From assembly GCA_027489275.1 (NCBI GenBank), contig JAIYAB010000089.1:1-37954 (forward strand): a DNA stretch of 37,954 bases. Reading direction: 5' to 3'. How positions within the stretch are numbered: the stretch's first letter is position 1; every line of letters begins with the position of its first letter. The position numbers were made by a program, and so were the translations under genes. Positions 1 through 37,954 of this stretch are shown one piece after another. This DNA comes from Hyphomicrobiales bacterium. Lineage in GTDB: Bacteria > Pseudomonadota > Alphaproteobacteria > Rhizobiales > Beijerinckiaceae. The notes beneath the pieces are model-generated. The model made no database searches. It saw only the letters and a program-made list of their open reading frames with translations, and was not told the origin of the DNA.

Positions 1-1308
1 CGCCCGCGACCAGCCGAAGCGCTTCATGTAGATGCCGGCGACCCCGACGACGAGCAGCGCGACGATGTCGCCCCAGTCGCCCTTGGCCTGGTAGGCCGAC
101 ATGAAGATCATCACGATGATGAACGGCGCGATCAGCGTGAAGCGGATCGCGGTCAGCGACGCGATGGGGCGCGCCAGCGCCATGCTGAGGCCGGTCGCCA
201 GCACGTTGGCGAGCGCCAGCGACCAGATGATCAGGTAGATCAGATCCGTCTGGTTTGTGACGAGGTTGCGCCCCGGCGTGACGCCGATCACGACGAGCCC
301 GCCCATGAAGAGCGCCATCGTCCCCGAGCCGGGTATGCCGAAGAACAGCGTCGGTATCAGGTCAGCGCCGTCCTTGGCGTTGTTGGCCGATTCGGGGCCG
401 ATGACGCCCCGCACGTCGCCCTTGCCGAACTGCGAGCGGTCCTTCGAGGACTGCACCGTGTGGGCATAGGAGATCCAGCCGACCACGCCGCCGCCCAGCC
501 CCGGCAGGATGCCGGTGAGCGCGCCGAGGATCGAGCAGCGCACCACCAGGCCGAAATTGCGGATCACGTCGCGGATGCCCGCGATCCAGCCGTTGCCGAC
601 GAGATCCTTCTGCGCGATCGCGTAGTGCTGGCGCATCACCTCGATGATTTCCGGCAGGGCGAACGCGCCCAGCGCCACGATGACGAGCGGCACCCCGTCC
701 GACAGGTACAGCGTGTCGAAGGTGAAGCGATACTCGGCCGTTGCCTGGGACGAGCCGATGGTGCCGACCAGCAGGCCCAGCGCGCAGGAAGCGAGCCCCT
801 TCACGACGTTGCGGCCCGTAAGCATGCCCACCAGCGTGAGGGCGAGGATGACGAGCATCAGCTGCTCGCCGAAGCCCACCGCAAGCAGGATGGGCCGCGC
901 CGCCACGAAGGCGAAGGTCAGCACGAACGCGCCGATGAGGCCGCCGACGAGCGAGGCGGCGAAAGCGGCCGAGAGCGCACGCGCCCCCTCCCCGCGCTTG
1001 GTCATGGGGAAGCCGTCGAGCACGGTCGCCGCCGTGCCCGCCCCGCCCGGCACGCCGATCAGGACCGAGCTGAACGTGTCCGAGGTCGCCGTCACCGAGG
1101 TCAGGCCCACCATCATCGCGAGCGCCGGCCCCGGCTCCATCCCGAAGATGAAGGGCAGGATCATGGCCATGCCGGCAAGGCCGCCAATGCCGGGCAGGAT
1201 TCCGACGATCATGCCGATCCCGACCCCGATCAGGAGGAACAGGAGATGCGGGCCCGTCAGAAGCTGGACGAGCGCCGGGACGGCTTGGCTCAGGATCGAG
1301 AAATCCAT
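1..1308 (-). CDS. tctA: TctA-type large permease of a tripartite tricarboxylate transporter (3' end off window)
   Basis: This is the large membrane subunit of a TctABC-type transporter, which imports a carboxylate delivered by a periplasmic TctC protein using an ion gradient. The visible 436 codons start at ATG 1308 with MDFSILSQAVPALVQLL and are almost wholly hydrophobic. The family-typical glycine-rich stretch GIGMIVGILPGIGGLAG follows near residue 30, and GVPGGAGTAATVLDGFPM lies near residue 80. TctA proteins are about 500 residues, so roughly the last 65 lie beyond position 1, where the frame is still open. It sits 142 bp downstream of tctC on the same strand. That gap is too short for the small subunit TctB, which normally lies between or beside them. 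The family is secure; the substrate is unknown and is inferred from the neighbours to be a tricarboxylate. Confidence 0.93.
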   Translation of the reverse strand, partial: MDFSILSQAVPALVQLLTGPHLLFLLIGVGIGMIVGILPGIGGLAGMAMILPFIFGMEPGPALAMMVGLTSVTATSDTFSSVLIGVPGGAGTAATVLDGFPMTKRGEGARALSAAFAASLVGGLIGAFVLTFAFVAARPILLAVGFGEQLMLVILALTLVGMLTGRNVVKGLASCALGLLVGTIGSSQATAEYRFTFDTLYLSDGVPLVIVALGAFALPEIIEVMRQHYAIAQKDLVGNGWIAGIRDVIRNFGLVVRCSILGALTGILPGLGGGVVGWISYAHTVQSSKDRSQFGKGDVRGVIGPESANNAKDGADLIPTLFFGIPGSGTMALFMGGLVVIGVTPGRNLVTNQTDLIYLIIWSLALANVLATGLSMALARPIASLTAIRFTLIAPFIIVMIFMSAYQAKGDWGDIVALLVVGVAGIYMKRFGWSRA

Positions 1309-1405
1309 GGACGGTACCGGTAGATGCGGCCGCGCGGACGGTCGTATGCCTCGGGAGAAGGAAGGCAGGCGGCGACGGACCCGGCCGCGGGCCCGCCTGT
1401 GAGCG

Positions 1406-1437
1406 GGAACGGGCGTCCCCGCGGAAGCGCCCGTTCC
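1406..1437 (-). promoter_or_regulatory. Stem-loop between tctC and tctA
   Basis: The arms GGAACGGGCG (1406-1415) and CGCCCGTTCC (1428-1437) are perfect 10-bp inverted repeats around a 12-nt loop. No T-run follows on the minus strand, so a full intrinsic terminator is unlikely. Its position just after the binding-protein gene and before the permease gene fits an RNA hairpin that protects or partly terminates the message, so that more TctC than TctA is made. The structure is seen; the role is inferred. Confidence 0.5.
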
Positions 1438-1450
1438 GGGCTGGATGCGA

Positions 1451-2554
1451 TCAGTTCAGGTTGACCGACACGTTATGGCGCTCCTTGAGCCATTCGCGCA
1501 GCCAGGCGGTCTGCTCGGGCGTCATGCTGAGGCCGCCCTTGAAGATCTTCTCGGAGGCCGCGCCGACGCTCTGCGGATATTCGCCGAGCACGAGCTTGGC
1601 CTGCGGCGAGTTCAGGACATCCGACTTCAGTGCCGCCTCGGTCGCCTTCGTGTAGACGTCCACGATCTCCTTCGGCGTTCCCACCGGCAGCACGAGCATC
1701 TTCGAGCCCATGACGCGGACGTTGAACAGGGACTTCCACACGTCGTAGCCGATGCCGGTCAGGGGCTTGCCGTGCACCTTCTCGTAGACTTCGAGGAAGG
1801 TCGGCACGTCGGGCAGCATCGGGGCGCGCACGATCTTGCCCTCGGCATTCTCGAATCCGAAGGTGAACAGCACCGTCGCCTGGCCGGAGTCGACGAGGGG
1901 CTTCACTTCCTCCGCCCAGGAGGCGGCGTTGTCGTATTTCAGGTTGAACTCGCCGCGCTCGAAGCCAGCCCGCGACTCCGCGTTCGACAGGCCGTAGACG
2001 CCCTTCTGGCGGATGCCCAGCAGGTCGAATGCGACGAGCGCCGGCAGGTCCGACGACGTCGGGCCCGAGCCGCCGTAGACCGGCGGCTTGGCGATGAGCT
2101 TCTTCACGTTCTCGACGGGATCCTTGCCGAGCCCCAGATCGGTGCGCGCATAGGCGATGAGCCCGAAGGGCGAGGTCAGGAACGGCTTGAAATCCGGCAG
2201 CGGATACGCCACCGCCTTGTCCTTCAGGATGTACTGGAAGAACGTCCCGGTCGCGATGGCGCCGACCATCAGGCCGTCGGGCTTGGCGTCCTTGTGGAAC
2301 TGGTTGATGCCGCGCACCGAGCCGCCGCCGTCGATGTTGCGGATCACGATCGTCGGATTGCCGGGCAGGCTCTTCTCCAGCGCCATGGCGAAGAGACGCC
2401 CGTGGATCGTGGAGCCCGAACCCTCCTGGTAGGGAATGATCATGGTGATGCGCTTGCCCGCGAAGTCGACGGTCTGGGCCTGCGCGGCTCCCGCCGACAG
2501 GGCCAGCGCGGCGCCCAACGCCGTGGCGGTGCGTTTGAGAAGGCTAGCAATCAT
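1451..2554 (-). CDS. tctC: TctC/Bug-family periplasmic solute-binding protein
   Basis: This is a periplasmic receptor of the Bug/TctC family, which captures a carboxylate and hands it to TctA. The 367-residue product begins with a clear Sec signal peptide: basic MIASLLKRT, a hydrophobic AALALSAGA core and an AQA cleavage site near residue 26. The mature part opens with FAGKRITMIIPYQEGSGST, matching the family's usual IxxIVPYxxGGxxD opening, although the consensus Asp is replaced by a Ser/Thr-rich GSGST. That change could alter ligand recognition. The protein is about 40 residues longer than the usual 325. GAGGA lies 8 nt before the ATG at 2554, supporting the start. It lies 89 bp after the flavoprotein gene and before tctA, probably in one operon. 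Confidence 0.9.
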   Translation of the reverse strand: MIASLLKRTATALGAALALSAGAAQAQTVDFAGKRITMIIPYQEGSGSTIHGRLFAMALEKSLPGNPTIVIRNIDGGGSVRGINQFHKDAKPDGLMVGAIATGTFFQYILKDKAVAYPLPDFKPFLTSPFGLIAYARTDLGLGKDPVENVKKLIAKPPVYGGSGPTSSDLPALVAFDLLGIRQKGVYGLSNAESRAGFERGEFNLKYDNAASWAEEVKPLVDSGQATVLFTFGFENAEGKIVRAPMLPDVPTFLEVYEKVHGKPLTGIGYDVWKSLFNVRVMGSKMLVLPVGTPKEIVDVYTKATEAALKSDVLNSPQAKLVLGEYPQSVGAASEKIFKGGLSMTPEQTAWLREWLKERHNVSVNLN

Positions 2555-2612
2555 GTCTCGTCCTCTTGGTTGTTCCAGACCCTGATCCCGACGCGCGGGG
2601 CATGAAATCGTG

Positions 2613-2630
2613 GCCCGGTTGTCTCCGGGC
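2613..2630 (-). promoter_or_regulatory. Short stem-loop between flavoprotein gene and tctC
   Basis: GCCCGG (2613-2618) and CCGGGC (2625-2630) form a perfect 6-bp stem with a 6-nt loop in the 89-bp gap between the flavoprotein stop codon and tctC. No T-run follows. It may be an mRNA-processing or attenuation hairpin, but a 6-bp GC stem is weak evidence in GC-rich DNA. Confidence 0.25.
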
Positions 2631-2643
2631 GCACGTCGAACCG

Positions 2644-4173
2644 TCAGGCCGCCCGTTCGGTCGAACCCGTCGCAAAGCGCGCGGCATGGGCGCCGGCGAA
2701 GCGCCCGAAGGTCGCCCCCGACATCAACCCCGTGCCGCTTGCGTAGTTCTGGTAGAACAGGCCGCCGACCATCTCCCCGGCCGCATAGAGGCCGGGCACA
2801 GTGCCGCCGTAGCGGTCCACCACCTCGGCGTGCTCGGTGACCTTGAGGCCGCCGAAGGTGAAGGTGACGCCGGTGGTCACGTGATAGGCGTGGAAAGGCC
2901 CCGTATCGAGCGGCTGCGCCCAGTTCGACTTGTCGATGTCGAGCCCCGTCGTCCTCTTGCCGTCGCGCACGTTCGGGTTGAACGGGACGTCAGCCGGACA
3001 GGCGGCGTTGAATGCGCGCACGGTCCGCAGGAACCCTTCCGGATCGACGCCGGTCAGCTTCTGCGCCAGGTCCTCCAGCGTGTCCGCCACCGCCTTCGTC
3101 GTCCGGCGAATGCGGTACTCGCTGCGCAGGAGATGGGTGACCTTGTCGTCGAAGACCTGCCAGGCGAACATGCCCGGCTGCTTCATGATCTCGCCGCCGT
3201 ACTTGGCATAGGTGTGGCTGTGGAAGTTGGCGCCCTCGTCCACGAAGCGGTCGCCTCTGGCGTTGACGACGATGCCGTAAGGGTAGTTGTGCTTCTGGAA
3301 CTGGTCGCCGATGGTGAGGTCGCCATAGGCGGGCGCGTTGACGTCCCACGCGACCGAATGGCAGCCGGACCAGTTGCCGTGCGGCTGGGCGCCGAGCCTG
3401 AGCGCCATCATCAGGCCGTCGCCCATGTTGAAGCGCGTGCCGCGGACCTTGGCCGCGTCCCAGCCGGGGCCGAGATAGCGCGCGCGCATCTCCGGATTCG
3501 ACTCGAAGCCGCCGCAGGCCATGACCACCGCGCCGGCATGGAGCCGCACGTGCTTTCCGGCCGCGCGGGCGACGACGCCGACGACGCGGCCGTCCTCGTG
3601 GACGAGATCCAGCACCGGCGTGTCGTAGACCACCGGAACGCCGCGCTTCTCCGCCGTGGCGTAAAGCGCGCCCAGCAGTTCCGGCCCGCCGCCCCAGATA
3701 TGGAGGGCGAGACCACCGAAGAACTTGAACTTGCCGTCGATCTTGTAGGCCTGCCGGCCCAGGCCCGGCTCGAGCTTGACGCCCTGGCGCGAGATCCACC
3801 GCGCCGTCTCGAGGCTCGAACGCACCAGCAGCTCGCACAGTTCGGGATCGGTGCGGTACTCGGTCAGCTCGAACATGTCGTCGAGGAACTGCTCCTCGGA
3901 ATAGGACCCGAAATCGATGTTGGCGAGGTCCGCCTCCGCCACCGAGGGCGACACGGAAATGAGATCGTCCACCCCGCGATAGGCGAACCTGAAGGCGCCG
4001 CCCGTGAAATGGGAATTGCCGCCGCGCTCCTCGTAGGGAGCGGCTTCCAGCACCAGTACGCGCGCGCCGTTCTCCTGCGCCGAGAGCGCCGCGCACAGGG
4101 CGGCGTTGCCACCCCCCACGACGATCACGTCGTATGAACCCTGGAGTGGATTGCTGCCTGTCTGCGCCGTCAT
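2644..4173 (-). CDS. FAD-dependent dehydrogenase, TcuA (tricarballylate dehydrogenase)/fumarate reductase family
   Basis: This 509-residue soluble flavoprotein belongs to the fumarate reductase/succinate dehydrogenase flavoprotein superfamily. Near residues 16-25 is the dinucleotide-binding fold VIVVGGGNAA, followed by the adenosine-ribose acid in VLVLEAAP (Glu43) and then RGGNSHFTGG near 50-59, the pattern typical of tricarballylate dehydrogenase TcuA. Further on are VVNARGDRFVDEG and, near the C terminus, TGVTFTFGGLKV and ASGTGLMSGATFGR, the substrate- and FAD-binding signatures. No signal peptide is present, so it is cytoplasmic. The ATG at 4173 is chosen because it overlaps the upstream stop by 4 nt (ATGA), implying translational coupling with the MmgE/PrpD gene. 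A role in desaturating a tricarboxylate, with electrons passed to an unseen partner, is inferred from family and neighbours. Confidence 0.85.
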   Translation of the reverse strand: MTAQTGSNPLQGSYDVIVVGGGNAALCAALSAQENGARVLVLEAAPYEERGGNSHFTGGAFRFAYRGVDDLISVSPSVAEADLANIDFGSYSEEQFLDDMFELTEYRTDPELCELLVRSSLETARWISRQGVKLEPGLGRQAYKIDGKFKFFGGLALHIWGGGPELLGALYATAEKRGVPVVYDTPVLDLVHEDGRVVGVVARAAGKHVRLHAGAVVMACGGFESNPEMRARYLGPGWDAAKVRGTRFNMGDGLMMALRLGAQPHGNWSGCHSVAWDVNAPAYGDLTIGDQFQKHNYPYGIVVNARGDRFVDEGANFHSHTYAKYGGEIMKQPGMFAWQVFDDKVTHLLRSEYRIRRTTKAVADTLEDLAQKLTGVDPEGFLRTVRAFNAACPADVPFNPNVRDGKRTTGLDIDKSNWAQPLDTGPFHAYHVTTGVTFTFGGLKVTEHAEVVDRYGGTVPGLYAAGEMVGGLFYQNYASGTGLMSGATFGRFAGAHAARFATGSTERAA

Positions 4174-5585
4174 TCCGCTGCCGTCCTGTTGGGGGTGCCC
4201 GCGGCGCGCCCGGACGAGCCGGTCAGCCCTTCCCGCATCGTCGCGCCGATGGCCCGGATGTCGGGCACCGTTTCTATGCGGAGAAGGGCCTCCGCGATGG
4301 CATGCGCGGCGCCGTCGGAGACGACGGTCCGCGCACAATCGAAGAACTTGGTCTCCAGCGCGCCGGGCGGCAGCGGATGGGCGGCATCGCGGCCCAGCGG
4401 CATGTCCACATGCGCGTCGAACACCCGCCCGTCACGGGTCGTGACCCGGACGTCGGCGAAGAAATGCTGCGTCGTTTCCATCACCGCGTCGGGATGCGGC
4501 GCGGCCTCGATGCGGGCCATGAAGGCGCGTACGGCAGGGTCGCGCACGGCCTCGTCGCTGAAGTGGTCGGTGCGCACGGAGCCGTCGAGCGCGGCGCGCG
4601 CAAGCACGTACTGAACGCTGAACTTGCCATCGAGGCCCGAGCGCGGATCGGGCCGGTCGGTGTGGCGCAGCCGGCGGGGATGCGTCCACGAGCGGATATG
4701 GGCGATGTCGGTGGCTGTGACCGCCTCGCGCGCCATGATGTCCATGAGCGCGTCGAGCGCGGGATGCGTGCTGGCGCAGCAGGGATGGCGCTTGAAGGCG
4801 ACGCCAGGCTCGACGAGGTCGTAGGGGGCGGCGAACGTCTCGAACAGCGCCTCCGGCCTGAAATTCCCTGCCCCGTTGAAGACCATGAAGAAGCCCTGCG
4901 GATGCTCGAGCGCACCCGCGTTCGCGGTGAGCCCCGCCTGCGTCAGTAGCGCCGCGTGCAGCCCGCTGCGGGCGCACTGGCCCACGTGGAACGGCTTCGC
5001 CATCGTCCCGAAATTCGCCTTGATGCCGGCCGCCATCGATGCGGCGAGAGCCAGCACGTTGGCGACGCCGGCCGCGTCGAGCCCGATCAGCCGGGCGCAG
5101 GCGGCCGCGGCGCCGAAGGTGCCGAGCGTGGCGGTCGGATGCCAGCCCTTCTCGTAGTGGGTGAAGTTGACCGCCCGGCCGATCTTGGTCTCGACCTCGA
5201 AGCCCGTGACGTAGGCGGCCAGCACCTCGCGTCCCCCGGCTCCACGCGCCTCCCCCAGCGCCCAGAGCGCGGGCAAAATCGGCGCCGACGGATGCCCCCC
5301 CATCGTGTTGCTGCAGTCATCGAAATCGAGCGCGTGCGACGCCGTCCCGTTGACGAGCGCGGCGTCGAGAATCCCCGTCATGGCGCCCTGCCCGAACAGG
5401 CTGGCCGGCCCGAAAGCCGCAATGTCGCTGGCGGCGGCGACGGCGTTTACGCTGTCCTCGTGCGAGCCGGCGAGCGCCACGCCCACCGTGTCGAGCAGCG
5501 CCAGCCGCGCCGCGCGCAGGGCGTCCTGCGGAACGGCGGCGAGATCGATGGCGAGGGCCTTCTCGGCCAGCTGCAACAGGAGCAT
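4170..5585 (-). CDS. MmgE/PrpD family protein (2-methylcitrate dehydratase-like), copy 1
   Basis: This 471-residue protein of the MmgE/PrpD superfamily is related to 2-methylcitrate dehydratase, cis-aconitate decarboxylase and iminodisuccinate epimerase. It shows the family landmarks in order: LLDTVGVALAGS (31-41), ALVNGTASHALDFDD (76-90), GGHPSAPILPALWALGE (96-112), EKGWHPTATLGTFGAAAA (145-162) and FKRHPCCASTHPALDA in the C-terminal half, which carries the conserved Cys and His pair. It is the first gene of the leftward operon and its TGA overlaps the ATG of the flavoprotein gene. I infer that it hydrates or dehydrates a citrate-like compound; superfamily members vary too much for a firm reaction. 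A second, only distantly similar copy lies at 7528-8925 on the other side of the divergent promoter. Confidence 0.88.
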   Translation of the reverse strand: MLLLQLAEKALAIDLAAVPQDALRAARLALLDTVGVALAGSHEDSVNAVAAASDIAAFGPASLFGQGAMTGILDAALVNGTASHALDFDDCSNTMGGHPSAPILPALWALGEARGAGGREVLAAYVTGFEVETKIGRAVNFTHYEKGWHPTATLGTFGAAAACARLIGLDAAGVANVLALAASMAAGIKANFGTMAKPFHVGQCARSGLHAALLTQAGLTANAGALEHPQGFFMVFNGAGNFRPEALFETFAAPYDLVEPGVAFKRHPCCASTHPALDALMDIMAREAVTATDIAHIRSWTHPRRLRHTDRPDPRSGLDGKFSVQYVLARAALDGSVRTDHFSDEAVRDPAVRAFMARIEAAPHPDAVMETTQHFFADVRVTTRDGRVFDAHVDMPLGRDAAHPLPPGALETKFFDCARTVVSDGAAHAIAEALLRIETVPDIRAIGATMREGLTGSSGRAAGTPNRTAAE

Positions 5586-5822
5586 GACGCCTAACCGCCT
5601 CCTCGGCTCGCCCGTCCGGCAGCCCGCCGCCGGGTCGCCACGCCCCCGCGCGGCTCGGACCGGCAGGGCGGGAGCGGTAAAGTGTAGACACCGGAATTCG
5701 GTATTGTCTACACGAAATTGCCGATCTATGATCCATTCACGATCTCTCGAACGACTATCGATGTAACGGTCTCTGCATGACGCTCTTTTTGCACCGTTTT
5801 TCGAATATCGGGTGTCAACACC
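5586..5822. promoter_or_regulatory. Divergent promoter region with four TGT-NN-ACA operator-like boxes
   Basis: This 237-bp gap separates the leftward MmgE/PrpD operon from the rightward gntR operon and is visibly richer in A+T after 5700 than its surroundings. Boxes of the form TGT-NN-ACA occur at 5683-5690 (TGTAGACA), 5705-5712 (TGTCTACA), 5813-5820 (TGTCAACA) and 5834-5841 (TGTCAACA, just inside the regulator's reading frame). The first two extend to a perfect 9-bp inverted repeat, GTGTAGACA/TGTCTACAC. FCD-type GntR regulators commonly bind such short palindromes. The last two flank the start codon of gntR, so autoregulation is likely. The boxes are seen; the binding protein is inferred. 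Confidence 0.6.
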
Positions 5823-6581
5823 ATGTCTAAAAGTGTCAACAATGCTGCTTTGGAAAGTCTTTCTTCCAAGAACGGCATGCTTCTGGCAGACAAGGTGTTG
5901 TCATTCTTGCGATCGGAAATTTATGAGGGCCGGATTTCGCCGGGCGATCGCATCAACGAACTCGAGATTTCGCAGAAACTCGGCATCAGCCGCGGTCCCG
6001 TCCGCGAGGCGATCCGCCTCCTCTCCTCGTCGGGACTCGTCACCTACGAGGCGAATGTCGGGGCACGCGTCGTCTCCCCCGACGAAGACGGCGTCGCCCA
6101 GCTCTATGACGTGCGCGAGGCGCTGGAATCCACGGCGGCGAGGCTGGCCGCGATCCACATGACGCAGGCCGAGCGCGACACCCTGATCCGGACTCTGGAC
6201 GCCCACGACGCCCAGATGACGGAGGCCAGCTCCACGAGCTACCCGCGCGGCAACGCCGACTGGGATTTCCACCTGCTTATCCTGAAGGGCTCGCGCAACG
6301 ACGTCATCTGGCGCATCTGCGGCGACGAGCTGCGCGACATGTTCTCGCTGCTGCGCAGCCGGCACGGATCGAGCCCGGGACGCGGCCGGCGCGCGCTCCA
6401 GGAGCATCGCTGGATCGCCGAGGCCGTGGCCGCGGGCGACGCCGACCTCGCCGCGGCGCTGATGGCCCAGCACATCCGAGCGTCCCGCAACAATCTCCTG
6501 GCCGCGATGCGGGCGGGCGGCGACCGCGACCGGCGGCCGTCTCTCCGCGCTTCCGCCCCGCGGTCGATCTCCTCGAGGTAG
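5823..6581 (+). CDS. GntR-family transcriptional regulator, FCD subfamily
   Basis: This 252-residue regulator has an N-terminal winged helix: VLSFLRSEIYEGRISPGDRI, then ELEISQKLGISRGPVREAIR with the SRGPVREA recognition-helix signature. A helical FCD ligand-binding domain follows. Putative metal ligands of FCD proteins are visible as Asp147/His149 in WDFH, His in EHRWI and His in MAQHI. No Shine-Dalgarno sequence precedes the ATG at 5823, which lies between two TGTCAACA boxes. A start at Met19 (5877) is also possible and would leave the whole DNA-binding domain intact. It is the first gene of the rightward operon, ending 3 nt before the lyase gene, and probably represses both divergent units until an organic acid binds. 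Confidence 0.9.
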   Translation: MSKSVNNAALESLSSKNGMLLADKVLSFLRSEIYEGRISPGDRINELEISQKLGISRGPVREAIRLLSSSGLVTYEANVGARVVSPDEDGVAQLYDVREALESTAARLAAIHMTQAERDTLIRTLDAHDAQMTEASSTSYPRGNADWDFHLLILKGSRNDVIWRICGDELRDMFSLLRSRHGSSPGRGRRALQEHRWIAEAVAAGDADLAAALMAQHIRASRNNLLAAMRAGGDRDRRPSLRASAPRSISSR

Positions 6582-6584
6582 GAC

Positions 6585-7478
6585 ATGACAGCGAAATGGC
6601 TGAACGGCGCGACGCCCGCCGCGCATGACGTGATGCCCCTGTGCCGGCCTGGCAAGGCAACGGCGGTGGCCGGCGCATGGGACGGCATCTCTGCGGCGCT
6701 GGCGGCCCGCGCGGGCTTCGAGGCGCTCTACCTGTCGGGCGCCGCGCTGTCGGCGTCGATGGCGATGCCCGACCTCGGCCTGATCACACTGGACGACGTC
6801 TGGCGGGCGGCGCGGACGGTGGTGCGAGCCTCCAACCTGCCGCTGATCGTCGATTGCGACACGGGTTTCGGCGAGGCGCTCAACCTGATGCGCACGGTCC
6901 GGGAGCTCGAATCGGTCGGCGTCGCCTGCATCCAGATCGAGGACCAGCAGCTTCCCAAGAAGTGCGGGCACCTCAACGACAAGCGGCTGATCCCCGCCGA
7001 CGACATGTGCCGCAAGGTCGAGGCGGCCAAGCGCGCCGCAGGCTCAATGGCCATCTGCGCGCGCACGGACGCCGCGTCCGTCTCGCTGGACGAGGCGCTG
7101 GACCGGGCGAAGCGGTATGCCCGCGCCGGCGCCGACGTCATCTTCGTCGAGGCGTTGACGAACCACGACGACATTCGCCGCGTCCGCACCGAGATCGACG
7201 TCCCGCTGATCGCCAACATGACCGAGTTCGGCCGCACGCCGCAGATCGGTCTCGATGAATGGGCCGGCCTCGGCTACGAGCTCGTGATCTACCCGGTCTC
7301 GGCGCTGCGCGTCGCCGCCCGGGCGATCGAGGGCTTCTACGCCGGCCTCGCCCGCGACCGCACCGCCGAGCACCAGCTGCCGACGATGATGACGCGGTCC
7401 GAACTCTACGAGCGCATCGGCTATTTCGACTACGAGGCGCTGGACGCCCAGATCGCCCGCACCGTCCTGCCGGCCTGA
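6585..7478 (+). CDS. Isocitrate lyase/PEP mutase family protein, methylisocitrate lyase-like (PrpB-type)
   Basis: This 297-residue TIM-barrel enzyme belongs to the isocitrate lyase/PEP mutase superfamily. Visible active-site elements are SGAALSASMAMPDLGL (51-66), the Mg-binding LIVDCDTGFG with Asp90 and Asp92, QIEDQ with Glu119, and the lyase signature KKCGH (125-129) with Cys127 as the likely general acid. The KKCGH motif separates C-C lyases such as PrpB from PEP mutases, so it should split a 2-hydroxy-tricarboxylate or dimethylmalate-like acid into a dicarboxylate and a 2-oxo acid. It starts 3 nt after the gntR stop, with its GAGG ribosome-binding site overlapping that stop, so translation is probably coupled. 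The exact substrate is unknown; proximity to two PrpD proteins supports a citrate-like acid. Confidence 0.88.
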   Translation: MTAKWLNGATPAAHDVMPLCRPGKATAVAGAWDGISAALAARAGFEALYLSGAALSASMAMPDLGLITLDDVWRAARTVVRASNLPLIVDCDTGFGEALNLMRTVRELESVGVACIQIEDQQLPKKCGHLNDKRLIPADDMCRKVEAAKRAAGSMAICARTDAASVSLDEALDRAKRYARAGADVIFVEALTNHDDIRRVRTEIDVPLIANMTEFGRTPQIGLDEWAGLGYELVIYPVSALRVAARAIEGFYAGLARDRTAEHQLPTMMTRSELYERIGYFDYEALDAQIARTVLPA

Positions 7479-7527
7479 GCCGCCCGCTTCGCCTGCCGCA
7501 TCGACACGATCACGGAGAGACAGCCCG

Positions 7528-8925
7528 ATGGGCAACCACGCCTCGGACAATCCGCACACGCGGGCCATCGCCGGCTTCGTCTCCGGCCTCGCCTATGACG
7601 CCATCCCGGGCGCCGTGCGCGATCGGATCAAGCTTCTGGTACTCGATTCGCTCGGCTGCGCGCTCTACGGCGCCGACCTTCCCTGGACGCGGATCCTGCA
7701 GACGACGCTCGCCCGGTACGACGCCACCCGCACGAGCCCGGTCTGGGGCACAGACCAGGCGCTCTCCGCGCCGCACGCGGCGCTGGTCAACGGTACGCAG
7801 GTGCAGGGCTTCGAGCTCGACGACGTGCACCGCCAGGGCGTGCTGCACGTGGGCGCGGTGACCCTGCCGGCGCTGCTGGCCGCCGTCGGACCCGACACGC
7901 CGCTCGACGGGCGGGAGCTCCTGGCCGCCATCGTCGCCGGCTACGAGATCGGCCCGCGGGTCGGCATGTGCATGGGGCAGGAGCATATCGGCCAGGGCTG
8001 GCATTCGGGCGCCACAGTGGGCGTCTTCTCGGCCGCCGCCGGCGCGGCCCGCGCCATGCGCCTGACGCCCGACCAGACGGTGCACGCGCTCGGCATCGCC
8101 GGGACGCAGTCGGCGGGCCTGATGGCCGCCCAGTACGGCGCCATGGTGAAGCGCATGCATGCCGGCCGCTCGGCCCAGAGCGGCCTGTACGGCGCGCTGC
8201 TGGCACGCGATGGCTTCACCGGCATCGTGGACGTGTTCGAGGCGCCCTACGGCGGCTTCTGCACCACCTTCTCGCGCTCGACCGACCGCTTCGATCTCGC
8301 GGAACTGTCGCGGGGCCTCGGCGACGGCTTCGAGACCATGCGCATCTCGCTCAAGTTCTACTCCTGCGTGGGCAGCAACCACACGACGCTCGACGCCATC
8401 CGCGCCATCCAGGCCCGGCGTCCCTTCGTCCACGGGGAGGTCGACCGCATCGTCGTGCACGGCTCGCAGGTCACCGTCGACCATGTCGGCTGGCCTTACG
8501 AGCCGCAGGGCCTGACCTCCGCGCAGCTCAACCTGCCCTTCTGCGTGGCCACCCTGCTGCTCGAGGGCGACGTCTTCGTCGACCAGTTCCCGGAGGACTG
8601 CGTCGGCAATCACGAGCGCATCGCCCTGTCGCGCAAGGTCGAGGTCGTGCACGACCCGGCGATCACCGCGCTCGGCTCGAAGTTCCGCCACAAGGTGCGC
8701 GTCGACGTGCACTTCAGGGACGGCGCCTGCCTCAGCGAGACGCGAGAGGCCCCACGCGGCAGCGAGACGTCCTTCGCCAGCGAAGCCGACATCGTCGACA
8801 AGTTCCGCAAGCTGGCCGCCAAGCGCCTCACCGACGCGCAGCAGGACGCCCTTGTCGAAGCCGTGCTGCGGATGGAGACGCTGTCGAGCGCCCACACCCT
8901 CGTCGAGAGGCTGCGCCGTCCGTGA
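7528..8925 (+). CDS. MmgE/PrpD family protein, copy 2
   Basis: This 465-residue MmgE/PrpD superfamily member carries the landmarks KLLVLDSLGCALYGAD (35-50), ALVNGTQVQGFELDD (85-99), HVGAVTLPALLA (107-118), QGWHSGATVGVFSAAAGAA (156-174) and LKFYSCVGSNHTTLDA further on. It differs from copy 1 in having GWHSGAT where copy 1 has GWHPTAT, and SCVGSNHTTLDA in place of CCASTHPALDA. The two therefore probably act on different substrates or at different steps rather than being duplicates. A GGAGA sequence precedes the ATG at good spacing. It lies 49 bp after the lyase gene and overlaps the next gene by 4 nt (GTGA). Its reaction is unassigned: hydratase, decarboxylase and epimerase are all known in this family. 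Confidence 0.87.
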   Translation: MGNHASDNPHTRAIAGFVSGLAYDAIPGAVRDRIKLLVLDSLGCALYGADLPWTRILQTTLARYDATRTSPVWGTDQALSAPHAALVNGTQVQGFELDDVHRQGVLHVGAVTLPALLAAVGPDTPLDGRELLAAIVAGYEIGPRVGMCMGQEHIGQGWHSGATVGVFSAAAGAARAMRLTPDQTVHALGIAGTQSAGLMAAQYGAMVKRMHAGRSAQSGLYGALLARDGFTGIVDVFEAPYGGFCTTFSRSTDRFDLAELSRGLGDGFETMRISLKFYSCVGSNHTTLDAIRAIQARRPFVHGEVDRIVVHGSQVTVDHVGWPYEPQGLTSAQLNLPFCVATLLLEGDVFVDQFPEDCVGNHERIALSRKVEVVHDPAITALGSKFRHKVRVDVHFRDGACLSETREAPRGSETSFASEADIVDKFRKLAAKRLTDAQQDALVEAVLRMETLSSAHTLVERLRRP

Positions 8926-10079
8926 CCTCGCCCGGCGGGCCGGCCTGGCGGAGGCTGCGCCGGTTGGGGGGCCGCCTCGCCGCGCGGCGCCCGTCCCCGC
9001 GCGAGGTCGCCGCGCTACTCGCAGCGCTGGCGGCGGGGGCCCTGTTCTACCGGCTCGCGGTGCCGCTCGCCTGGGTGCTCGGGCCGCTCGTGGCGACCGC
9101 CGCGCTGGCCATCGCTGGCTGGCCGGTCTTCGCCTCGGTCAACGCTCGGCGCTTCGGCCAGGTCACCATCGGGGCGAGCATCGGCCTGAACATCAGCGCC
9201 GCCGTGCTCGCCACCATCGTCATGTGGCTGCCCGTGATGGTGGCGACGGCGATCTTCGCCATCGTGCTGGGCGGAATCATCGCGGCGCCGCTGGCCCGCT
9301 GGGGCGGCATCGACGTCCGCACCGCCTACTATTCCATGATGCCCGGCGGCCTCACCGAGATGGCGAACATCGGGCTCGCGGCCGGCGCGCGGCCCGAGCC
9401 CATCGCGCTTGCGCAATCGCTGCGCGTGACGCTGCTGGTGGTCATCCTGCCGCCGCTTATCGTGGCCCTCGACATCCATGGCGACGCGGTGGACGGGCTT
9501 GCCGGCCAGCCGCTGCCCTGGCTCCACACGCTCCTCGCGCTCGCGCTCGGCGCGGGCGGGGTCTGGCTCGCGCGGCTCCTGCGGTTCAACAATCCCTGGA
9601 TGCTGGGGGCCCTGATCGGCACGGGAACGGCCGCGGCGCTTGGGCTGCTGGTCGGCAAGCTGCCCACCTGGCTGTTCTATGCCGGCCAGTTCATGATCGG
9701 CATCGCGGTCGGCGCGCGGTTCAGGCGCGAGAGCCTCATGCGCCTGCCGCGCTTCGCTGTGGCGGTCACAGGAACGATCATCATCGTGGCCGCTATCATG
9801 GGCGCCTATGCGGCGTTGCTCTCCCGCCTGAGCGGTCTCGATCTCGCCAGCGCGGCGCTCGGCGCATCGCCCGGAGGCTTCGCCGAAATGGCAATTACCG
9901 CGCAGACGCTGCATCTGTCCGTTGGCCTCGTCACGGCCTTCCACGTCGTGCGCGCGTTCCTCGTCAATGCGGCCGTCGAGCATATCCGGGTCTTGCTGGC
10001 CCGCATCGGCGTGTTCACGACGATGAGCCGCCTCGTCGGCTTACCGTGCGAGCCCGGTTCGACGCGGGAGCGGGAGTAG
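8922..10079 (+). CDS. AbrB-family integral membrane protein (PF05145-type), putative transporter
   Basis: This membrane protein of 385 residues has about ten hydrophobic segments. It contains an internal duplication: MMPGGLTEMANIGLAAG in the first half and ASPGGFAEMAITAQTLH in the second, a repeat typical of the AbrB/putative ammonia monooxygenase membrane family. Despite the family name it is unrelated to the DNA-binding AbrB regulator. The chosen start is GTG 8922, which overlaps the TGA of the preceding MmgE/PrpD gene (GTGA), a coupling arrangement that also gives the family's usual length. It is the last gene of the gntR operon. Family members often accompany organic-acid catabolic genes, so export or import of a carboxylate is a reasonable inference without direct evidence. 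Confidence 0.82.
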   Translation: MTSPGGPAWRRLRRLGGRLAARRPSPREVAALLAALAAGALFYRLAVPLAWVLGPLVATAALAIAGWPVFASVNARRFGQVTIGASIGLNISAAVLATIVMWLPVMVATAIFAIVLGGIIAAPLARWGGIDVRTAYYSMMPGGLTEMANIGLAAGARPEPIALAQSLRVTLLVVILPPLIVALDIHGDAVDGLAGQPLPWLHTLLALALGAGGVWLARLLRFNNPWMLGALIGTGTAAALGLLVGKLPTWLFYAGQFMIGIAVGARFRRESLMRLPRFAVAVTGTIIIVAAIMGAYAALLSRLSGLDLASAALGASPGGFAEMAITAQTLHLSVGLVTAFHVVRAFLVNAAVEHIRVLLARIGVFTTMSRLVGLPCEPGSTRERE

Positions 10080-10136
10080 AACGTCGTCGCGTCCGCTGGC
10101 CGTCAGCGTTGACGTGACAACGCCCGGGATCGTTCT

Positions 10137-11069
10137 CTAGATTGATGTTCGGTTGGCGCCCTTCAGGTGAAGCATGGCGCGCGCTTCGTCCGGTGTTGCA
10201 ACATCGTAGCCCATGGCTTCGATGATTGTCCGCGCTGCCCGCACCTGTTCCGCATTCGAGCGCGCGAGGCGGCCGGCGCCTGACCACAGGCTATCCTCCA
10301 GTCCCACCCGGACGTTGCCGCCCATGGAGATCGAGGCTGTCGCGACCCGCATCTGGGCCGCGCCCGCGCCAAGGACGGACCAGACATACTGGTCGCCGAA
10401 CAGGCGGTCCGCCGTCCGCTTCATCATCGTGACATCCTCGAAATGAGTGCCGATCCCGCCGAGAATACCGAAGCAGGACTGGATGAACAGGGGCGGTTTC
10501 ACAAGCCCCTGGTCGAGGAAATACTTGAGATTATAAAGATGTCCAATGTCGTAACACTCGAACTCGAAGCGAGTATCGTTGCCGGCGCAGGTTTCCAGAA
10601 CGAACTCGATATCGGCGAACGAATTGCGGAAGACTGCGTCCTTCGACCGCTCCAGAGCCGGCTTCTCCCAGGCATGCTTGAAATCGGTGTAGCGCTCGAG
10701 CATCCGATGGAGGGCGAAGTTTATGGAGCCCATGTTCAGTGACGCGACTTCCGGCTTGAAGACGGCGGCCGGTCGAACGCGCTCTTCCTTGGTCATGCCC
10801 GGGCCACCACCCGTCGTCAGATTGATCACGGCGGACGTCGCCTGCTTGATCTGCGGCAGAAATCGACCGAAAGCTTCTGGAGACTGGTCGGGCTCCCCCG
10901 TGTCAGGCTTGCGGGCGTGAAGGTGGATGATCGAAGCGCCTGCTTCAGCCGCCCCGAGCGCACCATCGACGATCTCCTGAGGCGTGACAGGAAGATACGG
11001 TGACATCGACGGCGTGTGGATCGCACCGGTGACCGCACAGGTGATGATGACCTTCTTCGTCGCTGCCAT
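10137..11069 (-). CDS. BKACE family protein (beta-keto acid cleavage enzyme, DUF849)
   Basis: This 310-residue TIM-barrel protein of the BKACE family uses Zn to cleave a beta-keto acid with acetyl-CoA, giving acetoacetate and a new acyl-CoA; 3-keto-5-aminohexanoate cleavage enzyme is the prototype. It shows IITCAVTGAIHTPSMSPYLPVTP near the N terminus, where typical members have an ITCAVTGA opening, and then the metal-binding IIHLHAR with His49 and His51. Later come INLTTGGG, SLNMGSINF and the C-terminal ASISMGGNVRVGLEDS, which holds the conserved Gly-Asn-x-Arg-Val-Gly-x-Glu-Asp. GGGGGA precedes the ATG. It is transcribed leftward, apparently from its own promoter, because a TGTGATCACA palindrome lies 47 bp upstream. 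The keto acid substrate is unknown. Confidence 0.9.
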   Translation of the reverse strand: MAATKKVIITCAVTGAIHTPSMSPYLPVTPQEIVDGALGAAEAGASIIHLHARKPDTGEPDQSPEAFGRFLPQIKQATSAVINLTTGGGPGMTKEERVRPAAVFKPEVASLNMGSINFALHRMLERYTDFKHAWEKPALERSKDAVFRNSFADIEFVLETCAGNDTRFEFECYDIGHLYNLKYFLDQGLVKPPLFIQSCFGILGGIGTHFEDVTMMKRTADRLFGDQYVWSVLGAGAAQMRVATASISMGGNVRVGLEDSLWSGAGRLARSNAEQVRAARTIIEAMGYDVATPDEARAMLHLKGANRTSI

Positions 11070-11115
11070 CGTGCAAATCCCCCTGGCGAGTTGTTGGCCA
11101 CGCCTACAGTCGATC

Positions 11116-11125
11116 TGTGATCACA
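11116..11125. promoter_or_regulatory. TGTGATCACA palindrome upstream of the BKACE gene
   Basis: This is a perfect 10-bp palindrome in the 75-bp gap between the E1 gene stop and the BKACE start. The same motif recurs at 13962-13971 and, with one mismatch, at 22036-22045, each time in front of a gene of the same module. The spacing TGT-N4-ACA suits a dimeric GntR/FCD regulator; the one encoded at 14983-15705 is the natural candidate. Confidence 0.6.
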
Positions 11126-11144
11126 AAAAGAGTCAACGCTTCCG

Positions 11145-13361
11145 TCAGCAGGTCGGATTGCGTGCCTGTTCCTGGGACGATGACATGCCGGACTGCCGAA
11201 GGACATGCCTGAGGCCATGCGCAATGTCCGCCGGACCGGCGCAGGCAGCAGCTTCGAGAACCTTGGAGATACTCGGGGAGGCTTCGCCGCCCAGAACGCG
11301 ATGGACCGGTTGGTCGAGCCAGTCAAAGAGACGGTCCTGCACTTCGGCGGCCAGGATACCGCCGTAGGACGTTCCGATCGGCCCCTGTTCGACCACAAGG
11401 ACTTTGTGGGTCTTGCGAACCGATGCTTCGATCGTGTGCCAGTCGATGCCGGCCCGGTCGAGGGATCGCAGGTCAATGATCTCGGCGTCGATCCCGAGTT
11501 CGTCCACAACCGCCCGAACCTTGGCGACCATCGAGAGATACGTGAGCACGGTCATCGCCGCGCCCTGTCGAACGACTTTCGCTTTGCCAAGTGGAATGAA
11601 GTAGTCGAGGTCTGCCTCGGGCGCCGAGCCTTGGGAATTGTAAAGTTCGACGTGTTCGATGACCAGCACCGGATCCTTGCAACGGATCGCACTGTTCATC
11701 AGGCCGACATAGTCGAACGGCGTGGACGGTGCGACGATCCGCCAGCCGGCTGACGTCGCGTACAGACCGGCCGGGTCCATCGAGTGTTGAGACCCGTAAC
11801 CGGTGCCCATGGCAACTTTCGTCCTGAGCACGAGCGGCATGTCGCCGTCTCCGCCGAACATATGGCGCGCCCTCGCGATCTGGTTGAAAATCTGATCGGC
11901 AGCGACCCAGGTGAAGTCGGCATACATGAATTCGACGATGGGGATGAAGCGACCGTCCATCGCGATTCCTCCGGCCATACCGGAGAAGGCGTTTTCGCAG
12001 ATCGGCGTTCCGAGGACCCGATCGGGAAAGGCCTGATGCAGGCCACGCGTCGCGCCGTTGGTGCCTCCCTTCAGGCGATGGACATCCTCGCCCAGGATGA
12101 TGATCCTGGGATCCTCCTCCATGCGCCGGTGCAAGACCCGGGCGATGACATCGACGAATGTGGCTGATGGTGTAACGGGACCTTTGAACGTCTCCGACTC
12201 TTCGGTACGAACGCCGTCGAATTCCGACAGGTCACCCCGGATCCCGAAGTCGCGAAACGACCTGTCTGGCCACAAGGCGGGGACGATCCTGCGCTTGCCG
12301 TCCACATGCTCGAGCATGCTGTCGGCAATATCGTCCATCATCGCGACGGCGCCTTCGCGGAGCGCGCGGATGCCCTCTTCGCCAAAGAGCTGACGCTCCA
12401 TCGCTTCGCGTGCCACACGATCCAACGGATCGCGCTGGCGCCATGCCGCCTCCTCTTCCTTCGTGCGATAGCCGAACGCGCTTCCCGGCAGCGGGCCGTT
12501 CTGGTGGAAGAAGCGGTAGACGTCAGCCTCGATCACGGTAGGACCGCCGCCGTCACGCATCAGGGCCACCGCTTCGTTCATGGCGAGATGAACGGCAAGG
12601 GGGTCCATGCCGTCGACCTTCCAGGATGGAATAGAGAAGGCCGTACCGCGCGACGAAAGCCTCGGCTCCGCCGTCGATTCCTCGACCGTCGTCGAGACAG
12701 CATAGCGATTGTTCTCGATGAAAAAGCACAGCGGGAGCCGCCATGCGGCCGCGAGATTCATGGTTTCGAGCACCGATCCGATGTTGATCGCGCCGTCACC
12801 GAAGTAGGTGACGACCACGCCAGCGCTCCCGGCCCTTTTGTGGGCCCAGGCCGCACCGGCGGCGAGCGGTACACCGCCGCCAACGATTGCATTGGTCCCG
12901 AGGTTGCCCGCATCCCGCCAGCGCAGGTGCATCGAGCCGCCGCGGCCCTTACAGAATCCCTCCGAGAGCCCCATGATCTCGGCCAGAGCCTTGCGCGACA
13001 GGTGGCGCACACCTTCGCTGAGGGCCCCGGCGCCGACGCAAAGTCCATCCGGTGCAACATGCTGGAGCGACTTGGCCAGAAACTGGTGATGGCCCCGGTG
13101 GGAGCCGTTGATCTCGTCGCCCGCGCGAAGGCTCATCACCGAGCCCACGGCACCCCCTTCCTGGCCGATCGCGGAATGAGCCGGGCCGTGCACCAGTCCC
13201 ATCCCTGCAAGCTCCAGAACCTTTTCCTCGAAGGCTCGAATGACGTGGAGGGAGGCGAGCATGGTGCCCAACCCGGCAGGCGAAAGCGACGCCCAGTCAG
13301 CGCTCGTCGAACGAAGTTCGCGCCACCGTTCCCTTGGCGCCAGGTCGTGGTATTCGGGCAC
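11145..13361 (-). CDS. Fused E1 alpha-beta subunit of a 2-oxoacid dehydrogenase, ThDP-dependent
   Basis: This 738-residue protein joins the alpha and beta subunits of a pyruvate/acetoin/branched-chain 2-oxoacid dehydrogenase E1 in one chain. The alpha part (about 1-330) has VIRAFEEK, GPAHSAIGQEG, NGSHRGHHQFLAKS and the thiamine diphosphate motif GDGAINIGSVLETMNLAA (from about 188) ending in IENN. The beta part (about 400-720) has IIILGEDV, the ENAFSGMAGGIAMDGRFIP region, VEFMYADFTWVAADQIFNQ and GYGSQHS. The start is set at GTG 13361 because GGAGGT lies 7 nt upstream. An upstream in-frame GTG at 13400 would add 13 residues but lacks a ribosome-binding site. No E2 or E3 gene is visible in the window, so it must borrow them or work alone as a decarboxylase. 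Confidence 0.9.
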   Translation of the reverse strand: MPEYHDLAPRERWRELRSTSADWASLSPAGLGTMLASLHVIRAFEEKVLELAGMGLVHGPAHSAIGQEGGAVGSVMSLRAGDEINGSHRGHHQFLAKSLQHVAPDGLCVGAGALSEGVRHLSRKALAEIMGLSEGFCKGRGGSMHLRWRDAGNLGTNAIVGGGVPLAAGAAWAHKRAGSAGVVVTYFGDGAINIGSVLETMNLAAAWRLPLCFFIENNRYAVSTTVEESTAEPRLSSRGTAFSIPSWKVDGMDPLAVHLAMNEAVALMRDGGGPTVIEADVYRFFHQNGPLPGSAFGYRTKEEEAAWRQRDPLDRVAREAMERQLFGEEGIRALREGAVAMMDDIADSMLEHVDGKRRIVPALWPDRSFRDFGIRGDLSEFDGVRTEESETFKGPVTPSATFVDVIARVLHRRMEEDPRIIILGEDVHRLKGGTNGATRGLHQAFPDRVLGTPICENAFSGMAGGIAMDGRFIPIVEFMYADFTWVAADQIFNQIARARHMFGGDGDMPLVLRTKVAMGTGYGSQHSMDPAGLYATSAGWRIVAPSTPFDYVGLMNSAIRCKDPVLVIEHVELYNSQGSAPEADLDYFIPLGKAKVVRQGAAMTVLTYLSMVAKVRAVVDELGIDAEIIDLRSLDRAGIDWHTIEASVRKTHKVLVVEQGPIGTSYGGILAAEVQDRLFDWLDQPVHRVLGGEASPSISKVLEAAACAGPADIAHGLRHVLRQSGMSSSQEQARNPTC

Positions 13362-13479
13362 GCTTTCTACCTCCGCGAGGGCAGGAACCCGCCGTGACAC
13401 CCAAGCCCGTCAGTCTCCCGCGCCGGTCAAGCGGAGAGACTCGCGGCGCGTCGAAACACCACGCGTTTCAATCGATTGA

Positions 13480-13905
13480 TCAGGGATTGGGAGGCGACGT
13501 CGCCAGCAGGACGACGAGGACTTCGGTTCCGGTGTTGTGAATCCCGTGCACGCACCAGGACGGCAGATAGATGAACGTACCCGGCCCGACAGGCTCGCTG
13601 CCCCCCTCGTACAGGATCGTCCCGTGTCCCGAGATGACGCAATACGTCTCTTCGGTCTCATGTGAATGCAGATCCATGATGCCGTGAGGCGGCACGTAAA
13701 GCATGGCGATGCTGTGGTTCTTTGACCGGGCTTTTGGATTGGTCGGATGGACCACCCGAATTCCACAGGCCGGCGCTGTCTCCATGCCATAGATCACGGG
13801 AAGACCGTCCTGGACGGTAACGATCGATGGGCGAGGAAGAACGGCGGGCTTGGGGACGGTCGGCTCAGGAGCTCCATGCCCGGTCAAGACCTTGTAGGCG
13901 GCCAT
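13480..13905 (-). CDS. Small single-domain cupin protein
   Basis: This 141-residue protein has one cupin domain. The metal-binding motif 1 is visible as DLHSHETEE, giving His80, His82 and Glu86, and motif 2 as PGTFIYLPSWCVHGIHNTG with His120. The start at ATG 13905 is supported by GGGAGAGAG just upstream and by a family-typical length; the frame is open further upstream but with no plausible start signal. Small cupins of this type act as metal-dependent isomerases, decarboxylases or dioxygenases, or bind a ligand without catalysis. It is first in the leftward set cupin, E1, BKACE, and a TGTGATCACA palindrome lies 57 bp upstream. The specific reaction cannot be told from the sequence. Confidence 0.8.
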   Translation of the reverse strand: MAAYKVLTGHGAPEPTVPKPAVLPRPSIVTVQDGLPVIYGMETAPACGIRVVHPTNPKARSKNHSIAMLYVPPHGIMDLHSHETEETYCVISGHGTILYEGGSEPVGPGTFIYLPSWCVHGIHNTGTEVLVVLLATSPPNP

Positions 13906-13961
13906 TGTCTCTCTCCCTGGAAGCATCGAAGGTTTGTCGGGCTTGCCTATCGATGGCAATA

Positions 13962-13971
13962 TGTGATCACA
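13962..13971. promoter_or_regulatory. TGTGATCACA palindrome between divergent cupin and SDR genes
   Basis: This perfect copy of the module-B palindrome lies in the 252-bp gap between the leftward cupin gene (57 bp away) and the rightward SDR gene (186 bp away). The bases around it (CAATATGTGATCACAGTTAG) are more A+T-rich than the surroundings, as expected of a promoter. It is probably an operator for the GntR regulator encoded at 14983-15705. Confidence 0.62.
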
Positions 13972-14157
13972 GTTAGAATGGCGAATGCAGGATGCTCTGT
14001 CCAGCCTGCTCAGTGAGAGGTCTCTGCGGGGCCGGAACCCATGGGCATCGAACTCGCCCCCTGTCGATGAAGATCGTGGCAAAGACAATTCGAATGCCCG
14101 GGCATCTTCGCGCGATGAAAGCCCGAAGCCGTCGGTCGAGGTGAGCGGAGTAGAAGG

Positions 14158-14934
14158 ATGGACATGGGGTTGAGTGGCGCAAAAGTCCTTGTGACCGCGG
14201 GCGCCAGCGGCATCGGACGGGAGATTGCCCGGGCCTTCGTTCGCGAGGGCGCCCGGGTGCATGTCTGCGATGTGGACGCGAGCGCCTGTGCTGTTCTCGC
14301 CGAAACGGATCCCGCCATCGGCGGTACTGTTTGCGATGTCGCCGATCGCGATGCCGTGTCGGCGCTGTTCGAGCGGGCAACGCGCGATCTCGGGGGGCTG
14401 GACGTTCTCGTCAACAACGCCGGCATCGCCGGCCCGACGGGCCGCATCGACGATATCGCGGTGGAGGATTGGGACCGCTGCCTCGCCGTCTGCCTGACCG
14501 GTCAGTACAACTGCATCCGCCTTGCGCTGCCCTTTCTGAGACGCAGCGAGAACGCGTCGATCGTCAACCTGTCGTCGGCAGCCGGCAGGTTGGGATTTCC
14601 GTTGCGGGCCCCCTACGCGGCAGCGAAGTGGGGCGTCATTGGCCTGACCAAGACCCTGTCCATGGAACTAGGAGAAGACGGCATCCGCGTGAACGCCATC
14701 CTGCCAGGCATCGTCGCCGGCGATCGTCAGCGACGGGTCCTCGAATCGAAAGCCCAGCAGCGTGGGATCTCCTTCAAGGACATGGAGGCCAGGGCATTCT
14801 CGTTCACATCACTGAAGGAGTATGTGACGCCTCAGCAGATTGCAGATCAGATCCTGTTCATCGCCAGCCCTCGTGGACGGACGATCTCCGGCCAGGCCAT
14901 CTCGGTCTGTGGCGATACGCAAATGTTGAGTTAG
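14158..14934 (+). CDS. Short-chain dehydrogenase/reductase (SDR) family oxidoreductase
   Basis: This 258-residue classical SDR has the cofactor-binding motif TAGASGIG (13-20). CDVDAS follows at the end of the second beta strand, where Asp favours NAD(H), then VLVNNAGIAGP. The catalytic set is visible as Ser in IVNLSSAAG and Tyr-x3-Lys in YAAAKWG. The protein ends in GQAISVCGDTQ, resembling the usual SDR C terminus. Two Met codons are possible: ATG 14158, served by GGAG seven nt upstream, and ATG 14164, served by AGAAGG. They differ by two residues only. It is transcribed rightward, divergent from the cupin gene and convergent with gntR. It probably oxidises a hydroxyl group on the module's substrate. 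Confidence 0.88.
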   Translation: MDMGLSGAKVLVTAGASGIGREIARAFVREGARVHVCDVDASACAVLAETDPAIGGTVCDVADRDAVSALFERATRDLGGLDVLVNNAGIAGPTGRIDDIAVEDWDRCLAVCLTGQYNCIRLALPFLRRSENASIVNLSSAAGRLGFPLRAPYAAAKWGVIGLTKTLSMELGEDGIRVNAILPGIVAGDRQRRVLESKAQQRGISFKDMEARAFSFTSLKEYVTPQQIADQILFIASPRGRTISGQAISVCGDTQMLS

Positions 14935-14982
14935 CCGCCCCGAGCCTGAATGAGTGCTGCTGCTGGGGGCGACGCTGCCAAT

Positions 14983-15705
14983 TCACTCCGGCAGGACTTG
15001 GCGCGCGATGATGAATTCGCTGGCATTGTGGATGTCTGCTGCGATGGCCGCGCGGGCGGCCTCGCCATCGCGGCGCGCGATGGCTCCCACGGCCGCCGCG
15101 TGAAGTCCGAGAGCATGGCTGGACGAAAGCCTCTCCGGACTGCTGCGCATGTCGAGGTTGAGGATCGGGCCAGCCTTCAACCAAAGCCCCGAGATGATCT
15201 CGACCAGCATGGGCGAGCGTGTTGCGCGATAGATGGCAAAGTGAAGCCGCTGGTTTGCGGCGACGACCTTGGCCAGATCCGGCTTTTTCTTGCGTCCCTC
15301 CTCCCGAAAAGCAGCTTCGAAGGCTTCCATTTCGGGAATGTCCGAATCATGCCGGAGACCCGCGGCGCGGAAGGCCGCCATGCCCTCGATGTCGATCCTC
15401 AACTGGGTCAGTTCGCGGAACTGAGAGACGGTCATTGTCGGGACGCGAACAGCGCGATTGGGGGTCACCTCTACCGCGCGGTCAGCGACCAGGCGGTTGA
15501 TCGCCTCGCGGACGGGCGTCATCGAGACCCCGAGCGTGTCCGCCAGCTTGCGCAACGAGAGCTTCGATCCAGGCGAATACTCACCGGCGATCAGACGCTC
15601 TGACAAAATCACGCGGACACGCTCTCCGAGCGTCGTGCCCCCTTCGTCATCGCGGGCAAGCCGTTCGTCGGCAGGAGCAGCCGCCCCGAGATTTCTCTTG
15701 CTCAT
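14983..15705 (-). CDS. GntR-family transcriptional regulator, FCD subfamily (candidate TGTGATCACA binder)
   Basis: This 240-residue regulator has a winged helix at about 25-95. RVRVILSERLIAGEYSPGSKLS is followed by RKLADTLGVSMTPVREAIN, with the recognition helix SMTPVREAINRL, and a wing ending in AVRVP. The FCD domain shows the usual acidic/histidine ligand positions as in NQRLHFAIYR and the late DIHNASEF. It lies 99 bp downstream of the SDR gene at the end of the leftward operon that begins with the ABC binding-protein gene, so it should be co-expressed with its likely targets. The palindrome TGTGATCACA at three promoters of this module is a plausible operator. No such site precedes the regulator gene itself. 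Confidence 0.9.
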   Translation of the reverse strand: MSKRNLGAAAPADERLARDDEGGTTLGERVRVILSERLIAGEYSPGSKLSLRKLADTLGVSMTPVREAINRLVADRAVEVTPNRAVRVPTMTVSQFRELTQLRIDIEGMAAFRAAGLRHDSDIPEMEAFEAAFREEGRKKKPDLAKVVAANQRLHFAIYRATRSPMLVEIISGLWLKAGPILNLDMRSSPERLSSSHALGLHAAAVGAIARRDGEAARAAIAADIHNASEFIIARQVLPE

Positions 15706-15804
15706 TCGCTTCTTGGACTGACGCCACGGAGTCTCGATCGCTGGTGGATCGTGGTACTCCGCAGTCTGCGTCAGCGCAATTGCCGCCCGGCGGGCGCAGA
15801 CGCC

Positions 15805-16620
15805 CTAGCGAGGTGTGCCGCCGGCATTCAAGCTCAGGTTTCCGCCATCGACCGGCAACATGACGCCGGTAATCATCGACGAGGCGCCCGAAACGAGGAA
15901 GTGAATGGCCGCAGCGATCTCATCGGCTTCGGCAAGTCGTCCGAGGGGAATGCCGCGCAGCATTCGGGCCAGAAGTTCCCGCCCCTCCGGGGTCTCGACC
16001 CAGTCGACGAAGCTGGGCGTCTTGACCTGGCAGGGCTGGACGGCGTTGACGCGGATGCCGGCGCCTGCCCATTCGACCGCAAGTTCGCGGGTCATCTGGT
16101 TCACGCCGGCCTTGGCAACGCTGTAGCACATGTTTCCCCGCCCGAGCGCCGCGCTGGCGGCGATGGAGCTCACATTCACGATGCGCCCACCGCGGCGTGC
16201 CTTCATGAGACGCTGCGCCACGGCGCGCGACATCAGGAAGGTGCTGGTGAGGTTCACGTCGAGCACCCGTCTCCAGTCCGCGATCTCGAGCGTCTCCGGA
16301 AGGATATGGCAACCAACGCCCGCGTTGTTGACCAGGACATCGATCAGGCCGAGTTGCGCGGAGATCTGCTCGACGAGCATTTCGACTGTCGCCTCGTCCG
16401 ACACATCCCCTGCCCAGCCATGAACCGCGAGACCTTCGGCCTGAAGCAAGCCGACAGCCTCACGCATCTCCTTCTCGCGGATGTCGATGACAGCGACCGT
16501 GGCGCCGTGCCGTCCCAGCAGCCGCGCCGTCGCGAAACCGATGCCGGCCGCCGCACCGGTCACGACACAGACAGCTCCTGAGAGATCGTGGAGCATTGCC
16601 GATGATCGAGTATCTGCCAT
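15805..16620 (-). CDS. Short-chain dehydrogenase/reductase (SDR) family oxidoreductase
   Basis: This 271-residue classical SDR has VVTGAAAGIG near residue 20, VIDIRE at the second strand (an NAD-type acid) and DVLVNNAGVG. The catalytic residues are Ser in IVNVSSIAA and Tyr-x3-Lys in CYSVAKAG. The C terminus has the common GVMLPVDGGNLSLNAG ending. ATG 16620 is preceded by GGAG at 6 nt and lies 31 nt after the stop of the ABC ATPase gene. An upstream ATG at 16665 would overlap that gene and has no such signal. It belongs to the ABC transporter operon. It resembles 3-oxoacyl reductase or polyol dehydrogenase types, but the substrate is not deducible. Confidence 0.88.
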   Translation of the reverse strand: MADTRSSAMLHDLSGAVCVVTGAAAGIGFATARLLGRHGATVAVIDIREKEMREAVGLLQAEGLAVHGWAGDVSDEATVEMLVEQISAQLGLIDVLVNNAGVGCHILPETLEIADWRRVLDVNLTSTFLMSRAVAQRLMKARRGGRIVNVSSIAASAALGRGNMCYSVAKAGVNQMTRELAVEWAGAGIRVNAVQPCQVKTPSFVDWVETPEGRELLARMLRGIPLGRLAEADEIAAAIHFLVSGASSMITGVMLPVDGGNLSLNAGGTPR

Positions 16621-16651
16621 GTCGTTCTCCAGTTGAGAGGGATCGTCGGGT

Positions 16652-17443
16652 TCAGCCGGCGCCATGTCTTTTCCGGCCGGGGATCGATGCGATCAGTGCC
16701 CTTGTGTACTCGTGACGCGGATTGGAGAAGACCTGCTCCGTCTCCCCTCCCTCGACGAACTCGCCTTCCCGCATGACGTAGGTTCGGCGCGCGATGTACC
16801 TGATCACGGCGAGGTCGTGGGAGATCAGGATGATCGACAATCCTTCCCCGAGGAGGCGATTGAACAGGTTCAGAAGTTGCGCCTGAGCGCTCTGATCGAT
16901 CGCAGACGTTGGCTCGTCGGCCACGAGGACTGACGGTTCGGCCGATAGCGACCTGGCAACGCTCACACGCTGGCGCTGCCCGCCGGAGAGCTGGCGCGGT
17001 TTCTTGAGCGCGTCGTGTCGCGCAACTCCCATGCTCTCGAGAACGCGGAAGGCTTCTTCCCGCGCATCCGCCATCGAACAGCGATGATGAACACGCCATG
17101 CCTCTGCGACCGTACCCAACGCGCTCAGGCGGGGATTCAAGCTCGTATAGGGATCCTGAAAGACCATTTGCACCTGGCGGCGCAAATCGCCTGGATAAGG
17201 CTGGGAGCCATCGAACACCGACCGCCCCTTGAACGTCACGGAGCCTGTATCGGGCTTCTGCAAACCGACGAGAACGCGGGCCAGCGTGGACTTTCCGCTG
17301 CCGGACTCCCCCACGATGCCGATCGCCTCGCCCTGACCGAGAAACAGCGAGACCCCCTTGACCGCGGCAAACCGGTTCCGGCCCGACCCGAATGAAACTC
17401 CCAGCCCGTCGGCGACCATCAGATGGTCTTCGGCATTGCTCAT
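16652..17443 (-). CDS. ABC transporter ATP-binding protein, OppF/DppF type
   Basis: This 263-residue ATPase belongs to a peptide/nickel/Opp-class importer. Walker A is GESGSGKS, the Q-loop region reads QMVFQDPYTSLNP, the signature is QLSGGQRQRV, Walker B is VLVADEPTSAID and the switch is ISHD. The C-terminal HEYTRALIASIPG matches the oligopeptide-transporter C-terminal domain, here short compared with full-length OppF (about 330), so the cysteine-containing tail is missing. The ATG at 17443 overlaps the preceding ATPase stop by 4 nt (ATGA), which fixes the start. It acts at the inner face of the membrane with its partner ATPase to drive uptake. Confidence 0.92.
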   Translation of the reverse strand: MSNAEDHLMVADGLGVSFGSGRNRFAAVKGVSLFLGQGEAIGIVGESGSGKSTLARVLVGLQKPDTGSVTFKGRSVFDGSQPYPGDLRRQVQMVFQDPYTSLNPRLSALGTVAEAWRVHHRCSMADAREEAFRVLESMGVARHDALKKPRQLSGGQRQRVSVARSLSAEPSVLVADEPTSAIDQSAQAQLLNLFNRLLGEGLSIILISHDLAVIRYIARRTYVMREGEFVEGGETEQVFSNPRHEYTRALIASIPGRKRHGAG

Positions 17444-18444
17444 GGAAGTCGGTCCCAGTGCAGGCAGGCTGACGAGCGGCCCTGGCCGATGGGCCGGAGC
17501 GGAGGATGATCTCCTTGTCGACAGTCGCTGCGGGCCATGTCGCATCGGTCCGCAAACCGGCAGCCCGCCTGCCAGGATCCGACGGCGGGCGGTCGACCGA
17601 CAATCGTGACGAGTTCCTGGCCCGGTGCAGCCAGTTCGATCCGGGAGCGCTGGAGGGCTGCCGTATAGGGGTGCTTCGGCTTCGCGAGCTGCTCCACACC
17701 GGCCGTTTCGATGCATGCGCCCGCGTGCATGACAACGACCTTCTCGCAAACATCGTCGATCAACGCCAGATCGTGAGAAACGAGAAGAATGGACAATCCC
17801 ATGTCCGCCTGGATCGTCCTCAGGAGCTTCATGATCTCGGCCTGCACGGTCACGTCGAGGCCAGTCGTCGGCTCGTCGGCGACGAGCAATTGCGGTCGTG
17901 GTGCGATTGCGGAGGCAATGATGACTCGCTGACGCATTCCGCCCGACAGCTGGTGGGGAAACTGCCTGAGCACGACTTCCGGCCGCCGAATACGGACGAC
18001 GTCCAGCAGGCCCTTCGCCCTTGCGGCGCTCGATTCGGCATTCGCCGAAAGATCCTGGTCGATCGCCTCGCGCAATTGCGCTTCGATCGTCATGACCGGA
18101 TTCAATCCGGCCAGGGCGCTCTGGGTGATGTAACCTATTTTCTTTCCGCGGATATCGCGCCAGGCTCTCTCGTCGATCGACGCCAGATCGTGGCCGGCAA
18201 ACTCGATCCTGCCCGACATGATGAAGGCGCCGCGACGAGGAAGAGTGCCGATCAGGCTGCGGCAGACCATCGACTTTCCGGATCCCGATTCGCCGACCAG
18301 TCCCACGATTTCGCCGCGACCGATCTGGAAGTCGGCCCTGTCGACGACACGCAACGGCTCGCGGCTTCCCTGCCGGATACCGATCCGCAGGCCGCTGACA
18401 TCGACGAGCGCGGGCGCCGGAACTGGTAGAGGAGCGCCGGACAT
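17440..18444 (-). CDS. ABC transporter ATP-binding protein, OppD/DppD type
   Basis: This 334-residue ATPase, the partner of the OppF-type protein, has Walker A GESGSGKS at 51-58. GYITQSALAGLNPVMTI follows in the Q-loop, then the signature QLSGGMRQRV, Walker B LLVADEPTTGLD and VSHD. The C-terminal extension includes KHPYTAALQRS and the cysteine-rich CRFADRCDMARSDC typical of OppD-class proteins. The start ATG at 18444 overlaps the permease stop by one base (TGATG), and the stop overlaps the next ATPase start. This tight packing shows a single coupled operon. Confidence 0.93.
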   Translation of the reverse strand: MSGAPLPVPAPALVDVSGLRIGIRQGSREPLRVVDRADFQIGRGEIVGLVGESGSGKSMVCRSLIGTLPRRGAFIMSGRIEFAGHDLASIDERAWRDIRGKKIGYITQSALAGLNPVMTIEAQLREAIDQDLSANAESSAARAKGLLDVVRIRRPEVVLRQFPHQLSGGMRQRVIIASAIAPRPQLLVADEPTTGLDVTVQAEIMKLLRTIQADMGLSILLVSHDLALIDDVCEKVVVMHAGACIETAGVEQLAKPKHPYTAALQRSRIELAAPGQELVTIVGRPPAVGSWQAGCRFADRCDMARSDCRQGDHPPLRPIGQGRSSACLHWDRLP

Positions 18445-19307
18445 CAGGAGATTCCTTGCTCGCGACGATGCAGGCCCTCGGCAAGAAACGACAGGGCGAC
18501 CCCTGCCCAGCACAAGGCGAGACCCGGGAAGATCGTCATCCACCAGGCGTCGCGAACGAAGGGGCGCCCTTCGCTCATCATGACGCCCCACTCGGCTGTC
18601 GGAGGAGCGGCCCCCAGCGACAGGAATGACAGTCCCGACACGAGCATGATCACGAGGATGAAGTCGCTCAGCCCGTAGGCGATCGTCTCCGAGGAGACGT
18701 TCGGCAGGAAGTGACGGAGGTAGATCCGGGTGCGCGAATAGCCGAGCAACCGAACGGCCTCCATGAAGCCCTGCTGCTTCACCACGGCGGCGCGCGTTTG
18801 GGCAATCCGGGCATAGCGGGCCCAGTTTGTCAGGGCCAGGATGATGACGATGCTCGTCAATCCGGGTCCCAGGATCGCAATCAGGGCGATGGCGAGGACC
18901 AGAAGCGGCAGCGCATTGATCGCCTCGATCAAGGTATTGATGGCGTTGACGACGAACCCGTTCCGCAAAGTACTCAGCACGATCCCCACCAGCGTGCCGA
19001 CCACGAGAGGGATCACGACGCCGAGGAAGGCGACGCCGAGATCCCTGTAGACGGCCGCGAAGACCCTTACGAAGACGTCGCGACCGAGTTGATCCGTTCC
19101 GAAATAGTGAGTTGCGGACGGAGGCAGGAGAGGCCGCGCGACGAGTTCGTTGGGGTGGAACTCGCTCAATGCAGGAACCAGCGCGCCCGCGACAAGCATC
19201 GCCAGCAGCATAAGGGAGCCGACCCATATGCCGATGCGCCCCTCGCGGTAAAGTCCGGGCCCGTCGCTGTCCGGGTCGGCAGCCGTCTCGCTCGCCACGG
19301 CCGTCAT
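18444..19307 (-). CDS. ABC transporter permease, OppC/DppC type
   Basis: This 287-residue inner-membrane permease has an N-terminal cytoplasmic stretch and a first helix (WVGSLMLLAMLVAGALV), followed by the family motif HYFGTDQLGRDVFVRV. The helical core contains the EAA loop EAVRLLGYSRTRIYLRHFLPN, which docks onto the ATPases. Length and layout match DppC-like subunits. Its ATG overlaps the stop of the preceding permease by 4 nt. Together with the OppB-like subunit it forms the channel of the importer; the ligand is unknown because Opp-class systems carry peptides, sugars, metals, opines or aromatic derivatives. Confidence 0.93.
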   Translation of the reverse strand: MTAVASETAADPDSDGPGLYREGRIGIWVGSLMLLAMLVAGALVPALSEFHPNELVARPLLPPSATHYFGTDQLGRDVFVRVFAAVYRDLGVAFLGVVIPLVVGTLVGIVLSTLRNGFVVNAINTLIEAINALPLLVLAIALIAILGPGLTSIVIILALTNWARYARIAQTRAAVVKQQGFMEAVRLLGYSRTRIYLRHFLPNVSSETIAYGLSDFILVIMLVSGLSFLSLGAAPPTAEWGVMMSEGRPFVRDAWWMTIFPGLALCWAGVALSFLAEGLHRREQGIS

Positions 19308-20278
19308 CTCAGTTCCAGCCTCGGATCGAGCCAGCTCGCGAGCACGTCACCCACGAGGTTGATGGCGACGACCGCGAGTCCGAAGAGCAAGACGCAGCCC
19401 TGGACCACCGGATAGTCGCGACCGATGACGGCCCCGACAAGCGCTCGGCCAATTCCGGGAAGCGAGAAGATGGTCTCGATGATGACCGTGGCGCCGACCA
19501 TCACACCGACCATGTAGCTCAGCAGCACGATGGAAGGCGCCAGGGACGGGCGTAACAGATAGTACCAGTAGAACCTCAGCCTGCCGACGCCTCGGACCAC
19601 GCCCGTCTCGACGAACTCCTCCGCCATGGTCTCCTTGATGGAGCTGTAGAGAACCCGCGACAGCACGGGAACGAGATGCGTGCAGATGACCAGGGCGGGC
19701 AGCCAGACGTAATAGAGGTTCTCAGGAAAGTCGGGCTTGTAGCCGATGATCGGCGCGACGCCGTAGTGGACGCCAAGAACGATCAGGGCGATGAGAGCGG
19801 TGAAGAAGGCGGGGATCGCCAGGAAGACGGATGTCACTGCGCGAAAGATGTACGGCACCGACGAATGCCGGGCCGTTGCGACCCAGGCAGCCAGAGGGAC
19901 CGCCATGCAGAGGCCGAGGACGACCGTGACGGCGATGACCCAGAGTGTCACGGGTAGCGAGGTTGCGATGATGTCGCTGACGCGCCTTCCATTCTCGATC
20001 GAAACTCCCAGGTCGCCTTTCAAAAGAGCGAGGAAGTACTCGACGAACTGCGTGACAGGATCGACATCCAGTCTCAGCTGGCGTCGAAGCCGCTCGATTG
20101 CGGCCGGCTCCGCCTCGGCGCCGAGCCGCGCGAGCACGGGGTCTCCCGGCGCGAGCCTGATCAGGCCGAATGCGATCACCATCACCCAGAAGGAGACGGC
20201 GGCGGCGCGCAGCGTGCGGTAGCCGAGACTGCCCAGAACGCGACGTCCTGCGGAACGAGAGTGGTCGGTCGCGTCCAT
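19304..20278 (-). CDS. ABC transporter permease, OppB/DppB type
   Basis: This permease of about 324 residues has the N-terminal helix AAAVSFWVMVIAFGLIRLAPGDPV, where FxLxRLxPGDP is the OppB signature. A periplasmic loop (RLRRQLRLDVDPVTQFVEYF) follows and then five helices. The EAA-type loop is visible as EFVETGVVRGVGRLRFYWYYLLRPSLAP. ATG 20278 is taken as start, but an in-frame TTG at 20284 is better spaced from an AGGTGA sequence and would add two residues. It is separated from the binding-protein gene by 107 bp that contain a strong hairpin. Confidence 0.92.
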   Translation of the reverse strand: MDATDHSRSAGRRVLGSLGYRTLRAAAVSFWVMVIAFGLIRLAPGDPVLARLGAEAEPAAIERLRRQLRLDVDPVTQFVEYFLALLKGDLGVSIENGRRVSDIIATSLPVTLWVIAVTVVLGLCMAVPLAAWVATARHSSVPYIFRAVTSVFLAIPAFFTALIALIVLGVHYGVAPIIGYKPDFPENLYYVWLPALVICTHLVPVLSRVLYSSIKETMAEEFVETGVVRGVGRLRFYWYYLLRPSLAPSIVLLSYMVGVMVGATVIIETIFSLPGIGRALVGAVIGRDYPVVQGCVLLFGLAVVAINLVGDVLASWLDPRLELR

Positions 20279-20336
20279 ATGCAACGTCGATCACCTGCGC
20301 CGATACACGCCAGACTGATGGATACCCCGGCAAGCG

Positions 20337-20358
20337 CCCGGCGCGTCACCGCGCCGGG
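20337..20358 (-). promoter_or_regulatory. Stem-loop between ABC binding-protein gene and permease genes
   Basis: CCCGGCGCG (20337-20345) and CGCGCCGGG (20350-20358) form a perfect 9-bp stem closed by a TCAC tetraloop. It lies 27 nt after the stop of the binding-protein gene and 58 nt before the first permease. As between tctC and tctA, it could cap the 3' end of an abundant binding-protein transcript while letting some polymerases through. There is no T-run. Confidence 0.5.
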
Positions 20359-20385
20359 TACCAGGGGAAGCGGCTGCCCGCCGGA

Positions 20386-21966
20386 TCAATTGGCCGGCAA
20401 TGCAGGTGTCGTCTTGACGAACAGATACTCGCCCGGCCTGACCGCCTCCACGACGCCGCGCGCATGGCGAATGCCGCTCAGGGAGAACTGCGACGTCAGC
20501 GGGATGTAGGAGGAGTCGTCCACCGCCAGTAGCTCCAGCTTGCGCAGCAAGTCCTTGATTTTCGCCGGATCGCTCGAGGATCCGGCCTCGGTCAGGAGCG
20601 CGGCAGCCGTCGGGTTCTCGAAGCCGGAATTCACGACCCAGGCTCCCCCGGGGAAGAACCAGTTGCGCAACTGCAGGATCGGAGTCTGGACTGCATTGCG
20701 GAAGAAGACCAGTTCGTAGTTACGGGCGCGTATCCGCGTGGTGATATCTGCGTCCGGCAAAGGCTTCACGTTCGCGGTGATGCCGATCTTCGCGAGATCC
20801 GCCGCGACGACCTGTGCGGCTTCCGCCCATTGCGGCCGTGCCGGGACGATCATCTCGAAGGAGAAGCCGGTGGGCCATGCCGTCTCCGCCAGCCGTGCCT
20901 TGGCTGCGGCGACGTCCGGGCGCCCGTCATTGGGAAGCGAGCACTGGAAGTATGGGTTGCCGGGCTTGAACGCATAGGCACAGGCCGGCTCGGGAATCCC
21001 GAAAAAGCCGATGTCCGCCACCCGCTTTCGATCGATGACCAGCGACATGGCCTGTCGGACCTTCTTGTCCTTCAGCGCGGCGTTCGGCTGTCCCTGGTAA
21101 TTGTTGACGGCCAGCATGAAGGTGCCGGGTTCGGCATGATTGATGATCGTGACCTTGGAATCGTCATTTCGCGACGCTGCATTCAGCGGAAGCGTATAGA
21201 CGTAGTCGACTGAACCCTGCTGCAGCGCAAGAAGGCGCGAGGTAGGATCCGGAATGACGACGATGCGCAGTTCCTGCACATGGGGCTTCGCCCAGTAGTG
21301 CGGGTTGGCCTTCAGAACCATCTGATCGGTCCCGGGGGTCCACTCCGAAAGCATGAGCGGGCCGGCGCTCACGGGCTTCTTGAAATACTCCGCAGGCGTC
21401 TTCTCCTGGATCTGCTTCTTCGGATGGATGCCGAGGAAGTGCGACGCGATGGCATGCTTGAAGTCGGGATACGGGGAAGACAGGCTCCACACGATGGTTC
21501 CATCGCCCTGCGCCGTCACGGACTTGATCGGAGCGATGAAGGCGCTGGAGATTCCCGCGGCTCTCCACCGCTCGAAGGCGAAAACGACGTCTTCCGCGAG
21601 AACGGGAGTTCCATCGGAATACTTGGCGCCCTTCCTGATCGTCTGGGTGATGGTGAGGCCGTCGGGCGACACGCTCTCAGCCTCGATCAGATCCATGCGA
21701 GGCACGAGATTGATGTCGTACCGGTAGAGCAAACCCTGTTGCGGATACATCGGCTGGTAGTCGGTGCTCGGACCACCCGCGGATGGATCGAGGCTTGTCG
21801 TACGCGCGCCGATTGCCATCGTCACTGTCGCGCATTCAGCCTTGTCCGTCGGCGTGGCCAATGTGCAGTTCGGACCCGGATTGGCCAACGCCGGCACTGA
21901 CGCGGCCAGCGCAAGGCCGAGCACTGCTGCCGGCCGCAGGACCAGTCGAAGGGACATCGTCGTCAT
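20386..21966 (-). CDS. ABC transporter substrate-binding protein, family 5 (peptide/Opp class)
   Basis: This 526-residue periplasmic receptor starts at ATG 21966, preceded by GGGAGGA, with a Sec leader (LRLVLRPAAVLGLALAASVPALA). The mature part shows the family-5 order: TSLDPSAGGPSTDY, the LLYRYDINLVPRMD stretch, TIRKGAKYSDGTPVLAEDVVFAFERW (the signature segment), the substrate-contact region GPLMLSEWTPGTDQMVLKANPHYW, and VRQAMSLVIDRKRV. Length is normal. Cys59-type pairs in the mature protein (NCTLATPTDKAEC) could form a disulphide. It is the first gene of the leftward operon, with a near-perfect TGTGATCAC operator 70 bp upstream. The family-5 fold accepts many ligands, so the substrate remains open. 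Confidence 0.93.
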   Translation of the reverse strand: MTTMSLRLVLRPAAVLGLALAASVPALANPGPNCTLATPTDKAECATVTMAIGARTTSLDPSAGGPSTDYQPMYPQQGLLYRYDINLVPRMDLIEAESVSPDGLTITQTIRKGAKYSDGTPVLAEDVVFAFERWRAAGISSAFIAPIKSVTAQGDGTIVWSLSSPYPDFKHAIASHFLGIHPKKQIQEKTPAEYFKKPVSAGPLMLSEWTPGTDQMVLKANPHYWAKPHVQELRIVVIPDPTSRLLALQQGSVDYVYTLPLNAASRNDDSKVTIINHAEPGTFMLAVNNYQGQPNAALKDKKVRQAMSLVIDRKRVADIGFFGIPEPACAYAFKPGNPYFQCSLPNDGRPDVAAAKARLAETAWPTGFSFEMIVPARPQWAEAAQVVAADLAKIGITANVKPLPDADITTRIRARNYELVFFRNAVQTPILQLRNWFFPGGAWVVNSGFENPTAAALLTEAGSSSDPAKIKDLLRKLELLAVDDSSYIPLTSQFSLSGIRHARGVVEAVRPGEYLFVKTTPALPAN

Positions 21967-22355
21967 GAATTCCTCCCGTGGAGCAGCCGCGGTTTCGCTG
22001 CTGATTGTTTGTTTGGAGTTCGATACGCGATAATCTGTGATCACGGTTATGATGCGATGCAGCCGCGGCCGTGTCCAGTGCCTTGTGCCGGGTATTCCGT
22101 TCAGAGACGCCGCGTGGTGCCTACGGGGAGCAGAGCTCGGAGCGGCTCGCGCGAGTCCTGCGCGCGCCCGAAGTCAGGCCCCCGCCCCTCCTTGCGCATG
22201 CTGAACACCCGGGCTAACGTCCAGAAAACTTACAAGCGTTAGAAAATTCGGAAACGTATCCCGAGGACCGTTCGCCTGGAGGCCGGCCCGGCCGCTTCTC
22301 TGGAAGCCGCGCCCGCTGCCGTGGCAGCGCTCCGTACCCGCAGGAGCACATAGGC
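21967..22355. promoter_or_regulatory. Divergent promoter region, ABC importer operon / Rieske oxygenase
   Basis: This 389-bp gap contains no gene I can support. It carries the TGTGATCACG operator-like palindrome at 22036-22045 close to the importer side. On the oxygenase side is an A+T-rich island around 22220-22260 that includes a 6-bp inverted repeat CTAACG (22214-22219)/CGTTAG (22237-22242), a plausible promoter or second operator. AGGAG at 22342-22346 is the likely ribosome-binding site for the oxygenase gene. Confidence 0.5.
22036..22045. promoter_or_regulatory. TGTGATCACG palindrome upstream of ABC importer operon
   Basis: This copy matches TGTGATCACA at nine of ten positions and lies 70 bp before the binding-protein start codon and 310 bp before the Rieske gene. 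It is the third member of the set at 11116, 13962 and 22036. It probably serves the GntR regulator made at the far end of the same operon. Confidence 0.55.
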
Positions 22356-23453
22356 ATGTTCATCAAGGATACGTGGTACGTGGCGGCCTGGCACCACGAG
22401 GTGACCCGCACGATCTTGGCCCGCACCATCCTGAACGTTCCGCTGGTTTTCTTTCGCCGGCAGGACGGATCCGTCGCAGCGCTCGAGGACTCCTGCCCGC
22501 ACAAGTTCATGCCTCTGTCGGGCGGCTATGTTCAGGGCGATACGGTGGTATGCGGCTACCACGGCATGACGTTCGACGGCTCGGGTCGTTGCGTGCGCAT
22601 CCCCGGGCAGGAGACCATTCCGCGCAACGCCCGCACGCGCAGTTTCCCCGTGGTCGAGCGGTACGGCTGGATTTGGATCTGGATGGGCGATGCCGAACAG
22701 GCCGACCCCGCCCTCATCATCGACATTCCCCAGATGAGCGACGGCCAGTGGGCTCCCTCCCGCGGCGAGCGGATGCATTACAAGGGCGGGTACCAGCTGA
22801 TGACGGACAACCTCATCGATCCGTCCCACGTGACCTACGTCCATGCCAAGACCCTCAGCAACTCGACCGAGGCGGAGCTTCCTATCGAGACCTCCGTTCA
22901 TGAGGATCATGTCGCCGTGACCCGCATCGTGCGTGACAGTCCGCCCGCTCCGTTCTTCCAAAGCCTTGGCAACTACAAGGGCAATGTCCACCGCTGGCAG
23001 GTCTATCGCGTCGCCCCGCCATCACTGTGCATCATCGACACAGGCACCGCGCCGGCCGACAGCATCTCGCCAGAAGATCTCGATCTGGCAGCCGACTCGC
23101 TCACCCGTTCGGTCAGCCTCCGCGGCGGCGATAGCAGCCGACTCCTTTGTATTCGCGGCATCGACTTCCTGACGCCCGAGACCGACAAGACCACGCACTA
23201 TTTCTGGTTCCTGCTGAGAAACTTCGCCCTCGACGACCGTACCTGCGAGCGCAACGTCACCGAGCAGGCGACAAAGGCGTTCAACGAAGATCTCGTCGTC
23301 GTGGAGGCGGTGCAGCGCCGTATCGACCTCGGTCAATTGCCGCCGCAGGTTATCCTCAAGGCCGATGCCGGATCGGTCCAGGTGCAACGCCTCTTTGCCC
23401 GCAAGCTGGCCGCGGAACAGAAGCGTTACGCCGATCGGGCGGCGACCGCATAG
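22356..23453 (+). CDS. Rieske non-heme iron oxygenase, alpha subunit, VanA-like
   Basis: This 365-residue oxygenase component resembles vanillate O-demethylase VanA and other single-subunit Rieske oxygenases. The Rieske 2Fe-2S ligands are Cys47 and His49 (SCPHKFMPLS) and Cys66 and His69 (VVCGYHGMTF). The mononuclear iron site is seen in DNLIDPSHVTYVHAKTL, with His158 and His163 as iron ligands and Asp155 as the bridging residue to the neighbouring Rieske domain. No small beta subunit is present. It should use O2 and electrons to demethylate or hydroxylate a ring or amine substrate. The ferredoxin gene follows 11 nt downstream, clearly in the same operon. No N-terminal signal is seen, so it is cytoplasmic. 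Confidence 0.92.
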   Translation: MFIKDTWYVAAWHHEVTRTILARTILNVPLVFFRRQDGSVAALEDSCPHKFMPLSGGYVQGDTVVCGYHGMTFDGSGRCVRIPGQETIPRNARTRSFPVVERYGWIWIWMGDAEQADPALIIDIPQMSDGQWAPSRGERMHYKGGYQLMTDNLIDPSHVTYVHAKTLSNSTEAELPIETSVHEDHVAVTRIVRDSPPAPFFQSLGNYKGNVHRWQVYRVAPPSLCIIDTGTAPADSISPEDLDLAADSLTRSVSLRGGDSSRLLCIRGIDFLTPETDKTTHYFWFLLRNFALDDRTCERNVTEQATKAFNEDLVVVEAVQRRIDLGQLPPQVILKADAGSVQVQRLFARKLAAEQKRYADRAATA

Positions 23454-23464
23454 CTGGGGCCTCC

Positions 23465-23782
23465 ATGTCGTCGTCCGATGACGAGGCGCCTGGCGAGGCC
23501 GGGGCGCTCGCGGAAGGGGAATTCGAAGTCGTGCTCGCGCGAGCGGGCCGACGCTTTGTCATCCGACCTCACGAGGGGATCCTCGAGACGCTGCTGGACG
23601 CCGGCCTGGACGTGCCGTTCTCCTGCCAGGAGGGCGTGTGCGGACAGTGCCTGACCCGTGTAATCACGGGCACTCCCGATCATCGCGACAGTTTTCTGTC
23701 GCCAGCTGAACAAGCCTCGAACACCGTGATGACGATCTGTGTGTCCCGCTGCCGCGGGACACGTCTGCTGCTGGACGTGTGA
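23465..23782 (+). CDS. Stand-alone plant-type 2Fe-2S ferredoxin, like the C-terminal domain of VanB
   Basis: This 105-residue protein carries the plant-type cluster ligands Cys54, Cys59 and Cys62 in FSCQEGVCGQCLTRV and Cys92 in MTICVSRC. The stretch LTRVITGTPDHRDSFLSPAEQ closely resembles the C-terminal ferredoxin domain of VanB-type oxygenase reductases. Here the N-terminal FMN and NAD domains of VanB are absent: the gene begins at ATG 23465, just after the Rieske stop, with a 20-residue acidic lead-in. It should carry electrons from an unlinked NAD(P)H reductase to the Rieske oxygenase, making a three-component system instead of the usual two. No reductase gene is visible in the window. Confidence 0.85.
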   Translation: MSSSDDEAPGEAGALAEGEFEVVLARAGRRFVIRPHEGILETLLDAGLDVPFSCQEGVCGQCLTRVITGTPDHRDSFLSPAEQASNTVMTICVSRCRGTRLLLDV

Positions 23783-23975
23783 TGAACTGGGGGGGGCACT
23801 GTCAACTCAACCAGCCCGCGCGCATGGTTCGAGTTGTCGATCCTCGCCGTCACGCCGCGACGGTCGGATTCGGCCAATCTCGTCGAGATGCCAACGGTCG
23901 TTTGGCCGCTGTCGCCCGGCACGCAGGTTTCGAGCGAGTCTTCCACATCGGAGCGATCGCCTTCGGCGGGAATTC

Positions 23976-23995
23976 CATGCCGATCTCTCGGCATG
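23976..23995 (-). terminator. Hairpin between convergent ferredoxin and amidase genes
   Basis: CATGCCGA (23976-23983) and TCGGCATG (23988-23995) make a perfect 8-bp stem with a TCTC loop, 21 nt past the amidase stop on the minus strand. No T-run follows in either direction, so it may be a processing or Rho-assisted end point. The rest of 23783-24016 shows nothing else I can support. Confidence 0.4.
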
Positions 23996-24016
23996 AGCGT
24001 GGGACACGTGATGCTC

Positions 24017-25432
24017 TCACGCACCTTGCGGACGGCAGTCGACAGGCGTCGACACCGGCCGTCCAAGGGCGTGCTCCGCCGCCCGCATGGCTGCGACGAG
24101 AACGGGCTCCTGCAGCATCTGTGTAATGAACTGTAGGCCGACAGGCAGCCCGTTCCGGCCGAACCCACAGGGGAGCGAGCCCGCCGGTTGGTGGCCGAGG
24201 TTGAATGGATAGGTAAAGTAGGACCACACCGCCGCCGTCTCGTGGCCGGGCGGAAGACCGCGCTCGATGTCCCACGCCACGCAGGGCGTCGTCGGCGTCA
24301 GCAGCAGGTCATGGCGCTCGAAGAACCGGCGCAGCGTCTCCCGGTGTTCGAGGCGCCGGCGCATGATGCGCGCGAAGCGGTCGGAGCCCATCGCACGAAA
24401 GTCCCGGATGGCTGCGAGCAGTGGAGGGTCGATGAGGTCGGGGGTCGCGTCGATGGCGTCACCTAAGCGTGCGCTGCAGCCGCCGATGAACTCGGCTCCC
24501 AGGATCTCGGCCGGATCGGGGCAGACGGTGTCGACCAGTTCGATATCGGGCCAGATGGTGCGGAGCCTTTGCACCGCCGCCTCGACCGCGCGGGCAACGT
24601 CCGGGTCAGGCCGCCCGTAACCGAGCGTCGGGCTGAAAGCCACCCGCAGCCGGCGGACGGCGCGTTCGTCGGGCTCGCCCGCCATCGCCGGATAGAGCGA
24701 AAAGGCGTCGCGCAGGTCGGGGCCGGCGATGGCTCGCAGGAGGATCGACGCGTCCTCGACCGTGCGGGCGATGGGGCCGACGTGAGCCAGCGTGGGCGTG
24801 GCGCTCGCCGGCCAGACCGGAACGCGCCCGAAGGTCGGCTTGATGCCGACGAGCCCGGTCAGGGCGCAGGGCGACCGGATGGAGCCGCCGCCGTCGGTTC
24901 CCAGCGCGATCGAGGTCACGCCGGCCGCCACCGAGGCGACGGCGCCGCCGGACGAGCCGCCGGGCGTCCGCCCGAGATTCCAGGGATTGGCCGTGTTGCC
25001 GTGCACGAGGCTCTTCGTGTAGCCGCGATAGCCGAACTCCGAGGTGGTGGTCTTGCCGATGATCACCGCACCTGCGTGCCGCACGCGTGCGACGGAGGGG
25101 GCGTCCTCGTGCGGGACGTAGTCCTTCATCGTCAGCGAGCCGAAGGTGCACGGCAGGCCCGCGACATCGATCAGGTCCTTGACTGACACGGGCACGCCGA
25201 GCAGGGGCCTGTCGGTAGATTCCACCGGCTGGCGAAGAAGCTCCGCCTCCGCGGCGCGCGCCTGCACCATGGCGCCGTCCCGATCGACGGTGACGAAGGC
25301 GTTCAGCGCGCTCTCGGTCTCCTCCAGTCGCTCCAGCGACCGCGCCGTCACCTCGACAGGGGAAAGTTCGCGGCGGCGCATCGCTGCCGAGAGCGAGACA
25401 GCATCCATGCGGTCGATGTCGTTCAGGGGCAT
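24017..25432 (-). CDS. Amidase signature family hydrolase
   Basis: This 471-residue amidase-signature enzyme has the Ser-Ser-Lys triad visible: Lys85 in GVPVSVKDLIDVAG, the cis-Ser Ser160 in TPGGSSGG and the nucleophile Ser184 in GTDGGGSIRSP, followed by LTGLVGIKPTFGRV. It hydrolyses a C-N amide bond; the specificity is not deducible. Gln/Asn GatA-type residues are not evident, and no gatB/gatC genes are nearby, so it is a catabolic amidase rather than GatA. The start at ATG 25432 lies 5 nt after the stop of the cyclase gene. The pair, downstream of a TRAP transporter, suggests that the imported acid carries an amide. Confidence 0.92.
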   Translation of the reverse strand: MPLNDIDRMDAVSLSAAMRRRELSPVEVTARSLERLEETESALNAFVTVDRDGAMVQARAAEAELLRQPVESTDRPLLGVPVSVKDLIDVAGLPCTFGSLTMKDYVPHEDAPSVARVRHAGAVIIGKTTTSEFGYRGYTKSLVHGNTANPWNLGRTPGGSSGGAVASVAAGVTSIALGTDGGGSIRSPCALTGLVGIKPTFGRVPVWPASATPTLAHVGPIARTVEDASILLRAIAGPDLRDAFSLYPAMAGEPDERAVRRLRVAFSPTLGYGRPDPDVARAVEAAVQRLRTIWPDIELVDTVCPDPAEILGAEFIGGCSARLGDAIDATPDLIDPPLLAAIRDFRAMGSDRFARIMRRRLEHRETLRRFFERHDLLLTPTTPCVAWDIERGLPPGHETAAVWSYFTYPFNLGHQPAGSLPCGFGRNGLPVGLQFITQMLQEPVLVAAMRAAEHALGRPVSTPVDCRPQGA

Positions 25433-25437
25433 GGCGG

Positions 25438-26133
25438 TCAATCCAGGAACGCGAGCGCCCGGACAGGAGAGCCGGACCCTTTCTTGAACTTCAGCGGAAA
25501 GGCCTGGAACTGGAACACGCCGACGCCGACGAGCTCCTCGAGATTGCACAGCCACTCGACATGCGTCATGCCGCGGTCGCGCGACACGCGGTGGCTGGGG
25601 AATTCCGCCCAGTTCGGACGATCCGTCGAGGGGCCCTCGACGCCGTGCAGGCGCGAGCCCCGGTCGGCGAGCCAGTGCGTCGCCGCCGCAGTCAGCCCGG
25701 GATTGGAGAACATGACGCTGTCGTTCGGGTAGTGGCGGCGGTGCAGCCCGGTGTTGAGCAGCACGATGTGGCCCTCCACCCGCACGCCCGCCTTGCGCTC
25801 GGCGGCCTCCATGTCGGCCACGTCGATGTCGCCGAGGTCGGGGATGTGTGTCAGGTCGAAGCAGACGGCGGGGCCCATGAAGAGATCGAGCGGCATCTCG
25901 TCGATCGGCGCGCCCGTGGGGCTCAGGTGGAAGAACGCATCGACGTGCGTGCCGACGTGATTGAGCATGCCGACGAACTCGATCGGTGTCGTGAACGGAT
26001 CACCCGGAACGCCCTGGTTGTAGGCGAGACAACTCTCATGGGTCATCCACGGAAGGAACACCGGCCGGGGCATGTTCTTGTGCGCCGGCATGTTGTTTTC
26101 GATGGTGACGCTCAGATCGATGATCCGCGGCAT
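25438..26133 (-). CDS. Cyclase family protein (kynurenine formamidase-like metal hydrolase)
   Basis: This 231-residue member of the cyclase family (PF04199 type) includes kynurenine formamidase and isatin hydrolase. The metal-binding motif HxGTHxDxxxH is complete: His59, His63, Asp65 and His69 in NHVGTHVDAFFH. Further conserved features are DLSVTIENNMP at the N terminus, LLNTGLHRRHY and GVEGPSTD. Such enzymes hydrolyse cyclic or linear amides and formamides using Mn or Zn. It lies 22 nt after dctM and 5 nt before the amidase gene in the TRAP operon. Cyclase first and amidase second could open a cyclic amide and then remove its amide nitrogen; this order is inference. Confidence 0.9.
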   Translation of the reverse strand: MPRIIDLSVTIENNMPAHKNMPRPVFLPWMTHESCLAYNQGVPGDPFTTPIEFVGMLNHVGTHVDAFFHLSPTGAPIDEMPLDLFMGPAVCFDLTHIPDLGDIDVADMEAAERKAGVRVEGHIVLLNTGLHRRHYPNDSVMFSNPGLTAAATHWLADRGSRLHGVEGPSTDRPNWAEFPSHRVSRDRGMTHVEWLCNLEELVGVGVFQFQAFPLKFKKGSGSPVRALAFLD

Positions 26134-26155
26134 GGGAAGGCCTCCGGTCTGCGTT

Positions 26156-27427
26156 TCAGCGCATGAAGAAGTTCGGGAGCGCCAGCGGTATCGCCGGCAC
26201 GAAGGTGATCAGGATCAGCACCGCAAAGATCGGCACGAGGAACGGCAGGCAGGCGCGGAACGTGGCGTAGAAGTCCAGCCCCGAGATCCGCGCCATGACA
26301 AAGAGCAGCAGGCCGACCGGCGGGGTCATCAGGCCGATCATCAGGTTGAGGACCATGACGATCCCGAAGTGCACCGGATCAATGCCGAACTGCGTCAGGA
26401 CCGGCATGAAGATCGGCACTGCGATGAGGATGATCGCGATGGTCTCCAGGAACATCCCGGCGACGAGCAGGATCAGGTTGAGGATGAGGAGGGCCTGCCA
26501 GGGCTCCTGGATCGCCCCGAGCATCATCCGCGTGAATTCCTGCGCCGCATTCTCGCGGACGAGGATCCAGCCGAACAGCGACGACGCCCCCACCATCAGC
26601 ATGACGACCGACGTCGTCTCGACCGTCTCCACGAGGGAACCCAGCACCGACTTGAGGCCGAAACTGCGGTAGACGAAGACGCCGATGAGCAGCGCGTAGG
26701 CGGCGGCCACGGCGGCGGCCTCCGTCGGTGTCGCGACGCCGAGCACGATCCCGCCCATGATGATGATCGGCATAAGCAGCGCCGGCGCACTCGTCCTGAG
26801 GGCTGCCAGGCGCTCGCCCCATGTCGCCCTGGGCTCGACCGGATAGTTGCGGCGGCGCGCGTACCACGCGACCTGCACGTGCATGGCGGCGGCCATCAGG
26901 ATGCCCGGGACGATGCCGGCCAGGAAGAGTTGCCCCACCGACGCGCCCGCCGCAAAGCCGTAGACGACGAGCGGCAGGCTAGGAGGAATGACCGGCCCCA
27001 TCGTGGCCGAGGCCGCCGAGATGCCGACGGCGAAGGGCATGTCGTAGCCACGGTTGCGCATGGCGCGGACCTCCATCGCGCCGAGGCCGCCCGCATCGGC
27101 GATCGCCGTGCCGCTCATGCCCGAGAAGATCATGCTGTTGAGAATGTTGACCTGGCCGAGTCCGCCGCGCCAGTGCCCCACCATCCTGTGCGCGAATTCG
27201 AACAGGCGGTCGGTGATCGCGCCGGCGTTCATCAGGCTGCCGGCAAGCACGAAGAACGGCACGCACAGCAGTGGGAAGCTGTCGACGCCGGAGACCATCT
27301 TCTGGATGGCGATGAGCGGCGGGATCCCGTTGGCCACGATGTAGACGATCGAGGCTCCGGCGATGGCGACGAAGACCGGCGCACCGATCAGCAGCAAGAC
27401 CGCCAGCGCCGAGAAAAGAAGGATCAT
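26156..27427 (-). CDS. dctM: TRAP transporter large permease (DctM-like)
   Basis: This 423-residue protein with about 12 hydrophobic segments is the large permease of a TRAP carboxylate transporter. Family features include the opening LLFSALAVLLLIGAPVFVAI, GGLGQVNILNSMIFSGMSGTAIAD in the first half and ATMGPVIPPSLPLVVYG, the conserved PPS region. The second half shows MVLNLMIGLMTPPVGLLLFV. The gene overlaps dctQ by 4 nt (ATGA). It imports an organic acid delivered by DctP with a sodium or proton gradient. Confidence 0.94.
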   Translation of the reverse strand: MILLFSALAVLLLIGAPVFVAIAGASIVYIVANGIPPLIAIQKMVSGVDSFPLLCVPFFVLAGSLMNAGAITDRLFEFAHRMVGHWRGGLGQVNILNSMIFSGMSGTAIADAGGLGAMEVRAMRNRGYDMPFAVGISAASATMGPVIPPSLPLVVYGFAAGASVGQLFLAGIVPGILMAAAMHVQVAWYARRRNYPVEPRATWGERLAALRTSAPALLMPIIIMGGIVLGVATPTEAAAVAAAYALLIGVFVYRSFGLKSVLGSLVETVETTSVVMLMVGASSLFGWILVRENAAQEFTRMMLGAIQEPWQALLILNLILLVAGMFLETIAIILIAVPIFMPVLTQFGIDPVHFGIVMVLNLMIGLMTPPVGLLLFVMARISGLDFYATFRACLPFLVPIFAVLILITFVPAIPLALPNFFMR

Positions 27428-27885
27428 CGAACGGCTACCGGGCGAACGAGCGACACGATCTCGACGACGATCCGGACGACGCCGCCCGCCAGTCCCGCCG
27501 CCACGACGGCGTAGAGCCAGCTCATCGGCATCTCCATGGCGGCGCTGCGCGAGTTGGCGAGGATGGGCATGATCCGGACCGCCTGGAGGGCGAGGAAGGC
27601 CACAACAGCAAGGCTGACGAGCAGCACGAACAGCCGAACCGTCCGCGCGACTGGCGAGGGCAGCCGGTCGACGAGGTCGACCCGGATATGGCTGTCCTTG
27701 CGGAAGCCGAGCCCGGTCCCGACGAAGGTGATGATCACAAGCCCGAAACGGGCAAACTCCTCGGCCCAGACGAGGCTGTCGTTGAGGACGTACCGGAAGA
27801 ACACCGACACGACGACGACGATGAAGATCGAAACGAGTACGAGGACGGCGATCGCGTCCTCGTACTCGCGGATCATGCCTCGCAT
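27424..27885 (-). CDS. dctQ: TRAP transporter small permease (DctQ-like)
   Basis: This 153-residue four-helix membrane protein is the small subunit of the TRAP transporter. It has the typical early helix (AIAVLVLVSIFIVVVVSVFFRYV), LVWAEEFARFGLVIITFVGTGLGFRK containing the family's WxEExxRxxx pattern, and HIRVDLVDRL. ATG 27885 is used; ATG 27876, three codons in, is equally possible. The stop overlaps the dctM start. It lies 25 nt after dctP. Confidence 0.92.
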   Translation of the reverse strand: MRGMIREYEDAIAVLVLVSIFIVVVVSVFFRYVLNDSLVWAEEFARFGLVIITFVGTGLGFRKDSHIRVDLVDRLPSPVARTVRLFVLLVSLAVVAFLALQAVRIMPILANSRSAAMEMPMSWLYAVVAAGLAGGVVRIVVEIVSLVRPVAVR

Positions 27886-27910
27886 GGCGGACCTCGCCCG
27901 GTGCGTTGCG

Positions 27911-28903
27911 TCAGATCCCCTTCACACGCGCGACGAGTTCGGCCGACGCGCCGAGATCCTTGGCGAGTTGCTCGACGGCCGGCGCCAGGGCGGCCTGGAA
28001 CGCCGCAATGTCGGGCTTGGTGAAGGTGATCAGCTTGTCGGCTTCCATCTTCGCGCGCAGGCCATCCTCCTGCTCGGCGATCAACTGCGTCGACCGCTCC
28101 GCATAGAGGCCGGCGGCCTTCTGCATGCAGTCCTTGTCGGCCGGCGAGAGCTTCGACATCACGTGGTCGCCGACGATCCAGAACACGAATTCCATGAGGT
28201 GCGCCGTCGGGTTTACGTACTTCTGCACCTCGTAGAACTTGAACGCGAAGGTGATCGGAAGCGGGTTGGCCGAGGCAGTCACTACGCCCTGCTGGAGCGC
28301 GAGGTATACTTCCGCGAGCGCCACGGGGGTCGGGTTGGCGCCGACCGCGCGCGGGAAGGCGAGCCAGATCGGCGCATCGGGAACGCGGATCTTCATGCCC
28401 TTCATGTCCGCCGGCTTCTCGACCGGCGTGTTAGACGTCACGTTGAAGGCGCCGAAGTATCCGGCCGACAGGATGTGCTGGCCGGTGGCCTTGTTCCAGC
28501 CGGCCCACAGCTCCTTGAAGACGGCGCTGTCGCGATATCGCAGCGCCTGCTGCCTGTCCTTGAAGATGAAGGGCGCGGCGCCGATAGCCAGCGGCTTGAA
28601 GGCCGACGAGGCGAAGATCTGCCCCGTGAAAATGATGTCGACGCCGCCGAAGCGGACCTGCTCGTTGAGCGCGTTCTCGTTGCCGAGCTGCGATGTCGGA
28701 TAGACGCCGATGGTGTGGCGGCCCTGCGTGCACGCCTTGAACTGCTCGGCGGCCGCGACGGCGGCAACGTGCATCGGATGGGAGACCTCGTAGACATGAC
28801 CGAGCTTGAACTCGGTGGCGTGGCCCGTGGTCGCGCCGAGCGCCGACAAGGCGACGACCGCGAGACCGAGCGTCGAACTGCGAATGCGGGAAGGCATGGA
28901 CAT
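27911..28903 (-). CDS. dctP: TRAP transporter solute-binding protein (DctP-like)
   Basis: This 330-residue periplasmic receptor begins at ATG 28903, preceded by AGGGG at 8 nt, with a Sec leader ending in TTGHA near residue 27. The mature part shows the DctP pattern: FKLGHVYEVSHPMH, QFKACTQGRHTIGVYPTSQLG, GGVDIIFTG and later the substrate-clamping region GMKIRVPDAPIW. VALAEVYLALQQGVVTASANP matches the hallmark PxxEVYxALQxGVxDGxExP motif except that the usual acidic DG is AS, which may change the substrate contacts. It is first in the dctPQM-cyclase-amidase operon, divergent from the IclR regulator. The ligand is probably an organic acid, since TRAP systems bind carboxylates through a conserved Arg. 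Confidence 0.93.
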   Translation of the reverse strand: MSMPSRIRSSTLGLAVVALSALGATTGHATEFKLGHVYEVSHPMHVAAVAAAEQFKACTQGRHTIGVYPTSQLGNENALNEQVRFGGVDIIFTGQIFASSAFKPLAIGAAPFIFKDRQQALRYRDSAVFKELWAGWNKATGQHILSAGYFGAFNVTSNTPVEKPADMKGMKIRVPDAPIWLAFPRAVGANPTPVALAEVYLALQQGVVTASANPLPITFAFKFYEVQKYVNPTAHLMEFVFWIVGDHVMSKLSPADKDCMQKAAGLYAERSTQLIAEQEDGLRAKMEADKLITFTKPDIAAFQAALAPAVEQLAKDLGASAELVARVKGI

Positions 28904-28916
28904 CGGGAGCCCCTTT

Positions 28917-28932
28917 GTTCTAGTAATAGAAC
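28917..28932. promoter_or_regulatory. 16-bp palindromic operator between dctP and iclR-type gene
   Basis: GTTCTAGTAATAGAAC is a perfect 6-bp inverted repeat GTTCTA/TAGAAC around 4 nt, centred in the 62-bp gap between divergent genes. A related half (TAGAAC at 28947-28952) lies nearby. The short gap means the two promoters must overlap this site, so one bound IclR-type protein could control both directions. The palindrome is seen; the binder is inferred. Confidence 0.6.
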
Positions 28933-28965
28933 GACATTCCACCAGTAGAACTAGGTTCCGATTGA

Positions 28966-29766
28966 ATGAGGGATATTGTCAAGCAGGCCGCGCGTAGCGA
29001 GCCGGCCCGCGTACCGGCCCTGAGCAAGGCAATCGCCATCCTGCGATTCCTGAATGCGAGCCCTCGCCTGTCGGCCGGGGTGTCGGAGATCGCTGTGTCG
29101 CTTGGCATCGCCAAGAGCCACTGCTTCAACATCCTGCGGACGCTCGAGGCGGAGGGGTGGGTGCGCTTCGACGCGGAGCGCCGCCGCTACGATCTTTCGG
29201 CGAGACTGCTGACGGACGTCTCGCGGCTGCTGGCGGGTGGAGCCCAGGCCGCGTCGGTGCATGCCGAACTGGTGCGGCTCTCGGAAGCCGCGCGGCTCCC
29301 CTGCGTTCTGACGCGGATCGAGGCGGACGGAACGTTCACCGCCATCGACAAGGCGGAGGATGCGGCGGAACTGCTGGTATCGGTTCCCATCGGCCACCGC
29401 TTCCCGATGGACGCCCCGGCTCAGATGCGGGTTCGGCTGGCGTGGGCGCCGGCCGCCGAGCGAAAGCGCATCCTCGCGCGGTGGAAGCCTGTCGCCTACA
29501 CGCCGACAACAATCGTCGACAAGGCGGACCTGATGCGCGAACTCGACGCCACCCAGGCACGAGGCTTCGCGATCAGCCGGGCGGAGTTCACAACGGGCGT
29601 AACCACCCTCGCCGCTCCGGTCTTCGATGCCGACGGAGCCGTGCGCTACGTTCTCCAGTGCCCGGGTCTCGAAGCGGACGTCCCGTCCCGCAAGCACGAC
29701 GTCGCAGCGCCGCTGCTTCAGGCGGCGGAGCGCATCGGGATTATGCTGCGCAATGCAGCCGCCTGA
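28966..29766 (+). CDS. IclR-family transcriptional regulator
   Basis: This 266-residue regulator has an N-terminal winged helix: ALSKAIAILRFLNASPRLSAGVSEIA followed by SLGIAKSHCFNILRTLEAEGWVRFD, with recognition helix KSHCFNIL. The IclR effector domain follows, showing HRFPMDAPAQMRVRLAW, LDATQARGFAISRAEFTTGVTTLAAPVFD and the end VAAPLLQAAERIGIML. The start at 28966 follows the divergent operator. It most likely controls the TRAP-cyclase-amidase operon opposite, responding to the imported acid or its hydrolysis product. Confidence 0.92.
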   Translation: MRDIVKQAARSEPARVPALSKAIAILRFLNASPRLSAGVSEIAVSLGIAKSHCFNILRTLEAEGWVRFDAERRRYDLSARLLTDVSRLLAGGAQAASVHAELVRLSEAARLPCVLTRIEADGTFTAIDKAEDAAELLVSVPIGHRFPMDAPAQMRVRLAWAPAAERKRILARWKPVAYTPTTIVDKADLMRELDATQARGFAISRAEFTTGVTTLAAPVFDADGAVRYVLQCPGLEADVPSRKHDVAAPLLQAAERIGIMLRNAAA

Positions 29767-30177
29767 ATTGCAAAGGGCCTCGGCGGGGATGATGTGCTCC
29801 GACGGATGGTGCCGAAGAGGATGGGGATCTTCTATTGCAGACCGCCGCCGCTCTGCGTGAACGCAACCTTCCCGCGTCATCAACAGCGTCTATACTATGC
29901 AGGACTTTGTCGGCCATGGCCCATCCGACGACCGACGTTACCGCTATACCGCGGCCGTCGCAGCCGATGGCACCATCGAACCCTCGCCCGGGCGGTAGAT
30001 GGCGGCCGGAAATCGCGTGTGACGAAAGCGGTCACGCGCCAGACGAACTCCACGTCCGGCGCGGAAGGCAGGCCCAGTCGCGACGCACTTCGCCTTCCAG
30101 GGCGTTGATCTGCGCCTGCGCACGCTGCACCGTCTGCGCCGCGACACCCTTGCCCTGATCCCGTCGCGATCCGCCAG
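29767..30177. other. Gap between IclR gene and SH3-domain gene
   Basis: These 411 bp hold no full gene. The right part contains the small minus-strand ORF reported at 30032-30181, and in a second minus-strand frame a stretch around 29998-30075 that reads APDVEFVWRVTAFVTRDF with strong third-position GC bias. This suggests a frameshifted remnant. I see nothing definable in 29767-29990. Confidence 0.4.
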
Positions 30178-30181
30178 TCAT
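30032..30181 (-). pseudogene. Small ORF, 49 codons, overlapping the SH3-domain gene; possible frameshifted remnant
   Basis: ATG 30181 overlaps the stop of the SH3-domain gene by 4 nt (ATGA), and the frame runs to TGA at 30032. The first 35 residues are polar and helical, with heptad-like AQTVQRAQAQINALEGEVRR suggesting a coiled coil. After that the protein-like signal moves to another frame (LPSAPDVEFVWRVTAF). This looks like one gene broken by an indel, or a genuine small coupled protein with an unrelated downstream stretch. It has no recognisable family. Confidence 0.35.
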
Positions 30182-31263
30182 CCGCCGAAGATCACCACGT
30201 CCGGGATCTCGAAGCGCTCGTCGCCGATCGTGAGCATGTTGAGGTCAGCGTTCCGCTTGACGTCCAGTCGGGCGCCGGCGCCGGTTTCGGATTGGTCGAA
30301 GCGCACAGGGGTCCCCTTTTCGAACGTGATCGTCCGGCTGCCTGCATCTGGCCAGAAGATGGTCACGTCCCCGTTGCCACCCCCCCGGCGAACGACGCCG
30401 AACTTGCAGGACTCCATGGGTTGTCCGGCACGGCGGGCGCAAGGAATCTCGCCGGTGGCGTGAAACCTTGTCCCGGCCACCAGAGCGTCTCCCTTGATCG
30501 ATGCCGCGGGGGTCGGGCCAGGAGGCGTAGCACTTGCGCCGGCATAGCTTCCCTCGCGCAGGAACCTGCCCGCCACCCATCCCGCCACCGAAGGATCCTC
30601 GGGTCTCTCGACAGCGCACCAGCGCTGTCCATCGGCCATCCGGCAGCCCGTGTTGCGCAAGACGTCGCCGTTCTTGAAGCGCGTGACGACGGGTTCTTTG
30701 GTCGACGGTCCGCGCCGCATGTTGAGCGCATCGCCGGCCTGGACACCGCTGACCTCCCAGAAATCCGGCCCCCCTTGAAGGCCGTCGGCGAAATCGGCTT
30801 TCACCGGCGGACGTGAGGCCGCATTGCCGAGCGCCGAGATCGAGACGTCGAGACGGTAGGTCGACCGCTCGTTCCGTCTCGCGGCAGCGCGGATCATGTA
30901 GACGGATATCGTGTATGTGCCGGATGTGGGCAGTTTCCCCCGGAACCGGTTCAGATCCGGGACCATGGGACCCGTCATCTCGCTGACGGCCAGCGCTTCG
31001 TCGCCCGGTCCACGCCCGGGTTCGTAAATGTTGAAGTACGTGAACAGATTAGACGGCTTCAACGTGACGTTCATCGTCTGGCCGGCCTCCGCCCCGACCG
31101 TATAGGATACCGACCCGCGGCCGACGATGCTCCCGCGGATCACCGTACCCGTCTTTCCGGCCGGAATGCGGACTGCCTCGGTTCTGATGACGTCCTGCGC
31201 CCATGCCGGGGAATGGCCGGCCAACAAAGCGGCCAAGAGCAGGCAGTTGGCGATGCGTCTCAT
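30178..31263 (-). CDS. Exported protein with a bacterial SH3-type domain
   Basis: This 361-residue protein starts at ATG 31263 (AAGGA upstream) with a Sec signal peptide ending in SPAWA near residue 22. Residues about 25-160 read as a beta-rich domain: AGKTGTVIRGSIVGRGSVSYTVGAEAGQ resembles domains that coat or stabilise exported polypeptides. Near 175-245 is a bacterial SH3-like domain, with LNMRRGPSTKEPVVTRFKNGD, GCRMADGQRWCAVE and AGWVAGRFL. The C-terminal part contains CARRAGQPMESCKFGVVRRG and DVTIFWPDAG, seen in several alphaproteobacterial secreted proteins. The role is unknown; a cell-envelope or wall-binding function is the usual inference. It is not part of the catabolic modules beside it. 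Confidence 0.82.
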   Translation of the reverse strand: MRRIANCLLLAALLAGHSPAWAQDVIRTEAVRIPAGKTGTVIRGSIVGRGSVSYTVGAEAGQTMNVTLKPSNLFTYFNIYEPGRGPGDEALAVSEMTGPMVPDLNRFRGKLPTSGTYTISVYMIRAAARRNERSTYRLDVSISALGNAASRPPVKADFADGLQGGPDFWEVSGVQAGDALNMRRGPSTKEPVVTRFKNGDVLRNTGCRMADGQRWCAVERPEDPSVAGWVAGRFLREGSYAGASATPPGPTPAASIKGDALVAGTRFHATGEIPCARRAGQPMESCKFGVVRRGGGNGDVTIFWPDAGSRTITFEKGTPVRFDQSETGAGARLDVKRNADLNMLTIGDERFEIPDVVIFGG

Positions 31264-31416
31264 GGACTTGTCCTTCAGATGGGCACGGACCCACGCCCGC
31301 GACAACGGTCGAAGCAAGGTCCCCTTACGTTCCCTTTCAGCCGGGAACACTTGGACCGATTGGCACGGGGCACTAGAATGCCGCAGGCTTGACCTTGTAC
31401 TCCGCAGAGAAGCTAA

Positions 31417-32139
31417 CTATTTCCCTTCTACTTGTACAAGGTACTCGGGGTGATGAACGGCCAGCCCCTCGACGACCGCTTCGTTTGATGCGATGTGGCG
31501 CTGCATCGCCTCTCGCGCGCCATCCGGGTTCCCTTTGGCGATCGCCTTGGCGATCTCACGGTGGAACTCCACCGCGAGCGGACCGCGATTGAGGTGGAGC
31601 GAGAGGTAGTGCACGCGGTCCATGTTGGCGCGTGCGACACGCACCATGCCCCACATCGTCGGGAGATGGGCGGCCTCGAAGATCATTCTGTGGAACTCCG
31701 CGTCGAGGTCATAGACCTTTTCCGCCTCGTTCCGGCCGAATGCCGCGGCCTGGTTTTCGACGACTTGAAGAAGGGCCTGACCCGTCAACGCGCACTCCGG
31801 CGAGGAGGCGGCCGTTGCTGCGGCTTCACCTTCCAGAAGCGCGCGGATGCGTATGGCCTCGTGCAACCGCGCTAAGTCGAGCGGCGTGACGAAGGTGCCA
31901 AGTCCCGGAAAGATCTCGACCAGCCCTTCGTCTCGGAGCCGTTGAAGCGCTTCGCGGACTGGCGTGCGACTGATGCCGGCCTCTTCGGCGATGACGGTCT
32001 CATAGAGCGGTTCGCGCGGCCTGAAGACGAGCCGGACAATCCTTTCGCGCAGTTGCGAGTAAACCTGCTCGGCTGCCGGCTTTCGACGATCGACCCTCAA
32101 CCGCGCCCACTTGGCCGCCGGGACAGTACCCGCTTCCAT
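31417..32139 (-). CDS. GntR-family transcriptional regulator, FCD subfamily
   Basis: This 240-residue regulator starts at ATG 32139, with GGGAG at 7 nt; a longer open frame upstream lacks start signals. The winged helix contains AEQVYSQLRERIVRLVFRPREPL and EEAGISRTPVREALQRL, a canonical SRTPVREAL recognition helix, with wing GTFVTPLD. The FCD domain shows Asp and His ligand positions in YDLDAEFHRMIFEAAH and HLNRGPLAVEFHREI and the late MQRHIASNEAV. It is divergent from the TIM-barrel-like gene, with a CTGTATACAG palindrome between them. It is the probable regulator of the sugar-acid module to its right. Confidence 0.9.
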   Translation of the reverse strand: MEAGTVPAAKWARLRVDRRKPAAEQVYSQLRERIVRLVFRPREPLYETVIAEEAGISRTPVREALQRLRDEGLVEIFPGLGTFVTPLDLARLHEAIRIRALLEGEAAATAASSPECALTGQALLQVVENQAAAFGRNEAEKVYDLDAEFHRMIFEAAHLPTMWGMVRVARANMDRVHYLSLHLNRGPLAVEFHREIAKAIAKGNPDGAREAMQRHIASNEAVVEGLAVHHPEYLVQVEGK

Positions 32140-32192
32140 TGCCGTCTCCCGGTAGATTCGTTCGCCATGTGGTTGCTGCTGCTTCCATATGC

Positions 32193-32202
32193 CTGTATAC
32201 AG
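32193..32202. promoter_or_regulatory. CTGTATACAG palindrome, likely GntR/FCD operator
   Basis: This perfect 10-bp palindrome lies in the gap between the divergent GntR gene (start 32139) and the TIM-barrel-like gene (start 32219). TGTATACA is the classic core recognised by FadR- and UxuR-type GntR/FCD proteins. It sits only about 17 bp before the rightward start codon, which suits repression. Confidence 0.6.
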
Positions 32203-32218
32203 CAGGGAGAACAAGGTG

Positions 32219-33673
32219 ATGAGCCTTCTTCCGTCAAGCAAGAGAGGCCACGTGACGCAACGCAGCGTGGGTGTAACGGTCCTCCCGGAGTTCTTCCAGG
32301 TCGAAGGCGTCGAGTCGGTACTCGACAATCTCACCAGTCGGGCCGGCATCACCGCCATCGCGACGTCTCCCTACGTGATGCGGCCCGCGCCGGACGGAGA
32401 GGGCAGCCGGGAGCCTCCTATCGATGGGGGCGCGGGGTCGGTCCGCCTGCTCGATCGCCCGCTCTGGGGCCGACGCGAGTTGTGGGTGCGCACGGCGCCG
32501 AGCTTCGAGCCGCGCCGGAGCCTCTATGACGGTTTGCGGTACCGGCCGGCCGAACCAGACGACCTCACCCGGAAGGAGGGCGACGTCGTCGAACAGGCAA
32601 TCCGTTCCGCCAAGGTACGCGGCCTGGAGGTTCACCTGCAGGTGCAGGCGGCGATCCCGCCGGGCTACCGCGTCCAGTTCGGCGGCCCGGTGGAGGAGGA
32701 TCGCCCCGCCCTGCCGGACCGCTCCTCGCCCAGGGTCCGCGTGGACAACAACGGCTCCCTCGCGAGCCCGCACATCCTCGCCTATACGCAGGCCCTGATC
32801 CGCGACGTGATCGGCGCCTATCCGGACATCGACGTGCTGCGGATCGACTGGCCGGAATACCCGCCCTACTCGCTCGACGCGCTGTTCTTCGACTTCTCCC
32901 CCCACGCCATGCGCCTGATGGAGGAGCTCGGGTACGACGCCGAGCGGATCCGCTCCGACGCTGCCGGCCTCTATAGCGCCCTCTCCGGCCTCGCCCCGGG
33001 CGATGCGGGTCGGGCTCTTGCCGCGGGCCCTTACGGGCTCGGTCGCCTGTTGATGACGCGCCCGGGCCTGCTGGCATGGCTGCAGGCCAAGGCGGCTATC
33101 GTCACCCGTTTCATTGCGTCCTGCGCGGCTACGACCAGAGAGGCCTCGGGGGGACGGGTGCGGCTGATGCCGCAGGCGTTCCCTCCGCCATGGACGCTGC
33201 TGTCGGGCTTCGACTACGCGGCTGTTGCCGGCACAGGCGTTTCTGCGATCGGGGTCAAGCTCTATACGATGCACTGGCCGATGATCCTGCGTAGCATCTG
33301 TGACGCGCTCGTTGCCCACGCGCCGCCGCTGGCGAGGGATGACGGCCTCGCCGATGACGTCGCCGGCCTGCTCGGGTTGGTGGATGGAGGCCAGCGCCTC
33401 GGCCCGCGAACGGCAGTGCGCTACCCCGAGCCAGACGAGCCGCATCCTGTCGGCGCAGCGGCGCAGGCGAGCAAGATCCGCATGGCGCAAAGGGAGGCCG
33501 GAGGCGTACCGGTTCACGCCTTCGCCCATGGCTACGGTCCGGTGGCGGACGTTGCCGAGCGGATCCGTGTGGCTTTCGAGGCGTCGGACGGTCGGCTCTG
33601 GGTCAACCGTTACGGCTATCTCGCCGACGCAAAGCTCGACGCGATCGGTCGCATCACGGGAGCACGACCTTGA
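32219..33673 (+). CDS. TIM-barrel-like protein of unknown function, glycoside-hydrolase-like
   Basis: This protein of 484 residues is one I cannot place in a named family. It alternates hydrophobic strands and helices as a TIM barrel would: VGVTVLPEFFQ, ITAIATSPYVM, LEVHLQVQAAIPPGY, then IDVLRIDWPEYPPYSLDALFFDFS, and FDYAAVAGTGVSAIGVKLYTMHWP. The VLRIDWPEYPPY stretch, with an acid at the end of a strand, recalls the catalytic strand of hypothetical glycosyl hydrolases (DGIxxDxxRYP). No signal peptide is visible, so it seems cytoplasmic. ATG 32219 is chosen for the GGGAG nine nt upstream; GTG 32252 is possible. Position next to a sugar-binding protein and uronate-type enzymes suggests action on a sugar-acid conjugate. 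Confidence 0.65.
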   Translation: MSLLPSSKRGHVTQRSVGVTVLPEFFQVEGVESVLDNLTSRAGITAIATSPYVMRPAPDGEGSREPPIDGGAGSVRLLDRPLWGRRELWVRTAPSFEPRRSLYDGLRYRPAEPDDLTRKEGDVVEQAIRSAKVRGLEVHLQVQAAIPPGYRVQFGGPVEEDRPALPDRSSPRVRVDNNGSLASPHILAYTQALIRDVIGAYPDIDVLRIDWPEYPPYSLDALFFDFSPHAMRLMEELGYDAERIRSDAAGLYSALSGLAPGDAGRALAAGPYGLGRLLMTRPGLLAWLQAKAAIVTRFIASCAATTREASGGRVRLMPQAFPPPWTLLSGFDYAAVAGTGVSAIGVKLYTMHWPMILRSICDALVAHAPPLARDDGLADDVAGLLGLVDGGQRLGPRTAVRYPEPDEPHPVGAAAQASKIRMAQREAGGVPVHAFAHGYGPVADVAERIRVAFEASDGRLWVNRYGYLADAKLDAIGRITGARP

Positions 33674-33840
33674 AGTTCACGGACATCCGTGCGCGCCTCT
33701 ACCAGCGCACCTCGACGGCACCTTCCGCGAACCCCGCTTCCGTTGGCCAGGCAACGGACTCTTCTTGTCCTGTTCAATGGACGCGGAACGGCCTGGGCCT
33801 GCGACAGCTGTACAAACAGCGTTCCCGCCTCATCCAGTAA
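33670..33840 (+). pseudogene. Gene remnant with TTG start overlapping the TIM-barrel gene
   Basis: A TTG at 33670 overlaps the preceding stop (TTGA) and opens a frame of 56 codons that begins LKFTDIRARLYQR, the style of start seen in enolase-superfamily (mandelate racemase-type) proteins. Coding-like bias then shifts to another frame (HLDGTFREPRFRWPGNGLFL) before fading. Taken together this looks like the 5' end of a gene damaged by an indel and a larger deletion. The enolase-superfamily suggestion rests on a dozen residues only and is weak. Confidence 0.3.
33807..33820. promoter_or_regulatory. Inverted repeat GCTGT-N4-ACAGC upstream of sugar-binding protein gene
   Basis: The 5-bp arms GCTGT and ACAGC surround ACAA about 70 bp before the start of the solute-binding protein gene. 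The layout TGT-N4-ACA resembles GntR/FCD boxes elsewhere in this window. It is the only operator-like element seen in this gap; the significance is modest. Confidence 0.3.
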
Positions 33841-33888
33841 AGAGCCGGATGCTGGATCATCTGGAAAAACCAAGGGAGAGAGACGCAA

Positions 33889-35169
33889 GTGTCAAAGCTT
33901 ACGCGACGCAGCTTCAACACAATCCTGGCCGCGGGTACGGCCTCGCTCATGGCCAAATCGGCATCGGCGCAAGCTGACAGCATGAGCTTCATGAGTTTCA
34001 CTTTTGCCGAGGAGCCGAACAAGCCGCACGTCCAGAAGCTCCTTGATGGGTTCAGGACGGCAAGCGGGACCAGCATAGAACCTATCGGCTCAGCTTGGGG
34101 CGATATGCAAAAGAACATCCTGCTCAGGCAGCGCTCCAAGACGTTGCCGACAACTGCGCAGGTTCAAGAGCGGTGGTTGCCCGCGCTCTCCACGCTTCCT
34201 GAGATGGTCAACCTCGACGAAGCGATCGGCCGGGCCAAGCTAGAGGCAGCCATCGACCCCAAGGTTCTCGCTATGGGGCAGGCGGGCGGCAAGACTTTCG
34301 GCCTGCCGCTGATCACCGGTTCGATCGGTATGGTTGCCAACAAGGAAGTGCTTGAGAAGGCCGGTGTCGGCGTGCCCCAGACGCTCGCAGAGTTTCGCGC
34401 TGCCCTGGTCGCAATTCGCGACAAGGTCCCGAACTCGGTTCCTTTTGCGGCGGCCACGAAGAACGTCAACTCGATTCCGCTCGATTTCATGATCATGGTC
34501 TGGGCGCACGGCGGTCGCATCATCGATGAAAGCGGCAAGGTTCTGGTCAATTCCGATCAGGCCAAGGCGGCCTTGGGCTTCATGACGGATCTCATGAAGA
34601 ACCGTCTGATTGCGCCGGAAATCGACCGCCCCGACTCGCGCAGGCTCTTCGGTCAGGGCGCGTGCGGATTCTATTTCGATCCGCCGCAAGCGCGCGGTTT
34701 CGCCCGCAGCTTCTCCGGCCGGGGTGAAGCCGCGGATCAATTCGTCATGCCGATCAAGACACCCGTCCTCAAGGCGGGCGATACGCCGCGTTCAATCCAG
34801 TGGGGGCACCTTGTCTGCGCCTTCAAGGGTCCGAACATGGCCAATGCGGATGCTCCGGGCATCAAGTGGCTCAACTACCTTATCTCGGACGCAGCGCAGG
34901 GCACATTTCCGCCTTCACTCTCCGCACTACCCGTCACCAAAAGCGCCCAAGCCATGCCCGTGGTACAGAATGATCCCTTCTTCAAGGCATGGAACGAGGC
35001 GACGGGCGTTCCTCTGATCAATGAAATCGGCATCTGGTCAAATGCACCGGAGCTCTCGACCATCCTTTCGGAAGAGGTTCAGGCGGCACTTCTCGGCCAG
35101 AAGTCACCGGATGCCGCCATCGTCTCTATGGCGACCCGCATGGAAGCCTCGATGGCCAAGCGCGGCTGA
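33889..35169 (+). CDS. Sugar ABC transporter substrate-binding protein (family 1), Tat-exported, orphan
   Basis: This 426-residue periplasmic sugar receptor of the MalE-like family 1 starts at GTG 33889, with GGGAGAG upstream. The N terminus KLTRRSFNTILAAG is a twin-arginine leader with the site ending SASA near residue 27. The mature protein shows the family pattern in FGLPLITGSIGMVANKEVLEKAGV, followed by PQTLAEFRAALVAIRDK. Near the middle is GACGFYFDPPQARGFARS, and IKWLNYLISDAAQ comes near the end. Permease and ATPase genes, which normally follow directly, are absent: only a 12-codon ORF and non-coding DNA follow. Codons here are less GC-biased at the third position than in the neighbours. 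It may be stranded, or work with a transporter encoded elsewhere. Confidence 0.88.
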   Translation: MSKLTRRSFNTILAAGTASLMAKSASAQADSMSFMSFTFAEEPNKPHVQKLLDGFRTASGTSIEPIGSAWGDMQKNILLRQRSKTLPTTAQVQERWLPALSTLPEMVNLDEAIGRAKLEAAIDPKVLAMGQAGGKTFGLPLITGSIGMVANKEVLEKAGVGVPQTLAEFRAALVAIRDKVPNSVPFAAATKNVNSIPLDFMIMVWAHGGRIIDESGKVLVNSDQAKAALGFMTDLMKNRLIAPEIDRPDSRRLFGQGACGFYFDPPQARGFARSFSGRGEAADQFVMPIKTPVLKAGDTPRSIQWGHLVCAFKGPNMANADAPGIKWLNYLISDAAQGTFPPSLSALPVTKSAQAMPVVQNDPFFKAWNEATGVPLINEIGIWSNAPELSTILSEEVQAALLGQKSPDAAIVSMATRMEASMAKRG

Positions 35170-35683
35170 CGGAGCTGCAATCATCATGAGCGTGGACGTC
35201 GCGGCGCCGCCGTTGCGCGTGTAGGCCCATGCCCGCAGGGGCGGGCCGATGGCGCATGAGCGGCGCGCGCGCGTCTGCCGCGACATGGACCTCGTACTGG
35301 TCGGGCTCGGCTTCTGGTTCGGGCCGTTGATCGAAGATGCGGTCCAGATGGGGTTCGGCGCCTTGAGCGTCGCGCTGCTCACGGTGTTCATCGCGGGCGC
35401 AATCGTTCTTTGGCGACGGCGTCGGGTGCTGGTGTTGCCGCGCGTCGACAGCCCCAACCGTGTGCCCGGGCCGATCAACGTTTCAGTGTCACCGCAAGGC
35501 TTCGTCGGCCGATTGCGTGTCGCCCGTGTTGCCGGTGCCTGCCGTGGCCCGGCCCACGTCGGAGGCTATCCGGCGTCAGCCGCCGGGACCGCCACCGCCA
35601 TGTCCGTTCCAGTTTCTGCGGTGTTCGGTCTGATGTCCGGCACTCCCGCTCGGTCCTGCGACGCCCAGCACCATGCGAACGTG
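35170..35683. other. Gene-poor stretch with possible remnants after the orphan binding-protein gene
   Basis: These 514 bp contain no gene I can support. A 12-codon ORF at 35186-35224 (MSVDVAAPPLRV, then TAG) reads like the opening of a sugar ABC permease. From 35285 a plus-strand frame encodes one or two hydrophobic segments (LVLVGLGFWFGPLIEDA and LSVALLTVFIAGAIVLWRRRR) and then loses protein-like character. Beyond 35440 I see nothing recognisable. The whole looks like the residue of deleted genes. Confidence 0.4.
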
Positions 35684-36667
35684 TCAGTGGGCGCCAGCTC
35701 GCGCCATCAGACCCTTCATGAAACCGACGGTGAAGATCATCCCGTTGGCCTCGTAGCCGACGTTGATGCCCGCCACCGCGCCGTCGTGGCGCGGGTCGCC
35801 GTCCATGGCGGGGGCGTGGTCGGGGCGGATGGGTCCGTCGAAGCCGATGTCGCGGTAGGCGCGGAACACCGCGGCCATGTCGGTCTGACCCTCGTCAGGA
35901 AATGTCTCGGCGAAGGATGCGGCGTCACCCCGCACATCGCGGACGTGGATGAAGACGATGTGCCGGGCAAAGCGGTGGACGAGCGCCGGCACGTCCTCGC
36001 CCATGGTCGCGAAGCTGCCCTGGCAGAAGGTCAGCCCGACAGCGGGACTGTCCGCGATGGCGATCGCTTTCGCCATCGCTTCGGCACTGGTGAGGACGCG
36101 GCCGATGCCGCGCAGCGCGGGCACCGGAGGATCATCCGGATGCAGTCCGAGCTTGACCCCGGCTTTCTCGGCCGCAGGCGCGACAGCGCGGATGAAGTAC
36201 GTGAAGTTGTCCCAGATCCGTTCGTGCGGCACGACCCCGATGTCGGTAGGCCCGAGCGCCTCGGCATCCTCGGCCGAAAACTCCGTGACGAGCGCGCCGC
36301 CGCGCACGGGTACCGCCGTCCGTGTCCGGAACCAGCCGATGCCGGCCATGAAGTTGAGGCAGAGGAGAGAAATGCCGCAGGCGCCCATGTTCCCGAGCAT
36401 GGCCCTGTAGCGCTCGATGTCCTCGTCGCGGCCCGGCAGACCGAGCTTGATCCGGCTCATGTCGAACTGGTCGCCCTCCAGTCCGACGATCTCGAAGCCG
36501 CCGGCGCGGTAGTCGGCCACGGCGGCTTCGACACTGGCCCTGTCCCACGGCGGAGCTCGGCCGGTCAGTTCGGGGGCGAGCTTGGCGATGGCGTGGCGCA
36601 CGCCCATCTGGCGCGCGACGACCCAACGGCGGTCTTCCTGCGGGGGCAGCATCATGCACAGCTTCAC
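35684..36667 (-). CDS. Mannonate dehydratase-like enzyme (UxuA family)
   Basis: This 327-residue TIM-barrel enzyme of the UxuA family converts D-mannonate to 2-keto-3-deoxygluconate in hexuronate breakdown. All metal and catalytic positions are visible: His176 in LGLHPDDPP, Cys215 in GLTFCQGS, His241 in FIHVRDV and Asp283-His284 in RPDHAP. It is shorter than E. coli UxuA (394), as in other divergent UxuA-like proteins, so a related sugar acid could be the substrate. The start is GTG 36667, overlapping the stop of the SDR gene (GTGA). It is last in the leftward set RraA-like, SDR, UxuA-like. UxuA plus an SDR mirrors the UxuA/UxuB pair, with the SDR perhaps in place of UxuB. Confidence 0.87.
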   Translation of the reverse strand: MKLCMMLPPQEDRRWVVARQMGVRHAIAKLAPELTGRAPPWDRASVEAAVADYRAGGFEIVGLEGDQFDMSRIKLGLPGRDEDIERYRAMLGNMGACGISLLCLNFMAGIGWFRTRTAVPVRGGALVTEFSAEDAEALGPTDIGVVPHERIWDNFTYFIRAVAPAAEKAGVKLGLHPDDPPVPALRGIGRVLTSAEAMAKAIAIADSPAVGLTFCQGSFATMGEDVPALVHRFARHIVFIHVRDVRGDAASFAETFPDEGQTDMAAVFRAYRDIGFDGPIRPDHAPAMDGDPRHDGAVAGINVGYEANGMIFTVGFMKGLMARAGAH

Positions 36668-37446
36668 AGGTGCATTCCCCCATCCACATAGAGGCTCGAA
36701 CCGGTGATGTAGCGGCCGGCGTCCGAGCACAGCAGGAGGGCCGCGCCGGCGCAATCCTGCGCCGTGCCGAACGTCTTCGCCGGAATGCGGTCGAGGACGG
36801 CGGCGGCATAGCCGGGGTCGGCGAGCGCGGCAGTGTTGCGATCGGTGACGATGACGCCGGGCGCGAGGTTGTTGACCGTGACGCCGTCGGCGGCGAACTG
36901 GCGTGCGAGGTTGACGACGACGCTCGTCTGGGCCGCCTTGGACGCGGCATAGGCGACCATCTGCGGATGCGGCTTGGCTTCCTGGATGGAGCCGACGGTG
37001 ACGATCCGACCCCACTTCCGCTCCAGCATCCCCGGCGCGAAGCGGCCGACGAGCTGCAGCATCGCCTTCAGGTTGACCTGAAGCTGGTCGTCGATGTCCG
37101 CCGCGTTCATCGCGTCCCAGGCTGCCCGGACCTGGATCGCGGCGTTGCTGACGAGGATATCGACCGCGCCGAGGCGCAGGATGGCCTCTTCCGCAAAGGC
37201 GTCCACGGCCGCCGCGTCCTTGAAGTCCGCGACGAGCGCCGTACAACTCGCGCCGGTGGCTTGGACGTCGGCCACGGTCTGCGACAGGTCCAGCCCCTCG
37301 GCCGTTCCGTGGACGACGAGCGAGGCGCCGGCGGCGCCGAGCATCGTTGCTATGGCTCTGCCGATCCCGCGGCTGGACGCAGTCACCACCGCGCGGCGGC
37401 CGACAAGCGAGAACCCCGGGAGAGCCGTTGCAAGGGAAGCCGTCAT
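36664..37446 (-). CDS. Short-chain dehydrogenase/reductase (SDR) family oxidoreductase
   Basis: This 260-residue classical SDR has the cofactor motif AVVTASSRGIG near residues 19-29, where Ser-Arg after the first glycine and VHGTAEG at the second strand favour NADP(H). VDILVSNAAIQ follows, with Ser in place of the usual first Asn. The catalytic set is Ser in IVTVGSIQ and Tyr-x3-Lys in VAYAASKAA. The C terminus has the GSSLYVDGGMHL ending. ATG 37446 is preceded by AGGAGG, which overlaps the stop of the upstream RraA-like gene. The stop overlaps the mannonate dehydratase-like start, so the two are coupled. It may interconvert a keto-sugar acid and D-mannonate or a related aldonate. Confidence 0.89.
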   Translation of the reverse strand: MTASLATALPGFSLVGRRAVVTASSRGIGRAIATMLGAAGASLVVHGTAEGLDLSQTVADVQATGASCTALVADFKDAAAVDAFAEEAILRLGAVDILVSNAAIQVRAAWDAMNAADIDDQLQVNLKAMLQLVGRFAPGMLERKWGRIVTVGSIQEAKPHPQMVAYAASKAAQTSVVVNLARQFAADGVTVNNLAPGVIVTDRNTAALADPGYAAAVLDRIPAKTFGTAQDCAGAALLLCSDAGRYITGSSLYVDGGMHL

Positions 37447-37456
37447 GGCGAGCCTC

Positions 37457-37954
37457 CTAGAAGTATCCGCCCTTTTCGGTGATCTGCTCGATGCTTTCGC
37501 CATCGGCGACCCATCCGAAGATCTTCTTCTCGTTGCGGAGGATCTCCTCCGCGCGCTCCAGAACCTCGACCGCGATACGGCGGGGGACGACGATGACGCC
37601 GTCGAGATCACCGAGCACCACGTCGCCCGGTCGCACCAGGGTCGAGCCGATCTTGATCGGCGTCTGGTAGTGCGAGATCAGGCAGCGGCCGAGGGAGCCG
37701 TTCGGGCTGCGGTACTTGTAGAAAACCGGGAAGTCCTTTTCGAGAATCTGCTTCGTGTCGCGGATGCCGCCGTCGATGATGGCGGCGCGGATGCCCCGAC
37801 CGACCGCGGTTGCCGTCATCACGCCGCCCCAGGCGGTCGACTCCATGTCGCCGGAAGTGTCCCAGACGACGAAGGATCCGGCGCCCATTTCCTCCAGCAT
37901 CTGCGTGCGGAAAGTTAGCTCGCCGGTGATCTTCGTGTTGGGCGCGCTCTTCAC
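37457..37954 (-). CDS. RraA-family aldolase/decarboxylase-like protein (5' end off window)
   Basis: The last 165 codons of an RraA-family protein are visible; the reading frame is still open at the window edge, and family members are 210-230 residues, so about 50-65 N-terminal residues are missing. The visible motifs are WGGVMTATAVGRGIRAAIIDGGIRDT, in which GGxRD carries the Asp/Arg pair that binds metal and oxaloacetate-like substrates, and VRPGDVVLGDLDGVIVVP. In catabolic operons these proteins act as 4-hydroxy-4-methyl-2-oxoglutarate aldolases or oxaloacetate decarboxylases rather than RNase E inhibitors. It is followed 10 nt later by the SDR gene, and would cleave a keto acid derived from the sugar-acid substrate. 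Confidence 0.87.
   Translation of the reverse strand: MKSAPNTKITGELTFRTQMLEEMGAGSFVVWDTSGDMESTAWGGVMTATAVGRGIRAAIIDGGIRDTKQILEKDFPVFYKYRSPNGSLGRCLISHYQTPIKIGSTLVRPGDVVLGDLDGVIVVPRRIAVEVLERAEEILRNEKKIFGWVADGESIEQITEKGGYF

Follow-up and report, generated by a model that had tools for sequence, protein, structure and literature searches.

A GntR/FCD-family regulator encoded in the window (the whole 37,954-bp stretch of DNA analysed here) probably shuts off both its own operon and a divergent tricarboxylic-acid operon, as judged from sequence comparison. In the reading preferred here, to which we give a probability of roughly 70%, the regulator would occupy an outer pair of operator boxes (O1/O2) and block both promoters, an inner pair (O3/O4) would reinforce autorepression by means of a roadblock or a loop, and an acid of the pathway would release the regulator. 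The genes of the module are as follows.

1451..2554, minus strand: protein in place of the TctC-like protein of loci L064/L065, itself without a Pfam match
2644..4185, minus strand: FAD-dependent dehydrogenase of the TcuA (tricarballylate dehydrogenase) family (NF006130, 585 bits, cut-off 369)
4170..5585, minus strand: MmgE/PrpD-family protein 1, encoded at the head of the divergent operon
5823..6581, plus strand: GntR/FCD-family regulator (gntR), 252 aa, predicted cognate regulator
6585..7478, plus strand: second in the gntR operon; PrpB-like protein of the methylisocitrate lyase / PEP mutase family (TIGR02317, 349.9 bits, cut-off 354.4)
7528..8925, plus strand: MmgE/PrpD-family protein 2
8922..10079, plus strand: AbrB-family (PF05145) membrane protein

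The initial annotation had called this locus a tricarboxylate module, which is a fair label given the TcuA, MmgE/PrpD, PrpB-like and TctC-place genes. The TctC match itself is weak (E 0.0015, below cut-off) and was obtained with the L064 counterpart protein only, both MmgE/PrpD proteins score far below the PrpD cut-offs, and the PrpB-like protein falls just below the TIGR02317 cut-off in the window and above it in L064. No PrpC-like gene was found among the module genes examined, and the combination of prpB, prpC and prpD/acnD that is typical of PrpR/PmiR regulators does not occur at the window locus. The order of the reading frames is the same in the orthologous loci L062, L064 and L066 and broadly kept in L063 and L065. 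Elsewhere in the window, a BKACE of the 3,5-dioxohexanoate:acetyl-CoA acetone transferase type is encoded at 10137-11069 on the minus strand (NF053538, 527 bits, cut-off 430), with a neighbouring gene, at 11145-13400, for a PDH-like protein in which E1 alpha and beta are fused.

The candidate operators comprise four boxes, none of which is assigned a strand.

5683..5690, no strand: operator box O1, TGTAGACA; contains the minus-strand -10 region; identical in 5/5 orthologous loci
5705..5712, no strand: operator box O2, TGTCTACA; contains the minus-strand -35 and overlaps a plus-strand -35-like TTGTCT; identical in 5/5 loci
5813..5820, no strand: operator box O3, TGTCAACA; just 5' of the gntR ATG; TGTCAACA/TGTCGACA in 4/5 loci, degenerate TGTCGATT in L065
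5834..5841, no strand: operator box O4, TGTCAACA; within gntR; TGTCAACA/TGTCGACA in 4/5 loci, TGTCATCA in L064

All four TGT-NN-ACA boxes reported in the initial annotation are present at these positions, and they cluster far above chance. The window holds seven matches to TGTNNACA, four of them within 159 bp, a density reached in 0/1,500 whole-window shuffles; dinucleotide-preserving shuffles of the local region (191 bp, 45% GC) yielded four boxes in 0/100,000 and three boxes in 2/100,000 cases. Each box is one base off TGTCGACA. The outer pair does form the perfect 9-bp inverted repeat that had been described (GTGTAGACA/TGTCTACAC, 22 bp apart), whereas the inner pair, taken to be inverted in the same way, consists of two copies of GTGTCAACA at 21 bp that form a 9-bp direct repeat, so that the likeness of the two pairs is limited to their spacing. 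From 5585 the divergent MmgE/PrpD gene is read on the minus strand; the gntR ATG at 5823 lies between O3, which begins 10 bp 5' of it, and O4, which spans the gntR codons GTC AAC at 129 bp from O2.

The regulator carries an N-terminal GntR winged helix-turn-helix (50.6 bits, cut-off 27) and a C-terminal FCD domain (94.0 bits, cut-off 24.3), the domain composition of the FadR (FCD) subfamily of the GntR superfamily, and palindromes of the GT-N-AC type lie near its own gene (TGTNNACA, GT-2-AC group). Its best match among solved structures is PDB 7xp0 (E 8e-43 over 207 aa), with which it has in common the SRGP recognition helix, SRGP(V/L)REA. We take 7xp0/7xp1 to be the structure of Pseudomonas aeruginosa PmiR/PrpR (PA0797), PmiR presumably being the same protein as PrpR; a match to 6z74, presumably the structure of Agrobacterium fabrum Atu1419, denotes a distant relation (E 1.6e-15). 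The regulator is probably related to P. aeruginosa PrpR, which we infer to be its nearest characterised relative, and would fall close to the PrpR/PmiR branch (2-methylcitrate repressors) of the family.

P. aeruginosa PrpR (PA0797) represses prp, the 2-methylcitrate operon, and its predicted motif is ATTGTCGACAAT (PMC9765439). This 12-mer is found letter for letter at the inner box of the Microvirga locus (L064), and only there; the window boxes (TGTCAACA, TGTCTACA and TGTAGACA) do not match it exactly, and its core TGTCNACA, or the reverse, is present in all loci. Operators of the FadR subfamily have GT and AC 3 nt apart, or 2 nt apart in a group including PrpR and MdcY (PMC4494728), and the GT-N2-AC form of the window boxes is that of the PrpR/MdcY group. 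Among other proteins compared, relatives with the SRGP helix (L033, L038) have TGTCNACA boxes upstream and SRTP proteins (L040, L041, L015) have TGTATACA-like ones, a comparison based on a small, informal sample with exceptions: most of the other SRGP-type relatives compared (L034, L037 and L073) lacked an exact box within the scanned stretch, and SRGP-type L036 has TGTATACA.

Several further boxes were observed near other regulators. Upstream of the SRGP-type L033 regulator (G017:C2, 40% identity), TGTCAACA, TGTCGACA and TGTCGACA lie 62 and 38 bp apart; at L017 (G000:C330), which encodes another FCD regulator of the same genome as the window, TGTCGACA and TGTAGACA lie 53 bp apart, some 290-340 bp before the HTH. 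In the window itself, a TGTATACA box at 32194-32201 precedes by about 209 bp the HTH codons of a further GntR/FCD gene, one with an SRTP helix (31417-32358, minus strand); it may be the own operator of that gene, whose longest listed frame may start too far upstream.

Orthologues of the regulator were compared at L062 (96% identity), L063 (81%), L064 of Microvirga arabica (68-69%), L065 of a Xanthobacteraceae member (71-75%) and L066 of Puniceispirillum (53-55%). O1 TGTAGACA and O2 TGTCTACA are unchanged in the window, L062, L063, L064 and L065, at spacings of 22, 22, 22, 22 and 21 bp, and the spacer between them has diverged (3/14 columns invariant over the five loci). All five loci keep a spacing of 21 bp between O3 and O4, with two exact boxes in the window, in L062 and in L063 and one degenerate box in each of L064 (TGTCGACA/TGTCATCA) and L065 (TGTCGATT/TGTCGACA). 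The initial annotation had proposed a comparison of box spacing in orthologous loci, and the spacing of 21-22 bp proved to be kept in both pairs, with no case of its loss beside a conserved promoter. Invariant columns make up 27/32 of the boxes and 15/158 of the positions outside (five loci; Fisher p 3e-17, a value that is descriptive only because columns are non-independent and three loci are close relatives). Since the window, L062 and L063 are closely related, the loci amount to about four independent observations. The L066 locus (53% identical) has one exact box and one box with a single mismatch rather than four, TGCCGACA being located within its regulator gene.

The conservation of the inner boxes might instead be ascribed to the demands of coding or of ribosome binding at the gntR start, given that O4 lies within the gene (GTC AAC) and O3 between a weak GGG/GAG/AGG and the ATG. 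This explanation is improbable: the N-terminal residues around O4 are poorly conserved, the adjoining spacer has only 1/13 columns invariant, O3 is retained in three loci though it is non-coding there, and the Microvirga box equals the 12-bp PrpR consensus.

The outer pair accompanies the regulator in 5/6 orthologous loci, across families. Three of 397 genomes of the family have an orthologue of the regulator, each with the outer pair at that locus, and other occurrences of the pair are confined to three genomes, where it lies at other places and precedes a nucleotidyltransferase gene in both genomes in which the gene could be read. A search of about 1,290 genomes at the level of class, order, family and genus gave no orthologues beyond those described, L071/L074 and L072/L075 being the contigs of L062 and L064, and the plasmids searched yielded one distant relative, with no boxes upstream. 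The genome of the window has 32 FCD-domain matches, and the boxes could belong to another of these regulators, since TGT-NN-ACA is common as an FCD core and the unrelated nucleotidyltransferase gene also has a matching outer pair; but the pair travels with a window-type regulator as counted above, and the core TGTCGACA matches PrpR, which makes ownership by another FCD protein unlikely. The pairs found at other places (L001 (G000:C215) 4390-4418, L078 1501-1529 and L079 1501-1529) have the form TGTAGACA-N13-TGTCTACA, 21 bp, with A/T-rich flanks, and read as TAGACA-17-TACA, which is promoter-like. In the genome of the window, the C215 pair stands directly 5' of a nucleotidyltransferase gene (NTP_transf_8), and L078 has a similar gene and arrangement. 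The C215 pair was considered as a target of the window regulator and set aside, as nothing ties it to this protein.

Two sigma-70 promoters are predicted between the divergent genes, from consensus matches (9 of 12).

5681..5710, minus strand: predicted sigma-70 promoter of the MmgE/PrpD-TcuA-TctC-like operon; -35 TAGACA 5710-5705, 18-bp spacer, -10 TACACT 5686-5681
5704..5732, plus strand: predicted sigma-70 promoter of gntR; -35 TTGTCT 5704-5709, 17-bp spacer, -10 TATGAT 5727-5732

Read on the minus strand, the outer boxes (TGTAGACA-N14-TGTCTACACT) spell TAGACA, 18 bp and TACACT, and TAGACA-17/18-TACACT or TACAAT is found in 5/5 loci (TACACT in three, TACAAT in two), L065 combining a box spacing of 21 with a promoter spacer of 17 bp. 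On the plus strand, 4/5 loci have TATNNT (TATGAT, TATGAT, TATGGT and TATCGT) at a 17-bp spacing from the TTGTCT that overlaps O2, the match being absent in L063. Both predicted promoters overlap the outer pair, and therefore one pair can occlude both. The initial annotation had envisaged one pair at each divergent promoter; this arrangement was not recovered, as no promoter was seen near O3/O4 when looked for, and the inner pair would be some 75-100 bp downstream of where gntR transcription is predicted to begin. A promoter that has a 17-18 bp spacer and carries an operator on both hexamers must have its boxes 21-22 bp apart. The spacing, read in the initial annotation as a sign of two dimers of dimers, need not reflect contacts between dimers, though it would be compatible with cooperative ones.

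In the proposed mechanism, each 8-bp TGTCNACA box would be a pseudo-palindrome read by one dimer, and two dimers on O1/O2, which carry the predicted -10 and -35 of the divergent MmgE/PrpD-TcuA operon and overlap the gntR -35, would exclude RNA polymerase in both directions. Some 129 bp downstream, O3/O4 would strengthen autorepression through an elongation block, the roadblock suggested in the initial annotation, and/or a short loop to the promoter pair, with simple autorepression as a further possibility, and the repressor would presumably be released by a tricarboxylate-type metabolite of the pathway. Alternatively, the pairs may be separate operators, with control by O1/O2 confined to the divergent MmgE/PrpD operon and control by O3/O4 confined to gntR, whose promoter would then be near the start codon. 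In keeping with this, O3 starts 10 bp before the gntR ATG, and divergons are described whose two sites act on one operon each (PMC4494728). We consider this unlikely, in view of the lack of a promoter-like site near O3/O4 and of the plus-strand promoter over O2 kept in 4/5 loci. Independent sites would also be expected to float, whereas the distance from O2 to the in-gene box stays at about 128 bp while that to the ATG varies.

In the six loci, this distance between O2 and a single box at the gene start comes to 129, 128, 125, 129, 130 and 128 bp (measured in L066 from its sole exact box), and that from O2 to the ATG ranges over 101-121. In simulations that kept the pair spacing and allowed for the choice of box, such constancy had a p of 0.0009 to 0.004; it is treated as a lead, the question having been framed after the data were seen. 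In the window, L062 and L063 the start codon has one inner box on either side; in L064 (Microvirga) and L065 (Xanthobacteraceae) it precedes both. The flanking of the start codon by boxes 3 and 4, part of the initial annotation, thus holds in the window, in L062 and in L063 and is not a conserved property, both inner boxes being in-gene in L064 and L065. The fixed distance of 125-130 bp is consistent with a tetramer bridging two palindromes, as in looping of the Atu1419 kind, and about 128 bp corresponds to 12.2 helical turns, a non-integer number. A more specific proposal, which we regard as tentative and on balance doubtful, is that an FCD repressor sensing a tricarboxylate bridges the promoter-embedded pair, across a constant distance of about 128 bp, to the pair located at or within the start of its own coding sequence, the loop geometry fixing the in-gene site and the start codon moving around it in evolution. 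The helical phase between the pairs was also weighed as an argument and dropped, about four independent loci being too few to carry it.

Comparable arrangements have been described for other regulators of the subfamily. P. aeruginosa PrpR is, as the window regulator is predicted to be, a GntR/FCD repressor beside a PrpB gene; its operator core is TGTCGACA (PMC9765439). It has one 12-bp operator upstream of prpR, whereas the window has four boxes in two pairs together with a divergent TcuA/MmgE operon and, among the module genes examined, no PrpC-like gene. Atu1419 of A. fabrum is a tetrameric VanR-type GntR/FCD repressor that binds short palindromes (ATGTATACAT) overlapping promoter hexamers, with second sites 190 or 109 bp away, the 109-bp site being degenerate, downstream and inside the open reading frame; loops were seen by electron microscopy on the 190-bp pair, which belongs to a different promoter from the 109-bp one (PMC7797058). 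Palindromes on promoter hexamers with a distant second site in an open reading frame recall the arrangement in the window, for which a loop is proposed, but Atu1419 has the core TGTATACA and single sites as opposed to pairs at 21-22 bp. Divergons of the FadR subfamily carry double sites of constant spacing at the divergon centre, inferred to act cooperatively on both operons (PMC4494728). O1/O2 resemble these in being a double site of constant spacing within a divergon; the window differs in having a second pair downstream, at the regulator start codon.

The operator system is thus real, conserved and well formed, yet a fundamentally familiar kind of switch. For a catabolic module of tricarboxylic acids about which little has been described (TcuA, two MmgE/PrpD proteins and a PrpB-like lyase), it provides a switch that is compact and testable; it would extend the PrpR-type operator code to Alphaproteobacteria, and offers an example of operator spacing coinciding with promoter spacing. 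It may also add to Atu1419 a second case in which FCD operators lie in-gene and keep a set distance from the promoter.
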